In this document: positions 1 to 64,000 of the stretch, in pieces
How positions within the stretch are numbered: the stretch's first letter is position 1
Layout: each line of letters begins with the position of its first letter
Source of the DNA: Citrobacter sp. 18056
GTDB taxonomy: Bacteria; Pseudomonadota; Gammaproteobacteria; Enterobacterales; Enterobacteriaceae
DNA length: 64,000 nucleotides
Direction: 5' to 3'
Assembly: GCA_902706235.1 (NCBI GenBank)
Contig: CACSJR010000019.1
Coordinates: 1-64,000 of the forward strand
The notes under the pieces: model-generated
What the model was told of the DNA's origin: nothing
Database searches by the model: none
What the model saw: only the letters and a program-made list of their open reading frames with translations
Program-made: the position numbers and the translations under genes

Positions 1-245
1 AGACTTGGTATTCTATTTAGCGTCTTTCGACGTTTAAGAATCCATGTCACTTTGAGTGCCCACACAGATTGTCTGATAAATTGTTAAAGAGCAGTGAGTT
101 ACGCGCTTTCGCTTGCTAACTCGAGGTCCCGTATAATACGTTTTCCTCATTCAGAGTCAAGCGTTTATTTTCGCTTTTCTCTGTCAGGATTTCCTGGGAA
201 ACCCTTCTGACCCGGCGGCTAGCGTGCCGTTGTTCCGTGTCAGTG
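1..245 (-). other. rRNA operon leader (transcribed leftwards)
   Basis: Read on the minus strand this matches the 5' leader of enterobacterial rrn operons as I know it. The boxA antitermination element (TGCTCTTTAACA) lies at 82-93, followed by the ATTTATCAGACAATC run and, at the window edge, the GAATACCAAGTCT motif that precedes the 16S gene. The 16S gene itself lies beyond position 1 and is not seen. The operon next to murI/btuB corresponds in position to rrnB of E. coli. Confidence 0.9.
133..160 (-). promoter_or_regulatory. rrn P2 promoter
   Basis: On the minus strand a -35 TTGACT (155-160) and -10 TATTAT (133-138) with a 16 bp spacer lie about 120 bp downstream of P1, as in known tandem rrn promoters. 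Confidence 0.85.
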
Positions 246-252
246 GAGGCGC

Positions 253-280
253 ATTATAGGGAGTTCTGAGACGTTGACAA
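253..280 (-). promoter_or_regulatory. rrn P1 promoter
   Basis: On the minus strand a -35 TTGTCA (275-280) and a -10 TATAAT (253-258) are separated by 16 bp and followed by a GC-rich GCGCC discriminator, the layout of rrn P1 promoters. An A/T-rich stretch at about 281-320, running up to the end of murI, is in the place of the UP element and Fis sites. Start of transcription is expected near 245. Confidence 0.9.
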
Positions 281-331
281 GCCCTGTTTGCAAAAAACTT
301 TTCAACCGTCTCTTTTTTACTCAAATGCCTA

Positions 332-1183
332 CTAAACAGACAGCTTTTCGAGCCTTTCGAAGCCATAACGCTGCAAAACGGGGAAAAGTTGTTCAGTTTC
401 TGCTGTCTGAGCCATACAGAAAGCGATATTCGTATCTGAAGATTTGGCATCAGGCGCTTCATGTTCAAGCAGCCAGGCCGTTCGCCGTGCAATTGCCGCG
501 CCGGAATCAACCAGCCGCGTACCTTCCGGCAGAACTTCAAGCAGCTCATCCTGCAATAAAGGGAAATGCGTGCATCCCAGAACGACCGTATCTGGTGGCT
601 CTGCCATTCTCAACCATGGGCGCAGAATGCGACGCAGTTCATCGAGTGGTACCGGTTCGCCATGCAGTTTCGCTTCCGCCAGTTCCACCAGCTCCGCTGA
701 ACCCAGCATTTCAATATGGCACTCATTCGCAAAGCGCTCGATCAACTCACGTGTATAAGGACGCTTTACCGTGCCACGCGTCGCCAGCAACCCAACCACA
801 CCGTTCGCCGTGAGACGTGCTGCCGGTTTAATCGCTGGCACCACCCCCACCACAGGAAAGGCGAATTTTTCGCGCAGACCAGGAAGTGAAACGGTACTTG
901 CCGTGTTGCAGGCGATGATCGCCAGGGCGAGGGGATAACGCTGTTGAACCGCGGTGACTATCTCAAGCACGCGCTCGACGATGAAGGCTTCGCTCTTCTC
1001 GCCATAAGGAAAGGCAACGTTATCGAAAGCGTAGATGTAATGAAGATCCGGCAGCAGGTGCCGAATCTCATCATAAACCGACAACCCACCGACCCCGGAA
1101 TCAAACACCAGGACAGTGGGACGTGGATCAGAAGGTGTAGCTGCCAGACAAGTTGTATTCCCGTCCTGCAGTTTCGTAGCCAT
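332..1183 (-). CDS. murI: Glutamate racemase
   Basis: Converts L-glutamate to D-glutamate in the cytoplasm for peptidoglycan synthesis. The N-terminal FDSGVGG motif and the two catalytic cysteines in ACNTAS and GCTHFP are present; length is about 283 residues, as in E. coli. An upstream in-frame start exists, but ATG at 1183 gives MATKLQDGN, the E. coli N-terminus with its long extension before the racemase core. The start lies inside the 3' end of btuB, so the genes overlap by 56 bp and are probably co-transcribed and translationally coupled. The reading frame ends just before the rrn P1 upstream region. Confidence 0.97.
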
Positions 1184-2972
1184 AAACTGTCTCGTAGTCT
1201 TTATCGAACAGGTTGGCGATTTTACCACGAACTGTCAGGTGAGAGGTGACCGGATATGAAACTGCGACATCCCACAGGCTTACACCACCCATCTTAACGG
1301 TCTGATAGGTGTTGTAGTCGGTGTCGTATCGGGTGCCCAGGTAGTGGTACGTCACTCCCCAGTCAAAATCATACACCTGCCAGTCCAGCTGGTACTTCAC
1401 CTGCTGTTTGGCTCGTCGCGGCAGCAGCTCATCGGTCTGGGCGTTACGAGCATCAAGATAGTCATAGCTCAGGGTGTGCGCTAACGGACCCGTGTCAAAG
1501 GATGCGGTAGCCTCAATACCTTTAATGCGCGCTTTGCCCACGTTATAATATTGATTCAGGTGGCTGTCGTAATCGATAAGATTATCGACATCATTACGAT
1601 AACCAGACACACGCCAGTTCACGCCTGCCGTTAAGCCCTCAAAGGCCCCTTCCCACTGCTTACTTTCTTCCGGATCGAGATTCTCGTTGCCATAGAAGCC
1701 GTACAGCTGCCCCAGGTTCGGCGCTTTAAATGCCGTCCCGTAGGACGCCACGAAGCGATAGCCGTCGACAAATTCCCAGGCCGCACTGCCCTGCCAGGTG
1801 CCGTGATCGCCAAACTGCGAGTTATCGTCGCCGCGCACTGCGCCTTCAAAGGTAAACTCACCAAACTGTTGCAACGCCGTCAGGAAAATGCCGGTGTTAC
1901 GAATATCGTAACCATTGGTCACGTAGCTGGTCCCTGGCTCGGTGCTTTGCTTCTGCCAGTCGATACCTGCGCCAACGTTGCCGTGGCCGACATCCACCGA
2001 ATTCGCCCACTGTACGTTGTATTGTTTGACTTCGTCCAGCGTCGCCGTGGAGTCATAGCGACCCAGATTCGGATCGTAGTTGTAATCTTTGCTGTGGCTG
2101 TAGCTGGACGTCAGCTGTGAATGGAAGATGTCATTATTGAAACGCACACCCGCGTCCCAGGTCTGGCTATAGAGCTGGCGCGTGTCGACCAATACATCAG
2201 GTGTATATGGACTGTAATAGGCATCGTAGGCCGTACGGTTGTCGTAGCCATAGCCACGAACAAACGCGCTCCACTCATCTGAGAAATTATGCTCCAGCGC
2301 GCCATACAAACTTTTACTGATAAAGCCATCGCGGTCCGGCTGTGCCAGTCCACCGTTATTACCGTCCGCTACGACATCGTAGCCTTTGGTATAGGTGTAG
2401 TCTCCGGCCAGCGTCACACGCGTGTTACCACCCAGCGTCTGCTGAGTGCTCCCGTTATAGCTCTGGTAGCCGTTTGACCCAATCGCGGCGTTCAGCGTCG
2501 TGCCATCTTTATCACGAGTGGTGATAATGTTAACCACGCCGCCGATCGCATCAGATCCATATACCGCCGAGCGCGGCCCGCGAATGTATTCGATACGCTG
2601 AACCAGGCTCACAGGGAACTGACTCAGGTCTGAGGAACCACTGACGCCGGCCTGGTTGAAACGAACGCCGTCCACCAAAATCAGCACATGGCTGGAGTTA
2701 GTTCCGCGAATAAATAAAGAAGAGCTTTGCCCGAGTCCACCATTCTGGGAAATATCAACACCAGGCAATCGACGCATAACGTCAGTAACAGAGGTGGATT
2801 GCCAACGGTCGATATCCTCACGCGTCACCACGGTGACAGGCGCCAGAACCGTATTAATAGGTTGTTGAAAACGGTTTGCCGTGACGACCATCGTGTCTGA
2901 GCTGCTATCCTGCGCCCAGCCAGAAAAAGCTGTGACGGAGAGCGCCGTCAGCAGCGAAGCTTTTTTAATCAT
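1128..2972 (-). CDS. btuB: TonB-dependent vitamin B12 outer membrane receptor
   Basis: Outer-membrane 22-strand barrel that imports cobalamin using TonB energy. The protein from ATG 2972 begins [12 protein letters not shown], a signal peptide ending near GWA-QD, followed by the TonB box (DTMVVTANR), a plug domain ([25 protein letters not shown]) and a barrel ending in SGSYTF with terminal Phe, needed for BAM recognition. About 614 residues, the usual length. A longer in-frame reading upstream runs through the riboswitch and is rejected. Expression should be repressed by adenosylcobalamin via the leader at 2980-3222. Its 3' end overlaps murI. Confidence 0.97.
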
Positions 2973-2979
2973 TGTTAAA

Positions 2980-3222
2980 AGCATCCAATAAATAAGAAGG
3001 ATGCCGCTGGTCTCATCAGTAGCTCGCGATGATGAGGATCCGTTGCGACGTACTCCGGCAGGTCTTCGGGCTAGAAGGCTCCCCAAACATAATCGGGGCA
3101 ATGAAACGATGACTTCCCACCTACCGGCAGTGTCTGCTTACGCTCTCATTTCGCCTTACTCTACCGCTGCGCGTCAGCTCCAGATTTACACTGGATTCCC
3201 TTTTAACTCACAAGACCGGAAA
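2980..3222 (-). promoter_or_regulatory. Cobalamin (B12) riboswitch of btuB
   Basis: The minus-strand leader carries the conserved B12 box GCCCGAAGACCTGCC at 3057-3071, the upstream GTGAGTTAAAAGGGAATCC segment at about 3193-3215 and the GGTGGGAAGTC segment typical of the E. coli btuB aptamer. A last hairpin (GCATCC...GGATGC) just before the btuB start would mask the ribosome binding site. Ligand binding is expected to shut off btuB translation. Confidence 0.93.
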
Positions 3223-3290
3223 CAGGATGCTACATTCAGTAACATACAGATGTCCAGACTGCTAATCATGTAAGCCTGGCTATCAAGGGC

Positions 3291-3318
3291 TGGACATCCT
3301 GTGAGCATTCCCTACAAT
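3291..3318 (+). promoter_or_regulatory. trmA promoter
   Basis: TGGACA (3291-3296), 16 bp, TACAAT (3313-3318), then a CGCCGCG discriminator. A GC-rich discriminator is the mark of stringently controlled stable-RNA promoters, which fits what is known for E. coli trmA. Confidence 0.75.
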
Positions 3319-3350
3319 CGCCGCGTTATTTATCTCTTTCAGGAAGCATC

Positions 3351-4451
3351 ATGACCCCCGAACACCTGCCGACAGAACAGTACGAGGCCCAGCTAGCAGA
3401 GAAAGTTGTCCGCCTGCAAAGCATGATGGCGCCACACAATGCCCCTGCGCCGGAGGTGTTCCGCTCACCTGTCAGTCACTACCGCATGCGTGCAGAATTC
3501 CGCATCTGGCACGACGGCGACGACCTCTATCACATCATCTTCGATCAGGCGACCAAACAGCGCATTCGTGTCGATACCTTCCCGGCGGCCAGCGAATTAA
3601 TTAATGCGCTGATGAAAGCCGTGCTGGATGGCGTCAAGGGCGAAAAAGTCCTGCGTCACAAGCTGTTCCAGATTGATTACCTGACTACCATGAGTAATCA
3701 GGCTATCGTTTCTCTGCTTTATCATAAAAAGCTGGATGACGAATGGCAGGTCGCCGCGACCGCATTGCGTGATGTCCTGCGAGCTGCGAATCTGAATGTC
3801 CATCTGATTGGTCGTGCGACGAAAACCAAAATCGCGCTGGATCAGGACTTTATTGATGAACGTTTGCCGGTCGGCGGGCGGGAGATGATTTACCGTCAGG
3901 TGGAAAACAGCTTCACCCAGCCGAATGCGGCAATGAACATTCAGATGCTGGAATGGGCGCTGGCTGCGACCCAACATTCAAAAGGCGATTTGCTGGAGCT
4001 GTACTGTGGCAACGGTAACTTCTCGCTGGCGCTGGCGCGCAACTTTGACCGTGTATTAGCGACAGAAATTGCCAAACCGTCCGTGGCAGCGGCGCAATAC
4101 AACATCGCGGCAAACCATATTGATAATGTGCAGATTATCCGGATGTCAGCGGAAGAGTTTACCCAAGCGATGAACGGCGTCCGCGAGTTTAACCGCTTGC
4201 AGGGTATCGATCTGAAGGGTTATCAGTGTGAAACGATTTTCGTCGATCCACCGCGCAGCGGGCTGGACAGCGAAACCGAGAAGATGGTGCAGGCGTACCC
4301 ACGCATTCTGTACATTTCCTGTAATCCAGAAACGTTATGTAAGAATCTGGAAACGTTAGGCCAAACGCACAACGTTGAGCGCCTGGCGCTGTTCGATCAG
4401 TTCCCGTACACCCATCATATGGAGTGTGGGGTCTGGCTGACGAAGAAATAA
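3351..4451 (+). CDS. trmA: tRNA (uracil-54-C5)-methyltransferase
   Basis: SAM-dependent enzyme that makes ribothymidine at position 54 of tRNAs (and methylates tmRNA in E. coli). 366 residues, the exact E. coli length. Seen in order: the N-terminal RNA-binding part ([15 protein letters not shown]), the SAM motif [23 protein letters not shown], the nucleophilic cysteine in ISCNPETLC (about 324) and the general base Glu in HHMECGV (about 358). Divergent from btuB. Confidence 0.97.
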
Positions 4452-4461
4452 TCCGCCTTTT

Positions 4462-4482
4462 AGCCCTCTCATTGAGAGGGCT
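4462..4482. terminator. Hairpin between convergent trmA and yijD
   Basis: Inverted repeat AGCCCTCTC-att-GAGAGGGCT lies between the two convergent stop codons. On the minus strand it is followed by a short T run (4457-4460), on the plus strand by none, so termination would be stronger for yijD. Confidence 0.5.
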
Positions 4483-4490
4483 CATCCGCA

Positions 4491-4850
4491 TTATTCCGCG
4501 ATTTCAGCGTTACGATTACGCATCCGGAAACCAATCCAGAACACCATAATCACCGACAGCACGGCCGGGAAGAAGTTAGAGCCGATGTCCGGGTATTCCG
4601 CACGAACGACGGTACTGTAAACCAGTACGCCGAGGATGAAACACGCGGCGGCAAGCCCTGGCAGCCCAACCGGCATGGTGCGATTTTGGTAACGTTGATG
4701 CAGGCAGTACACCGTCAGCACCAGCGCAATCAAGGGGAATACGGTAAAGGGTACGATGGAGCTGAACAGTGCAGCAAATGTCCCATTAATGGATAAACCA
4801 GCGACCAACGCCAGTAACAACGTACCTCTGTCTTGACCTGTCTGTTTCAT
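4491..4850 (-). CDS. yijD: DUF1422 inner membrane protein YijD
   Basis: 119 residues with four likely membrane segments (about 10-30, 31-48, 62-80, 92-108), matching E. coli YijD almost throughout. Function is unknown; the gene is always downstream of fabR. Its ATG overlaps the fabR TAA by one base (TAATG), so translation is probably coupled and the pair forms one operon. Confidence 0.93.
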
Positions 4851-5497
4851 TACTCATCCTTCACGTTTTTCGGAATGGAGTGCACTTTCTCTTGTTCACG
4901 GCGATACCAGTAATACGCGCCTTTGGAAATCATCCGCAGCTGCAGTACCAGTCGCTCTTCTAATTGCCGACGCTGTTCAGGGCCGACGTCCAGTGCTTCT
5001 GCACCTGCACTAAATACGATGGTGACCATCGCTTCGGCTTGCGCTTCAGTGAAGGCGCGCGGCATATGGTTTTCGATTTCCAGATAGTCAGCAAGTTCCG
5101 CAATAAAGTGCTGAATCTCACGGGCGACGGCGGCACGAAACGCCGCAGAGGTGCCGGAACGTTCACGCAGCAGTAAGCGGAATGCGTTGGGGTTATTTCC
5201 AATAAACTCCATAAAGGTCGACACGGACGTACGAATAACGCTGCCGCCTTTGGCAATACGCTGACGCGCCTGACGCATAAGCTGACGTAGCATTAACCCG
5301 CTTTCGTCGACCATGGTCAGCCCGAGTTCGTCCACATCGCGGAAATGACGATAGAAAGAGGTCGGCGCAATCCCCGCCTCTCGCGCAACTTCACGCAGGC
5401 TCAGGCTGGCAAAACTTCTTTCAGCACTCAGTTGACTGAATGCTGCTTCCACCAGCGAACGCCGGGTTTTTTCTTTTTGTAGCGCTCTAACGCCCAT
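4850..5497 (-). CDS. fabR: TetR-family repressor of unsaturated fatty acid synthesis
   Basis: FabR represses fabA and fabB in response to the pool of unsaturated acyl-ACP/CoA, tuning membrane fluidity. The N-terminal TetR helix-turn-helix ([20 protein letters not shown]) lies at about residues 28-47, followed by an all-helical ligand and dimer domain. 215 residues. Two adjacent ATG codons exist at 5500 and 5497; the second gives the E. coli N-terminus MGVRA and is chosen. First gene of the fabR-yijD operon, divergent from sthA across 200 bp. Confidence 0.95.
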
Positions 5498-5697
5498 CAC
5501 GATGTCTGAATCCTTCCATCTGCCTTATCGGCACTATACCAGAGATTAAAACTAATCTGTTTGAGGTGCTTTGTGAATGATTGTTTACGGGCGGTTTGTG
5601 CTCTCCAGTGTGAAAAAAGCACAACGATAATTGGGTTATCGGGGCAATGATGTTACTATTCTGTTGCTTTTATGTATAAGAACAGGTAAGCCTTACC

Positions 5698-7098
5698 ATG
5701 CCACACACCTACGATTATGATGCAATAGTAATTGGTTCTGGCCCGGGCGGCGAAGGCGCTGCAATGGGGCTGGTCAAGCAAGGAGCCCGTGTCGCCGTCA
5801 TCGAGCGTTATCACAACGTCGGTGGTGGCTGTACCCACTGGGGCACCATCCCATCGAAAGCGCTTCGTCACGCCGTAAGCCGCATTATCGAATTCAACCA
5901 GAACCCTCTCTACAGCGACCATACCCGACTACTTCGTTCTTCATTCGCCGACATTCTCAACCATGCCGACAGCGTGATTAACCAGCAGACGCGGATGCGC
6001 CAGGGGTTCTACGAACGTAACCACTGCGAAATTCTGCAGGGCGACGCCCACTTTGTTGATGAGCACACCCTCGCACTCGAATGCCATGACGGCTCGGTCG
6101 AAACAGTGACTGCGGAGAAATTCATCATCGCCTGCGGCTCGCGCCCTTATCGTCCGGACGACGTCGACTTCTCGCACCCACGTGTCTACGACAGCGACTC
6201 CATCCTCAGCCTGCATCATGAACCACGCCACGTGATCATCTACGGGGCCGGGGTGATCGGCTGCGAATATGCATCTATCTTCCGCGGAATGGAGGTCAAA
6301 GTTGATTTGATCAACACCCGCGATCGCCTGTTGGCATTCCTCGATCAGGAAATGTCAGACTCCCTTTCGTATCACTTCTGGAACAGCGGCGTGGTCATTC
6401 GCCACAACGAAGAGTACGAGAAAATTGAAGGGATGGACGACGGCGTGATCATGCACCTGAAGTCCGGCAAAAAGCTCAAAGCAGACTGTTTACTGTTCGC
6501 TAACGGACGTACCGGTAACACCGACAGCCTGGCGTTGGAAAACATCGGCCTGCAAACCGACAGCCGCGGTCAGCTGAAAGTGAACAGCATGTACCAGACC
6601 GCCATTCCGCATATCTATGCGGTCGGCGACGTTATCGGTTACCCGAGTCTGGCCTCTGCGGCATACGATCAGGGCCGAATTGCTGCCCAGGCGCTGGTCA
6701 AAGGCGAAGCCACCGCGCACCTGATTGAAGACATTCCAACGGGCATCTACACCATCCCGGAAATCAGTTCTGTCGGGAAAACCGAACAGCAGCTGACGGC
6801 GATGAAAGTGCCGTACGAAGTCGGTCGGGCGCAGTTTAAGCACCTGGCGCGGGCGCAAATTGTCGGAATGAATGTGGGAACGCTGAAGATCCTGTTCCAT
6901 CGGGAAACCAAGGAAATTTTGGGGATACACTGCTTTGGCGAGCGCGCGGCCGAAATCATTCACATCGGCCAGGCGATAATGGAGCAAAAAGGGGGTGGTA
7001 ACACCATCGAGTACTTCGTTAACACCACCTTTAACTACCCGACCATGGCGGAAGCCTATCGGGTTGCTGCGCTGAACGGCTTAAACCGCCTGTTTTAA
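5698..7098 (+). CDS. sthA: Soluble pyridine nucleotide transhydrogenase
   Basis: Cytoplasmic flavoprotein that moves hydride between NADPH and NAD+, mainly to burn off excess NADPH. 466 residues with the [13 protein letters not shown] motif at the N-terminus, a second nucleotide-binding [11 protein letters not shown] and the [24 protein letters not shown] segments of the disulfide oxidoreductase family. The place of the redox-active CxxxxC is CTHWGT, lacking the second cysteine, which is diagnostic of SthA against lipoamide dehydrogenase. Its 3' end overlaps convergent oxyR by 18 bp. Confidence 0.97.
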
Positions 7099-7998
7099 CG
7101 GTTTATCGAAATGGCCATCCATCTGCGTGCGGATGGCCTCTGCCAGCTGCTCATAGCGGCTGCGCAGCGGTGACCCTGGACGGTAAACCAGACCGACGGT
7201 ACGACGAGGCTCCGGCTTAATGCACGGCAGATAAACCACGCCATCACGTTTACGTTCTGGCGGCACAGCCAGCGCCGGTAACAGCGTGATGCCGCTGCCT
7301 GCTGCAACCATATTGCGCAGCGTTTCCAGACTGGTGGCGCGGAAATGGGTATCTTCATCCGCCCCCGCTTCAAAGCAAAAGCCCATCGCCTGGTCGCGCA
7401 GGCAGTGCCCGTCCTCCAGCATCAGCAGCTTTTCACCGGCCAGATCGGACATCGGCACGCGGTCGCGATTCGCCCACGGGTGATCTTCGTAAATAGCCAG
7501 CATCATCGGCTCATCGAACAGCGGCACCTCAATAAAGGCTTCACTCTCTTTGACCAATGCCAGGATTGCACAGTCGAGCTTACCGCTGTCGAGTTGCGCC
7601 AGCAGCTGATGGGTCTGTGCCTCGTGCAGATACATTTCCAGTTTCGGGAACGCCTGATGCAGCATAGGGATAATCTGCGGTAGCAGGTAAGGCCCCACGG
7701 TGGGGATCAGGCCAATATGCAGCGGTCCGGACATCGCTTCGCCCTGTTGGCTCGCCATTTCCTTGAGCACTTTTACCTCGCGCAGCACGGTGCGCGCCTG
7801 ATCCACCAGCAATAATCCTGCCTGCGTAAACAGCACCTTACGGCTAGTACGCTCCAACAGCATTACGCCCAGCTCATCTTCCAGCTTACGGATCTGCCCA
7901 CTTAACGTTGGCTGACTGACGTGACAGGAATCCGCCGCACGGCGAAAATGACGATGCTCAGCTAAGGCAACCAGGTATTCAAGATCACGAATATTCAT
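7081..7998 (-). CDS. oxyR: LysR-type hydrogen peroxide sensor OxyR
   Basis: Peroxide-sensing activator of katG, oxyS, ahp and other defence genes. 305 residues: N-terminal winged HTH ([23 protein letters not shown]), then the LysR effector domain with the redox cysteines in [13 protein letters not shown], equivalent to Cys199 and Cys208. ATG 7998 gives the E. coli N-terminus MNIRDLEYL; an in-frame upstream ATG would run into the operator. The stop codon lies inside the 3' end of sthA. Confidence 0.97.
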
Positions 7999-8028
7999 TA
8001 TCCATCCTCCATCGCCACGATAGTTCAT

Positions 8029-8066
8029 GGCGATAGATAGCATAGCAATGAACGATTATCCCTATC
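8029..8066. promoter_or_regulatory. OxyR operator between oxyR and oxyS
   Basis: Repeated ATAG and CTAT elements (GATAGTTC, CGATAGATAG, CATAG, TATCCCTATC) spaced about ten bases apart in the divergent region resemble the four-tetranucleotide OxyR recognition pattern. OxyR is expected to repress itself and activate oxyS from here. Confidence 0.6.
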
Positions 8067-8093
8067 AAGGGTTGTGGTCAATAATACTCCACA

Positions 8094-8208
8094 TAAACGA
8101 GGCGGTACCTCACAAACCCTTGAAGCCACCGACCCGTTCAGAGTTCCTCTCTGATATGAATAACGAAAGCCAACGTGAACTTTGCGGACCCCGTGGTCCG
8201 CTTTTTTT
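8094..8208 (+). ncRNA. oxyS: OxyS oxidative stress small RNA
   Basis: Hfq-dependent regulatory RNA made on peroxide stress; in E. coli it represses fhlA, nusG and others. It lies divergent to oxyR as in E. coli. Conserved stretches seen: CCCTTGAAG near the 5' hairpin, then AAAGCCAACGTGAACTTT, and a terminator GCGGACC-ccgt-GGTCCGC followed by seven T. A likely -10 (TAATAC) is at 8082-8087. About 115 nt, against 109 in E. coli; the 5' end is inferred by alignment from memory. Confidence 0.88.
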
Positions 8209-8253
8209 ACATAAAAAAGCCCGGCATTTCGCCAGGCTCGAACGGTATTTGTA

Positions 8254-8282
8254 AGCCGGGTAAGCGCAGCGCCACCCGGCAT
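8254..8282. repeat. REP element
   Basis: GCCGGGTAAGCGCAGCGCCACCCGGC is a palindromic REP unit between oxyS and argH, at the argH 3' end, where such units often stabilise mRNA ends. Confidence 0.75.
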
Positions 8283-8291
8283 CAGCGATGA

Positions 8292-9665
8292 TCAGAGTAA
8301 GCGCGCCTGCGCATCTTTAATCGCCTGCGCAACCTGCTTCGGCGAGACGCCGCCTTGAGCGGCACGCTTATCGAGGCACGATTGCAGCGACAGAATCGGA
8401 TAAACATCGTCGTCAATCACTGCACTAAACTTCTGCAACTCTGCCAGCATCAGCGCTTCCAGCGGTTTGCCCTGGCGAATGGCTTCCACCACCGCTTCAC
8501 CCACGATATGGTGCGCTTCACGGAATGGCACGCCTTTGGCGACCAGATAATCTGCAAGTTCGGTAGAGTTGGCATAACCCTGTTGCGCTGCTTCCTGACA
8601 ACGCGGGCGTTTCACCTGAATACCGTCCAGCACCAGCGCGCCCATATGCAGGCAGTCGAGCCAGGTGTCCAGCGCGTCGAAGAGCCCTTCTTTGTCTTCC
8701 TGCATATCTTTGTTATACGCCAGCGGCAGACCTTTCAGGGTCATCATCATACCCGTTAGCGCGCCCTGCACGCGGCCGCATTTACCGCGAATAAGCTCCA
8801 GCGCATCCGGGTTTTTCTTCTGCGGCATCAGGGAAGAACCTGACGTCACGCGGTCAGAAAGCTCTACAAAGCCTGCTTCACCGGAGTTAAAGAAAATCAG
8901 GTCTTCCGCAAAACGCGACAGATGCACCATGCCAATGGAGGCGTTCGACAACAGCTCCAGCACGTGGTCCCTGTCGGACACGCTGTCCAGGCTGTTACGG
9001 GTTGCCGATGCAAAGCCCAGCCAGCCTGCCAGCTGTTCACGATCGATTTCATACGCGGTACCGGCCAGCGCACCGCTGCCCAGCGGGCTCACGTCCAGAC
9101 GACGCAAGGTATCCTGCAAACGGCTTTCGTCACGGGCCAGCATTTCGACATAGGCCAGACACCAGTGAGCAAAGGTCACCGGCTGTGCGCGTTGCAGGTG
9201 GGTATAACCCGGCATCACCGCGTCCTGATTGTTTTGCGCGGTTTCCACCAGGGCGACCTGCAACTGGCGATTAGCGCTCAGCAATTCAGCCACGGTGTCT
9301 TTGCACCACAGCTTGAGATCGGTCGCTACCTGGTCATTACGGCTACGTCCGGTATGCAGTTTTTTCCCCAGCTGGCCGACTTTATCGATAAGCTTGCCTT
9401 CCACCCAACTGTGAATATCTTCCGCGTCGCTCTCCAGAATCTGCTGCGGATTCGCACGCACTTCTTCGAGCAATACGTTCAGCGCTTCGTCAAGCTGCTG
9501 CTGTTCCGCCGCGGTCAATACGTGCACCGTCACCAGCGCTTTAGACCAGGCCACAGAGCCAATAATATCCTGCTCCGCCAGACGGTAGTCAAAGCGCAAA
9601 GAGTCGTTGAACTGTTTGAACCGCTGATCTGCTGCCTGAGTAAAACGCCCGCCCCAAAGTGCCAT
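8292..9665 (-). CDS. argH: Argininosuccinate lyase
   Basis: Last step of arginine synthesis: splits argininosuccinate into arginine and fumarate. 457 residues. The fumarase/aspartase superfamily signature [12 protein letters not shown] with the catalytic serine region is present, as are [10 protein letters not shown] and [13 protein letters not shown] 9665 gives MALWGGRFT as in E. coli; the six extra codons upstream are not used. Third gene of argC-argB-argH, but separated from argB by 105 bp carrying a REP pair. Confidence 0.97.
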
Positions 9666-9692
9666 AACATGCTTCCTTCTCATTAATTTTCA

Positions 9693-9767
9693 GTGCCGGA
9701 TGGCGCGATGCTTATCCGGCCTACAAGCTCAGGTAGGCCCGGCAAGCATCGCGCCGCCGGGCATCAG
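9693..9767. repeat. REP pair (BIME) between argB and argH
   Basis: Two REP units in opposite orientation (TGCCGGATGGCGC...TATCCGGCC and GGCCCGGCAAGC...GCCGGGCATC) fill the argB-argH gap. They could act as a processing or attenuation point inside the operon. Confidence 0.8.
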
Positions 9768-9770
9768 ATC

Positions 9771-10547
9771 TTAAGCCAGAATACGCGTACCGATTGGCGT
9801 GCCGTTAAACAGCGATGGGAGCTGTTCGGCGTGACGCCATGAGGCGATATCCACCGGACGGCCCAGCGTGCGGGCGGCATCCAGCGCGGCATTCACTTTG
9901 ACGACCATGCCATCGGTGATGATACCCTGGTCGATTAGCTGTTCCGCCTTCGCCGCCGTCATTTCGGCAATACGCTGGCCTTTACCGTCAAGAATACCGC
10001 TCACGTCGGAAAGCAGGATCAGATCCGCGCCGAGCGTGGCGGCCAGCGCCGTGGCTGCCTGGTCGGCGTTGACGTTCATCAACTGACCTTCTTCGGTCAC
10101 GCCGATGGAGCTCACCACTGGCAGGAAACCACCTTCCAGCAAAGTATTAATCAGCTTCGGCGAACCCGGCTTCGCCAGACCGACGTGACCCAGCTCTTCG
10201 TCGAGCTGAGAAACCGTCACGCTGTCGCCGTCACCGAGATACAGGCCCACGGAGGCAATATGATGCTTTTTGGCCCACGCCAGCAGCGTTTTGTTGGCCG
10301 TTCCCGCCAGCGCACCAGTAATGATGTCAATCTGATCGGCAGGCGTCACACGCAGGCCATTCTTCTTTTTCACGGGCAGATTCAGCTGTTTCATCAGCTC
10401 GTCCACCACGCAACCGCCGCCGTGTACAATCACCAGCGGGCGTTGATGTTCCGTGCGGTAATGCACCAGCGCGGTAAACAGACGCTCCAGCGCTTCTTCA
10501 CTGTCCAGCAGCACACCACCGAGTTTGATAATTAAAGGATTCATCAT
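9771..10547 (-). CDS. argB: N-acetylglutamate kinase
   Basis: Phosphorylates N-acetyl-L-glutamate, the second step of arginine synthesis. About 258 residues of the amino-acid kinase fold: IIKLGG at the N-terminus with the phosphate-binding Lys, VIVHGGG, and the [11 protein letters not shown] segment. Two tandem ATG codons (10547, 10544) both fit; the first is taken, as in E. coli. The gene starts 10 bp after the argC stop, so it is co-transcribed with argC. Confidence 0.97.
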
Positions 10548-10557
10548 CAGGTATCCA

Positions 10558-11562
10558 TTAAAGAAGAGACTGGGTTTCGGCATAGCCAAAACGAATGTTC
10601 GCGCACTGCACAGCCTGAGCCGCCGCGCCTTTCAGCAGGTTATCTTCTGCGGCGACCACAATCAGGTGCTCGCCCTGAACGGCAAAACCGATATCACAGA
10701 ATGGCAGGCCAACCACATTTTTCAGTGCCGGCACGCCGTTGTCATACAGGCGCACCAGTGGTTTGCTGGCATATGCCTGATTAAAGACATCAGCCACCTG
10801 TTCGCGGGTCACACCCGGTTTCAGACGACAGGTAATGGTTTCCAGAATACCGCGTTTAAAGTTACCCAGATGCGGAGTGAAAATCACTTCTGCGCCCAGG
10901 TGAGTGGTGATTTCCGGATGATGGCGGTGGTTGAACACGCCATAAGGCTGCAGGCTAACTTCACAGAAACTATTGGCAATCGCCGCCTTGCGCCCGGCAC
11001 CGCTGACGCCACTGGTGGCGTTGATCACCGGCCATTGGGAAAGATCTAACAGCCCGGCGTCGATCAACGGTTTGAGCGACAGCTGTGCCGCGGTCGGGTA
11101 GCAACCCGGCACAGCAATCAGATTCGCTTCTTTAATTTTGTCACCGCTCCACTCCGCCAGGCCATACACCGCCTGCGCCAGCAACTCAGGGTGCTGGTGA
11201 GTGAAACCGTAATATTTCTGATAAAAATCAGCATCGTTAACGCGGAATGCGCCGGAAAGATCGAACACCACGCAGCCTGCGTCGAGGAACTGCGGCGCCA
11301 GATCTTGGCTCACTTCATGCGCTGTCGCGAGGAAAACCACGTCCACACCCGCGGAAAATTCGCGAATATCGGACATCGGCTGCAGTGGCAAATCGACAAT
11401 GCCTTTCAGCTGCGGATGCAGATCAGAAATTAACTTTCCGGCATCATTGCTTTGCGCTGAGACCGTCAAAGCGGTTATGTTCATGTGCGGATGACGATTT
11501 ACGTAACTCACCAGCTCAGCGCCTGCATAACCGCTTGCGCCTACAATCAGCGTATTCAACAT
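10558..11562 (-). CDS. argC: N-acetyl-gamma-glutamyl-phosphate reductase
   Basis: NADPH-dependent reduction of N-acetylglutamyl phosphate to the semialdehyde, third step of arginine synthesis. 334 residues, the E. coli length. The N-terminal GASGYAGAE nucleotide-binding loop and the catalytic cysteine in AVPGCYPTA (about 154) are visible. First gene of argCBH, read from the shared ARG-box region with argE. Confidence 0.97.
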
Positions 11563-11585
11563 CGGGTTCCTTTATGCTCAACGAT

Positions 11586-11624
11586 AGTGTATTTTTATTC
11601 ACTAATACTGCATGAATATTGATA
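11586..11624. promoter_or_regulatory. Two ARG boxes (ArgR operator) between argC and argE
   Basis: Two 18-bp boxes separated by 3 bp: 11586-11603 with TGTAT-tttt-ATTCA, and 11607-11624 with TGCAT-gaat-ATTGA, against the consensus TGAAT-N4-ATTCA. The 3-bp gap is the known geometry for one ArgR hexamer. They overlap the face-to-face promoters of argE and argCBH, so arginine should repress both. Confidence 0.85.
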
Positions 11625-11650
11625 CTATCATGACCTGAGGTGTGTCAACA

Positions 11651-12802
11651 ATGAAAAACAATTTACCGCCATTTATCGAGATTTACCGCGCATTGATCGC
11701 CACACCGTCCATCAGCGCCACCGAAGAATCCCTTGATCAAAGCAATGAAGGTTTAATCAATCTGCTGGCAGACTGGTTCTCCACGCTCGGCTTTAAAGTC
11801 GCCATTGAGCCAGTGCCTGGCACGCGCCATAAATTCAACCTGCTGGCCAGCATCGGAGAGGGTGCGGGCGGGCTACTTTTAACCGGTCACACGGACACCG
11901 TTCCGTTCGACGATGGTCGCTGGACGCGTGATCCTTTCACCCTGACCGAGCACGACAACAAGCTGTATGGCCTTGGCACCGCTGACATGAAGGGCTTCTT
12001 CGCCTTTATTCTCGATGCCCTGCGTGATGTCGACGTTACTCAGCTGAAAAAACCGCTGTATATCCTGGCCACCGCCGATGAAGAAACCAGTATGGCGGGC
12101 GCGCGTTATTTTTCCGAATCGACCGCGCTGCGTCCGGACTGCGCCATTATTGGCGAACCCACCTCGTTGCAACCGGTGCGTGCTCACAAAGGCCATATTT
12201 CCAACGCCATTCGTGTGCTTGGGCAATCGGGGCACTCCAGCGATCCGGATCGTGGTGTGAATGCTATCGAGCTGATGCACGATGCGATTGGACGAATTAT
12301 GCAATTGCGCGATTCACTGAAAGAGCGTTATCACTACGACGCTTTCGCTGTGCCTTACCCAACGCTCAATCTCGGCGCCATTCACGGCGGTGATGCTTCC
12401 AACCGCATTTGTGCCTGCTGCGAGCTACACATGGATATCCGTCCGCTGCCGGGCATGACGCTGGACGATCTTAATGGGCTGCTCACCGAAGCGCTGGCAC
12501 CGGTCAGTGAAAAATGGCCAGGCCGCCTGACGGTGTCCGATTTACATCCACCAATCCCGGGCTACGCCTGCCCGCCAGATCATCAGCTGGTGCAGGTGGT
12601 GGAAAAACTGCTCGGCACCAAAACCGAAGTGGTGAACTACTGTACCGAAGCGCCGTATATTCAGACCCTGTGTCCGACGCTGGTACTCGGCCCAGGTTCG
12701 ATAAACCAGGCGCATCAGCCAGATGAATACCTCGAAACGCGCTTTATCAAACCGACTCGCGAGTTGATTACCCAGGTCGTCCATCACTTTTGCTGGCATT
12801 AA
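11651..12802 (+). CDS. argE: Acetylornithine deacetylase
   Basis: Removes the acetyl group from N2-acetylornithine to give ornithine; metal-dependent M20-family enzyme. 383 residues. Metal and catalytic motifs: [11 protein letters not shown] (His and catalytic Asp), GTADMKG (bridging Asp), ADEETSMAG (catalytic Glu), and HQPDE near the C-terminus. A GTG three codons upstream (11642) is open, but ATG 11651 gives the E. coli MKN start and suits the TGAGG ribosome site. Confidence 0.96.
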
Positions 12803-12809
12803 TTCTGCC

Positions 12810-12836
12810 ATCACCCTCTCTGCCTGAGAGGGTGAT
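12810..12836 (+). terminator. Hairpin after argE
   Basis: ATCACCCTCT-ctgcc-TGAGAGGGTGAT forms a strong stem 8 bp past the argE stop, without a clear T run. Confidence 0.5.
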
Positions 12837-13086
12837 CCTCCTCACATTTCCATAAGTAGCGCTTATCTCACTGCCGCTGAGTTAAATTTGGCAAATTTCC
12901 GCCATTTCTTCGTTTGCTGAAGCGATTTCGCAACAATTGACGTAGGGGTTTTTACGTGGCTTTATAAAGTGAAGACGAGAAAATACCGAATACCATGTCC
13001 GAACGATTTTGTATCGCCGTCAGCGGTCTCATTACGGTTGTGCGAAATCCAGGGACATACATAAATGAGATGGGGTGTCTGGGGTA

Positions 13087-15738
13087 ATGAACGAACAATA
13101 TTCCGCTTTGCGTAGTAATGTCAGTATGCTCGGTAAGGTGCTAGGGGAAACCATCAAGGATGCCCTTGGCGAGAACATTCTTGATCGCGTTGAAACCATT
13201 CGTAAGCTGTCAAAATCCTCCCGTGCAGGCAATGAAGCCAACCGCCAGGAGCTGCTTACCACGTTACAAAACCTGTCTAACGACGAACTGCTGCCGGTCG
13301 CCCGTGCATTCAGTCAGTTTCTGAATCTGGCGAATACCGCCGAGCAACATCACAGCATTTCGCCAAAAGGTGAAGCGGCCAGCAACCCGGAAGTGATTGC
13401 CCGCACCCTGCGTAAACTTAAAGATCAGCCCAACCTGAACGAAGCGATCATCAAAAAAGCGGTAGAAAACCTGTCGCTGGAACTGGTGCTGACCGCGCAT
13501 CCGACGGAAATCACCCGCCGGACGCTGATCCACAAAATGGGGGAAATAAACAGCTGCCTCAAACAGCTGGATAACAAAGATATCGCCGACTATGAACGTC
13601 ACCAGCTGATGCGCCGTCTGCGCCAGCTGATTGCCCAGTCCTGGCATACCGATGAAATCCGTAAGCATCGCCCCAGCCCGGTGGATGAAGCAAAATGGGG
13701 CTTTGCGGTGGTCGAAAACAGCCTGTGGGAAGGCGTGCCGAACTACCTGCGCGAGCTGAATGAACAGCTGGAAGAGAATCTTGGCTATCAACTGCCGGTC
13801 GATTTCGTGCCAGTGCGCTTCACCTCATGGATGGGTGGCGACCGCGACGGCAACCCGAACGTCACGTCCGATATCACCCGCAATGTCCTGCTGCTGGGCC
13901 GCTGGAAAGCCACTGATCTGTTCCTGAAAGACGTCCAGCTGTTGATCTCCGAGCTGTCGATGGTGGAATGCACCGACGAACTGCGCGAATACGTCGGTGA
14001 AGCGGGTGCTGCCGAACCTTATCGTTACCTGCTGAAAACCCTGCGCAGCCAGCTGATGGCGACCCAGGCCTGGCTCGAAGCGCGCCTGAAAGGCGAAAAA
14101 CTGCCGAAACCGGCAGGCCTGCTGACGCAAAATGAACAGCTCTGGGAACCGCTGTACGCTTGCTATAAATCTCTGCAAGCCTGCGGGATGGGCATTATCG
14201 CTAATGGCGAACTGCTCGATACTCTGCGCCGCGTGAAATGCTTTGGCGTGCCGCTGGTGCGTATCGACGTGCGTCAGGAAAGCACTCGTCACACCGAAGC
14301 CCTGGGCGAACTGACCCGCTATCTCGGCATTGGCGATTACGAAAACTGGTCTGAAGCCGACAAGCAGGCGTTCCTGATCCGTGAACTGAATTCCAAACGC
14401 CCGCTGCTGCCGCGCCAGTGGCAGCCGAGCGAAGAAACGCGCGAAGTACTCGATACCTGTAAAGTGATTGCCGAAGCGCCGCAAGGCTCCGTTGCCGCCT
14501 ACGTTATCTCAATGGCGAAAACGCCGTCCGACGTGCTGGCCGTGCATTTGCTGCTGAAAGAAGCCGGGATCGGCTTTGCGCTACCGGTTGCGCCGTTGTT
14601 TGAAACCCTCGATGACCTCAACAATGCTAACGATGTCATGACCCAGTTGCTGAATATCGACTGGTATCGCGGCTTCATCCAGGGCAAGCAGATGGTGATG
14701 ATTGGCTATTCCGACTCCGCCAAAGACGCGGGCGTGATGGCTGCGTCCTGGGCGCAATATCAGGCGCAGGACGCGCTGATCAAAACCTGCGAAAAAGCAG
14801 GCATTGAGCTGACCCTGTTCCACGGTCGCGGCGGTTCTATTGGTCGCGGCGGCGCACCCGCCCATGCAGCGCTGCTCTCTCAACCGCCGGGCAGCCTGAA
14901 AGGCGGCCTGCGCGTTACCGAGCAGGGTGAGATGATCCGCTTCAAGTACGGCCTGCCGGAAGTCACCATCAGCAGCCTGTCGCTGTACACCAGCGCAATT
15001 CTCGAAGCGAACCTGCTGCCGCCACCGGAGCCAAAACCGGAATGGCGTCACATCATGGCCGAACTGTCGGATATCTCCTGTGACATGTATCGCGGCTACG
15101 TGCGTGAAAATAAAGATTTCGTGCCGTACTTCCGCTCTGCCACACCGGAACAGGAACTCGGCAAACTGCCGCTGGGTTCGCGTCCGGCAAAACGTCGTCC
15201 GACCGGCGGCGTAGAATCTCTGCGAGCCATTCCGTGGATTTTCGCATGGACGCAAAACCGCCTGATGCTGCCGGCCTGGCTGGGTGCCGGTGCGGCGCTG
15301 CAAAAAGTGGTCGAAGACGGCAAACAGAGCGAACTGGAAACCATGTGTCGCGACTGGCCGTTCTTCTCAACGCGTCTGGGGATGCTGGAAATGGTCTTCG
15401 CCAAAGCCGACCTGTGGCTGGCGGAGTATTACGACCAGCGCCTGGTGAAGAAAGAACTGTGGCCACTGGGTGGCGAGCTGCGTCAGTTGCTGGAAGCGGA
15501 CATCAAAGTGGTGCTGGATATCGCCAACGATTCGCATCTGATGGCTGACCTGCCGTGGATTGCCGAGTCTATCCAGCTGCGTAATATCTATACCGACCCG
15601 CTGAACGTGCTACAGGCCGAACTGCTGCACCGTTCACGTCTGGCCGAAGAAGAAGGCAAAGAACCGGATCCGCGCGTCGAGCAGGCGCTGATGGTCACCA
15701 TCGCCGGGGTTGCGGCGGGTATGCGTAATACCGGCTAA
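13087..15738 (+). CDS. ppc: Phosphoenolpyruvate carboxylase
   Basis: Anaplerotic enzyme: PEP plus bicarbonate to oxaloacetate. 883 residues, as in E. coli. The catalytic histidine in [13 protein letters not shown] (about 138), the second signature [13 protein letters not shown], and the glycine-rich mobile loop [14 protein letters not shown] are all intact; the C-terminus ends in MRNTG, typical of the aspartate-inhibited family. ATG 13087 sits 8 bases after a GGGG run; a GTG four codons upstream is ignored. In E. coli eptC follows; here fsaB does. Confidence 0.97.
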
Positions 15739-15768
15739 CAGCTCCACGCGATACGTTATAAATGCAAA

Positions 15769-15800
15769 ACAGGCATCGCACAGCGATGCCTGTTTTTTTT
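15769..15800 (+). terminator. ppc terminator
   Basis: ACAGGCATCGC-aca-GCGATGCCTGT followed by eight T, a textbook intrinsic terminator 30 bp after ppc. Confidence 0.92.
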
Positions 15801-15902
15801 GGCTCAGGAAACAGCTTGCTGGATTTTTGTAATATCAGTGTAAAAACACATACTGCTCAATAGCCTGCACAACCTCCGAATCAGAAAGGACTAGTCTCAT
15901 TT

Positions 15903-15918
15903 TGTGATGTGCATCACA
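15903..15918 (+). promoter_or_regulatory. Perfect CRP site upstream of fsaB
   Basis: TGTGATGTGCATCACA is an exact TGTGA-N6-TCACA palindrome in the 351 bp between ppc and fsaB. It lies 180 bp before the fsaB start. A weak -10 (TATGTC at 15959-15964) would place it near -61, a class I position. The rest of the gap to 16089 shows only a purine-rich ribosome site (GTAAGAGGAAA). Confidence 0.75.
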
Positions 15919-16089
15919 CATCAAAATGTGCATTACATTTGTCCAGTTTTTGGCAGATATGTCACGTGGTGGAGAGAGGCCAATCTCCCGTATTCTGTCA
16001 CCAGAAAATCATTCCGGCTCTCTCCTCGGCGATGTTCATTTTAGGGCACGACGGAGAAGAGATTACTGTTCAGTAAGAGGAAAAAGACT

Positions 16090-16752
16090 GTGGAATTATA
16101 TCTTGATACCGCCAACGTGGCGGAAGTAGAACGTCTGGCGCGTATCTTCCCCCTGGCTGGGGTGACAACCAACCCAAGCATTGTTGCAGCAGGAAAAGAA
16201 ACGCTCTGGGAAGTCCTCCCTCGCCTGCAAAAAGCCCTTGGCGAAGAAGGCACGCTGTTTGCACAGACCATGAGCCGCGATGCTCAGGGTATGGTGGAAG
16301 AAGCCAGACGTCTTCACGATGCTATACCGGGTATTGTGGTGAAAATCCCGGTAACAGCAGAAGGCTTAGCCGCCATCAAGCAACTGAAGAAAGAAGGAAT
16401 AACCACCCTCGGGACTGCCGTATACAGTGCATCTCAGGGGCTGCTGGCAGCACTCGCAGGTGCGAAATACGTCGCCCCTTACGTAAATCGCATTGATGCT
16501 CAGGGCGGGGACGGTATTCGGACGGTGCAGGAGTTGCAAACCCTGCTCAAACTTCATGCACCTGACGCGATGATCCTGGCTGCAAGTTTTAAAACCCCGC
16601 GCCAGGCACTGGACTGCCTACTGGCAGGATGTGAAGCCATCACTCTGCCGTTAGATGTCGCACAGCAGATGCTTAACACGCCTGCGGTGGAATCTGCGAT
16701 AGAGAAATTTGAGCAGGACTGGAACAGCGCATTTGGTCAACTGACCCTGTAA
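16090..16752 (+). CDS. fsaB: Fructose-6-phosphate aldolase 2 (transaldolase-like)
   Basis: Class I aldolase of the small transaldolase family, cleaving fructose 6-phosphate to dihydroxyacetone and glyceraldehyde 3-phosphate in vitro; its natural role is unclear. 220 residues with the [11 protein letters not shown] start, GVTTNPSI, the Schiff-base lysine in VVKIPVT (about 85), [10 protein letters not shown] and ASFKTPRQ. The start is GTG at 16090 after a good AGAGGAAA site. In E. coli it sits with gldA and ptsA/frw; here it stands alone between ppc and katG. FsaB rather than FsaA by its C-terminal half. Confidence 0.93.
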
Positions 16753-16833
16753 CCGCACCCTTCATACTCCCGGCGCCTGCCGGGAGTATTCAATAACCGC
16801 CCAGTTTCATTCTGATGCTGTCACACGAAGACC

Positions 16834-19035
<2,202 letters not shown>

Positions 19036-19096
19036 TTAATACCAGGATATACAGCTCTGCAGATAAGTTATAGATGAAAAAATCTACAGATTTGAT

Positions 19097-19137
19097 AGTT
19101 ATTTCCTTATGGCTATGAACAAGCTAACAAAAGCTAT
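19097..19137. promoter_or_regulatory. Possible OxyR site upstream of katG
   Basis: Between katG and the divergent regulator gene, ATAG and CTAT tetranucleotides (TGATAGTTAT, TGGCTATG, AAGCTATT) recur at about ten-base spacing, similar to OxyR operators. Match is loose; the position about 85-120 bp before katG fits. Confidence 0.4.
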
Positions 19138-19186
19138 TAGTGGAAACGTTGATGTATCCGTAAACTTTCAGTAATAGACATAGATT

Positions 19187-20095
19187 ATGCATGGAAAAGC
19201 ATCTCATGATCTTTCAGCGTTTCTTCGTGAATCAATCGGGAGTGTTAACTTTATGGAACAGAAGGATATCCGCATTACCCGAATCATGGCGTCATTGATT
19301 GAATCAATGGATGTTCCCGGCACCTGCTATTTCGCGTCGGAACGCGGAACCCTGCCACCGCTGGCGTTTAAGGTCGATTCCCCCCGCCTGGAGATAGTCC
19401 TGAGCGGTGAAATCGGCGACGGCCCGTTTAACCTGCGTCAACACGACATGCTGTTTGTACCTGCGGGGAGCTGGAATTGTCCGCAGTGGACAACGCCTGC
19501 CACCACTCTCAGTATTCTGTTTGGTAAACAACAGCTAGGCTTTAGCGTCCAGCACTGGGATGGCCAGCAGTTAGTAAACGTGGCGAAGCAGCACGTCGCC
19601 CGCCGAGGCCCGCGCGTAGGCTCGTTTTTGCTACAGGCGCTGAATGAAATTCAGATGCAGCCTCAGGAGACGCACACGGCAAAACTGATCGTGTTTAGCC
19701 TGCTGAGTCACTGTGCGGATTTGCTGGGTAGTCATATTCAGACGGCCTCCCGCAGTGGCGCGCTGTTCGAAGCGATCCGCAGCCACATCGACACCCATTA
19801 TGCCGAACCGTTAAGCCGGGAATCCGTGGCCCACGCGTTTTATATTTCGCCCAACTATCTGTCGCATCTGTTCAATAAAAGCGGCACGCTGGGCTTTAAC
19901 GAATACCTGAACTATACCCGGCTGGAAAAAGCCAAAACGCTACTCAAAAACTATGACCTGAAAGTGAAAGAAGTGGCGCACGTTTGCGGTTTTACTGACA
20001 GCAACTATTTTTGTCGCCTGTTTCGTAAGAATACCGAACGCTCCCCGTCGGAGTACCGTCGGCAATATCACAGCCAGTTGCTTATGAAAGAGTGA
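19187..20095 (+). CDS. AraC-family transcriptional regulator, target unknown
   Basis: About 302 residues from ATG 19187, or 280 from ATG 19253 (MEQKDIRI); I cannot decide between them. The N-terminal half is cupin-like (FKVDSPRLEIVLSG, FNLRQHDMLFVPAGSWN), the usual place for a small effector. The C-terminal 100 residues hold two AraC helix-turn-helices: LSRESVAHAFYISPNYLSHLFNK and VKEVAHVCGFTDSNYFCRLFRK, ending SPSEYRRQY. It is not the E. coli YijO protein. It is divergent from katG and abuts a glycyl-radical enzyme relic, which it may once have controlled. Its last 14 bp overlap that relic. Confidence 0.85.
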   Translation: MHGKASHDLSAFLRESIGSVNFMEQKDIRITRIMASLIESMDVPGTCYFASERGTLPPLAFKVDSPRLEIVLSGEIGDGPFNLRQHDMLFVPAGSWNCPQWTTPATTLSILFGKQQLGFSVQHWDGQQLVNVAKQHVARRGPRVGSFLLQALNEIQMQPQETHTAKLIVFSLLSHCADLLGSHIQTASRSGALFEAIRSHIDTHYAEPLSRESVAHAFYISPNYLSHLFNKSGTLGFNEYLNYTRLEKAKTLLKNYDLKVKEVAHVCGFTDSNYFCRLFRKNTERSPSEYRRQYHSQLLMKE

Positions 20096-20471
20096 TAGGG
20101 GGGTGCTGAGGCGCGGAAAGAAGTTTTCGTACCGCGGTGGGCCCCTGCCGATCCTGACCCAGCATCGGCGACAATCCGCCATCGGCAAGTTGCTCTCCGG
20201 CGAACCGTCCATCCAGCGTGGCACCCAACGGTACATGCGCGGACACGGTGTATGAACCAGGGGGAAACAGCCCACCGCGCGGGTTGCGGTATTTTTCCAC
20301 CTCTTTGCAGTAATAACGCAGCAGATCGGCGCTGATGTTGTCCACTTCGTCGATGTCGTTACCGTATTTCTCAAAACGATTGATCAACCTGGCGCGGATT
20401 TTTATCCCGTCTTCGCTGGCGAAGTTCGCCTTCAGCACCGCCTCAACGGATGCGCCGTGCAGCGCACTTTC
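20082..20471 (-). pseudogene. Relic of a glycyl-radical enzyme (PFL/PflD-like)
   Basis: Minus-strand translation gives SALHGASVEAVLKANF, then YRNPRGGLFPPGSYTVSAHV, DGRFAGEQLADGGLSP and GQDRQGPTAV, a segment characteristic of the C-terminal third of pyruvate formate-lyase-type enzymes. Homology is cut off by an in-frame stop near 20471 and lost after GPTAV, so the catalytic Cys region upstream and the glycyl-radical RVSGY loop downstream are both absent. About 130 residues remain of an enzyme of roughly 765-800. No activating enzyme gene is nearby. E. coli has pflD in the frw cluster close to katG, so this may be what is left of such a cluster. Confidence 0.8.
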
Positions 20472-20530
20472 CGTTATTTATACCGACGACGGCGAGAAAC
20501 CAACTGGCCCTCTCACGAGGGCCGCTTTTT

Positions 20531-21424
<894 letters not shown>

Positions 21425-21462
21425 TTACCTCTTCAATCGCATGTCGTTATATGTTGTGTTAT

Positions 21463-21494
21463 GAGCATCTATACGTTTAGACGTCCAGATGTAA
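21463..21494. promoter_or_regulatory. MetJ operator of metF (four met boxes)
   Basis: Four tandem 8-mers against AGACGTCT: GAGCATCT, ATACGTTT, AGACGTCC, AGATGTAA, starting 42 bp before metF. MetJ with S-adenosylmethionine should repress metF here. Confidence 0.85.
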
Positions 21495-21620
21495 AAATGA
21501 CGGAAAAGAGTGATGACGTCAACAGAAAAAACAGCAGAAAGCGTGAGGATTGTTCAGCGAAGATGAAAAAAAATCAGGATGGCAGGGCGTCCTCTCCCGT
21601 TGCGGGAGAGGACGTAAACA

Positions 21621-24053
21621 CTACAGCAGCTGTGCCAGACGATTAATGTCCGACTGAATGGCACCGGCGGTCACATCACGACCGGCGCCCGGACCGCGGA
21701 TAACCAGCGGGTTATCGCGATACCATCGGCTTTCGATGGCAAAGACGTTATCACACGGCAACAGCGCCGCCAGCGGGTGCTCAGGGCGCACGGCTTCAAC
21801 GCCGACACGCGCTTTACCGTTGGCATCGAAACGCGCCACGTAGCGCAGCACAAGGCCCATTTCCTGCGCGGCTTCCAGACGCTGAATCATCTGCTCGTTA
21901 AGGTCTTCACCGTTTTCAAAGAAGTGATCGATAGACCCTTCTTCGCAATGCGATGGCACCAGCGATTCGACACGCACCTGGTCAGGCTCGATGTCGTAAC
22001 CCGCTTCACGGGCGAGGATCACCAGCTTGCGCATGACATCTTTGCCGGACAAATCAACGCGCGGGTCCGGTTCAGTCAAACCTTGCTGCCACGCCTGATC
22101 CACGAGCTCGGTAAACGGCACGGTGCCGTCGAACTGCAGGAACAGCCACGACAGCGTGCCGGAGAAAATCCCGCTGATGGACAGAATAGTGTCGCCGCTG
22201 TCACGCAGATCGCGCACAGTGAAGTTCACTGGCAGGCCCGCGCCAACCGTGGCGTTATACAGCCAGTGGCGACCCGTTTTCTCGAACGCATCGTGGATCT
22301 GACGGTATTGATCGCTGCTGCTGGCCCCGGCGAGTTTATTGGCACTGATGACATGGAAGCCGTGGCTGGCGAAATCCAGATACTGCCCGGCAAGCTGGCC
22401 GCTGGCGGTGACGTCCAGTACCACTAAATCATCGTACGGGTGCGCACGCATCCACAGGAACAGCGATTCTTCATCCTGCTCCACCGCTTCATCATTAAAG
22501 AATGCGAGCGCGCGGCTGGCGTCCAGGCCTTCGTAGTTCAGCAGACTGCGACGGCTGTCGACCACGCCTGCCAGCACAAACTCAAACCCGGTACGCGCCG
22601 AAAGCGTGCTTTGCTCACGGGCAAACAGCTCCAGCCAGCGTGAACCGATGTTGCCTTTGCCGAACAGCACCAGGCCGATGCGTTTTTCCGCGCGGAACAG
22701 CGATTGATGCAGACCCTGAATCAGGCTTTCAGTCGGCCCGGTACGCAGAACCGCCACCAGGCTGATGCCTTCCTCCGACTGCCAGGTGAATTCCACCGGT
22801 TGGCCTTTCAGCTGTTGCCAGAAGCGATGGCAGTGCAGCGGGTTACGGGTCACACCCGCGCCGACCATGGCAATCAGGGCCAGATCCTGGCGTAAACGCA
22901 GCTCGCCCGGCAGGCCCGCTTCATCGAGTAGCTTCAGCGCGCTGTCCGCCACTTCGGCGGTATAGCAGAACTGCAGCAGATGACGGTCCGGATGCACCCC
23001 CACCGCCAGCGGACGCACATGCGCACGCTTGAAAATGAGGTCAATTTCTTTGTGTGCCAGCTTAAAGTCCTGGCTGGTCGGCACCTGGAATTCAATCAGG
23101 CAAACGTCATCATGGCTGGTGACGATGCGCGCCCCGGTTCCGGACGCCAGTACGCGTTCGATGCGGGTTGAGCCCTGATCCGGGGTGTAACTGCAGCGCA
23201 GTTGTAAATCGATATCGCTGCCGGAGACCGGTTGCAGCGTACGGGCGTGAAGCACCGGAGCCGCCAGTCGTGCCAGTTCACTGGCTTCGTCGAGACGCAG
23301 CAGCGGCAGCAGACACGCATCTTTCACTTTACGCGGGTCGGCGCTGTATACGCCTGCCACATCGCTCCAGATGGTGACGCGGGAAACCCCCGCCAGGGCA
23401 CCAATTTGCGTTGCCGAGTAGTCAGAGCCGTTACGGCCCAGCAGTACCGTGCCGCCTTCTGCGTCGCGGCTGATAAACCCAGTCACCACCAGGCGTTTGT
23501 TTGGATGCTGCGCCAGCAGTTGCTGAAGCAGCGGGAAAGAGAGGCCTTCATCGACCTGTGGCTGAGCGCCACGTTCGGCGCGCAGAAACGCACGCGCGTC
23601 GAGCCAGGCGGCATCCAGACCTTGTTGTTGCAAAACAGCGGCCATCAAACGCGCGGACCACACTTCACCGTGGCCCACGACTTCGGCGTAAACGACCTCG
23701 TTGATACCGCCGTCGAGGAGCGTAGCCAGACGTTCAAGATCGTGAATAAATTCAGCGATCATGCTATCGGCTACCTCGGCAGGCAGCAGCCCGGTCATCA
23801 GTTCAATCTGATAACGGCGCAGCGCCTGCTGAACCTGATGCGCAGAAAGTCTGTCGGTCTGGCTGAGTTTCAGCCAGCTGATCAGCTGGTTGGTGGTACT
23901 GCCAGCGGCGGAAACGACCATCATGTCTTCTGGCTGCGAGTGCTCAGCCATAATCCCTGCCACACGCAGGTAACATTTCACATCCGCCAGACTACTCCCA
24001 CCAAACTTATGCAGTTGACGAGCCTTCGTCCCTGCCTGCGCTGTCACACTCAT
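21621..24053 (-). CDS. metL: Bifunctional aspartokinase II / homoserine dehydrogenase II
   Basis: First and third steps of the aspartate pathway to methionine and threonine. 810 residues as in E. coli. The aspartokinase half starts with HKFGGSSLADV and holds GRNGSDYSATQIGALAG; two ACT-like units follow (about 310-450); the homoserine dehydrogenase half begins at LVLFGKGNIGSRW (NAD(P) loop) and carries VISANKLAGAS and the catalytic EPDPR-DLSGKDVMRK segment. In that segment the usual DPRDDL reads DPRVDL. The gene follows metB with a 2-bp gap and is expressed from the metB promoter. Confidence 0.97.
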   Translation of the reverse strand: MSVTAQAGTKARQLHKFGGSSLADVKCYLRVAGIMAEHSQPEDMMVVSAAGSTTNQLISWLKLSQTDRLSAHQVQQALRRYQIELMTGLLPAEVADSMIAEFIHDLERLATLLDGGINEVVYAEVVGHGEVWSARLMAAVLQQQGLDAAWLDARAFLRAERGAQPQVDEGLSFPLLQQLLAQHPNKRLVVTGFISRDAEGGTVLLGRNGSDYSATQIGALAGVSRVTIWSDVAGVYSADPRKVKDACLLPLLRLDEASELARLAAPVLHARTLQPVSGSDIDLQLRCSYTPDQGSTRIERVLASGTGARIVTSHDDVCLIEFQVPTSQDFKLAHKEIDLIFKRAHVRPLAVGVHPDRHLLQFCYTAEVADSALKLLDEAGLPGELRLRQDLALIAMVGAGVTRNPLHCHRFWQQLKGQPVEFTWQSEEGISLVAVLRTGPTESLIQGLHQSLFRAEKRIGLVLFGKGNIGSRWLELFAREQSTLSARTGFEFVLAGVVDSRRSLLNYEGLDASRALAFFNDEAVEQDEESLFLWMRAHPYDDLVVLDVTASGQLAGQYLDFASHGFHVISANKLAGASSSDQYRQIHDAFEKTGRHWLYNATVGAGLPVNFTVRDLRDSGDTILSISGIFSGTLSWLFLQFDGTVPFTELVDQAWQQGLTEPDPRVDLSGKDVMRKLVILAREAGYDIEPDQVRVESLVPSHCEEGSIDHFFENGEDLNEQMIQRLEAAQEMGLVLRYVARFDANGKARVGVEAVRPEHPLAALLPCDNVFAIESRWYRDNPLVIRGPGAGRDVTAGAIQSDINRLAQLL

Positions 24054-24055
24054 GT

Positions 24056-25216
24056 TTACCCCTCGTTTGCTGCCCGGAACCCATTTTCCAGGTCGGCAAT
24101 TAAATCTTCACTGTCTTCAATACCGGTCGAAATACGCAGCAGCGTTTCTGAAATCCCTGCCGCTGCACGTGCTTCTGGCGCCATGCCCGCGTGAGTCATG
24201 GTTGCCGCGTGAGAAATTAAACTTTCCACGCCGCCTAACGATTCCGCCAGCGTGAACAACTCCAGCCCACCCAGGAAACGGCGCAGGGTGTTTTCGTCGC
24301 CGTCCAGTTCAAAACTGAGCATCGCACCGAAGCCTTTCTGCTGACGGGCCGCGATTTCATGGCCCTGGTTTTCCGGCAGAGAAGGATGATACAGCTTTTT
24401 CACCAGCGGTTGCTGCTTCAGGAACTCAACAATTGCCGTGGCGTTACGCTGGGCGACTTCCATACGCGGAGAAAGCGTACGCAGGCCGCGCAGCAGCAGG
24501 TAGCTGTCAAATGCTCCGCCGGTGACGCCGATGTTATTCGCCCACCATGCCAGTTCGGTGACGGTTTCCTGATCTTTGGCAATCACCACACCCGCAACGA
24601 CATCAGAGTGGCCGTTCAGGTATTTGGTGCAGGAATGCAGAACCAGATCGGCGCCCAGCGCCAACGGGTTTTGCAGTGCCGGGCTGAGGAAGGTGTTATC
24701 CACCACGCTCACGGCCCCAACTTCACGCGCCAGCTCACAGATTTTCGCAATATCCACGACGCGCAACAACGGATTACTTGGGCTTTCGACCAGAACCAGC
24801 TTCGGTTTTTCCGCCAGCGCCGCTTTGAGCGCCTGCTCGTTGCTCTGATCGACAAACAGCACGCGATAACAGCCGCGTTTTGCCAGGCTGTCGAACAAAC
24901 GATAGCTGCCGCCGTAACAGTCATGTGGCGCCACCAGCAGATCGCCCGGCTTGAGGTAAACGGTGGTGACCAGAAGAATGGCGGACATGCCGGTGTTCGT
25001 CAGAACAGCACCCGCGCCGCCTTCCAGTTCTGCCAGCGCACGCTGCACGACATCACGGGTCGGGTTACCGCGACGGGAATAGTCATGGGCACGCGGTTCG
25101 TTAAATCCGGTGAAATTATACGTACTGGAGAGGTGGATCGGGGGGACAACGCAGCCATATTGCTCGTCATCATTTAACCCGCTACGCACTGCGATAGTGG
25201 CTTGTTTACGCGTCAT
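24056..25216 (-). CDS. metB: Cystathionine gamma-synthase
   Basis: PLP enzyme joining O-succinylhomoserine and cysteine to cystathionine. 386 residues. The PLP lysine is in HSCTKYLNGHSDVVAG (about 198); SSTYNFTGFNEPRAHDYSRRGNPTRD and LAESLGGVESL are family signatures. First gene of metBL, divergent from metJ, under the met-box array at 25278-25317. Confidence 0.97.
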   Translation of the reverse strand: MTRKQATIAVRSGLNDDEQYGCVVPPIHLSSTYNFTGFNEPRAHDYSRRGNPTRDVVQRALAELEGGAGAVLTNTGMSAILLVTTVYLKPGDLLVAPHDCYGGSYRLFDSLAKRGCYRVLFVDQSNEQALKAALAEKPKLVLVESPSNPLLRVVDIAKICELAREVGAVSVVDNTFLSPALQNPLALGADLVLHSCTKYLNGHSDVVAGVVIAKDQETVTELAWWANNIGVTGGAFDSYLLLRGLRTLSPRMEVAQRNATAIVEFLKQQPLVKKLYHPSLPENQGHEIAARQQKGFGAMLSFELDGDENTLRRFLGGLELFTLAESLGGVESLISHAATMTHAGMAPEARAAAGISETLLRISTGIEDSEDLIADLENGFRAANEG

Positions 25217-25277
25217 GGTGAATCGTTCCTGGCTTCATCGGTGAAAAGTCAGGCCTCAGAGTAACCACTGCCACAAT

Positions 25278-25317
25278 AGACGTCAATACATCTGGACATC
25301 TAAACTTCTTTGCGTAT
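25278..25317. promoter_or_regulatory. MetJ operator between metB and metJ (five met boxes)
   Basis: Tandem octamers AGACGTCA, ATACATCT, GGACATCT, AAACTTCT, TTGCGTAT (the last weak) cover the promoter region of metB. Same layout as E. coli. Repression by MetJ-SAM is expected for metBL and metJ. Confidence 0.88.
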
Positions 25318-25478
25318 AGATTGAGCAATCGGGAAATAGCCGTTAAAATTATACGCATTAGCGCACATACACAGAGGCTTTGCTGGTGTCATGGTCACAC
25401 CTCTGGGGTAAACTGTGCGGGATTATGGTCCGGGCGCGCGCCCAGGCCTTTTATTAATGATTAGAGGATGAGAGTCTC

Positions 25479-25796
25479 ATGGCTGAATGGAGCGGCGAAT
25501 ATATCAGCCCCTACGCTGAGCACGGTAAGAAGAGCGAGCAAGTTAAAAAAATTACGGTGTCCATTCCTCTGAAGGTTTTGAAAATCCTCACCGATGAACG
25601 TACCCGTCGCCAGGTGAACAACCTGCGCCACGCCACTAACAGCGAACTGCTGTGTGAAGCGTTCTTACATGCGTTTACCGGTCAACCGCTGCCGAACGAT
25701 GAAGATCTGCGCAAAGAGCGTAGTGATGAAATTCCGGAAGCAGCGAAGATTATTATGCGTGAGCTGGGGATCGACCCGGATACGTGGGAATACTGA
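25479..25796 (+). CDS. metJ: Methionine repressor
   Basis: Ribbon-helix-helix dimer that binds met boxes with S-adenosylmethionine as corepressor. 105 residues; the beta strand [15 protein letters not shown] inserts in the major groove and [24 protein letters not shown] forms the helices that bind SAM. Nearly identical to E. coli through residue 70. Confidence 0.98.
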
Positions 25797-25807
25797 TTTT
25801 CAGATAC

Positions 25808-25835
25808 AAAAAAGGCGCCTTTCGGCGCCTTTTTC
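25808..25835. terminator. Bidirectional terminator between metJ and rpmE
   Basis: AAAAAAGGCGCC-tttc-GGCGCCTTTTT has a GC stem with A and T runs on both sides, serving both convergent genes. Confidence 0.9.
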
Positions 25836-25844
25836 TCGGGTAGC

Positions 25845-26057
25845 TTATTTAGCGCCCGGGATGCTGAAACGCTTGTTGAAGCGGTCAACACGGCCACCGG
25901 TAGCAACGTCACGCTGCTTGCCAGTGTAGAACGGGTGGCATTTGCCGCACACGTCCAGGTTCAGATCGTGACCAACGGTAGAACGGATGGTCATTACGTT
26001 ACCGCAAGAACAGTTTGCAGTAATTTCTGCGTAATTTGGGTGAATACCTTTTTTCAT
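25845..26057 (-). CDS. rpmE: 50S ribosomal protein L31 (zinc form)
   Basis: 70-residue ribosomal protein from ATG 26057 ([11 protein letters not shown]). Four cysteines in ANCSCGNV and [13 protein letters not shown] form the zinc site that marks the C+ type, in contrast to the zinc-independent paralogue used under zinc starvation. The longer upstream in-frame reading is not used. Divergent from priA. Confidence 0.97.
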
Positions 26058-26202
26058 GGGAAACCTCAGTAAAGGCCACGCCGCTCTTCCAGCCCTAACG
26101 CCAGACACCGCGTGAAGTTAATAGTATAGGTCTTTTTGGTACGACGTAATGTGCACCAAAGGCGGCGAATCATACAGAATATAACCAGGGGTTGCAATCT
26201 GA

Positions 26203-28464
<2,262 letters not shown>

Positions 28465-28614
28465 CCCCTCGCGCTGCGAGGCAGATCGAAAAATTTAGCT
28501 TCCGTCACAATTTTCATGAAATTTCTGTAACTCCCCTGACTTACTCTCTGATAAAAAAGAGACTGTTGTCAGAGACAGTGGAAGTCTCTGCCCCCGTCAG
28601 CGAGGAGAACCCAG

Positions 28615-29643
28615 GTGAAGTCCAAAAAAGAGGTTGTTTCGGCAACCATGAAGGATGTGGCTCAGAAAGCGAATGTCTCTACGGCAACCGTTTCCCGGGC
28701 ATTGATGAACCCCGACAAAGTGTCGCAGTCCACACGTAATAAAGTGGAGCAGGCCGCGCTGGAAGTGGGATATTTCCCACAGGCTTTGGGCCGTAACATG
28801 AAGCGTAACGAGTCGAGAACCATTCTGGTGATTGTGCCGGACATCTGCGATCCTTTCTTTAGTGAAATCATCCGGGGTATCGAAATTACCGCTGCTGAAC
28901 AGGGGTATCTGGTGCTGATTGGCGACTGCGCTCATCAGAATCAGCAGGAAAAAACCTTCATCGATCTCATCATCACCAAACAAATCGACGGCATGCTGCT
29001 GCTGGGTTCGCGCCTGCCATTCGACGCCAGCATTGAAGAGCAACGGAATTTGCCGCCAATGGTGATGGCCAATGAGTTTGCACCTGAACTCGAACTGCCG
29101 ACGGTTCACATCGACAACCTCACTGCGTCCTTTAACGCCGTGAATTTCCTGCACGAGCTCGGACATCAGCGCATTGGCTGCATCGCCGGGCCTGAAGAAA
29201 TGCCGCTGTGCCACTACCGTTTACAGGGTTACGTGCAGGCGCTGCGCCGCTGCGGGATTACCGTTGATCCGCACTATATCGCTCGCGGTAACTTTACTTT
29301 CGAAGCAGGGGCCAATGCGCTGGAGCAACTGCTGGCCCTGCCGCAGCCCCCCACAGCCGTCTTCTGTCATAGCGATGTGATGGCGCTAGGCGCACTGTCA
29401 CTGGCAAAACGCCGTGGCCTGAAGGTGCCTGACGATCTGTCGATTATCGGCTTCGATAACATTTCCCTGTCGGAATTTTGCGACCCACCGCTGACCACCG
29501 TTTCGCAGCCACGATTTGATATTGGTCGCGAAGCCATGCTGCTGTTGCTCGATCAGCTTAGCGGTCAAAATGTCAGTAGCGGTTCCCGTCTGCTCGACTG
29601 TGAACTGGTGGTTCGCGGTAGTACTACAAAAAATAAGCCTTAA
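28615..29643 (+). CDS. cytR: LacI-family repressor of nucleoside uptake and catabolism
   Basis: CytR works with CRP to repress deo, cdd, udp, nupG and related genes and is relieved by cytidine. About 342 residues from GTG 28615. N-terminal LacI HTH (TMKDVAQKANVSTATVSRALMNP), then the periplasmic-binding-protein-like effector core with DPFFSEIIRGIE, CHSDVMALGAL and IIGFDNISLSEFCDPPLTT. Confidence 0.96.
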   Translation: MKSKKEVVSATMKDVAQKANVSTATVSRALMNPDKVSQSTRNKVEQAALEVGYFPQALGRNMKRNESRTILVIVPDICDPFFSEIIRGIEITAAEQGYLVLIGDCAHQNQQEKTFIDLIITKQIDGMLLLGSRLPFDASIEEQRNLPPMVMANEFAPELELPTVHIDNLTASFNAVNFLHELGHQRIGCIAGPEEMPLCHYRLQGYVQALRRCGITVDPHYIARGNFTFEAGANALEQLLALPQPPTAVFCHSDVMALGALSLAKRRGLKVPDDLSIIGFDNISLSEFCDPPLTTVSQPRFDIGREAMLLLLDQLSGQNVSSGSRLLDCELVVRGSTTKNKP

Positions 29644-29736
29644 ACTAAACGGCTTTCAGACTAGCGCTTCTGGTCAAAGCCCCGCCGCTTAAGTAACATG
29701 GCGGGCTGATGAACGAATAAATACAGCGAAACGACA

Positions 29737-30732
29737 GTGGCACAACGAGATTATGTAAGCCGCAGCAAACCTGCTGCTTCGCGGCGAAAAAAGAGTCCAA
29801 CAAGGAACTCACGGAAAAAGCAAAGTAGCCTTCCTGCTGTCTCACCAGCCATGGTCGCTATTGCCGCGGCCGTGCTGGTTGCCTTTATCGGTGGCCTGTA
29901 CTTCATTACCCATCACAAGAAAGAAGAAGCCGAAGCCATGCAGGGCCGCCAGGCCACGGGTAATGGTTTACCGCCGAAGCCGGAAGAACGCTGGCGCTAT
30001 ATTAAAGAACTGGAAAGTCGCCAGCCTGGCGTGCGTGCGCCAACGGAGCCGTCTGCGGGTGGCGAAGTCAAAAATGCCAATCAGCTGACCGACGAACAGC
30101 GCCAGCTGTTAGCACAAATGCAGGCTGATATGCGCCAGCAGCCGACGCAGCTGACGGAGGTGCCGTGGAACGAGCAAACCCCTGAGCAGCGCCAGCAAAC
30201 GCTGCAACGTCAACGACTTCAGCAACAGGTGCAGCAACAACAGCAAGTTCAACAGCAGCAGTGGTCGCAGACACAGCCGGTGCAGGCACCGCGCACGCAG
30301 TCTCGCCCGGTGGAACAGCAGCAAACGCGTACGGTTCAGAGCCAGCCAGCTCCACAGCCGCGCCAGACGCAACCGAAACAAACCACGCAGCAGCCGTATC
30401 AGGACCTGATGCAAACGCCGACGCATACCACAGCCAGCCAGCCGAAAGCGCAGCAGGCTGCACCGGTGACGCGTGAGCCAGAACCGGCAAAACAGACCGC
30501 AGACGATCGCCGTTGGATAATCCAGTGCGGTTCGTTTAAAGGTGCCGATCAGGCAGAAACCGTTCGTGCCCAGTTGGCCTTTGAAGGATTTGATTCGCGC
30601 ATTACCACCAATAACGGCTGGAATCGCGTGGTGATTGGCCCTGTGAAAGGCAAAGATAATGCCGATGGCACTATCTCCCGCCTGAAGGTTGCCGGGCACG
30701 CAAACTGCATTCGTATCGCCTCCAGGGGTTGA
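29737..30732 (+). CDS. ftsN: Essential cell division protein FtsN
   Basis: Bitopic septal protein that triggers constriction through FtsA and FtsQLB/FtsWI. 331 residues from GTG 29737: cytoplasmic basic tail with the FtsA-binding RDY motif near the start, one membrane segment (about 34-56), the essential helices (LPPKPEERWRYIKELESRQPG), a glutamine-rich linker (about 130-240) and a C-terminal SPOR domain binding denuded glycan (WIIQCGSFKGADQAE to the end) with a likely disulfide between QC and ANC. The linker is longer than in E. coli (319 residues). The hslVU promoter overlaps its stop. Confidence 0.96.
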   Translation: MAQRDYVSRSKPAASRRKKSPTRNSRKKQSSLPAVSPAMVAIAAAVLVAFIGGLYFITHHKKEEAEAMQGRQATGNGLPPKPEERWRYIKELESRQPGVRAPTEPSAGGEVKNANQLTDEQRQLLAQMQADMRQQPTQLTEVPWNEQTPEQRQQTLQRQRLQQQVQQQQQVQQQQWSQTQPVQAPRTQSRPVEQQQTRTVQSQPAPQPRQTQPKQTTQQPYQDLMQTPTHTTASQPKAQQAAPVTREPEPAKQTADDRRWIIQCGSFKGADQAETVRAQLAFEGFDSRITTNNGWNRVVIGPVKGKDNADGTISRLKVAGHANCIRIASRG

Positions 30733-30755
30733 AACCCCCAAAATCCCCCCCATCT
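30728..30755 (+). promoter_or_regulatory. Sigma-32 heat-shock promoter of hslVU
   Basis: GTTGAAA (30728-30734), 13 bp, CCCCATCT (30748-30755), close to the RpoH consensus CTTGAAA / CCCCATNT. It overlaps the ftsN stop codon. The transcript would start with a hairpin CCCCGCAC-aac-GTGCGGGG at about 30771-30788. Confidence 0.88.
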
Positions 30756-30822
30756 ATTAATGCATTCTGCCCCGCACAACGTGCGGGGCCTGTATTCTGC
30801 TTTACACCCAGGGGGTCCTCTC

Positions 30823-31353
30823 GTGACAACAATAGTAAGTGTTCGCCGTAACGGTCATGTCGTTATCGCTGGTGATGGTCAGGCCACGCTTGGCAATACC
30901 GTCATGAAAGGCAACGTGAAAAAAGTACGCCGTCTGTATAACGACAAAGTGATCGCAGGCTTCGCCGGCGGCACTGCTGACGCCTTCACGCTATTTGAAC
31001 TGTTCGAACGTAAGCTGGAAATGCATCAGGGACATCTGGTGAAAGCCGCGGTTGAGCTTGCCAAAGACTGGCGTACCGACCGTATGCTGCGCAAGCTTGA
31101 AGCGCTGCTGGCTGTTGCAGATGAAAACGCGTCGCTTATCATCACCGGTAACGGCGATGTGGTGCAGCCTGAAAACGATTTGATTGCCATTGGCTCCGGC
31201 GGCCCGTATGCCCAGGCCGCAGCCCGTGCGCTGCTGGAAAACACCGAGCTGAGCGCTCGTGACATTGCGGAAAAAGCGTTGGGGATTGCGGGTGATATCT
31301 GCATCTACACCAACCACTTCCACACCATCGAAGAATTACCTTCTAAAGCGTAA
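30823..31353 (+). CDS. hslV: ATP-dependent protease, proteolytic subunit HslV
   Basis: Threonine protease forming a double hexamer, the bacterial proteasome-like core capped by HslU. 176 residues from GTG 30823; the catalytic Thr follows Met in [31 protein letters not shown] and [15 protein letters not shown] are family motifs. An ORF extending upstream covers the 5' leader hairpin and is not the start. Heat-shock operon with hslU, 9 bp apart. Confidence 0.97.
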
Positions 31354-31362
31354 GGATCTCCT

Positions 31363-32697
31363 ATGTCTGAAATGACCCCACGCGAGATTGTCAGCGAACT
31401 CGACAAACATATTATCGGCCAGGACGCGGCAAAGCGTTCTGTGGCTATCGCCCTGCGTAACCGCTGGCGCCGTATGCAGCTCGACGAAGAGCTGCGTCAC
31501 GAAGTGACTCCAAAAAACATTCTGATGATTGGCCCAACCGGCGTGGGTAAAACCGAAATCGCCCGTCGTCTGGCGAAGCTCGCCAACGCACCATTCATCA
31601 AAGTCGAAGCCACTAAGTTCACCGAAGTGGGCTATGTCGGTAAAGAAGTTGACTCTATCATCCGCGATCTGACCGATGCTGCCGTGAAAATGGTGCGTAT
31701 GCAGTCGATTGACAAAAACCGCTATCGCGCTGAAGAAATGGCGGAAGAGCGCATTCTCGACGTGCTGATCCCACCGGCGAAAAACAACTGGGGCCAGTCC
31801 GAAGAGCCGCAGGAGCCGTCTGCTGCGCGTCAGGCATTCCGCAAAAAACTGCGTGAAGGTCAGCTCGACGACAAAGAAATCGAAATCGATCTCGCCGCAG
31901 CACCGATGGGCGTTGAAATCATGTCTCCTCCTGGTATGGAAGAGATGACCAGCCAGCTGCAGTCTATGTTCCAGAACCTGGGTGGACAGAAGCAGAAGCC
32001 GCGTAAGGTGAAAATCAAAGACGCGATGAAGCTGCTGATTGAAGAAGAAGCCGCGAAGCTGGTGAACCCGGAAGAGCTGAAGCAGGACGCTATCGACGCG
32101 GTTGAACAGCATGGGATCGTCTTCATCGATGAAATCGATAAAATCTGTAAGCGCGGCGGCAACTCCTCGGGCCCTGACGTTTCTCGTGAAGGCGTTCAGC
32201 GCGACCTGCTGCCGCTGGTTGAAGGCTGCACTGTCTCCACTAAGCACGGGATGGTGAAAACCGACCACATTCTGTTTATCGCCTCCGGCGCCTTCCAGGT
32301 AGCCAGCCCGTCAGATTTGATCCCTGAATTGCAGGGTCGTCTGCCGATTCGTGTTGAGCTGAAAGCCCTGACCACTCATGACTTCGAACGTATTCTGACT
32401 GAGCCGAACGCGTCCGTAACCGTGCAGTACAAAGCGCTGATGGGCACTGAAGGCGTGAATATCGACTTCACCGACGACGGCATCAAACGTATCGCTGAAG
32501 CCGCATGGCAGGTGAACGAAACCACCGAAAACATCGGCGCGCGCCGCCTGCACACCGTGCTGGAACGCCTGATGGAAGATATCTCTTATGACGCCAGCGA
32601 ACGTCAGGGTGAGTCCTTTACCATTGACGCAGAATATGTGAGTAAACACCTTGATGCGTTGGTGGCAGATGAAGATCTGAGTCGTTTTATCCTATAA
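31363..32697 (+). CDS. hslU: ATP-dependent protease, unfoldase subunit HslU
   Basis: AAA+ hexamer that unfolds substrates and feeds HslV. 444 residues: Walker [10 protein letters not shown] (about 57-65), pore motif GYVG, the variable I-domain (about 110-240, [11 protein letters not shown] to EELKQDAID), Walker B VFIDEIDK, sensor-2 IGARRLHTV and the C-terminal LSRFIL tail that activates HslV. Confidence 0.98.
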
Positions 32698-32726
32698 TCC
32701 AGATAATTGCATTTTCATCACCTTTG

Positions 32727-32752
32727 ATGGGGGCTCTTAGCCCCCATTTTTA
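32727..32752 (+). terminator. hslVU terminator
   Basis: ATGGGGGCT-ctt-AGCCCCCAT followed by a T run. It ends 12 bp before the menA start, so menA needs read-through or an overlapping promoter. Confidence 0.85.
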
Positions 32753-32764
32753 TTGGCTGGAACA

Positions 32765-33691
32765 ATGACTGAACAATCTCTGAGTCGTACCCAGGCGTGG
32801 CTGGAAAGCCTGCGCCCGAAAACCTTACCGCTGGCATTTGCCGCAATTGTCGTCGGCACTGCTCTGGCCTGGTGGCAGGGGCATTTCAATCCGCTGGTTG
32901 CATTGCTGGCACTTATTACTGCCGGGCTATTACAGATTTTATCCAATCTGGCGAACGACTATGGCGATGCGGTCAAGGGCAGCGATAAGCCAGACCGCAT
33001 CGGGCCATTGCGCGGGATGCAAAAAGGGGTCATCACCCAGGAACAGATGAAGCGCGCGCTGATGGTCACGGTGGGGCTGATTTGCCTGTCCGGCATCGCC
33101 TTGCTGATGGCGTCGTATCAGACGATGGAAGATTTTATTGGCTTTATGGTGCTGGGTGGCGTGTCGATTATCGCAGCCATCACCTACACCGTGGGCACAC
33201 GCCCTTACGGCTATATCGGCCTGGGCGATATTTCGGTGCTGATCTTCTTCGGCTGGCTCAGCGTGATGGGCAGCTGGTATCTTCAGGCACATACCCTGGA
33301 AGCGGTAACATTTCTGCCTGCTACCGCTTGTGGCCTGCTGGCAACGGCGGTGCTCAATATCAATAACCTGCGCGATATCGACAGCGACCGTGAAAACGGT
33401 AAGAACACGCTGGCCGTGCGACTGGGCCCGGTCAATGCCCGCCGTTATCACACCGGTTTGCTGATGGGCGCGCTGCTGTGCCTGGCACTGTTTAACCTGA
33501 TGGCACTGCACAGTCCATGGGGTTGGCTGTTCATTCTGGCCGCGCCGCTGCTTATCAAACAGGCGCGTTTCGTCTATACGCACCGTTCCCCGGCAGATAT
33601 GCCCCCAATGCTCGAACGCACGGTAAAAGGCGCGCTTCTGACTAACCTGTTGTTTGTGGTTGGGATAGTGCTCAGCCGCCTGTTTGCGTAA
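32765..33691 (+). CDS. menA: 1,4-dihydroxy-2-naphthoate octaprenyltransferase
   Basis: Membrane prenyltransferase that makes demethylmenaquinone. 308 residues from ATG 32765 with about eight or nine membrane segments. The first Asp-rich prenyl-diphosphate motif is in LANDYGDAVKGSDKPDR and the second in NNLRDIDSDRENGK. An ATG-like upstream extension of four codons falls in the ribosome site and is not used. Confidence 0.96.
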   Translation: MTEQSLSRTQAWLESLRPKTLPLAFAAIVVGTALAWWQGHFNPLVALLALITAGLLQILSNLANDYGDAVKGSDKPDRIGPLRGMQKGVITQEQMKRALMVTVGLICLSGIALLMASYQTMEDFIGFMVLGGVSIIAAITYTVGTRPYGYIGLGDISVLIFFGWLSVMGSWYLQAHTLEAVTFLPATACGLLATAVLNINNLRDIDSDRENGKNTLAVRLGPVNARRYHTGLLMGALLCLALFNLMALHSPWGWLFILAAPLLIKQARFVYTHRSPADMPPMLERTVKGALLTNLLFVVGIVLSRLFA

Positions 33692-33783
33692 CTGACAAAT
33701 ATCAATTAACAATTGATGATTTTGCCAACAATGCACTTAGCACGATATACTGAAATCACCCGCTGCAACTGAACGTTAAGCCT

Positions 33784-34269
33784 ATGAAATACGATACATC
33801 CGAGCTTTGCGACATCTACCAGGAAGATGTCAATGTCGTTGAACCGCTGTTCTCCAACTTTGGTGGACGGTCGTCGTTTGGTGGACAAATTATCACGGTG
33901 AAATGTTTCGAGGATAACGGGTTGCTGTACGATATGCTCGAACAGAACGGTCGTGGCCGCATCCTGCTAGTGGATGGTGGCGGCTCCGTACGTCGTGCGC
34001 TGATTGATGCCGACCTTGCGCGTCTGGCGGTGCAAAACGAGTGGGAAGGCATGGTGGTCTACGGCGCGGTGCGTCAGGTAGACGACCTGGAAGAACTGGA
34101 CATTGGCATTCAGGCCATGGCCGCGATTCCGGTAGGCGCTGCAGGTGAAGGCGTTGGCGAAAGCGACGTTCGCGTCAATTTCGGCGGTGTGACCTTCTTC
34201 TCCGGCGACCATCTCTATGCCGACAACACCGGTATCATTCTGTCGGAAGACGCCCTCGACATCGAGTAA
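33784..34269 (+). CDS. rraA: Regulator of RNase E activity A
   Basis: Trimeric protein that binds RNase E and the degradosome helicase RhlB and slows mRNA decay. 161 residues, E. coli length, with the [15 protein letters not shown] and [15 protein letters not shown] motifs of the RraA fold, related to aldolases but without their metal-dependent activity here. Followed by a strong terminator instead of zapB as in E. coli. Confidence 0.97.
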
Positions 34270-34283
34270 ACGCCTTCCCGCAT

Positions 34284-34315
34284 AAAAAAGCCTTCTCTCA
34301 GAGAAGGCTTTTTCG
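34284..34315. terminator. Terminator between rraA and the DUF1993 gene
   Basis: AAAAAAGCCTTCTCT-cag-AGAGAAGGCTTTTT is symmetric with A and T flanks and serves the convergent genes on both sides. Confidence 0.92.
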
Positions 34316-34329
34316 TTTTATCAGTCCGG

Positions 34330-34833
34330 TTACTGAATCTTGCCTAAAAAATCCACCTTACCCAGCGGCACACCGGCCTGGCGCAGAATGGCGTAAGCCG
34401 TCGTTGAGTGGAAATAGAAGTTCGGCATCGCGAACTGGAAGACGTAGCTGCTGGCAGTGAAATGCAGCTGATGTTCACGCGCCTGAACCATGATCGGTCG
34501 CGCATCGTCACCGTCCAGCTGCGAATCCTGCACGCTCGTCAAAAAGGCCACGGTGGCAGCAATACGCTCATGCAGCTGTGCGAACGTGCTTTCGTTATCT
34601 TCCATCGCTGGCGCTTCGACGTTAGCCAGACGCGCAATCGCACGCTTCGCCATATCACAGGTTACCTGCACCTGACGCTTCAGCGGGAACATATCTTCCG
34701 CCAGTTTTGCCTCCAACAATGCCGTTTCATCAGTCCCCTGCTCTTTCGCCCAGGTCGCACTCTTTTCCAGAACCGCGCTCAGGCTGACCAGCCCGTGAAT
34801 AAACTGTGCTTTGGTTTCGCTATACAGTGACAT
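34330..34833 (-). CDS. DUF1993 family protein
   Basis: 167 residues from ATG 34833 (MSLYSETKAQFIHGL). The pattern of a four-helix bundle with conserved LARLANVEAPAMEDNE, HFTASSYVFQFAMPNFYFHSTTAYAILR matches the DUF1993 family, which is related to DinB-like proteins; no function is established. It has no signal peptide or membrane segment. It stands alone between rraA and pfkA, at the place where E. coli has the zapB-glpFKX-tpiA block. Confidence 0.8.
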   Translation of the reverse strand: MSLYSETKAQFIHGLVSLSAVLEKSATWAKEQGTDETALLEAKLAEDMFPLKRQVQVTCDMAKRAIARLANVEAPAMEDNESTFAQLHERIAATVAFLTSVQDSQLDGDDARPIMVQAREHQLHFTASSYVFQFAMPNFYFHSTTAYAILRQAGVPLGKVDFLGKIQ

Positions 34834-34957
34834 TGTCAATTTCCTCAATAATTACAAAACGGTAGGGTGTTTATTGGATTACGTGTCTCATCGAGGGTAA
34901 ACCCAGCCCCCCTTAAAGAGAAGCGCTTAATGTGCTGGGAAGACAGATACCAGAGGC

Positions 34958-34990
34958 AAAAAAAATCCGTAGCCCCTGAAGGCTACGGAT
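34958..34990 (-). terminator. pfkA terminator
   Basis: On the minus strand ATCCGTAGCC-ttcagg-GGCTACGGAT followed by eight or more T, 29 bp after the pfkA stop. Confidence 0.9.
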
Positions 34991-35018
34991 CCTGATTTCA
35001 CGAACGGTCGCGCGGCGT

Positions 35019-35981
35019 TTAGTAGAGCTTTTTCGCACAGTCCAACAGGTCGGTTTTGAATGGACGCTTCATGTTTTCGATTGCGTCGATGATGTCATGG
35101 TGAACCAGTTTCTCGTTCTGGATACCAACACAACGACCGCCGAAGCCTTCCAACAGCAGATCAATCGCGTACGCGCCCATACGGGAAGCGAGGATACGGT
35201 CGTAAGGCACCGGAGAACCGCCGCGCTGAATGTGACCCAGTACGGTCGCACGGGTTTCACGTTTGGTTTCGGTTTCGATGTACTTCGCCAGCTCATCGAT
35301 ATCACACATGTGCTCGGTGATAGCGACGATCGCGTGTTTCTTACCTTTGGCGATACCGGCTTTGATTTCAGCGACCAGGTCGTCGCGGCTGAATTCCACT
35401 TCCGGGACCACAACAAACTCACAACCACCGGCAATCGCTGCTGCCAGGGTCAGATCGCCACAGTAGCGGCCCATCACTTCAACAATGGAGATACGCTGGT
35501 GAGAGGAAGAGGTGTCTCGCAGACGGTCAATAGCTTCAACCACAGTACCCAGCGCGGTGAAGTAACCGATGGTGTAGTCGGTGCCTTTAATGTCGTTATC
35601 AATGGTGCCCGGCAGGCCGATGCATGGGAAGCCCATTTCGGTCAGACGCTTCGCGCCCATGTAGGAGCCGTCACCGCCGATAACCACTAACGCGTCGAGG
35701 CCGCGTTTTTTCATGTTCTCGATAGCAACTTCACGGATGTGCTCTTCGCGGAATTCCGGGAAGCGCGCAGAACCGAGGAAGGTGCCGCCACGGTTAATCA
35801 TGTCCGATACGCTGTAACGATCGAGCTGGACCATGCGATCTTCATACAGACCGAGGTAGCCGTCATAGATACCAAAAATTTCCAGACCTTCCGAAAGCGC
35901 TGCACGCACAACACCACGGATGGCTGCGTTCATGCCCGGGGCATCACCGCCGCTTGTCAACACACCGATTTTCTTAATCAT
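35019..35981 (-). CDS. pfkA: ATP-dependent 6-phosphofructokinase I
   Basis: Committed step of glycolysis, tetramer activated by ADP and inhibited by PEP. 320 residues. ATP loop [20 protein letters not shown], and the catalytic Asp in [12 protein letters not shown] (about 127) are intact, as is [14 protein letters not shown]. Monocistronic, with its own terminator. Confidence 0.98.
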
Positions 35982-36154
35982 GACTACCTCTGAACTTAGG
36001 AATGCTAAAAATTATTCTGTTGCCCGAAGCGCCCCCACAAAAAGGGAGAGATCGACTATATGGAAATAGTATATCAGGCGCATCGTGCTGAATTGATTCA
36101 GGTCAGGCCAATCGGCGGTAATTTAGACAAAAAATGCCGATCCGGCCCACATTT

Positions 36155-37069
36155 TCACAACGAATTACGAAAGTCCAAAAAGCCCTGGCGCCCCAAAGGG
36201 ACAACCGAGCACGGATCCTGATGAATAATGACATCAGAACCCGGAAAGCGAAGTAATAACACCTGCTCAACCTGTTCAGCCACTAAATGCGCCTGAACCA
36301 ACGGCAGATTATCTTCCATTTCCAAATGAATCTGAATAAAGCGAGTCGGCCCTGACTGCCGCGTACGTAGGTCATGCGCACCGCTGACGCCAGGCCACGC
36401 GCTCACGATGTTAATGATTTCTTGACGTTCTTCATCGGGTAACGCCCTGTCCAGTAGCGACTGTACGGCTTCATGCCCCATGCGTATCGCACAATATAAA
36501 ATATAGATACCAATTCCCAATGCAAACAATGCATCAGCGCGATGCCAGCCGTACCACGCCAGCGCAAGCGCCACCAGAATGGCTCCGTTCATCATAACAT
36601 CAGACTGATAATGAAGCATATCGGCGCGCACCGCCTGGCTTTGCGTCTTCCGCACCACCCAGCGCTGGAAGGTCACCAGAATTATCGTACTGATGAGCGC
36701 AATAACCGTCACCGCCATCCCTACGCCAGGTTCGCGCATCGGTTCGGGCGTGATTAAATGCTGAATGCCGGTCAAAAACAGGAACAGCGCCGAGCCGGAA
36801 ATAAACATACTCTGAGCCAGCGCCGCGAGAGATTCAGCTTTACCATGACCAAAAGTATGCTCTTCATCGGCAGGCTGCAGCGAATAGCGCACCACCAACA
36901 GGTTAGTCAGCGAGGCGGCGATATCCACCAACGAATCCACCAGCGCCGCCAGAATACTGACGGACCCGGTGTACCACCACGCAAAAATCTTGATCAAAAG
37001 TAACGCCGAAGCCATTACCGTCGCGGCAATCGCCGCCCGGCTGACCAGACGGCCATAGGTTTGATTCAT
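36155..37069 (-). CDS. fieF: Cation diffusion facilitator FieF (iron/zinc efflux)
   Basis: Proton antiporter exporting ferrous iron or zinc. 304 residues from ATG 37069 ([13 protein letters not shown]); an 82-codon in-frame extension upstream is rejected since it covers the promoter region and does not match the family. Six membrane segments; the transport-site residues lie in [12 protein letters not shown] and in [11 protein letters not shown]; the cytoplasmic C-terminal domain carries HDLRTRQSG and QIHLEMEDN. Lies between pfkA and cpxP as in E. coli. Confidence 0.95.
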
Positions 37070-37138
37070 AAACACTCCCACTCTCTTATGCGGGTAGTAT
37101 AGCGGAATGTGATTAAGGTCAGTTGCCGGAAAAAAGGC

Positions 37139-37196
37139 AAAAAAAACCCCCTCATCATGAGGGGGAAGACAGGGATGGTGTCTATGGCAAGGAAAA
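37139..37196 (-). ncRNA. cpxQ: CpxQ small RNA from the cpxP 3' UTR
   Basis: The minus-strand sequence begins TTTTCCTTGCCATAGACACC, matching from memory the RNase E-processed CpxQ of E. coli and Salmonella, and ends in a terminator CCCCCTC-atgat-GAGGGGG plus eight T. 58 nt. CpxQ with Hfq represses mRNAs of inner-membrane and envelope proteins (for example cpxP-independent targets such as nhaB) during envelope stress. Confidence 0.85.
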
Positions 37197-37205
37197 CAGG
37201 GTGTA

Positions 37206-37712
37206 TTACTGGTTACTACGGGTATTGCTACTGCTACTAAACAGCGTCGACATCGAGCCTTGCTGCATCTGTGCAACCTCCCGCAACTGATCCATTCGTT
37301 GCTGGTGTCGTTCATTTAAAATCGCTTGCTGGTCTGGCGTTAACAGGCGAAACATCTGGTTGCGAACCCGGGCCATTTCGACCTGGCGGACAACCTGCTC
37401 CTGCGCCATTTTCTCTGCCTGTGCCTGCACAGCGATTTCATCAAATTTATCTGCGGTGACAAGCTTATGCATTGTCTCCATTTCGCTAACATTAACAGGG
37501 GGCTGCTGTCGCCGAGCCTGTTGCATCAGATCACGCATCTGTTGACGCTGATATTCGGTTAAACTTATGCCGTCAAACATATGGCCCTGATGACTGCTCT
37601 GCGTCGCCCCGTCATTAGGGGTCCAGTTAACGCTGGTGACGACTTCAGCAGCCTGGCTATTCGCACTTAGCGCCAGCGTTGAGGCCATGACGGCAGCGAT
37701 AACATTGCGCAT
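37206..37712 (-). CDS. cpxP: Periplasmic Cpx regulator and chaperone CpxP
   Basis: Periplasmic dimer that damps CpxA and delivers misfolded pilus proteins to DegP. 168 residues from ATG 37712, which has GGAG seven bases upstream; a TTG one codon earlier is less likely. Signal peptide to about residue 21 (NSQA-AEV). Two LTxxQ motifs, LTEYQ and LTPDQ, mark the Spy/CpxP family. Divergent from cpxRA across a CpxR box; the mRNA 3' end releases CpxQ. Confidence 0.96.
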
Positions 37713-37792
37713 CAATTGCTCCCAAGTACTTTTGTTTCGCGATTCAACGAGAGCCAGTCTACGATTCAGGCTGCAAACATGCGTCAGGGGGT

Positions 37793-37807
37793 GTAAAACA
37801 ACGTAAA
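37793..37807 (+). promoter_or_regulatory. CpxR box
   Basis: GTAAA-ACAAC-GTAAA exactly fits the CpxR consensus GTAAA-N5-GTAAA, located between cpxP (start 37712) and cpxR (start 37863), so it can serve both. Confidence 0.88.
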
Positions 37808-37862
37808 GTCATGGATTAGCGAGCCTTGATGACGTAATTTCTGCCTCGGAGGTATTAAATTA

Positions 37863-38561
37863 ATGAATAAAATCCTGTTAGTTGATGATGACCGGGAGCT
37901 CACCTCCCTGTTAAAGGAGCTGCTCGACATGGAAGGCTTCAATGTGCTGGTTGCCCACGATGGGGAACAGGCACTGGCGCTTTTGGATGACAGCATCGAC
38001 CTGCTTTTGCTCGACGTAATGATGCCGAAGAAAAATGGCATTGATACCCTTAAAGAGCTGCGACAGACACACCAGACACCGGTCATTATGCTGACCGCAC
38101 GCGGCAGCGAACTCGATCGCGTACTCGGCCTTGAGCTGGGCGCGGACGACTATCTGCCAAAGCCGTTTAACGACCGTGAACTGGTCGCTCGTATTCGCGC
38201 CATTCTGCGCCGTTCCCACTGGAGCGAACAGCAGCAAACCAGTGATACCAGTTCGCCGAACTTAGAAGTGGATTCCCTGAGCCTCAATCCTGGCCGTCAG
38301 GAAGCAAGCTTCGATGGTACGACGCTGGAACTGACCGGCACCGAGTTCACGCTGCTTTACCTGCTGGCGCAGCATCTCGGCCAGGTGGTTTCCCGTGAAC
38401 ATCTGAGCCAGGAAGTGCTGGGCAAACGCTTAACCCCGTTTGACCGTGCTATCGATATGCATATTTCCAACCTGCGCCGTAAATTGCCAGAGCGGAAAGA
38501 TGGTCACCCATGGTTTAAAACCTTACGTGGCCGCGGCTATCTGATGGTGTCCGCTTCATGA
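37863..38561 (+). CDS. cpxR: Envelope-stress response regulator CpxR
   Basis: OmpR-family regulator phosphorylated by CpxA. 232 residues: receiver domain with the acidic pair in LVDDDRE and phospho-acceptor Asp51 in LLLLDVMMPKKNG, Lys in LPKPF, then the winged-helix domain (LTGTEFTLLYLLAQH, RAIDMHISNLRRKL). Overlaps cpxA by four bases (ATGA). Confidence 0.98.
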   Translation: MNKILLVDDDRELTSLLKELLDMEGFNVLVAHDGEQALALLDDSIDLLLLDVMMPKKNGIDTLKELRQTHQTPVIMLTARGSELDRVLGLELGADDYLPKPFNDRELVARIRAILRRSHWSEQQQTSDTSSPNLEVDSLSLNPGRQEASFDGTTLELTGTEFTLLYLLAQHLGQVVSREHLSQEVLGKRLTPFDRAIDMHISNLRRKLPERKDGHPWFKTLRGRGYLMVSAS

Positions 38562-39931
38562 TAGGAAGTTTGACCGCACGCATCTTTGCCATTTTCTGGT
38601 TAACCCTGGCACTGGTGTTGATGCTGGTACTGATGTTGCCCAAGCTTGATTCGCGCCAGATGACTGAACTGCTGGACAGCGAACAACGCCAGGGTCTGAT
38701 GATTGAGCAGCACGTCGAAGTGGAACTCGCTAACGATCCGCCCAATGATTTGATGTGGTGGCGTCGGCTGTTTCGCGCCATCGACAAATGGGCGCCTCCG
38801 GGACAACGCCTTCTGCTGGTGACCAGCGAAGGCCGGGTGATCGGCGCAGAACGCAACGAAATGCAGATCATTCGTAACTTTATCGGCCAGTCCGATAACG
38901 CCGATCATCCGCAGAAAAAACGCTATGGCCGACTGGAAATGGTAGGGCCTTTCTCCGTTCGTGATGGGGAAGATAACTACCAGCTCTACCTGATTCGCCC
39001 GGCCAGCACCTCGCAATCTGATTTCATCAACCTGCTGTTTGACCGTCCGCTGCTGTTGCTGATTGTCACCATGCTGGTGAGTTCGCCGCTGCTGTTGTGG
39101 CTGGCGTGGAGTCTCGCCAAACCCGCCCGTAAGCTAAAAAATGCCGCCGACGAAGTGGCTCAGGGCAACCTCCGTCAGCATCCGGAGCTTGAATCCGGAC
39201 CGCAAGAGTTCCTCGCCGCCGGTTCCAGTTTCAACCAGATGGTGACGGCGCTCGAAAGGATGATGACCGCCAACCAGCGCCTGCTTTCTGATATCTCCCA
39301 TGAGCTGCGTACGCCGCTAACGCGTCTGCAGTTAGGCACCGCCCTGCTGCGTCGCCGTGCGGGGGAAAGCAAAGAGCTGGAGCGCATCGAAATGGAAGCG
39401 CACCGCCTGGACAGCATGATCAACGATCTGCTGGTGATGTCGCGTAATCAGTCGAAAAACGCCCTGGTGAGCGAAAACCTGAAGGCCAATCAGCTGTGGA
39501 GCGAAGTGCTTGATAACGCGGCGTTTGAAGCGGAACAGATGGGCAAATCATTCACCGTTGAATACCCGCCTGGCCCGTGGCCGCTGTACGGTAACCCGAA
39601 TGCGCTCGAGAGTGCGTTTGAGAATATCGTGCGTAACGCCCTGCGCTATTCACACACCAAAATATCGGTGAGTTTCTCGGTGGATAAAGACGGCATCACG
39701 ATTAACGTCGACGATGACGGCCCGGGCGTGAGTCCGGAAGACAGAGAGCAGATTTTCCGTCCGTTCTATCGCACTGACGAAGCCCGTGACCGTGAATCCG
39801 GCGGAACCGGTCTTGGCCTGGCGATTGTCGAAACCGCAATTCAGCAGCACCGCGGCTGGGTCAAAGCCGACGACAGCCCGCTGGGTGGCTTACGTCTGAC
39901 CTTGTGGTTGCCGTTGTATAAACGGGGTTAA
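38558..39931 (+). CDS. cpxA: Envelope-stress sensor histidine kinase CpxA
   Basis: Inner-membrane kinase and phosphatase for CpxR. 457 residues: first membrane segment about 7-28, a periplasmic sensor loop to about 163, second membrane segment about 164-185, HAMP, DHp with the phospho-acceptor His in SDISHELRTPLTR, and the ATP-binding domain with N box FENIVRNALRYS, G1 DDDGPGV and G2 GGTGLGLAIV. Translationally coupled to cpxR. Confidence 0.98.
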   Translation: MIGSLTARIFAIFWLTLALVLMLVLMLPKLDSRQMTELLDSEQRQGLMIEQHVEVELANDPPNDLMWWRRLFRAIDKWAPPGQRLLLVTSEGRVIGAERNEMQIIRNFIGQSDNADHPQKKRYGRLEMVGPFSVRDGEDNYQLYLIRPASTSQSDFINLLFDRPLLLLIVTMLVSSPLLLWLAWSLAKPARKLKNAADEVAQGNLRQHPELESGPQEFLAAGSSFNQMVTALERMMTANQRLLSDISHELRTPLTRLQLGTALLRRRAGESKELERIEMEAHRLDSMINDLLVMSRNQSKNALVSENLKANQLWSEVLDNAAFEAEQMGKSFTVEYPPGPWPLYGNPNALESAFENIVRNALRYSHTKISVSFSVDKDGITINVDDDGPGVSPEDREQIFRPFYRTDEARDRESGGTGLGLAIVETAIQQHRGWVKADDSPLGGLRLTLWLPLYKRG

Positions 39932-39978
39932 GGTTTTACCCCTCGCCCGACAAGGGAGAGGGGTAGGATGAGGGGAAT

Positions 39979-40653
39979 TTACTTCCCCCATAACCGCCGT
40001 GAATTATCCTCGATATGCCCGCTCAAGCGCCGCTTCTGCATCGTCCTCGTCCAGCTCACCGATAACCCCGCCGCCGACAGCAAACGGCGATACTCCTCAT
40101 CGTCATAGGGCGTATGCCACGCAATCGCCGCCGCGTCATGCACCGACACATCACTCAGGCGCGAGACGAGCTCCAGTGGCTGCTCGCTCGACACCTTTCC
40201 TGCCATAATTACCCGATACAGCCAGCCCATTTTGCCGCTGCTTTGCATCAGGGAAGACAGATCGTTAATGCCGAAATGATAATTGAGCTTAAAGCACGGC
40301 GAACGCGGCTGCGTGACCTGAATCAGCGCGTCTCCCCAACGGAAAATATCGCCAATAAACACGTTTTTTTCCGTCAGCCCGACCGTCGATAAGTTCTCGC
40401 CAAACCCCGGAGCGCAAAATAATTCAGCCTGCTCGGGAAACTCGCGCACCCAATCGGCGTAATGCTCGCGCGGATAATGACACAGCGCGCGATCGGGCCC
40501 GCCGTGAATTTTCTTTTCCGCCTGCTCATCACCCACCAGGCCGCGCTCGGTCAGTTCAAGCTCGCCGTCCACCTGCAACTTTGCAATCGCGCTTGGGCGA
40601 CTGCCCTCGTACTCCCGCACGCTTCCCGTGAATACATTTACCGGATATTGCAT
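39979..40653 (-). CDS. yiiM: MOSC-domain protein YiiM
   Basis: 224 residues from ATG 40653 (MQYPVNVFTG); a longer in-frame start is not supported. MOSC motifs KKIHGGPDRALCHYPREHY and the Cys in PRSPCFKLNYHF suggest molybdenum-cofactor-linked reduction. In E. coli YiiM protects against toxic N-hydroxylated purines such as 6-hydroxylaminopurine. Convergent with cpxA; a GC-rich inverted repeat (about 39940-39963) lies between the two. Confidence 0.93.
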   Translation of the reverse strand: MQYPVNVFTGSVREYEGSRPSAIAKLQVDGELELTERGLVGDEQAEKKIHGGPDRALCHYPREHYADWVREFPEQAELFCAPGFGENLSTVGLTEKNVFIGDIFRWGDALIQVTQPRSPCFKLNYHFGINDLSSLMQSSGKMGWLYRVIMAGKVSSEQPLELVSRLSDVSVHDAAAIAWHTPYDDEEYRRLLSAAGLSVSWTRTMQKRRLSGHIEDNSRRLWGK

Positions 40654-40798
40654 CTTCCCTCTCCTGTTCCCGACCCTCATTACCGCTATTTTTGCACGTA
40701 AACTGCGCAAAATGCGACATGCGTAAAGCCGTTGCTGAACGATTCATGTTATCCATTAGTTAAATTGAAACGCCATTTCACTATAAGGAGTCAACGAC

Positions 40799-41692
40799 AT
40801 GACCCAGCATCTTCGTTTTACCGGCGTCTGGTGCCCCTCGATTACCCCGATGGACAGGGAAGGACAGATTGATTACGACGGGCTGAAACAGCATCTCACC
40901 CGCCTCACCGACGCACGCATCGACGTTATCCTGCTAATGGGCAGCATTGGCGAATTCGCGTCGTTTTCGCTGGAAGAACGCCTGACGCTTATCCGCAAAG
41001 CGCGGGCGATGTCACCCCTGACGATGGTCGCCAACGTCTCATCCACCTGCCTCAGCGACGTTTTCCTGATGGCGCAGACCGCTTATTCTTCGGGCTACGA
41101 TGCGGTGATGGTGCTGCCGCCGTACTACTACGGCCAGACAGAAAATCAGGTGCTGAGCTATTTCCGTGAGATTGGCCACCGCCTCGACGGCAAATGGTTC
41201 GCCTACAATTTCCCGGCGCGAACCGGCTGCGATATCACGCCCGAAATTGCCGCCACGCTTGCTGCTGAATTTCCGCACTTCGCGGGCATCAAGGATACGG
41301 TTGATTGCCAGTCGCACACCCGCAACATGATCCATGCCACCAAAGCGGTGCGAGCCGATTTTGCCGTGCTGTCGGGCTACGACGAATACTTCATTCCGAA
41401 CCTGATGGCAGGCGGCGCTGGGGTGATTTCTGGGCTGAATAACGTCATGCCTGAGCTGTTTGTTCAGGCACGGGAAGCATGGCAGGAAGGTGACTTAACC
41501 GCATTGACGCACGCTCAACGGGAGATCGGCCGCTTCATGGCAATTTACGCTATTGGTGATGATTTCGTGACCACGATTAAAACCGTCGTCTCTCGCAAAT
41601 TCGGTTACTGCACACCCGTTTCGCGCAACGCGGGCGGGACGCTCAACGCTGAACAGCTGGCAACCGTCGACCGTCAGTTCGGCATTCGCTAA
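40799..41692 (+). CDS. DapA-family aldolase, probably 2-keto-3-deoxy acid specific
   Basis: 297 residues of the dihydrodipicolinate synthase / N-acetylneuraminate lyase family. Seen: the GSIGEFASFSLEER phosphate/carboxylate loop, the active-site Tyr in YNFPARTG and the Schiff-base Lys in GIKDTVD. The sequence resembles E. coli YagE (GIKDTIDS, YNFPDLTG, GYDD), a 2-keto-3-deoxygluconate aldolase, more than DapA. Convergent with kdgT, the 2-keto-3-deoxygluconate permease. This neighbour suggests cleavage of 2-keto-3-deoxygluconate or a similar acid to pyruvate and an aldehyde; that is inference. Not present at this place in E. coli K-12. A TAAGGAG ribosome site precedes ATG 40799. Confidence 0.8.
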   Translation: MTQHLRFTGVWCPSITPMDREGQIDYDGLKQHLTRLTDARIDVILLMGSIGEFASFSLEERLTLIRKARAMSPLTMVANVSSTCLSDVFLMAQTAYSSGYDAVMVLPPYYYGQTENQVLSYFREIGHRLDGKWFAYNFPARTGCDITPEIAATLAAEFPHFAGIKDTVDCQSHTRNMIHATKAVRADFAVLSGYDEYFIPNLMAGGAGVISGLNNVMPELFVQAREAWQEGDLTALTHAQREIGRFMAIYAIGDDFVTTIKTVVSRKFGYCTPVSRNAGGTLNAEQLATVDRQFGIR

Positions 41693-41702
41693 AAACAAAA
41701 AA

Positions 41703-41748
41703 GCCCGGTTACGCCGGGCCTCTAGTGGCAGGCCCGGCATAACCGGGC
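41703..41748. terminator. Large inverted repeat between the aldolase gene and kdgT
   Basis: GCCCGGTTACGCCGGGCC and GGCCCGGCATAACCGGGC are 18-bp arms with one mismatch and a 10-bp loop; each arm is itself nearly palindromic. A-rich sequence before 41703 gives a T run on the minus strand, so it should terminate kdgT. Confidence 0.75.
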
Positions 41749-41761
41749 AGAATAATCGCCG

Positions 41762-42745
41762 CTATTTCACCGTATTACGCACATCAATCGCCACCGCTCT
41801 GGCTTTCACTCTGCGTGACCAGACAGACGTAATAATCGGCACCAGAATCGAGGTAACAATCACCGAGGTCGCCACCAGCGACGTCGCTGCCGGGGCCATC
41901 GGTTTAAACGCAGGAACCATTTCCGCAATTAACACCGGCGTAGCAACCGCAGCTCCCGCAGAACTGGATGCCGCAATCCCTGCGGTACCGTCACCGCCGC
42001 CAATCAGCTTATCGGCAATGATCAGCGGGATTCCCGTCACTACAATCACTGCCAGACCCAGCACAATTCCCAGCACGCCAGTTTGGGCGATCACGCTTAA
42101 ATCGATGGTATTACCCAGCGCGAAGGCGAAGAACGGGATCAACGTTTGCACCGCTTTGCCGAAGAACTCCCGCAGTTCAGGATCCAGATTACCCAAGAGG
42201 AAACCGACCAGGAACGGCAGCACCGCGCCGACAAACACGTGCGGCTCGAACGAGGCAATACCCGCTGTGCCGAGAATAATCATGGTCATCAGCGGGCCGG
42301 ATTCCAGCGACATCAGGACGAACGCACCCGCTTCTTCTTTGGTGCCGTACTGCTGCATGATAGAGGCGTACAGCCCGCCGTTGGTCATGTCCATACACGC
42401 CACCAGCGCCAGCGTGGATAGCCCGGCGAAGAACCCAGCCTCAACGCCATGCTCAGGGATAATACGGGATGCAATGGCGGCAACCACCCACGCCACAGCA
42501 ATTTTGGTCACGACCAGCGTGCCGGATTTACGCAGAACCGTACCGGTCGCACTCAGTTTGATGGAGGCGCCCATACAGAAAAACCACACCGCCAGAATCG
42601 GCACCGTGCCGGTGATCATCCCATTAGTGAATGAGCCGAAGTACTTACACGCACCAGGAGAAAAGGTATGACACAGTGCGCCGATAAACAGCGGAACCAG
42701 CATCATGCCACCGGGGATTTTTTCAATTGCACGTTTGATTTGCAT
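41762..42745 (-). CDS. kdgT: 2-keto-3-deoxygluconate permease
   Basis: Proton symporter for 2-keto-3-deoxygluconate. 327 residues with about ten membrane segments, very close to E. coli KdgT ([62 protein letters not shown]). A possible KdgR operator lies 125 bp upstream. Confidence 0.96.
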
Positions 42746-42868
42746 GTCACCACCCGTAAGAACCTGTTGTATTGGCTATATTTTCAGCGTTGTTGTGCGC
42801 TCGGGAGCGCCGCAACAGGCAAAACAATAGTCCCTACGGGGAGAAAGAACAGTGATCACACAAACAAA

Positions 42869-42885
42869 TTGAAACGAGGTTTTAT
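42869..42885. promoter_or_regulatory. Possible KdgR operator of kdgT
   Basis: TTGAAACGAGGTTTTAT fits the KdgR-type pattern TGAAA-N5-TTTYA upstream of kdgT. KdgR represses 2-keto-3-deoxygluconate genes in enterobacteria; the site here is inferred from the motif and its place. Confidence 0.5.
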
Positions 42886-42943
42886 ATTTAGAGGATCAAT
42901 GTTTTTATTTTTGACGTTTATCACATCCCACGCATGCAGGCAT

Positions 42944-42973
42944 AAAAAAACCCCGCTATTCAGCAGGGTTTTT
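42944..42973 (-). terminator. sodA terminator
   Basis: On the minus strand AAACCCTGCT-gaata-GCGGGG followed by TTTTTTT, 35 bp after the sodA stop. Confidence 0.85.
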
Positions 42974-43008
42974 GTGCTGCCAGAAGGCAACAGAGGCGTG
43001 GGGTCGCC

Positions 43009-43629
43009 TTATTTTTTAGCCGCGAAACGTGCAGCAGCTTCATCCCAGTTCACCACGTCCCAGAACGCTTTGATGTAGTCCGGGCGACGGTTCTGGAATT
43101 TCAGGTAGTAAGCGTGCTCCCACACGTCCAGGCCCAGGATTGGGAAACCGGAGGTGCCAGAAACAGCTTCACCCATCAGTGGGGAATCCTGGTTAGCGGT
43201 AGAAACAACGGCCAGTTTGCCGTCTTTCAGTACCAGCCACGCCCAGCCAGAGCCGAAACGGGTAGCAGCAGCTTTCTCGAACTCTTCTTTGAATTTCTCA
43301 ACAGAGCCGAAGGTGCTTTCGATAGCCGCTTTCAGGTCGCCCTGCAGAGTAGTACCGGTTTTCAGGCCTTTCCAGAACAGGCTGTGGTTTGCGTGACCGC
43401 CAGCGTTGTTACGCAGAACGTTTTTCTTGTCTGCTGGCAGCTGATCCAGTTTGGTGATCAGTTCTTCAACAGGCAGGTTTGCAAACTCAGGCAGGCTTTC
43501 CAGCGCAGCATTCGCGTTGTTCACATAGGCCTGGTGGTGTTTAGAGTGATGGATTTCCATCGTCTGCTTGTCGAAGTGCGGCTCAAGGGCGTCGTACGCG
43601 TACGGCAGGGATGGCAGTGTATAACTCAT
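43009..43629 (-). CDS. sodA: Manganese superoxide dismutase
   Basis: Cytoplasmic Mn-SOD. 206 residues from ATG 43629 ([12 protein letters not shown]). Metal ligands: His in [11 protein letters not shown] (about 27), His in [10 protein letters not shown] (about 82), Asp in [10 protein letters not shown] and His of the same motif (about 168 and 172); QDSPLMG favours the manganese form. A Fur-like box upstream suggests iron control. Confidence 0.97.
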
Positions 43630-43704
43630 ATTCATCTCCAATTATCATCGGGCGGCAGAGGTGTTACGCCGCGTAAGCAGTTGGTCCATTATAGTTAATT
43701 AAAT

Positions 43705-43723
43705 GATATTGAAAATGTTTATC
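43705..43723. promoter_or_regulatory. Fur box upstream of sodA
   Basis: GATATTGAAAATGTTTATC matches the 19-bp Fur consensus at 15 positions and lies 76 bp before the sodA start, as in E. coli where Fur represses sodA. Confidence 0.7.
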
Positions 43724-43917
43724 AATGCCGTAATTTTAATAAGGTTATAACTTTTAGGTATGTGGCTGATTTTGTGAGCCCGCTCAAGGGTAACACGCGC
43801 TTTTTGCCAGGTATGGGGCATGGACGGCAGCGGTCTGAAGGTTAATCAATTGACTAATTTTTACACTCGTCACGTCAGATGAAAGATTCATCGATGTAAA
43901 ACATTGAGGGTAAAAAA

Positions 43918-44952
43918 ATGAGTCACGCGATTACGATGGGTATTCTTTGGCATTTGATAGGTGCGGCCAGTGCAGCCTGTTTCTATGCCCCATTCAAGAA
44001 AGTTAAAAATTGGTCCTGGGAAACCATGTGGGCGATTGGTGGTTTTGTCTCATGGTTAATTCTGCCCTGGGCCATCAGCGCCATGTTGTTACCTGATTTC
44101 TGGGCGTACTACCGTTCCTTTAATGCCTCTACGCTGCTGCCGGTGTTTCTGTTTGGCGCGATGTGGGGCATCGGCAATATCAACTACGGCCTGACCATGC
44201 GCTATCTCGGCATGTCGATGGGGATTGGTATCGCCATCGGCATCACGCTAATTGTCGGCACCCTGATGACCCCGATTATCAACGGTCAGTTCCACGTGCT
44301 GGTCGGCACCGAAGGCGGGCGAATGACGCTGTTGGGCGTGCTGGTGGCCGTGATTGGCGTGGGTATCGTCACACGCGCCGGTCAGCTGAAAGAACGCAAA
44401 ATGGGTATCAAAGCCGAAGAGTTCAACCTGAAAAAGGGGCTGATTCTGGCGGTAATGTGCGGCATTTTCTCGGCGGGGATGTCCTTCGCCATGAACGCGG
44501 CCAAACCGATGCATGAAGCGGCGGCCGCCCTCGGCGTCGATCCCCTGTACGTGGCACTGCCAAGCTACGTCATCATCATGGGCGGTGGCGCAGTGATTAA
44601 CCTCGGCTTCTGCTTCTTCCGCCTGGCAACCAAGCCAAACCTGTCGGTAAAAGCAGACTTCTCACTAGCAAAACCGATGATCATCGGCAATATCCTGTTT
44701 TCCGCCCTCGCGGGCCTGATGTGGTATTTGCAGTTCTTTTTCTACGCCTGGGGCCACGCCAGCATTCCGGCGCAGTACGATTACATGAGCTGGATGCTGC
44801 ACATGAGTTTCTACGTGCTGTGCGGCGGTTTGGTCGGGTTAATTATGAAAGAGTGGAACAATGCCGGCCGTCGTCCGATCGGTGTGCTGAGTCTGGGCTG
44901 CGTGGTGATTATCATCGCCGCGAATATCGTGGGCTTAGGCATGGCTAACTGA
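43918..44952 (+). CDS. rhaT: L-rhamnose-proton symporter
   Basis: 344-residue, ten-segment inner-membrane permease for L-rhamnose, same length and near-identical sequence to E. coli RhaT ([24 protein letters not shown] at the start). Upstream (43773-43788) is a half-conserved CRP-like site TGTGAGCCCGCTCAAG, and the stretch at about 43798-43815 contains a TTTTTGCCAGG element that may be a RhaS half site. A second, ABC-type rhamnose uptake system is present at 60234-64000. Confidence 0.96.
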
Positions 44953-44958
44953 TGAATC

Positions 44959-44986
44959 CCCCTCCGTCCCGGGCAGTTCGGAGGGG
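44959..44986. terminator. Hairpin between rhaT and the phosphoesterase gene
   Basis: CCCCTCCG-N12-CGGAGGGG followed by AATAAAAA; lies between convergent genes. Weak as an intrinsic terminator because of the A-rich rather than T-rich tail on the plus strand. Confidence 0.45.
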
Positions 44987-45005
44987 AATAAAAACACTCT
45001 TCTGA

Positions 45006-47090
45006 TCAGATGGCGTGGATCTCGCCTGTTTTCGTATCCAGATGGAAATTGCGGCTCGGGCTGCCTTTCAGATATTTATCAATCACGCTGAAAATACTGC
45101 CGAAGCGCAGGCGGAAAATCATATCAAACGGACTGTCTGCGGTGACCTCCGGCATCTCGGCAGGCAGAGACTTCGCCAGTGTTAAGGTCAACAGACGGTA
45201 TTCCCTCAGGCGAGAGACGGAAATATCCCTCAGCGCCAGCTCATCGGCATTGCGCAAGCGATAAAAATCCACTGCCAGATCAAAACCGTTCCAGCCAGCA
45301 AACTCCTCAAGCGTCATCCCCGCGTTGCGGGCTAAGGTCCTGGCCCGGCTCTCCGCCTCGCGCCAGGCGGCGGACTCTTTTTTCAGATACAGCCCACTGA
45401 TATCCCGCGGTGCAGGCGCGCTGCCTTTCGCACAAATCGCATGCGCATCTTGCGGCGTGGTTAACACCTCCTGATAGGCCAGCGGGCTGTTGAGCTGACT
45501 TAAAGTCAGCATCTCCGCACCGTTCAGGCTGAACAGCATTTGGCGGATTTCGCACGGCCACTCCTCCGGGATAAAGCGCAACCGGGTGAGTTCAGTAATA
45601 TGCCAGTTGGTGAAATCATAATAATCCCGCGCCCCGAGCACCGCTTTATTCCACAGATGAGGCGAATGGATAGCGTTGAGATGATCCCATTCCTGCTGGT
45701 AGTGCTCAAACAGCTCGTTAAAGCGCGGCACGCTGTTGAGGATTATCGTTTGCACATCAATACTGTTCGGGCTGGAAAAATTGAGGATTTTATAGGCCGG
45801 GACATAGGCTGCCATGGAGGGCGCCTGAATATTAAACAGCAAACTGCCATCCGGGTATTTACGCACGCCCGTATCGTTGAAGTGCATATGTCCGCCCACG
45901 TGAACGCCAATCCCGGTTTTCGCCAGCGCATGGCTGGTATCTTCTTGTGGCGCTCGCGCCAGCTGGAATTTCCCTTTGCCAAAGATATTTTCCAGATCGC
46001 CCGCCGCCCCGTTATCAAACTCCACCATCGGGAAATGGCTGAAGGTAATCAGGGTTTTATTCTGCGCTTTCGCACGCTGCGCGACGTCGGTCATCCAGGC
46101 TACCGTCTGCTGCTTGTGGGTCAGCATCTTGTTATACCCGGCATCGCCTGATCCCTCGAAATTGCTGGCTTCCGTCAATTTCGTCGGATCAGCGTTTTTC
46201 GTCGGAAGATAGACATTTGCATCCACCGCCATCAACCATAACCCCGGCACCGGTTCAACCAGGTAGCTGCTGTCCGCGACAGTGAAGCACGGCCCGTAGC
46301 CCGGTTTTTTATATTTCCCTCCGGTACCCTGGGCGCAAATTTCATACTGCCGCTGGCGGAAATCGCTGGCCTGTTGTGCTTTAGCATAGGAATAATGCTG
46401 TTGGTCATACGATGAATACGGTGTTTCCCAGTAGATATCCGTCTGCTGCGGGTTCATACCAAATGGCGCCATCATGTTCATGATGTACTGATAACCGCTA
46501 CTGACCATCTCCTGGCTGCAAATGGTCGGCAATTCTGCGCCGGTCGCTATCACCGCCGTTTTGCCCTGGTAGCCTTTGCACTCTTTTGCACCAAAACTGA
46601 AAATGCGCTGGGTTTTACCGCCTGCGCCTAAAAAATCCTCTTCACCGCCGGGTAAATCGAAAGGCCGGTTAGGATCGTGATTCCCGGGAGTGGCAAAAAA
46701 ACGCATGCCGTATTTTTGCTGATACTCCTGCAACAAGGTCACCAAACCGCGAATATGTACCGGCTGCCCGTCATCGCTGAAATCCCCCGGTAGCGCGATA
46801 AGTTTTATGCCTTTGCTGCCCGCATCATCCAGTGCGGCACGAAGGGCAAAATAGTTCTCATTGAATAAACGCGTGGAGGTCAACTGCGCATACATGGTAC
46901 GGATCATCGCATTCTGTCCGCTTTTTTGATTCTTCAGGCCACTGAACGCCCCATCCTGGAAGGTGCCATACACATCATGAAAGTGGATATCGGGCATGAA
47001 CGCGACACGGTACTGATAATGTTCAGCCGCCTCCGCAGCGCTGGCGGTCAGCAAAAGGGCGGCAATGTTTGCCATCAAAAATGTCTTCAT
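45006..47090 (-). CDS. Exported calcineurin-like metallophosphoesterase
   Basis: 694 residues from ATG 47090, seven bases after AAGGA; a GTG one codon earlier is possible. Signal peptide (LMANIAALLLTASAAEA) predicts periplasmic location. The five blocks of the metallophosphoesterase fold are complete: PDIHFHD (about 33-39), PGDFSDDG, PGNHDPNRPFD, TFSHFPM and GVHVGGHMHFNDTG. A large insertion with several cysteines lies between GNHD and FSHFP, and about 270 residues follow GGHMH without a domain I know. The substrate cannot be told: phosphomonoester, phosphodiester or nucleotide are possible. Last gene of the PTS-mannosidase operon, 14 bp after the HPr-EI-IIA gene, so a periplasmic step on the same substrate is likely. 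Confidence 0.85.
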   Translation of the reverse strand: MKTFLMANIAALLLTASAAEAAEHYQYRVAFMPDIHFHDVYGTFQDGAFSGLKNQKSGQNAMIRTMYAQLTSTRLFNENYFALRAALDDAGSKGIKLIALPGDFSDDGQPVHIRGLVTLLQEYQQKYGMRFFATPGNHDPNRPFDLPGGEEDFLGAGGKTQRIFSFGAKECKGYQGKTAVIATGAELPTICSQEMVSSGYQYIMNMMAPFGMNPQQTDIYWETPYSSYDQQHYSYAKAQQASDFRQRQYEICAQGTGGKYKKPGYGPCFTVADSSYLVEPVPGLWLMAVDANVYLPTKNADPTKLTEASNFEGSGDAGYNKMLTHKQQTVAWMTDVAQRAKAQNKTLITFSHFPMVEFDNGAAGDLENIFGKGKFQLARAPQEDTSHALAKTGIGVHVGGHMHFNDTGVRKYPDGSLLFNIQAPSMAAYVPAYKILNFSSPNSIDVQTIILNSVPRFNELFEHYQQEWDHLNAIHSPHLWNKAVLGARDYYDFTNWHITELTRLRFIPEEWPCEIRQMLFSLNGAEMLTLSQLNSPLAYQEVLTTPQDAHAICAKGSAPAPRDISGLYLKKESAAWREAESRARTLARNAGMTLEEFAGWNGFDLAVDFYRLRNADELALRDISVSRLREYRLLTLTLAKSLPAEMPEVTADSPFDMIFRLRFGSIFSVIDKYLKGSPSRNFHLDTKTGEIHAI

Positions 47091-47104
47091 CACAATGTCC
47101 TTTA

Positions 47105-49585
47105 TTAGCGGGTGAGTTCTCGCTCAAGCAAGTCGATAATCGCTTTCGGATCATTGCCTTGCAGTAATTGCTGACGAAAATCTTCATGCATCAGCTTGCG
47201 GGCTAGTTTCGAAAAGATTTTCATGTGATCGCCTTTTTCCTGCTCGCTGACTGTCAGCATAAGAACCAGCGACACCTCCACGCCGTCTCCCCACATCAGG
47301 GGCGTATTCAGGCGCAATAAAGAGACGCTGCTGCTGGTGACCGCTGCGGATTTACAGTGCGGGATAGCCACCGCGAAACCGAGTGCGGTCGAGAACACCG
47401 CTTCCCGCTGCCAGATGGCCGTTTCCACCGCCGTACCGGAGCTTACCCGCTGCTCAACCTCAAGGTTATCCGTCAGGCGTTTGATGGCTTCGGCTTTGCT
47501 GGCGACACGCTGATCCAGCATCACCAGCGCCGGATCGAAGACTGGATGGTTGCGCTGTGCCGTTTGCGCTTTGACCCTGCTTTCCACCTCGTTGGCGCTT
47601 TCGCAGCTAAAAGCGTCTTCAAGCGTTTGTCGACATGCCGTCGTATCCAGTGACGCCAGATGCTGCTTCACTTGCCCTATCCGCCCGGAGGACATGCTGA
47701 TTTGTCGCAACCCAGCCCCCAGCAGCAGCGGAAGCGCGGTCGGGTCACCGCCCATTTCACCACACAGGCAGATATCAAGTTTTGCCCGCTGCGCGCTCGC
47801 CGTAATGTCGTTGAGGAGCCTAAGGAAGCCAGGATCACAGTGGTTATAAAGGTGACGTATGCGCGGATTGCCGCGGTCACAGGCGAGGAAATATTGCAGT
47901 AGATCGTTACTGCCAATGGAGACAAAATCGATATACGCTGCCGCGCGCTCCAGCAGGTAAAGCGCCGACGGTACCTCGGCCATGATGCCTAAGTGCCACT
48001 CTCCGATGGCGAGACCTTCGCTCTGTAACTGTTCCGCTATCTGATGGAACTGGGTATGCAGCCACTTCACCTCTTCCAGCGTCGCCACCATCGGCACCAT
48101 AATATGCAGCGGCCCTGTGGCGCTGGCGCGAAGCAATGCCCGCACCTGATGGCTGAAAAGCGTCAGAAACGCGGGATAGAGACGCACCGCACGCCAGCCA
48201 AGGAATGGGTTCTCTTCCGACGGCAGATTGAGATAGTCGCAGGGTTTATCGCCCCCGATATCCAGCGTGCGGATAACCACCTTTCTTCCCTGCGCCTGCT
48301 CCAGCACATGGCGGTAAGCCTGGTACTGCTCCTCTTCTTCCGGCGGCGCGCTGCGTTCACAAAACAGCATTTCGGTGCGAAACAGGCCTATTCCTTCCGC
48401 CCCCGCAGCAAATGCCCCTTCCGCTTCGGCAGCCAGCGCAATATTGGCCAGCAACGATACCGATTCGCCATCGCGGCTGGTGCCCTTTTGCTGCAACAGC
48501 GGTGCTAAGCGCTGGCCGATGCGGGCGTCTTTTTCTGCCTCCATGGCGTACCACTGTTGTGCACACGCATCCGGTGCAATCACCAGCACGCCATAGCGTG
48601 AGTCGAGGAGCAACGGCGTTCCGTCCGGCACTCTCACCTCCGGCGCGCAGAGCAACGGAATGCCAAACGAACGGGCGAGGATCGCGGTATGTGATGTCTC
48701 ACCGCCTTCACCCATCACAATGCCTTTCAGATGCGTTCCACGCAGCGCCAGAAATTGTCCGGGAGTGATTGGGGATGCGCTGATGACGACAGAATCCTGG
48801 GTTAATTCCGGCAAGGTAAAGAGCGGGCCGGGGAGCAGAAACGCCGCCAGACGAAGCCCTAAATCCTGCAAATCCAGCGCCCGCTGTTGCAGATAAACGC
48901 TGCGACTCTCACGCAGCGGAAGGCTGAGTTGAGTGATCACTTGTGCCAGCGCCGCCAACGCATTGCGGGCATTGGGCGCAGAAAACAACGCCTGTTCCAG
49001 CATCGTGTCGTGCAGCAGTTTCTTGTGCGCTTTCAGCACGTCCGCAGTCTCGCCCTGCGCATGCCGCAATTCTGCCTGCACCTGATCACGTACCGCGCTT
49101 AACGCCTGGATCAGCATTTGCCTCTGGTGTTCAGATTCCTGCGGCGCTTCCTGCTCTGCCAGCCGCAACAGATCTACCGTCCCTAACGGCACAGCAATAC
49201 CTTTGGCCAGCCCCGGACTGATGCCGCCGCCACGCAGACATTGCGCGGTGGTGGCCGCCAGAAAGACAGGCAATGGCTGTTCATGAGAAACGGAGGGAGT
49301 GACAAGCGGCGCATCACACTCGGCCAGTTCATTGGTGATAAACGCGCCCAGCGCCTGGCGTGCTGCCTGCTCGTCATCACCATCAATCAGCAGTTCGCAG
49401 GCATCCTGAAATACCACGTCTGCGCCAATTAACGCCAGTACACTACGCGCATCCACCTGTCTCTGATTGCGCAGATTATGCAGGGTGACCCGGGCGTTAA
49501 ATGGCGTCACTCGCTGTTCCAGTTCGCTGGCGGGTCTGGCGTGCAGGCCATTTTCCAGGGGACAAATAAACGGGATTTTAAGCAT
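47105..49585 (-). CDS. Multiphosphoryl transfer protein (HPr-EI-IIA Fru, PtsA/FrwA-like)
   Basis: 826 residues that carry phosphate from PEP towards a sugar. Domains in order: HPr (1 to about 90) with His15 in NGLHARPAS; Enzyme I (about 118-660) with the phospho-His near 299 in GGETSHTAILAR, the PEP domain GAEGIGLFRTEMLF and Cys608 in CLCGEMGGDP; fructose-family IIA (about 685-826) with active His near 743 in AIPHCKS. Same layout as E. coli PtsA (833 residues), but the HPr and linker differ much, so this is a paralogous type. It starts inside the end of the mannosidase gene (8-bp overlap). Together with IIB and IIC it makes a PTS that would not need the housekeeping ptsHI proteins. Confidence 0.92.
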   Translation of the reverse strand: MLKIPFICPLENGLHARPASELEQRVTPFNARVTLHNLRNQRQVDARSVLALIGADVVFQDACELLIDGDDEQAARQALGAFITNELAECDAPLVTPSVSHEQPLPVFLAATTAQCLRGGGISPGLAKGIAVPLGTVDLLRLAEQEAPQESEHQRQMLIQALSAVRDQVQAELRHAQGETADVLKAHKKLLHDTMLEQALFSAPNARNALAALAQVITQLSLPLRESRSVYLQQRALDLQDLGLRLAAFLLPGPLFTLPELTQDSVVISASPITPGQFLALRGTHLKGIVMGEGGETSHTAILARSFGIPLLCAPEVRVPDGTPLLLDSRYGVLVIAPDACAQQWYAMEAEKDARIGQRLAPLLQQKGTSRDGESVSLLANIALAAEAEGAFAAGAEGIGLFRTEMLFCERSAPPEEEEQYQAYRHVLEQAQGRKVVIRTLDIGGDKPCDYLNLPSEENPFLGWRAVRLYPAFLTLFSHQVRALLRASATGPLHIMVPMVATLEEVKWLHTQFHQIAEQLQSEGLAIGEWHLGIMAEVPSALYLLERAAAYIDFVSIGSNDLLQYFLACDRGNPRIRHLYNHCDPGFLRLLNDITASAQRAKLDICLCGEMGGDPTALPLLLGAGLRQISMSSGRIGQVKQHLASLDTTACRQTLEDAFSCESANEVESRVKAQTAQRNHPVFDPALVMLDQRVASKAEAIKRLTDNLEVEQRVSSGTAVETAIWQREAVFSTALGFAVAIPHCKSAAVTSSSVSLLRLNTPLMWGDGVEVSLVLMLTVSEQEKGDHMKIFSKLARKLMHEDFRQQLLQGNDPKAIIDLLERELTR

Positions 49586-52181
49586 CGGATTTTCCTTCTT
49601 TCGCAGGCTGGATCCGCCAGCTCACCGGCGCGCAAGCAGAAACCGTTTTTTGCGGGGCACAAAGCGGGGTTTCCGCCAGCGTGACAGGCGTGATATCTCC
49701 CGCCGCAACAGGGGCCGCGCTGGACAGCAGCGAGGTGCCAGGATTCCAGCCACGCAGGATCAGGGCATCGCCGTTTTGCGCTTTTTTGAGCGTACTGAAA
49801 TGCAACGGCGTATCCCAGCTCAACAGGCTGTACGAGGACGGGAATGACTTGCCATGCGGATTGGTTTTAAAGCGCGACCAGCCGGAATCCAGCCAGCCGA
49901 GGGCGGGCGTGCGCCAGTTCTCCACGTCGCGCCAGAATGTCGCATCCGGCCCCTGATGCAGCGGCAGGAGTGCAAAATGGCAGTGAAATGGCCCCGTCAG
50001 CTGTGAGTCCGGAGAAGGTAAAACCATGCCAGAGGCACGTCCTGGACGCCACGGCATATTGGCTTGTCCCAGCCAGCCGACGCTGCGCAGTAGCGTTATC
50101 GCCAGCGTTGCCGGTTTATCCGCCGGGATCTCATATTCGCGTAGTCCCTCTGTCACCACGCACATCCCATGGCTTTGGTTATGCATCATCACCAGACTTT
50201 GCATCGGCCACAGCGAAGCGGGCGCTTCCGTCCACTGTTCCTGCTGCCACACCGCCAGCGTTTGCGGGCGATTTTCACGGCGGATCAGACCAAAAGGTTG
50301 ATCGGCGAAGTGGAACATCTCGCCAATGTCAGTGGGGATTTCGACCTGCAAGCGATGATCACGCAAGGTGTTATCGAGGCTCACCTGCACATCCAGCAGC
50401 GGGCAGTCATGATCAAGCGCCAGCGTCATGCTGACATTCAACTGCGCGTTGCACAGATGCTGCTGGCGAGCCAGCTGATCGACGGGGGCAGCAATGGACC
50501 AGTTGAGTGTCAGCGTATCGGCAAGCGTACCGCGCTGCCAGGTGGCAGACGTCAACGCGCCATCGCTGGTCACGCGCCAGTCCTCCTCCGGTGGTGAATA
50601 GTTGTAGTTATCGCCCGCATCGCCGCCGTCGACCAGTTGCAGAATGTGTTCCCAACGTTTGCCACTACGTTTATCGAGCAGGGAGATCTGCCCCTCATCC
50701 AGCGTCAGACGCAGCCAGGCGTTTTCCAGCGCTGAAATCTCCCCGCTTGTCACGACAAACCCTGCAGCACAATCTTCCTGAAGATATAACGTCTGATATC
50801 CGCAGGCTGGCAGCGCTTTCGCTTCCAGCAGGAGGGTACATTTGCGATACCAGACCGTCGTCGTGCTGTTAGAAAGCTCCTGCACAATAACCGACATATC
50901 CTGCTGTTCTTCATGCACAATCTGCCAGCGACAGGGCTGTCCTGAGGCATCAACGATGCAAAAATCAGTGCCGGGGACATACAGCGTCAGCGCCACCCGG
51001 CCGTCGCGCTCGTAAGGAAGCGAGTTGAAGATAATGATTTTTTTGCCTTGCTGGCGGGCATCGATCCCTTCCGCCAGCATTTTCATATTCAGCTCAAACA
51101 GCTGGCTGGCGCTTTCCTGCCCGGATGTCAGCCGCGCTTTGACCATCGCATTAACGCGATCGGAGTTACAGCCGCCGATACTGTCATGGGCATGGGATTT
51201 CATCGCCTCGCGCCAGATGTTCTCCACAGCGGTTTGCGGATAAGGCAGCCCCAACCGCCACACCACGCTTAGCAGCGGTTCAAGCTGCTGACTGACAAAG
51301 TTTTCCAGCCTGGCGTTGGCCTGTTTGATATCCATGCGGGTCGAGAAAATGCCCCGATGGATGCGCATATACTTCGGGCTAAGCAGCTCGCCCTGAAATT
51401 CCGCCAGCGTTTCGCCTTCCAGTGCCTGAAAATAGCGGCTGAAATCGCTGCGCACAAAACGGTACTCGTCCTGCTGTTCGTTGAGCGTGTCAAGCATGGC
51501 GGGCACGCCATATTCAAAGGGAGACTGATCATTGCCGTTTGGTAGCAATATCTGCGCTGACGCGCTAAATTTCGCCTGTTTTTGCAATATACCCGGCAGC
51601 ACCCGCCAGGCTTCCTCCGCATTCGTCGGCAGCCATTTAGCGCAACCGTAGCCCCAGGGCAGAACCGCGGTGGTCACACTGCTGCCGTCCGCGCTGCGCC
51701 AGATAAACTCGCTGCTGGCGACGTCGTGTTCACACCAACCGCGCCAGATAACCGCCCGATCGATAGCGAACTGGGCCAGGAACATCGGCAACTGCGCACT
51801 CTGCCCGAATGAGTCGGGAACATAACCAACGGGCATACGGCTGCCCAGCGTCTGGCAGTCCGCCATGCCCAACAGCAGATTACGGGTGATGGACTCTGCA
51901 CCGACCACCAAAAAATCAGTCTGGGTATACCACGGACCGATCAGCAGCCGTCCCGCTGCAATGAGCTTAAGGACTCGCTCACGATTGTCCGGAGCCACCT
52001 GGAAATAGTCTTCCAGCACCACCGTCTGCCCATCCAGAACCAGAGGCCCCAATGATTCATCGGCTTCAAGGCGCGCAATGACGTCGGCCATAAAATAATA
52101 AAGGACCGTTCGCGAGTCATTCTCTGTGAAATACCACTCCCGATCCCAATGCGTATGCTGAATTAAATGAACTGTCTTCAT
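49578..52181 (-). CDS. GH38 alpha-mannosidase (MngB-like)
   Basis: 867 residues from ATG 52181 (MKTVHLIQHTHWDREW); upstream in-frame codons to 52244 have no ribosome site. No signal peptide, so cytoplasmic. GH38 features: zinc ligands in HTHWDREW (His11, Asp13), nucleophile Asp123 in YVPDSFG, further zinc ligand His332 in HAHDSIGGCNSD. Collinear with E. coli MngB, which cleaves 2-O-(6-phospho-alpha-mannosyl)-D-glycerate after PTS uptake (DGQTVVLEDYF, IGPWYTQTD, YMRIHRGIFSTRMDIKQAN). Its place between PTS IIC and HPr-EI-IIA genes suggests that it splits a phosphorylated mannoside delivered by this PTS. The aglycone is unknown. Confidence 0.92.
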   Translation of the reverse strand: MKTVHLIQHTHWDREWYFTENDSRTVLYYFMADVIARLEADESLGPLVLDGQTVVLEDYFQVAPDNRERVLKLIAAGRLLIGPWYTQTDFLVVGAESITRNLLLGMADCQTLGSRMPVGYVPDSFGQSAQLPMFLAQFAIDRAVIWRGWCEHDVASSEFIWRSADGSSVTTAVLPWGYGCAKWLPTNAEEAWRVLPGILQKQAKFSASAQILLPNGNDQSPFEYGVPAMLDTLNEQQDEYRFVRSDFSRYFQALEGETLAEFQGELLSPKYMRIHRGIFSTRMDIKQANARLENFVSQQLEPLLSVVWRLGLPYPQTAVENIWREAMKSHAHDSIGGCNSDRVNAMVKARLTSGQESASQLFELNMKMLAEGIDARQQGKKIIIFNSLPYERDGRVALTLYVPGTDFCIVDASGQPCRWQIVHEEQQDMSVIVQELSNSTTTVWYRKCTLLLEAKALPACGYQTLYLQEDCAAGFVVTSGEISALENAWLRLTLDEGQISLLDKRSGKRWEHILQLVDGGDAGDNYNYSPPEEDWRVTSDGALTSATWQRGTLADTLTLNWSIAAPVDQLARQQHLCNAQLNVSMTLALDHDCPLLDVQVSLDNTLRDHRLQVEIPTDIGEMFHFADQPFGLIRRENRPQTLAVWQQEQWTEAPASLWPMQSLVMMHNQSHGMCVVTEGLREYEIPADKPATLAITLLRSVGWLGQANMPWRPGRASGMVLPSPDSQLTGPFHCHFALLPLHQGPDATFWRDVENWRTPALGWLDSGWSRFKTNPHGKSFPSSYSLLSWDTPLHFSTLKKAQNGDALILRGWNPGTSLLSSAAPVAAGDITPVTLAETPLCAPQKTVSACAPVSWRIQPAKEGKSDA

Positions 52182-52273
52182 ATTATTTTCCGTATTTAAG
52201 ATATGCGACTCCCGCGCGGAGGAAATAATCGATCCACGCTGCAAACTGTTCGGATTAATACGCCAGCAGCGTA

Positions 52274-53395
52274 TTATCTGCTGGCTTTAAATTTCGGCGC
52301 AGGCGTTGTTTTATTACCACCCGAAACAGGCGTTGCTTCGCCACGGAAAATGAATAGCGATCCGCACGCAATAATCGCTGAACCACAGGCAATGGACAGG
52401 ACATAAATCGGCCATTGCTCAACCGCCAGCCAGCCATAAAACCCAGAAATAGGGGCATGGTTACTCGCCCCCAGTCCAACGGCCATCGACGCGCCAACGG
52501 CAGAGCCAATGACGTTAACAACAATGATGCGCGGGTTAGCCAGCGCAAAAGGGATCGCCCCTTCGGACACACCGATAAGCCCCATCAGGGTGGAGGCTTT
52601 ACCGGCTTCGCGCAACGATTCCGGGAAACGCGAAGACCAGATCAACGTCGCCACGCCCAGGCCAATCGGCGGAACAATAATAGCCACCTGAGCCGCAGTA
52701 TTCGGGTCATAGATACCGGAGGCCAGCAGCGCCATCGCGGTCGTTACCGCCGCCTTATTGACCGGACCGCCAAGGTCGAAGCCCACCATGCCGCCAATCA
52801 CCGCCGCCAACAGAACTTTGTTGGTGCCCGACATCGACAGCAACCACTGCTCCATACCGTGATTCAGCGCCGCCAGCGGAGTGCCAATCACAAAGGCCAT
52901 CACGATACAGGTCAGCAGCGTGCCGCCTACCGGCAGGATAAAAATTGGCCCCGCGGAGGCCAGGGTTTTCGGTAATTTAATCCAGCGATTCAGGGCCAGA
53001 ACGATGTAACCTGCCACAAAACCCGCCGCCAGAGCGCCAAGAAATCCGGTGCCCAGATTGCTGGCCAACAGGCCGCCCACCATGCCTGGCGCCAGACCCG
53101 GTTTGTTCGCCAGGGCAAAACTGATATAACCCGCCACTACCGGCAGCATCAGCGACAACGCCAGGCCACCGAAACCATCGAATTTATGCAGCATCTGCAC
53201 CATCACGCTGGCGGCCTGCTCGTGGCTGGCATCCCAGATGTTATCAATGCCGTACAACGAGGCACCGATACGTGCAATCCCCATGATCACTGCCCCGGAG
53301 ATGACAAACGGCAGCATCCATGAGACGCCGGTCATGATGGCGTTTTTCACCTCTGCGCCCGTGGAGCGCTGCCCCCCGCCCTGAAACTTAGCCAT
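52274..53395 (-). CDS. PTS fructose-family IIC permease
   Basis: 373 residues, integral membrane channel of a fructose/mannitol-superfamily PTS with about eight to ten membrane segments. Typical motifs: AIMTGVSWMLPFVISGAVIMGI, GFLGALAAGFVAGYIV, MVGFDLGGPVNKAA, and GLIGVSEGAIPFA with the conserved Glu. FrwC/FruA-like rather than mannose (Man) family. It starts within the IIB gene (8-bp overlap). A hairpin (AATACG-N7-CGTATT, 52257-52275) overlaps its stop codon before the 92-bp gap to the mannosidase gene. Confidence 0.92.
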   Translation of the reverse strand: MAKFQGGGQRSTGAEVKNAIMTGVSWMLPFVISGAVIMGIARIGASLYGIDNIWDASHEQAASVMVQMLHKFDGFGGLALSLMLPVVAGYISFALANKPGLAPGMVGGLLASNLGTGFLGALAAGFVAGYIVLALNRWIKLPKTLASAGPIFILPVGGTLLTCIVMAFVIGTPLAALNHGMEQWLLSMSGTNKVLLAAVIGGMVGFDLGGPVNKAAVTTAMALLASGIYDPNTAAQVAIIVPPIGLGVATLIWSSRFPESLREAGKASTLMGLIGVSEGAIPFALANPRIIVVNVIGSAVGASMAVGLGASNHAPISGFYGWLAVEQWPIYVLSIACGSAIIACGSLFIFRGEATPVSGGNKTTPAPKFKASR

Positions 53396-53702
53396 TTGCC
53401 ACCTCCTGCTCTACGGCTTCAAATACCGCATCGCCAAATTTGATTGGGTCGGAAACGCTGCACTCCAGTTTTATCATGCCGTCGAAGCGCTCTTTATCAC
53501 TGATAGCCACGTCAGCGGCGATGATTACCGCATCGGCCCGGGACAGGTCGTCAGCGGTAATTTCGTTTTCTGTCCCCAGACTGCCCTGGGTTTCTACTTT
53601 GATATCATGACCCCGTTTTTTCCCTGTTATCTCAAGGGCTTCAGCGGCCATAAAGGTGTGCGCGACACCGGTTGGACAAGCAGCGACACAAACAATGTAC
53701 AT
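53388..53702 (-). CDS. PTS fructose-family IIB protein
   Basis: 104 residues. The phosphorylated cysteine is in the family motif CPTGVAHTFMAAEAL (Cys9). Takes phosphate from the IIA domain of the HPr-EI-IIA protein and passes it to the sugar bound at IIC. Separate IIB and IIC polypeptides with a fused IIA-EI-HPr resemble the frw system of E. coli, not MngA, where IIA, IIB and IIC are one chain. First recognised gene of the operon. Confidence 0.93.
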   Translation of the reverse strand: MYIVCVAACPTGVAHTFMAAEALEITGKKRGHDIKVETQGSLGTENEITADDLSRADAVIIAADVAISDKERFDGMIKLECSVSDPIKFGDAVFEAVEQEVANG

Positions 53703-54171
53703 AACGCATCCTCTCTGATGAGTTCAGATAATAAAAAAGCACAATGGCGAAAACGCGCATTGTGCTTTATGAATAGCGATGGGCATGCCAGAAGATGATC
53801 ACCATCTGAGCCACTGGCATGACGGCACATCACCAACTGATGCAGACTCGAATTGCGGAAACTGAATGTCAGTTCCGTCCTTTTACGGCAACCCAATGTC
53901 GATGGCGACGCGGGCTGGGCTGACGGGTCGGGCAGATAAAAATGATGCTCGATATTTATGTACAGCGCCTGACCTGCACAATCCCATAAACTCGACCAGT
54001 TTTGCGCCATTTGCACATCCATATCACCGTCATCCGGCGTATTATTTGCAGTCAGGTCTTGCAGGGAATTAAACCAGCACACATTATCCAGCAGCGCTTT
54101 AATTTTGCTATCAATTGATAGCAAAAAAGCGATACCGTTCATGATAAATGTGATGAAAATAGCTGGCATAC
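53627..54171 (-). CDS. Unrecognised ORF or decayed leader gene before the PTS operon
   Basis: ATG at 54171 has a strong GGAGGT ribosome site four to five bases upstream and opens 181 codons (MPAIFITFIMNGIAFLL as a hydrophobic start). I recognise no family. The frame runs through the intrinsic terminator at 53733-53766 and 76 bp into the IIB gene, which is odd for a normal gene. In another frame a stop codon sits right before the terminator hairpin (HAHRYS then TAA), as if a frameshift had removed the true end. It may be a broken small gene, a leader peptide gene, or chance. The rest of the 53703-54314 gap holds only the promoter region. Confidence 0.3.
53733..53766 (-). terminator. Intrinsic terminator just upstream of the PTS IIB gene
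   Basis: Minus strand: AGCACAATG-N11-CATTGTGCT followed by six T, ending about 30 bp before the IIB start. It lies downstream of the likely promoter at 54195-54236, so it could act as an attenuator for the operon or simply end an upstream leader transcript. Confidence 0.8.
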
Positions 54172-54194
54172 TACCTCCGCAAATAATAATCGGA

Positions 54195-54236
54195 GCATAA
54201 AGCAAAAAATCACTGTTAAATGTGATTTATTGCACA
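54195..54236 (-). promoter_or_regulatory. CRP site and likely promoter of the PTS-mannosidase operon
   Basis: Minus strand TGTGCAATAAATCACA (54221-54236) matches TGTGA-N6-TCACA at nine of ten positions. A -10-like TATGCT lies at 54195-54200, placing the site centre near -41 from a start at about 54188, the class II geometry. Catabolite control is thus likely. No specific regulator gene is beside the operon other than rhaR/rhaS. Confidence 0.65.
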
Positions 54237-54314
54237 GAGCACTCATTTTAATATCACGCGAGGAATAACACTATTAATTGTAGGTTATTTAAAATATTCT
54301 CCTTCGCGGTTATT

Positions 54315-55157
54315 TCAGGCCGCATTACGATGACGCCACTGCCCAGGCGTCATCCCCACTTCCCGGTTAAACACCACTGAAAAGTAGTTACTGTCCTCAA
54401 AGCCACAGTGCATCGCAATTTCCCCGATCATCAATTCGGAATGCTGCAGCAGATATTGCGCGTGGCAAATCCGCAACTGGCGTAAATAGTGGTTGATGGT
54501 CATGCCCGTCTGACTGCGGAACTGCTGACGCAGCGTGCGTTCACTGCACGTTTGCTGTTCGCAGAATTGATCCAGCGCGAAAGGTCTGTTCAGGCTACCC
54601 GCCAGTGCGGTGAGAAGCTTATCGAGCAGCGCCTCGCTTTCGGTGGCCGCCAGGTTATCGGTCGCGAAGCGATGGCGCGTTAATGTCACCACCAGTTGGG
54701 CAAATAACAACTCAGCCATATCGTTCGCGTGATGACCGGTTTTATGGCTCTCCTGTTCCAGTGCGGAGATCACCTGCCGTGCCTGGGTCATGCCGCTGCT
54801 GCCAATCCGCCAGTGCGGCGTCCAGGCCGTTCCATGCAGGCCGGGAATGTGCGCCGCCCAGTCGAGGTTCAGCTTCAGCCGCTCCGGGCAATAAATAATA
54901 TTCTGCAAAACCAGATCGTTAACGGAGGCGTAGGAGTGCTTGTCTTCCGCGCGAATGTAAAACAAATCGCCCCGCGTTATGCGGTACGGGCGATCGTTGA
55001 GGATATGCAGTCCGTTGCCGCGCCACACCAGCACCAGCTCACAGAACTCATGCGTGTGCTCAGCAAACACGTTTTGCGGGTAGCGATCGGCCACCGCCAC
55101 CGCTTGCTGCGGCGACGTAAAAAATTCGGCTTTTCGAAGAATGAATGGTGCAGGCAC
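54315..55157 (-). CDS. rhaR: AraC-family activator RhaR of rhaSR
   Basis: Rhamnose-responsive activator of the rhaSR operon. 280 residues from GTG 55157, which has GAGG six bases upstream; a TTG at 55169 is less likely. The cupin arm ([28 protein letters not shown]) binds rhamnose; the C-terminal part holds two HTHs ([20 protein letters not shown] and [23 protein letters not shown]). Downstream of rhaS in one operon. Confidence 0.93.
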
Positions 55158-55230
55158 AGCGAACCTCAAACAGCGGATAACCGGATATTATTAGCTGTTT
55201 TTACAGCAAAAAACGGTGACTGGTCTCGCG

Positions 55231-56067
55231 TTACTGAAGTACCGTGTCGCGCCCCTGACGAATGTCACGCGGAGACCATTGGAACTCGCGACGAAAAAGC
55301 GTCGAAAAGTGGTTACTGTCGCCAAAACCACAGCGAAATGCGATGTCTGTAACGCTTTCGTCACTATGGCGAAGCAGGTGCCGCGCTTTGGTGAGACGAA
55401 TGCGATTGAGGTAGCGCTGCGGCGTCATGCTGGTGTGCTGTTTGAGCTGGCGATGCAGGGTACGCAGCGACAGCGAAAAGCGGTCAGCAACCTCTTCCCA
55501 GCACACATCGTCGGCGAAATGGTCTTCCAGCCACGCCATCAGCAAACTCAGGCGAGCATCGTTATTGGTCGCCTCTGCCGCAAGGCTGCCTTTGCGCAAA
55601 TGCACCAACAGCTGCATAAACAAAATTTCGCGGTTGGCGATGGCGTGCATGTCGTCCCCACTATCGAGCGCTTCCATTTGCTGCACAACCTGCCGGACTT
55701 GTTGCAACACCGCCTGATTCACCCGCCAGTGCGACGGGTATACGCCATTCTGCTCCTGCGGCAGCAGCTGTTGCAGGCCGGACAGAAACCGGAACGCGTC
55801 CGGAGACCGGTACAGCACATTGGTCAGGCATAAATTGTCGGTGTGCTCGTACAAATGACGGTCATGATCACGAACGAAGCACACCGTCCCGCCGGTAATG
55901 GTGTATGGCTGGCCGTTGAACACATGGATACCGGTGCCATGCTCCACAATCACAATTTCATGAAAATCATGGTGGTGCTCCGGAAACTCTGCTTGTGGAA
56001 GCCGTGGCTCAATGGCAACAGGTGCATGTCCTGACGGAAAAAAATCCACGCTGTGCAGTACGGTCAT
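55231..56067 (-). CDS. rhaS: AraC-family activator RhaS of rhaBAD and rhaT
   Basis: Rhamnose-dependent activator of rhaBAD and rhaT. About 278 residues from ATG 56067 ([13 protein letters not shown]), five bases after GGAGG; the adjacent ATG at 56070 is too close to that site. Cupin domain ([27 protein letters not shown] abbreviated here to its [12 protein letters not shown] core) and two C-terminal HTHs ([38 protein letters not shown]). Divergent from rhaBAD across 301 bp. Confidence 0.95.
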
Positions 56068-56243
56068 CATGGCCTCCACGAAATGAGAAAAGTTATCAGG
56101 ATAATAAGCAGCCCCCGCCATTCTCACCTTGAATTTTTGACACTAAAGCACGCAAACCCTGTCTGATTTTCAAGAAACGACAGGAAAAAGCAGGAAATGC
56201 GTTCAGCGTCACACCCGCATGAAACGGACTTATTACTGGAAAT

Positions 56244-56279
56244 TGTGAAGCCCCTCACGTTCATCTTTGCTTTCTTGCC
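56244..56279 (+). promoter_or_regulatory. CRP and RhaS sites of the rhaBAD promoter
   Basis: TGTGAAGCCCCTCACG (56244-56259) is a CRP-like site, followed at once by CATCTTTGCTTTCTTGCC, which aligns with the 17-bp RhaS half site ATCTTTCCCTGGTTGCC of E. coli; a second, weaker half lies at about 56296-56312. GAGAAGGTCGATAT further on resembles the E. coli start region. The remaining part (56068-56243) should hold the rhaSR promoter and RhaR sites, which I cannot delimit. Confidence 0.75.
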
Positions 56280-56368
56280 AGCCACCATTTAGGGCTGTCA
56301 GTGGTGAGAAGGTCGATATGACGACGCTCCTTCAGACTGTCTGTAATGACTATCAGAAGGATCTCCCC

Positions 56369-57835
56369 ATGAGTTTTCGCCATTGTGTGGCGGTTGATTT
56401 AGGCGCTTCCAGCGGACGCGTAATGCTTGCCTGTTACGACCGCAAAGAAAAGACTCTGACACTGCGTGAAATCCACCGTTTTATGAATACGCTCCAAAAA
56501 GTGGACAGCACCGACTGTTGGGATATCGACAGCCTGGAAGCTGAAATTCGCTGCGGGCTGAAGAAAGTTTGCGACGACGGCATTCTTATCGACAGCATCG
56601 GCATTGATACCTGGGGCGTGGACTATGTGCTGCTGGATAAAGACGGCAACCGCGTCGGTCTGCCGATTTCCTACCGCGACAGCCGCACGCAGGGCGTGAT
56701 GCAACTCGCGGAAAAAGAGCTCGGACGCGCCGATATTTACCGCCGCAGCGGCATTCAGTTCCTGCCGTTTAACACCCTTTACCAGTTCCGCGCCTTCGCT
56801 GAACAACAGCCGGAAGCGGCGGCCAGCGTCGCCCATGCGCTGTTGATCCCCGACTATTTCGCCTATCGCCTGACCGGCAAAATGAACTGGGAATACACCA
56901 ACGCCACCACCACCCAGATGGTGAATATCAACACCGATAATTGGGACGAAGACCTGCTCAACTGGGCGCACGCCCCGCGCAGCTGGTTTGGCACGCCAAC
57001 GCATCCAGGCAACGTGGTAGGACACTGGATTTGCCCGTTGGGCAATCAGATCCCGGTGGTCGCCGTCGCCAGCCACGACACCGCCAGTGCAGTGATTGCT
57101 TCGCCGCTGACAGGCAAGCATGCGGCCTATCTCTCTTCCGGCACCTGGTCGCTGATGGGCTATGAAAGCAAAACGCCATGTACTAGCGATAGCGCGCTGG
57201 CGAACAACATCACCAACGAAGGCGGCGCGGAAGGCCGCTACCGGGTGCTGAAAAACATCATGGGCCTGTGGTTGCTGCAACGCGTTCTGAAAGAGCAAAA
57301 CGTCAGTGATATCTCAAGGCTTATCGCTCACACACAGATGCTGCCCGCCTGTCAGTTCGTTATCAATCCGAACGATGACCGCTTCATTAATCCCGACAAC
57401 ATGAGCGCCGAAATTCAGGCCGCCTGCCGCGAAAGCCAGCAGCCGGTGCCGGAAAGCGTTGCCGAACTGGCGCGCTGCATTTTCGACAGTCTGGCGCTGC
57501 TGTATGCCCGTGTGCTGCACCAGCTCGCTGATCTTCACGGTCACCGCTTTTCACAGCTGCACATCGTGGGCGGCGGCTGCCAGAACGAACTGCTCAATCA
57601 GCTCTGCGCCGATGCCTGCGGCATTACGGTTATCGCCGGGCCGATTGAAGCTTCCACGCTGGGCAATATCGGCGTGCAGCTGATGACGCTTGATGAACTC
57701 AAGGACGTCGATGATTTTCGTAAGGTGGTGCGCGGCAACCACGCTCTCACCACCTTTAATCCGGATCCGAACAGTGAAATTGCCCGCTACGTCGCGCAGT
57801 TTCAGCCACAACAGACTAAGGAGCTTTGCGCATGA
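56369..57835 (+). CDS. rhaB: Rhamnulokinase
   Basis: Phosphorylates L-rhamnulose to rhamnulose 1-phosphate. 488 residues of the FGGY/ASKHA fold: phosphate loop [15 protein letters not shown] at the N-terminus, substrate region [14 protein letters not shown], catalytic Asp in [10 protein letters not shown], adenosine motif [17 protein letters not shown] 56369 (MSFRHC) follows AAGGA; an in-frame ATG at 56318 also has a GAGAAGG before it but lies near the expected transcript start and would add 17 residues unlike E. coli RhaB. Confidence 0.96.
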
Positions 57836-59091
57836 CCACTCAACTTGAACAAGCCTGGGAACTGGCTAAACAGCGTTATGCCACCGTGGGTGTCGACGTC
57901 GAGGAGGCGCTGCGTCAGCTCGACCGTCTGCCTGTCTCAATGCATTGCTGGCAGGGCGATGACGTGGCCGGGTTTGAAAACCCAGGCGGTGCGCTGACCG
58001 GCGGCATCCAGGCGACCGGTAACTATCCGGGCAAAGCGCGCAACGCTACTGAACTGCGAGCCGATCTGGAGCAAGCCCTGAGCCTGATCCCGGGCCCAAA
58101 ACGCCTTAACCTGCACGCCATTTATCTGGAATCAGACCAGCCGGTTGGCCGTAACGAAATCAAACCCGAGCATTTCAAAAACTGGGTGCAGTGGGCAAAA
58201 ACCAACAAGTTGGGTCTGGATTTCAACCCGTCCTGCTTCTCGCACCCAATGAGCGCCGACGGCTTTACCCTGGCCCACGCCAACGATGAAATTCGCCAGT
58301 TCTGGATTGATCACTGCAAAGCCAGCCGCCGCGTATCCGCGTATTTCGGCGAGCAGTTGGGTACCCCGTCGGTGATGAACATCTGGATACCGGACGGCAT
58401 GAAAGACCTGACCGTCGACCGCTTCGCGCCGCGCCAGCGTCTAATGAACGCGCTGGATGAAATTATCAGCGAAAAACTGAGCCCGGCGCATCACATCGAT
58501 GCAGTGGAAAGCAAACTGTTCGGCATTGGAGCTGAAAGCTACACCGTCGGCTCCAACGAGTTTTACATGGGTTACGCCACCAGCCGCCAGACCGCGCTGT
58601 GCCTGGACGCGGGCCACTTCCATCCGACCGAAGTGATTTCCGACAAAATCTCCGCCGCGATGCTGTTTGTGCCGCGCCTGCTGCTGCACGTGAGCCGCCC
58701 GGTACGCTGGGACAGCGACCACGTGGTGCTGCTGGACGACGAAACTCAGGCTATCGCCAGCGAAATCATCCGCCATGACCTGTTCGACCGCGTACACATT
58801 GGCCTCGATTTCTTCGACGCCTCGATTAACCGCATCGCCGCGTGGGTGATTGGCACGCGCAACATGAAAAAAGCCCTGCTGCGCGCTCTGCTGGAGCCGA
58901 CTGCGGAACTGCGTCAACTGGAACTCGACGGCGATTACACCGCGCGTCTGGCGCTGCTCGAAGAGCAGAAATGCCTGCCGTGGCAGGCGGTATGGGAAAT
59001 GTACTGTCAGCGTCACGATGCGCCAGCAGGCAGCCAGTGGCTCGACAACGTGCGCGCCTATGAGAAAGACGTTTTAGCGAAGCGTAAATAA
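57832..59091 (+). CDS. rhaA: L-rhamnose isomerase
   Basis: Isomerises L-rhamnose to L-rhamnulose; Mn/Zn-dependent TIM barrel. 419 residues, the E. coli length. Metal-site segments visible: [60 protein letters not shown] and [14 protein letters not shown] 57832 overlaps the rhaB stop (ATGA), so translation is coupled. Confidence 0.97.
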
Positions 59092-59097
59092 AAGACA

Positions 59098-59167
59098 TGC
59101 CCGGCGGCGCTTTGCGTGCCGGGCCTACTGGTAAGAGTAGGTCGGGTAAGCCACGCGCCACCCGGCA
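59098..59167. repeat. REP pair between rhaA and rhaD
   Basis: Two REP units, TGCCCGGCGGCGC...GTGCCGGGCCTAC and GTAGGTCGGGTAAGC...GCCACCCGGCA, inverted to each other, fill the rhaA-rhaD gap. They may lower rhaD expression or protect the rhaBA mRNA end. Confidence 0.8.
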
Positions 59168-59189
59168 TTTTCAAAGGAACCACAAGACT

Positions 59190-60020
59190 ATGCAGACCAT
59201 TACCGATTCCTGGTTCGTCCAGGGCATGATCAAAGCCACCACCGATGCCTGGCTGAAAGGCTGGGACGAACGCAACGGCGGCAACCTGACCCTGCGCCTC
59301 GACGACGCCGATATCGCACCGTTCGAAGCAGATTTCCATGCGAAGCCGCGCTATATCGCTCTGAGCCAGCCGATGCCCGCGCTGGCGAATACGCCGTTTA
59401 TCGTCACCGGTTCCGGCAAATTCTTCCGCAACGTGCAGCTCGACCCGACCGCCAATTTAGGGGTAGTGAAAGTGGACAGCGACGGCGCGGGCTACCACAT
59501 TCTTTGGGGGCTGACCCACGAAGCGGTGCCAACCTCTGAGCTGCCAGCGCACTTCCTTTCCCATTGCGAACGCATCAAGGCGACCAATGGCAAAGACCGC
59601 GTGATCATGCACTGTCATGCCACCAACCTGATTGCCTTGACCTATGTGCTGGAAAACGACACCGACCTCATCACCCGCAAACTGTGGGAAGGCAGTACTG
59701 AGTGTCTGGTGGTATTCCCGGACGGCGTCGGCATTCTGCCGTGGATGGTGCCGGGCACCGATGAAATCGGCCAGGCAACCGCCACTGAAATGCAGAAGCA
59801 CTCGCTGGTCTTATGGCCATTCCATGGCGTGTTTGGCAGCGGCCCGACGCTTGATGAAGCGTTTGGCTTAATTGATACCGCCGAGAAATCGGCAGAAGTT
59901 CTGGTGAAGGTCTATTCGATGGGCGGTATGAAACAGACCATCACCCGGGAAGAACTGATTGCTCTTGGCAAACGCTTTGGCGTGACCCCAATGGCATCAG
60001 CATTAGCGCTTTACGCATAA
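59190..60020 (+). CDS. rhaD: Rhamnulose-1-phosphate aldolase
   Basis: Class II zinc aldolase cleaving rhamnulose 1-phosphate to dihydroxyacetone phosphate and L-lactaldehyde. 276 residues from ATG 59190 ([10 protein letters not shown]); upstream in-frame codons lie in the REP pair. Seen: [12 protein letters not shown], the phosphate-binding VTGSGKFF, the catalytic Glu region GSTECLVVF and zinc histidines in [12 protein letters not shown] and [10 protein letters not shown]. Confidence 0.97.
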
Positions 60021-60050
60021 CAGTTTACCGATAATAACATCGCGCCCCGC

Positions 60051-60215
60051 TCATTGAGACGGGGCGAACACACACCTGCAATCTAACCATTCCCTATGGA
60101 TTTCGCGGTGCAGAAAGGCGGCTTTGCCGCGAGTCCCCAGGAGCTTACTCAAGTAAGTGACTGGGGTGAGTAAGAAGCCAACGCATCTGCAACGTGAAAG
60201 ACGACGGGAATAACT
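60051..60215 (+). promoter_or_regulatory. Structured leader before the rhamnose ABC operon
   Basis: The 213 bp between rhaD and the binding-protein gene contain two strong stem-loops. One, CGCCCCG/CGGGGCG around 60051-60068, lacks a T run and may end rhaBAD mRNA. The second is compound: CCCCAG (60136-60141) pairs with CTGGGG (about 60162-60167) around an inner hairpin CTTACT-ca-AGTAAG. Sequence after it (GCCAACGCATCTGCAACGTGAAAGACGACGGG) looks like a type I have seen before several enterobacterial genes, but I cannot name the family. I place no promoter with confidence. Confidence 0.45.
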
Positions 60216-60233
60216 CTAAGTGGAGTAAAAGCA

Positions 60234-61220
60234 ATGAAAATAAAACTAAGCTTGATCCTCACCGTTGCCGCACTGGCGTTTTCCGGTTCTGCTTTAGCTG
60301 AAGTCAAAATCGCCCTCGTGGCAAAATCGCTGGGAAATGGATTTTTTGAAGCAGCCAACGTTGGCGCGCAGGAAGCGGCAAAAGAGTTAGGTGACGTCAA
60401 AGTCATTTATACCGGGCCCACCACCACCACCGCAGAAGCACAGATCGAAGTACTGAACGGGCTGATCGCCCAGGGCGTCGATGCGATCGCCATTTCAGCC
60501 AACGATCCGGACGCATTGGTGCCGGTACTGAAAAAGGCGATGCAGCGTGGGATTAAAGTGGTCTCGTGGGATTCCGGCGTGGCGCAGGCTGGCCGTCAGA
60601 TCCACCTGAATCCTTCCAATAACGCGTTGATCGGTGAAACCAACGTCAAACTGGCCGCCGATGCGCTGAAGGCGCTGAAAGTGGACAAAGGCGATGTTGC
60701 CATTCTGAGCGCCACTCCCACCTCCACCAATCAGAACATCTGGATTGCGGAGATGAAAAAAGTGCTGCCGCAGTATCCGTCGATCAATCTGGTGACGGTG
60801 GCCTACGGCGATGACCTTTCCGATAAAAGCTACCGCGAAGCGGTCGGTTTGCTGAAAACGTATCCTGACCTGAAAGTTATCGTGTCGCCGTCATCCGTTG
60901 GCATTGTGGCCGCGGCGCAGGCAGTAAAAGATCAGGGCAAAATCGGTAAAGTGTACGTCACTGGCCTGGGCCTGCCGTCTGAAATGGCTGGGGCAATCAA
61001 ATCCGGCGCCAGCAAAAGCTTTGCTATCTGGAACCCTATCGATCTAGGTTATGCCGCAACCTATTTAGCGGACGATCTGGTGAAAGGCACGGCCACCAAA
61101 ACCGAAGCCAGCATGGGTAAACTCGGCAACGTAACGCTGGATGCCGACGGTAACGGCGCGATGGCCAAACCGTTCGTTTACGATGCCAGCAACATTGATA
61201 AGTTCTCCAAAATTTTCTGA
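60234..61220 (+). CDS. rhaS (ABC; not the regulator): Rhamnose-type ABC transporter, periplasmic binding protein
   Basis: 328-residue periplasmic sugar-binding protein of the RbsB/LsrB type with a signal peptide (LILTVAALAFSGSALA). Core motifs: KIALVAKSLGNGFFEAANVGAQEAAKEL, GLIAQGVDAIAISANDPDAL, VVSWDSGV, NIWIAEMKKVLPQYP. It corresponds to RhaS of the rhizobial rhaSTPQ rhamnose transporter; ligand assignment rests on this resemblance and on standing directly after rhaBAD. Separated from the ATPase gene by a REP pair. Confidence 0.85.
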   Translation: MKIKLSLILTVAALAFSGSALAEVKIALVAKSLGNGFFEAANVGAQEAAKELGDVKVIYTGPTTTTAEAQIEVLNGLIAQGVDAIAISANDPDALVPVLKKAMQRGIKVVSWDSGVAQAGRQIHLNPSNNALIGETNVKLAADALKALKVDKGDVAILSATPTSTNQNIWIAEMKKVLPQYPSINLVTVAYGDDLSDKSYREAVGLLKTYPDLKVIVSPSSVGIVAAAQAVKDQGKIGKVYVTGLGLPSEMAGAIKSGASKSFAIWNPIDLGYAATYLADDLVKGTATKTEASMGKLGNVTLDADGNGAMAKPFVYDASNIDKFSKIF

Positions 61221-61228
61221 TGCGTTTT

Positions 61229-61298
61229 GTAGGCCGGATAAGCGTAGCACCATCCGGCAACACGGCGGGTGGCGTTGCCGCTTACCCGCCCTACAAGA
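61229..61298. repeat. REP pair between binding-protein and ATPase genes
   Basis: Inverted REP units GTAGGCCGGATAAGCG...CATCCGGCA and GGCGGGTGGCGTTGCC...CCGCCCTAC. Typical after abundant binding-protein genes, where they let the first cistron be made in excess. Confidence 0.8.
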
Positions 61299-61316
61299 CC
61301 CCTTTGACGGAGAACC

Positions 61317-62831
61317 ATGATGGCCGAATCCACCCCCTTGCTCCAGCTCACAGGCATCAGCAAATTCTTCCCCGGCGTGCGCGCCCTGGAGAATGTGCAA
61401 CTTAACCTGTGGCCCGGAAAAGTCACCGCGCTGATTGGCGAAAACGGTGCCGGAAAGTCCACGCTGGTCAAAGTGATGACCGGTATTTATCAGCCCGACG
61501 AGGGCGATATTTTGTATAAAGCGATCCCCATCCAGCTGCCCACGCCAGATTCTGCCCACAAAGTGGGGATCACCGCGATCCATCAGGAAACCGTGCTATT
61601 TGATGAACTGTCGGTCACCGAAAACATTTTTGCCGGGCAGTACGTCTGTAAGGGCTTTCTGAAGAAACTCGACTGGCCGGAAATGCATCGCCGTGCCCAG
61701 GCGCTGCTGTCGAGGCTTGAAGTGCAGATTGACCCACGCGCCACGCTGAAAACCCTGAGTATCGCCCAGCGCCATATGGTCGCCATCGCCCGCGCACTCT
61801 CGTTTGATGCCCAGGTGGTGATTCTCGACGAACCGACTGCGGCCCTGTCTCAGCATGAAATTCTGGAGTTTTATCAAATCGTTGAACGCCTGAAACAGGA
61901 CGGCAAAGCCATTCTGTTTATCTCGCACAAATTCGACGAAATCTTCGAGCTGGCCGATCACTACACCATTCTGCGCGACGGTGCATTCGTGGGCGCAGGT
62001 GATATCCACGGTATTACCGAAGAAAAAATGGTGGCGATGATGGTGGGGCGCGCCATTACCCAGACCTTCCCGAAAGTCACCTGCGAACCCGGTGATACGG
62101 TGCTGGAAGTGAAAGACTTATGCCATCCGACTGAATTTGCACATATCGATTTCAGCCTGCGCAAAGGCGAGATTCTCGGCTTTTACGGCCTGGTCGGTGC
62201 CGGACGTACCGAGTTGATGCAGGCGCTGTCCGGTGTGACGCAGCCGTCATCCGGCGAAATTGTCCTGAACGGCCAGACCGTACACTTCCGCCAGCCCGCC
62301 GATGCTATTCAGGCCGGGATTGTTTGCGTACCGGAAGAACGGCAAAAACAGGGGGCGATCATTGCGCTGCCGATCGCGCAAAACATCAGCTTGCCGCAGT
62401 TGCGGAAGCTTAACCCGAATGGCGTGTTACACGAAGAACGGGAATGGAAACTCGCGGACGACTACGCCAGGCGTTTACAGGTCAAAGCCTCCAGCTGGCG
62501 GCAAGCCGTTGAAACGCTGTCCGGCGGTAACCAGCAGAAGGTGGTGATCGGTAAATGGCTTGCGACTCATCCCGAGGTGATCATCCTCGACGAACCGACC
62601 AAAGGCATTGATATCGGCTCCAAAGCGGCGGTACATCAGTTCATGTCTGAGCTGGTGGGGCAAGGTCTGGCGGTGATCATGGTGTCATCCGAACTGCCCG
62701 AAGTGATGGGCATGGCGGACCGCATCATCGTGATGCACGAAGGGCTGATGGTCGCGGAATACCGCGCGGGCGACGCGACGGCGGAAGTTATCGTCAGCGC
62801 TGCCAGCGGTGCAAACAGGGAGGCGGCATAA
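61317..62831 (+). CDS. Rhamnose-type ABC transporter, ATPase with two NBDs
   Basis: 504 residues, double ATP-binding subunit of the carbohydrate uptake CUT2 class. First half: Walker A GENGAGKST, signature region LSIAQRHMVAIARAL (degenerate at the glycine), Walker B VVILDEPTAAL. Second half: degenerate Walker A GLVGAGRTE, signature LSGGNQQK and Walker B VIILDEPTKGID. Only one site is thus fully canonical, as usual in this class. Two ATG codons (61317, 61320) are equivalent. RhaT-like of rhaSTPQ. Confidence 0.88.
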   Translation: MMAESTPLLQLTGISKFFPGVRALENVQLNLWPGKVTALIGENGAGKSTLVKVMTGIYQPDEGDILYKAIPIQLPTPDSAHKVGITAIHQETVLFDELSVTENIFAGQYVCKGFLKKLDWPEMHRRAQALLSRLEVQIDPRATLKTLSIAQRHMVAIARALSFDAQVVILDEPTAALSQHEILEFYQIVERLKQDGKAILFISHKFDEIFELADHYTILRDGAFVGAGDIHGITEEKMVAMMVGRAITQTFPKVTCEPGDTVLEVKDLCHPTEFAHIDFSLRKGEILGFYGLVGAGRTELMQALSGVTQPSSGEIVLNGQTVHFRQPADAIQAGIVCVPEERQKQGAIIALPIAQNISLPQLRKLNPNGVLHEEREWKLADDYARRLQVKASSWRQAVETLSGGNQQKVVIGKWLATHPEVIILDEPTKGIDIGSKAAVHQFMSELVGQGLAVIMVSSELPEVMGMADRIIVMHEGLMVAEYRAGDATAEVIVSAASGANREAA

Positions 62832-63835
62832 TGTTGAAATCTCTGCTTAAACACCGCGAAGCCCTGCTGGCTGCGGTGATTGTGCTGTTAGTCGCCGCCA
62901 TCGGCAGCCGCACGCCGTCGTTCATCGCCCCGGGTAATCTGGTGGAAATGTTCAACGATACGGCCATCCTTATCATTCTCGCCCTCGGCCAGATGATGGT
63001 GCTGCTGACCAAAGGCATCGACCTGTCGATGGCCGCCAATCTGGCCCTCACCGGCATGATTGTGGCACTGCTCAATTTCCACCATCCGGACATTCCGGTG
63101 ATTGCCCTGCTGGCGCTGGCCACCCTGCTCGGCCTGCTGATGGGCATCATCAACGGGCTACTGGTGTGGAAACTGGGTATTCCGGCGATTGTGGTAACGC
63201 TCGGCACCATGAGCATTTATCGCGGGATTATTTTTCTGCTGTCCAACGGCGGCTGGGTGAACTCGAATCAGATGAGCGCGGATTTTCTTGGCCTGCCGCG
63301 TGCCTCGCTGTTAGGGCTGCCAGTACTGAGCTGGTGCGCCATCGCCGGGCTGCTCATCGTTGGGTATTTCCTGCGTTACAGCCGCACCGGCCGTTCGCTT
63401 TATACTGCCGGCGGCAACGCCACGGCGGCGTATTACACCGGAATCAACGCCGGGAAAATGCAGTTTGTTAGCTTCTGCCTTTCCGGCGCGCTCGCCGGGT
63501 TCTGCGGTTATTTATGGATCTCCCGCTTCGCCGTGGCCTATGTCGATGTCGCCAACGGCTTTGAGCTACAGGTTGTCGCCGCCTGCGTGATCGGCGGGAT
63601 CAGCACCATGGGCGGCACCGGGCGCGTGCTCGGCTGTCTGTTTGGCGCGCTGTTCCTCGGCGTTATCAACAACGCCTTACCGGTTATCGGTGTATCGCCG
63701 TTCTGGCAGATGGCGATTTCCGGTGCGGTGATTGTGATTGCGGTGGTGCTCAACGAGCGCGGCAACAAACGCAAAGGTCGCCTCATCCTGCGCGATGCGG
63801 CGCTGGCCCGGCAAAAACTGGCGGTGAAACCATGA
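62831..63835 (+). CDS. rhaP: Rhamnose-type ABC transporter, permease 1
   Basis: 334-residue CUT2 permease (RbsC/LsrC family) with eight or more membrane segments; LTKGIDLSMAANLALTGMI and GGISTMGGTGRVLGCLFGALFLGVINNALP are family hallmarks. Its ATG overlaps the ATPase stop (TAATG). Ends in KQKLAVKP-type basic tail; the next permease starts within its last codons. Confidence 0.87.
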   Translation: MLKSLLKHREALLAAVIVLLVAAIGSRTPSFIAPGNLVEMFNDTAILIILALGQMMVLLTKGIDLSMAANLALTGMIVALLNFHHPDIPVIALLALATLLGLLMGIINGLLVWKLGIPAIVVTLGTMSIYRGIIFLLSNGGWVNSNQMSADFLGLPRASLLGLPVLSWCAIAGLLIVGYFLRYSRTGRSLYTAGGNATAAYYTGINAGKMQFVSFCLSGALAGFCGYLWISRFAVAYVDVANGFELQVVAACVIGGISTMGGTGRVLGCLFGALFLGVINNALPVIGVSPFWQMAISGAVIVIAVVLNERGNKRKGRLILRDAALARQKLAVKP

Positions 63836-64000
63836 GCAAAATGCTGACTTCTGACGCTGTGCAAAACGCGTCACCCGCCCCGTCATTTTTCCAGCGCCTG
63901 GCGTGCTGGGAAGGCTTTCTTCTGGCGGTCACCCTCGCGGTGTTCGTGGTGAATGCGTTCGCCTCGCCCTATTTTCTCAACATCTGGAACCTGTCAGATG
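63832..64000 (+). CDS. rhaQ: Rhamnose-type ABC transporter, permease 2 (partial)
   Basis: ATG 63832 overlaps the previous stop (ATGA). Visible are about 56 residues: a polar start MSKMLTSDAVQNASPAP, then FFQRLACWEGFLLAVTLAVF, the first membrane segment of a second CUT2 permease, and NAFASPYFLNIWNLSD. Cut by the window edge; expected length about 330 residues. Confidence 0.8.
   Translation, partial: MSKMLTSDAVQNASPAPSFFQRLACWEGFLLAVTLAVFVVNAFASPYFLNIWNLSD

Follow-up and report, generated by a model that had tools for sequence, protein, structure and literature searches.

What sugar does a fructose-type PTS operon with its own alpha-mannosidase and phosphoesterase serve within the rha locus, and how is it switched on? 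These questions were raised by a locus in a 64,000-nucleotide stretch of contig CACSJR010000019.1 (the window), which was analyzed together with orthologous loci from other genomes. Judging from sequence comparison, we give a probability of about 0.55 to the reading that the operon was acquired horizontally, serves an alpha-mannoside (probably a phospho-mannoside), is started from a CRP-type promoter, and is gated by a translated attenuator.

Gene content and origin of the operon

The first-pass annotation had described five minus-strand genes, and all of them were confirmed together with their junctions (Table 1). IIB and IIC overlap by 8 bp, a gap of 92 bp leads from IIC to the GH38 start codon (ATG at 52181), GH38 and the HPr-EI-IIA gene again overlap by 8 bp, and the metallophosphoesterase (MPE) gene follows after 11 or 14 bp, with GTG 47093 or ATG 47090, respectively, as its start. 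Active-site-flanking motifs were found in IIB, GH38, HPr, EI, IIA, and MPE; their catalytic roles are assumed from general knowledge. The GH38 protein has its N, middle, and C domains and the motifs HTHWDREW, PDSFGQ, and HAHDSIGGC. HPr, EI with its PEP-binding domain, and IIA are all present in a single chain (Pfam HPr, PEP-utilisers_N, PEP-utilizers, PEP-utilizers_C, and PTS_EIIA_2). MPE carries the metal motifs DIH, GDF, GNHD, and GGHMH in addition to its Metallophos domain, and an N-terminus that looks signal-like by eye suggests that it is exported.

Table 1. Features of the operon and its upstream region on contig CACSJR010000019.1
Feature	Position	Strand	Basis or remark
CRP-like site TGTGCAATAAATCACA	54221-54236	minus	67 nt before leader start codon
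-10-like hexamer TATGCT of presumed promoter	54194-54199	minus	similar position by eye, 7-locus DNA alignment
Leader gene, 180 codons	53627-54169	minus	Shine-Dalgarno GGAGG at 54178-54174; absent from first-pass annotation
Intrinsic terminator hairpin AAAGCACAATGCGC-loop-GCCATTGTGCTTT, then T-rich tract	53736-53768	minus	within leader reading frame
PTS IIB, fructose family	53388-53702	minus	Pfam PTS_IIB; Cys in CPTGVAHT
PTS IIC, fructose family	52274-53395	minus	Pfam PTS_EIIC
GH38 alpha-mannosidase, MngB-related	49578-52181	minus	Pfam Glyco_hydro_38N/mid/38C
HPr-EI-IIA fusion, 826 aa, PEP-binding domain included	47105-49585	minus	Pfam and motifs
MPE, about 694 aa, putatively exported	45006-47090	minus	Pfam Metallophos

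The proposal that an alpha-mannoside-type PTS operon had been inserted between rhaT and rhaR was borne out: the two genes are adjacent in all six other genomes of the genus and in one E. coli record. When the operon block was compared by megablast with the E. coli collection (20,395 records), nothing matched. Since only one of the seven genomes of the genus carries the operon, it is, by this distribution, acquired rather than ancestral. The module is repeated in distant relatives. Fifteen orthologous loci were collected, 12 via GH38 and 3 (G489, G387, and G406) via the leader gene described below; L059 is the same as G140 and L062 the same as G019, each being counted once, and L145, a second C. 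arupi record, was left out of the counts. Three close pairs (G387/G406, L066/L070, and G071/G192) are not independent. In a literature search, neither the operon nor the leader was described in the titles and abstract openings of the matches listed.

The operon resembles E. coli MngA-MngB in pairing a fructose-family PTS with an MngB-related GH38, but it differs in having separate IIB and IIC, a IIA fused to HPr-EI, an exported phosphoesterase, and a leader with a terminator. The five genes could still be another MngAB-like mannosylglycerate operon with unrelated passenger genes, given that the best match of the GH38 protein is the mannosylglycerate hydrolase model and that IIB and IIC also match the MngA model. 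However, the window scores are far below the cut-offs (IIC 222 and IIB 107 against 763 bits for MngA; GH38 850 against 1138 bits for the hydrolase), whereas the copies on contig C9 of the same genome pass both (1171 and 1363 bits). The MngB on C9 has MngA and a GntR-type regulator as its neighbours and is 38% identical to the window GH38. Because the ordinary mannosylglycerate operon thus lies elsewhere in the same genome, the window operon is not that operon. In several families the five-gene set is again accompanied by MPE or porin genes; we regard the passenger-gene explanation as very unlikely. IIB and IIC also match models PRK10474 and PRK10478, which we take to be FryB and FryC of the fructose-like Fry/Frw systems, where FryA and FrwA are fusions and FryA has the HPr-EI-IIA order seen here. 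The window genes nevertheless fall below these cut-offs (IIC 264 of 426 bits, IIB 119.5 of 135 bits), and the Fry and Frw systems are not known to contain a mannosidase or phosphoesterase.

A conserved leader gene with an in-frame terminator

The segment from 54236 to 53730 contains a CRP-like site, a Shine-Dalgarno sequence, a conserved gene, and an intrinsic terminator, none of which is in the first-pass list. Of 25 leaders, 20 have the site TGTGN7TCACA, with at most one mismatch, 67 to 73 nt upstream of their ATG, and the other 5 lack it; when three 200-bp upstream regions were each shuffled 500 times, 1 to 2% of the shuffles contained such a site. A consensus promoter scan gave nothing above chance in this segment.

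The leader gene lies between the CRP-like site and IIB, and its tail runs through the terminator into the start of IIB. Codons 1 to 120 (54169-53810) form a conserved core; the tail is unconserved and shifts frame, and total length varies from 148 to 231 codons among members. The leader precedes IIB in all 12 loci found via GH38 (62 to 100% identity) and the orthologous IIBC-MPE genes in 3/3 Photobacterium loci. Because G489, G387, and G406 were found via the leader itself, they provide no test of the link between leader and operon. In an even draw of 198 genomes of the family, the leader model matched only seven operon-bearing genomes, the same seven from which it had been built, with at most 17 candidates scored per genome. 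G387 and G406, which belong to one genus, carry three separate leader copies, before IIB, a RafY-type porin gene, and MPE, as expected of a cis element.

Synonymous divergence exceeded nonsynonymous divergence in 21 of 21 leader pairs, with a dN/dS of about 0.29 in the closest pair. Differences at the three codon positions, summed over seven close pairs, were 68/70/139 in the core and 33/28/39 in the tail. By these comparisons, the leader core is under purifying selection. Leader translation alone would not call for a conserved protein of some 120 residues, a point against the simplest attenuator reading; the constraint implies a function for the nascent chain or for the completed protein. A noncoding (sRNA) reading of the region was rejected because of the divergence pattern in the 21 pairs; the five Rfam matches on 53000-55000 were all far below the gathering score. 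Among 22 members, no Pfam or NCBIfam match was better than E 0.014, and PHROGs gave no match. Among the 23 terminator-bearing leaders, the three of the first Photobacterium units are tied to the main family mainly by their layout; their own model matches two main-type leaders at E 0.0035 and 0.19 only. The IIB1-type leader of Photobacterium and Enterovibrio had no match in 394 genomes of the order, a draw that held no known carrier. Weak A4 matches in five genomes contained stops and were set aside as noise, as was an A1 match in G424.

The window hairpin has a folding energy of -19.1 kcal/mol (z -6.8), and across the 23 terminator-bearing leaders all energies fall between -14.8 and -21.4 kcal/mol. 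In every one of these the leader frame is open through the hairpin and stops 13 to 134 nt past it; Enterovibrio supplies a 24th such leader. The hairpin is read in different frames among leaders, and in two close Photobacterium species whose tails differ by one base both frames stay open. Stems vary between lineages with pairing kept, as in a T-A to C-G change in Rahnella. When the motif-to-hairpin region was shuffled with the hairpin held fixed, the product of the chance probabilities of openness was 1.7e-7 over 14 lineages and 1.5e-5 over 9, both sets being of our choosing; without the three first-unit Photobacterium leaders, the 14-lineage product was about 1.2e-6. The test is weak on the enteric loci alone (P of 0.22 to 0.95 per locus; product of about 0.004 over 9 lineages), and most of its strength comes from AT-rich marine loci.

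The leaders before MPE in G387 and G406 have no convincing terminator. The window hairpin was missed by the stock terminator scan, which allows loops of up to 8. A simple ungapped search of six leaders found no antiterminator pairing with a hairpin arm better than in shuffles, so the alternative pairing of a trp-type attenuator was not seen in them. The inverted repeat is unlikely to be an operator, because loci differ by one base in its spacing and yet preserve the fold.

Read-through control and its alternatives

In pyrBI and rph-pyrE attenuation, a reading frame runs across or up to an intrinsic terminator, and read-through depends on how closely the ribosome follows RNA polymerase. The same spanning frame was found in all 23 leaders, and from it we infer a similar control. 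Transcription from the CRP-type promoter would first cross the dedicated leader gene, whose last codons, whatever their frame, span the terminator just before IIB. A ribosome close behind the polymerase would cover the hairpin and allow read-through into IIB-IIC-GH38-EI-MPE; if leader translation lagged, failed, or was arrested, the hairpin would form and transcription would stop. According to PMC4824070, intrinsic terminators are suppressed, wholly or in part, when a ribosome translates up to them or over them; those lying within 100 bp of the beginning of a coding region stay largely efficient, and a terminator that was read through near the end of a gene was reduced to 40% but not abolished. 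The leader differs from pyrBI, rph-pyrE, and the terminators described in PMC4824070 in being a conserved protein family of 148 to 231 codons and in its linkage to PTS, porin, and phosphoesterase genes. If the attenuator reading holds, a sugar regulon is controlled by translating a dedicated leader of this length across a terminator, in some genomes with a leader copy for every regulon unit. Such control would be akin to pyrBI/pyrE attenuation, but with a long leader, part of which is a conserved protein. As a tentative extension, against which we would put the odds, the leader may represent a new class for mannoside-PTS regulons, in which a nascent chain of about 120 residues senses the transporter or envelope and paces the ribosome at the in-frame terminator; one copy per unit (PTS, porin, phosphoesterase) would replace a repressor, and terminated non-stop messages would be cleared by trans-translation.

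The conserved core and the open tail admit other explanations. ArfA and BrfA suggest a non-stop design in which the leader mRNA would end stop-less at the terminator, the protein would be tagged and destroyed by trans-translation and accumulate only when rescue is saturated, and the operon would depend on leaky expression or on a promoter that escaped notice. Such a design would account for the conserved core and unconserved tail, and the absence of a stop before the terminator in 23/23 leaders matches the layout of arfA and brfA described in PMC8012679. However, BrfA has 72 codons in that same text, far fewer than any leader, and the leader precedes catabolic operons; it stands ahead of PTS, porin, and phosphoesterase genes, with three copies in a single locus. 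ArfA is of about the size of BrfA. No member matched a Pfam or NCBIfam family better than E 0.014, and no rescue-factor model in Pfam or NCBIfam matched the 22 members, although these libraries may not contain such models. On balance, the non-stop design is improbable.

A sensor of the SecM, VemP, or TnaC type would instead arrest at the C-terminal motif (S)SSxxxLxxCxRxAxG, uncoupling ribosome and polymerase so that termination follows, and an envelope or PTS cue would release it. The leader does carry this motif, as judged from strings hand-picked from A4. It ends at codon 118 to 122 in 23/23 leaders, so the distance from the start is nearly fixed, which speaks for the attenuator reading too; WSxLWxxA is conserved as well, and 24/25 leaders are hydrophobic near the N-terminus (mean hydropathy of at least 1.5 for the best run of 17 residues among the first 45). 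Against arrest, the leader matches no known family, the motif-to-hairpin distance varies from 39 to 128 nt, and the motif is degenerate in G387/G406 and the first Photobacterium units, which leaves the sensor doubtful. The leader might also be simply the first structural gene, encoding a small helical protein that acts in trans, perhaps on the PTS permease in the manner of SgrT; the hairpin behind it would then be a partial terminator of the usual kind that sets gene dosage. Purifying selection on the core is consistent with this, as is a low-confidence AlphaFold model that is mainly helical (pLDDT 58.5, pTM 0.28, no usable fold). Yet an ordinary gene needs no tail that stays open through a hairpin in any frame, and two genomes of one genus hold three copies per locus, one before each transcription unit; we consider a trans-acting protein unlikely.

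Substrate and phosphate relay

The first-pass annotation had made its pathway depend on the phosphoesterase staying with the other genes, and this was upheld in part. MPE is kept in distant lineages: of the 15 orthologous loci, 8 have it (6/12 found via GH38, 2/3 via the leader), and it follows the orthologous IIB-IIC in 3/3 Photobacterium loci. It is missing from the other seven, in three of which an FucP/GluP-like MFS gene (below model cut-offs) takes its place, and by the annotation's own standard an obligatory role is therefore weakened. More distant MPE relatives (38 to 45%) occur in four further genomes, where the stretches read contained nothing related to the window PTS genes and no leader match rose above noise (best E 0.2), and a relative in G151 adjoins non-PTS genes; MPE as such is thus not PTS specific.

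Other envelope genes join the operon: a KdgM porin gene in both Providencia loci, a RafY-type porin gene in G387 and G406, and an EEP-family phosphoesterase gene behind MPE in four marine-type loci. By annotation, these fit an anionic or phosphorylated outside substrate. The nearest solved folds to the MPE model, a weak one (pLDDT 60.2), were Lmo2642 and acid sphingomyelinase/SMPDL3A. Because of these folds and the linked porins and EEP phosphoesterase, the substrate is most likely an alpha-mannoside that occurs outside the cell in the form of a phosphate (di)ester. We infer an order of steps in which exported MPE would remove or split the phosphate, the fructose-family IIBC would take up the freed mannoside and phosphorylate it, and GH38 would cleave the 6-phosphomannoside inside the cell. 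The linkage of a GH38 PTS operon to porins and exported phosphoesterases points to phosphorylated mannosides as food.

In this copy, phosphate would be relayed by the fused HPr-EI-IIA. The idea of a self-sufficient relay holds for the full-length window protein but is not general: the 15 loci comprise 6 with a full HPr-EI-IIA, 6 without the PEP-binding domain, 2 with none, and 1 in which it was not seen (G387, whose stretch ends at GH38). A private EI of such an operon can therefore be without its PEP-binding domain or absent altogether. The shortened HPr-EIN-IIA of the six relatives retains the HPr, EI, and IIA histidine motifs. In lacking the PEP-binding domain it resembles DhaM, which is IIA-HPr-EIN, but the relatives have a fructose-type IIA and another domain order, and the window copy is full length.

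Operon organization and variable components

Re-examination of the sequence bore out the five genes, their strand and every junction that the first-pass annotation had given for the block between rhaT and rhaR. Catalytic-residue motifs were found in the window copies of IIB, GH38, HPr, EI, IIA and the metallophosphoesterase (MPE). The block had been read as an insertion into the rha locus, and this reading stands, since rhaT and rhaR are neighbors in 6/6 other genomes of the genus and likewise in the single E. coli record opened. A megablast search of the E. coli collection with the block as the query returned no match.

Features of the operon and its leader in the window
Feature	Position	Strand	Description
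Leader	54169-53627	minus	open frame of 180 codons, GGAGG ahead of ATG, upstream of IIB
IIB	53702-53388	minus	PTS component
IIC	53395-52274	minus	PTS component
GH38	52181-49578	minus	
HPr-EI-IIA	49585-47105	minus	
MPE	47093/47090-45006	minus	predicted exported metallophosphoesterase

The GH38 orthologue was present in one of seven genomes of the genus. In an even draw of 198 family genomes, a GH38 relative was found in 26 and an orthologue at 66 to 100% identity in 7, the next best being 39% identical. A scan of named genomes (best 80 loci) added Providencia rettgeri, P. alcalifaciens, Chimaeribacter arupi, Rahnella ecdela and a second Buttiauxella record (L096) to the seven from the draw (the window's own genome, G000; Enterobacter sp. 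ENT03, G140; Buttiauxella agrestis, G019; and G183, G103, G192 and G071), giving at least 12 loci reached via GH38. Order-wide and family-wide searches with the leader added three more genomes, G489, G387 and G406. The resulting set of at least 15 loci, each with an orthologous GH38 at 53 to 100% identity, occupies differing genomic sites; in the stretches read, rhaT and rhaR are the neighbors only in G000 and G183. A 250-kb C. arupi plasmid (NZ_CP119397.1, L145), a record outside this count, also carries the operon. There, a class A beta-lactamase gene is close to the operon and GH38 is interrupted (three pieces, two frames); in another C. arupi genome (L061), GH38 is intact.

IIB and IIC are retained, with IIC 74 to 89% identical to the window copy. 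When the set was checked across genomes, the MPE did not always stay with it, being present in 8/15 loci (G000, G103, G140, both Providencia, C. arupi, G387 and G406). A FucP/GluP-like MFS gene, scoring under those models' cut-offs, replaces it in three of the seven MPE-less loci (G183, G019 and G489). MPE relatives occur in 4/198 family genomes, three with the operon and one, G151, without. The G151 relative (L048; 34 to 41% identical) adjoins a solute-binding protein gene and an N-acetylglucosamine-kinase-like gene in a non-PTS context. Four other genomes have MPE relatives (38 to 45% identity), and none of the window's PTS genes had a relative near them.

The HPr-EI-IIA fusion is full length in six loci (G000, G183, G019, L096, G489 and G406), shortened to an HPr-EIN-IIA of 511 to 528 amino acids without the PEP-binding domain in six (G103, G192, G071, both Providencia and C. 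arupi; L044, L045, L046, L060, L061 and L064) and absent from two (G140 and Rahnella); the G387 stretch ends before this position, leaving EI status outside the view in 1/15 loci. The histidine motifs of HPr, EI and IIA are all kept in 6/6 shortened forms. These resemble DhaM in economy, having an EI without the PEP-binding domain, and differ in their fructose-type IIA. Because the three motifs are kept and the architecture is DhaM-like, the shortened proteins probably draw phosphate from the cell's general PTS. Thus, the description of the PTS as self-sufficient fits the window copy and is not valid for the operon family, where the fusion is shortened in 6/15 loci and absent in 2/15.

Leader gene and in-frame terminator

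The main new element of the locus is the leader, which was kept in 7/7 first loci and in 5/5 loci added via GH38. Judged by its substitution pattern, the leader is a gene, since nonsynonymous divergence was lower than synonymous divergence in 21/21 pairs of seven sequences (dN/dS 0.29 in the closest pair). Summed over seven close pairs, differences at codon positions 1/2/3 were 68/70/139 in the core and 33/28/39 in the tail. A conserved motif, chosen by hand, ends at codon 118 to 122 in 23/23 leaders. Searches of Pfam, NCBIfam and PHROGs with 22 members found no counterpart (lowest E value, 0.014), and the PLSDB gene table for the C. arupi plasmid, by design not a complete one, has no entry at the leader position. 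With at most 8 to 17 candidates scored per genome, a model built from the seven family genomes matched those seven and no other among the 198, and clear matches among 394 genomes of the order were confined to G000, G019, G489, G387 and G406.

In 23 of 25 leaders, a hairpin with a T-rich tail is situated between the conserved core and the gene that follows. In the other two, before the MPE genes of G387 and G406, the hairpin finder returned only short stems, which were judged unconvincing. Hairpin energies were −14.8 to −21.4 kcal/mol, with a z score of −6.8 in the window, and 0, 0, 1 and 0 of 60 shuffles matched the hairpin score in the four leaders checked. The stem AAAGCACAATG/CATTGTGCTTT is common to 12/13 enteric-type loci, with varying loops; in Rahnella, one T-A pair of the stem has become C-G, and the G387/G406 and Photobacterium stems differ from the enteric stem and are still paired.

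The leader frame is open across the hairpin in 23/23 cases, with the stop 13 to 134 nt past it. Of the alternative frames, 36/46 contain stops in the stretch that begins 60 nt ahead of the hairpin and ends 8 nt past it. When the motif-to-hairpin region was shuffled with the hairpin fixed, the chance product for the open frame came to 1.7e-7 for 14 lineages and to 1.5e-5 for 9, in lineage sets of our own choice; it was ~1.2e-6 for the 14-lineage set without the first Photobacterium units and only ~0.004 for enteric lineages alone. The tail itself is not conserved, and the reading frame through the hairpin differs between loci: a one-base deletion separates the tails of two close Photobacterium species, and both frames stay open.

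A CRP-like site (≤1 mismatch) lies 67 to 73 nt ahead of the leader start in 20/25 leaders and arose in 1 to 2% of 500 shuffles of three upstream regions. Given this position, the leader is probably the first thing transcribed. Informal inspection revealed no regulator gene common to the loci.

With an improved model, a main-type leader was found before the second IIB in three Photobacterium loci. A diverged type with the same layout precedes the first IIB in these loci and also occurs in Enterovibrio; it is tied to the main family mainly by layout, since a model made from it scores two main-type leaders at E values no better than 0.0035 and 0.19. In Photobacterium and Enterovibrio, diverged leaders (L066:8021-8542 and L067:7945-8541) precede another GH38-PTS operon, again with a CRP-like site first, then the leader and its in-frame terminator.

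Candidate control mechanism

PMC4824070 reports that the translating ribosome represses nearly fully a terminator placed a few bases past a gene's end, that efficiency falls to 40% for a terminator crossed in the late part of a coding region, and that a terminator in the first 100 bp is hardly affected; the ribosome is cited there as reaching the polymerase within ~100 to 200 nt. The layout found here, a leader of ~400 to 490 nt with a terminator in an always-open frame followed by IIB, is consistent with such repression. Because of this fit, we propose that ribosome-coupled read-through of the in-frame terminator into IIB would be the default state and that reduced or arrested leader translation would turn the operon off.

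A main rival is a nonstop design of the arfA/brfA type, which shares the layout: as described in PMC8012679, the terminator lies ahead of the stop codon and hence yields a nonstop message. This rival and coupled read-through predict different outcomes in an ssrA mutant. Coupling alone does not account for the conserved core, so it is possible that the core is a nascent-chain sensor or a protein with its own function. G387 and G406 each have three leader copies, ahead of IIB, a RafY-type porin gene and the MPE; separate copies per transcription unit are predicted for a cis-acting leader and would be unneeded for a trans-acting protein. Should nascent-chain or ribosome-coupled control hold true, the finding would gain importance.

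Related systems and substrate

As a gene set, the operon represents a variation on MngAB/Fry. Its control module is a variant form of attenuation in which the terminator lies in frame, with a leader family that had no match in the protein families searched. No description of the operon or leader was found among the literature matches listed, which covered titles and abstract openings, with subscription papers outside the search. No gene of the window operon reached the cut-off of the MngA, MngB, FryB or FryC model. In contrast, both genes of a true MngAB operon on contig C9 of the same genome, which adjoins a GntR-type regulator gene, pass their cut-offs.

The first-pass annotation had proposed that an alpha-mannoside is imported, perhaps after removal of a phosphate group outside the cytoplasm; this pathway is plausible, with partial support. 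A KdgM-family porin gene adjoins the MPE in both Providencia operons, and a RafY-type porin is encoded in G387 and G406. Four marine-type loci (L066, L082, L143 and L152) encode an Exo_endo_phos-family protein behind the MPE, with a signal-like N terminus in the three inspected. The nearest solved folds to the MPE model, a weak one (pLDDT 60.2, pTM 0.68), are Lmo2642 and acid sphingomyelinase/SMPDL3A. The porins, MPE and Exo_endo_phos proteins are consistent with a phosphate-ester mannoside outside the cell as the putative substrate. Three Photobacterium loci have orthologous IIB-IIC (IIC, 73 to 74%) followed by MPE (59 to 60%) in a unit without GH38, next to another PTS unit whose GH38 is 38% identical.

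Other GH38 genes were also seen. In Buttiauxella DSM 4586 (L096:10007-15493), the operon is followed by a PTS-permease-like gene (identified by eye), a PHP-domain protein gene and a second GH38 gene (31%). Besides the one in the operon, the window's genome carries two GH38 genes, each preceded by fructose-family PTS genes: C9:46882-49341 (L004; 38% identical to the window GH38), whose pair passes the MngA/MngB cut-offs, and C4:181410-183707 (L005; 32% identical), which scored 641 of 1138 bits, under the cut-off.
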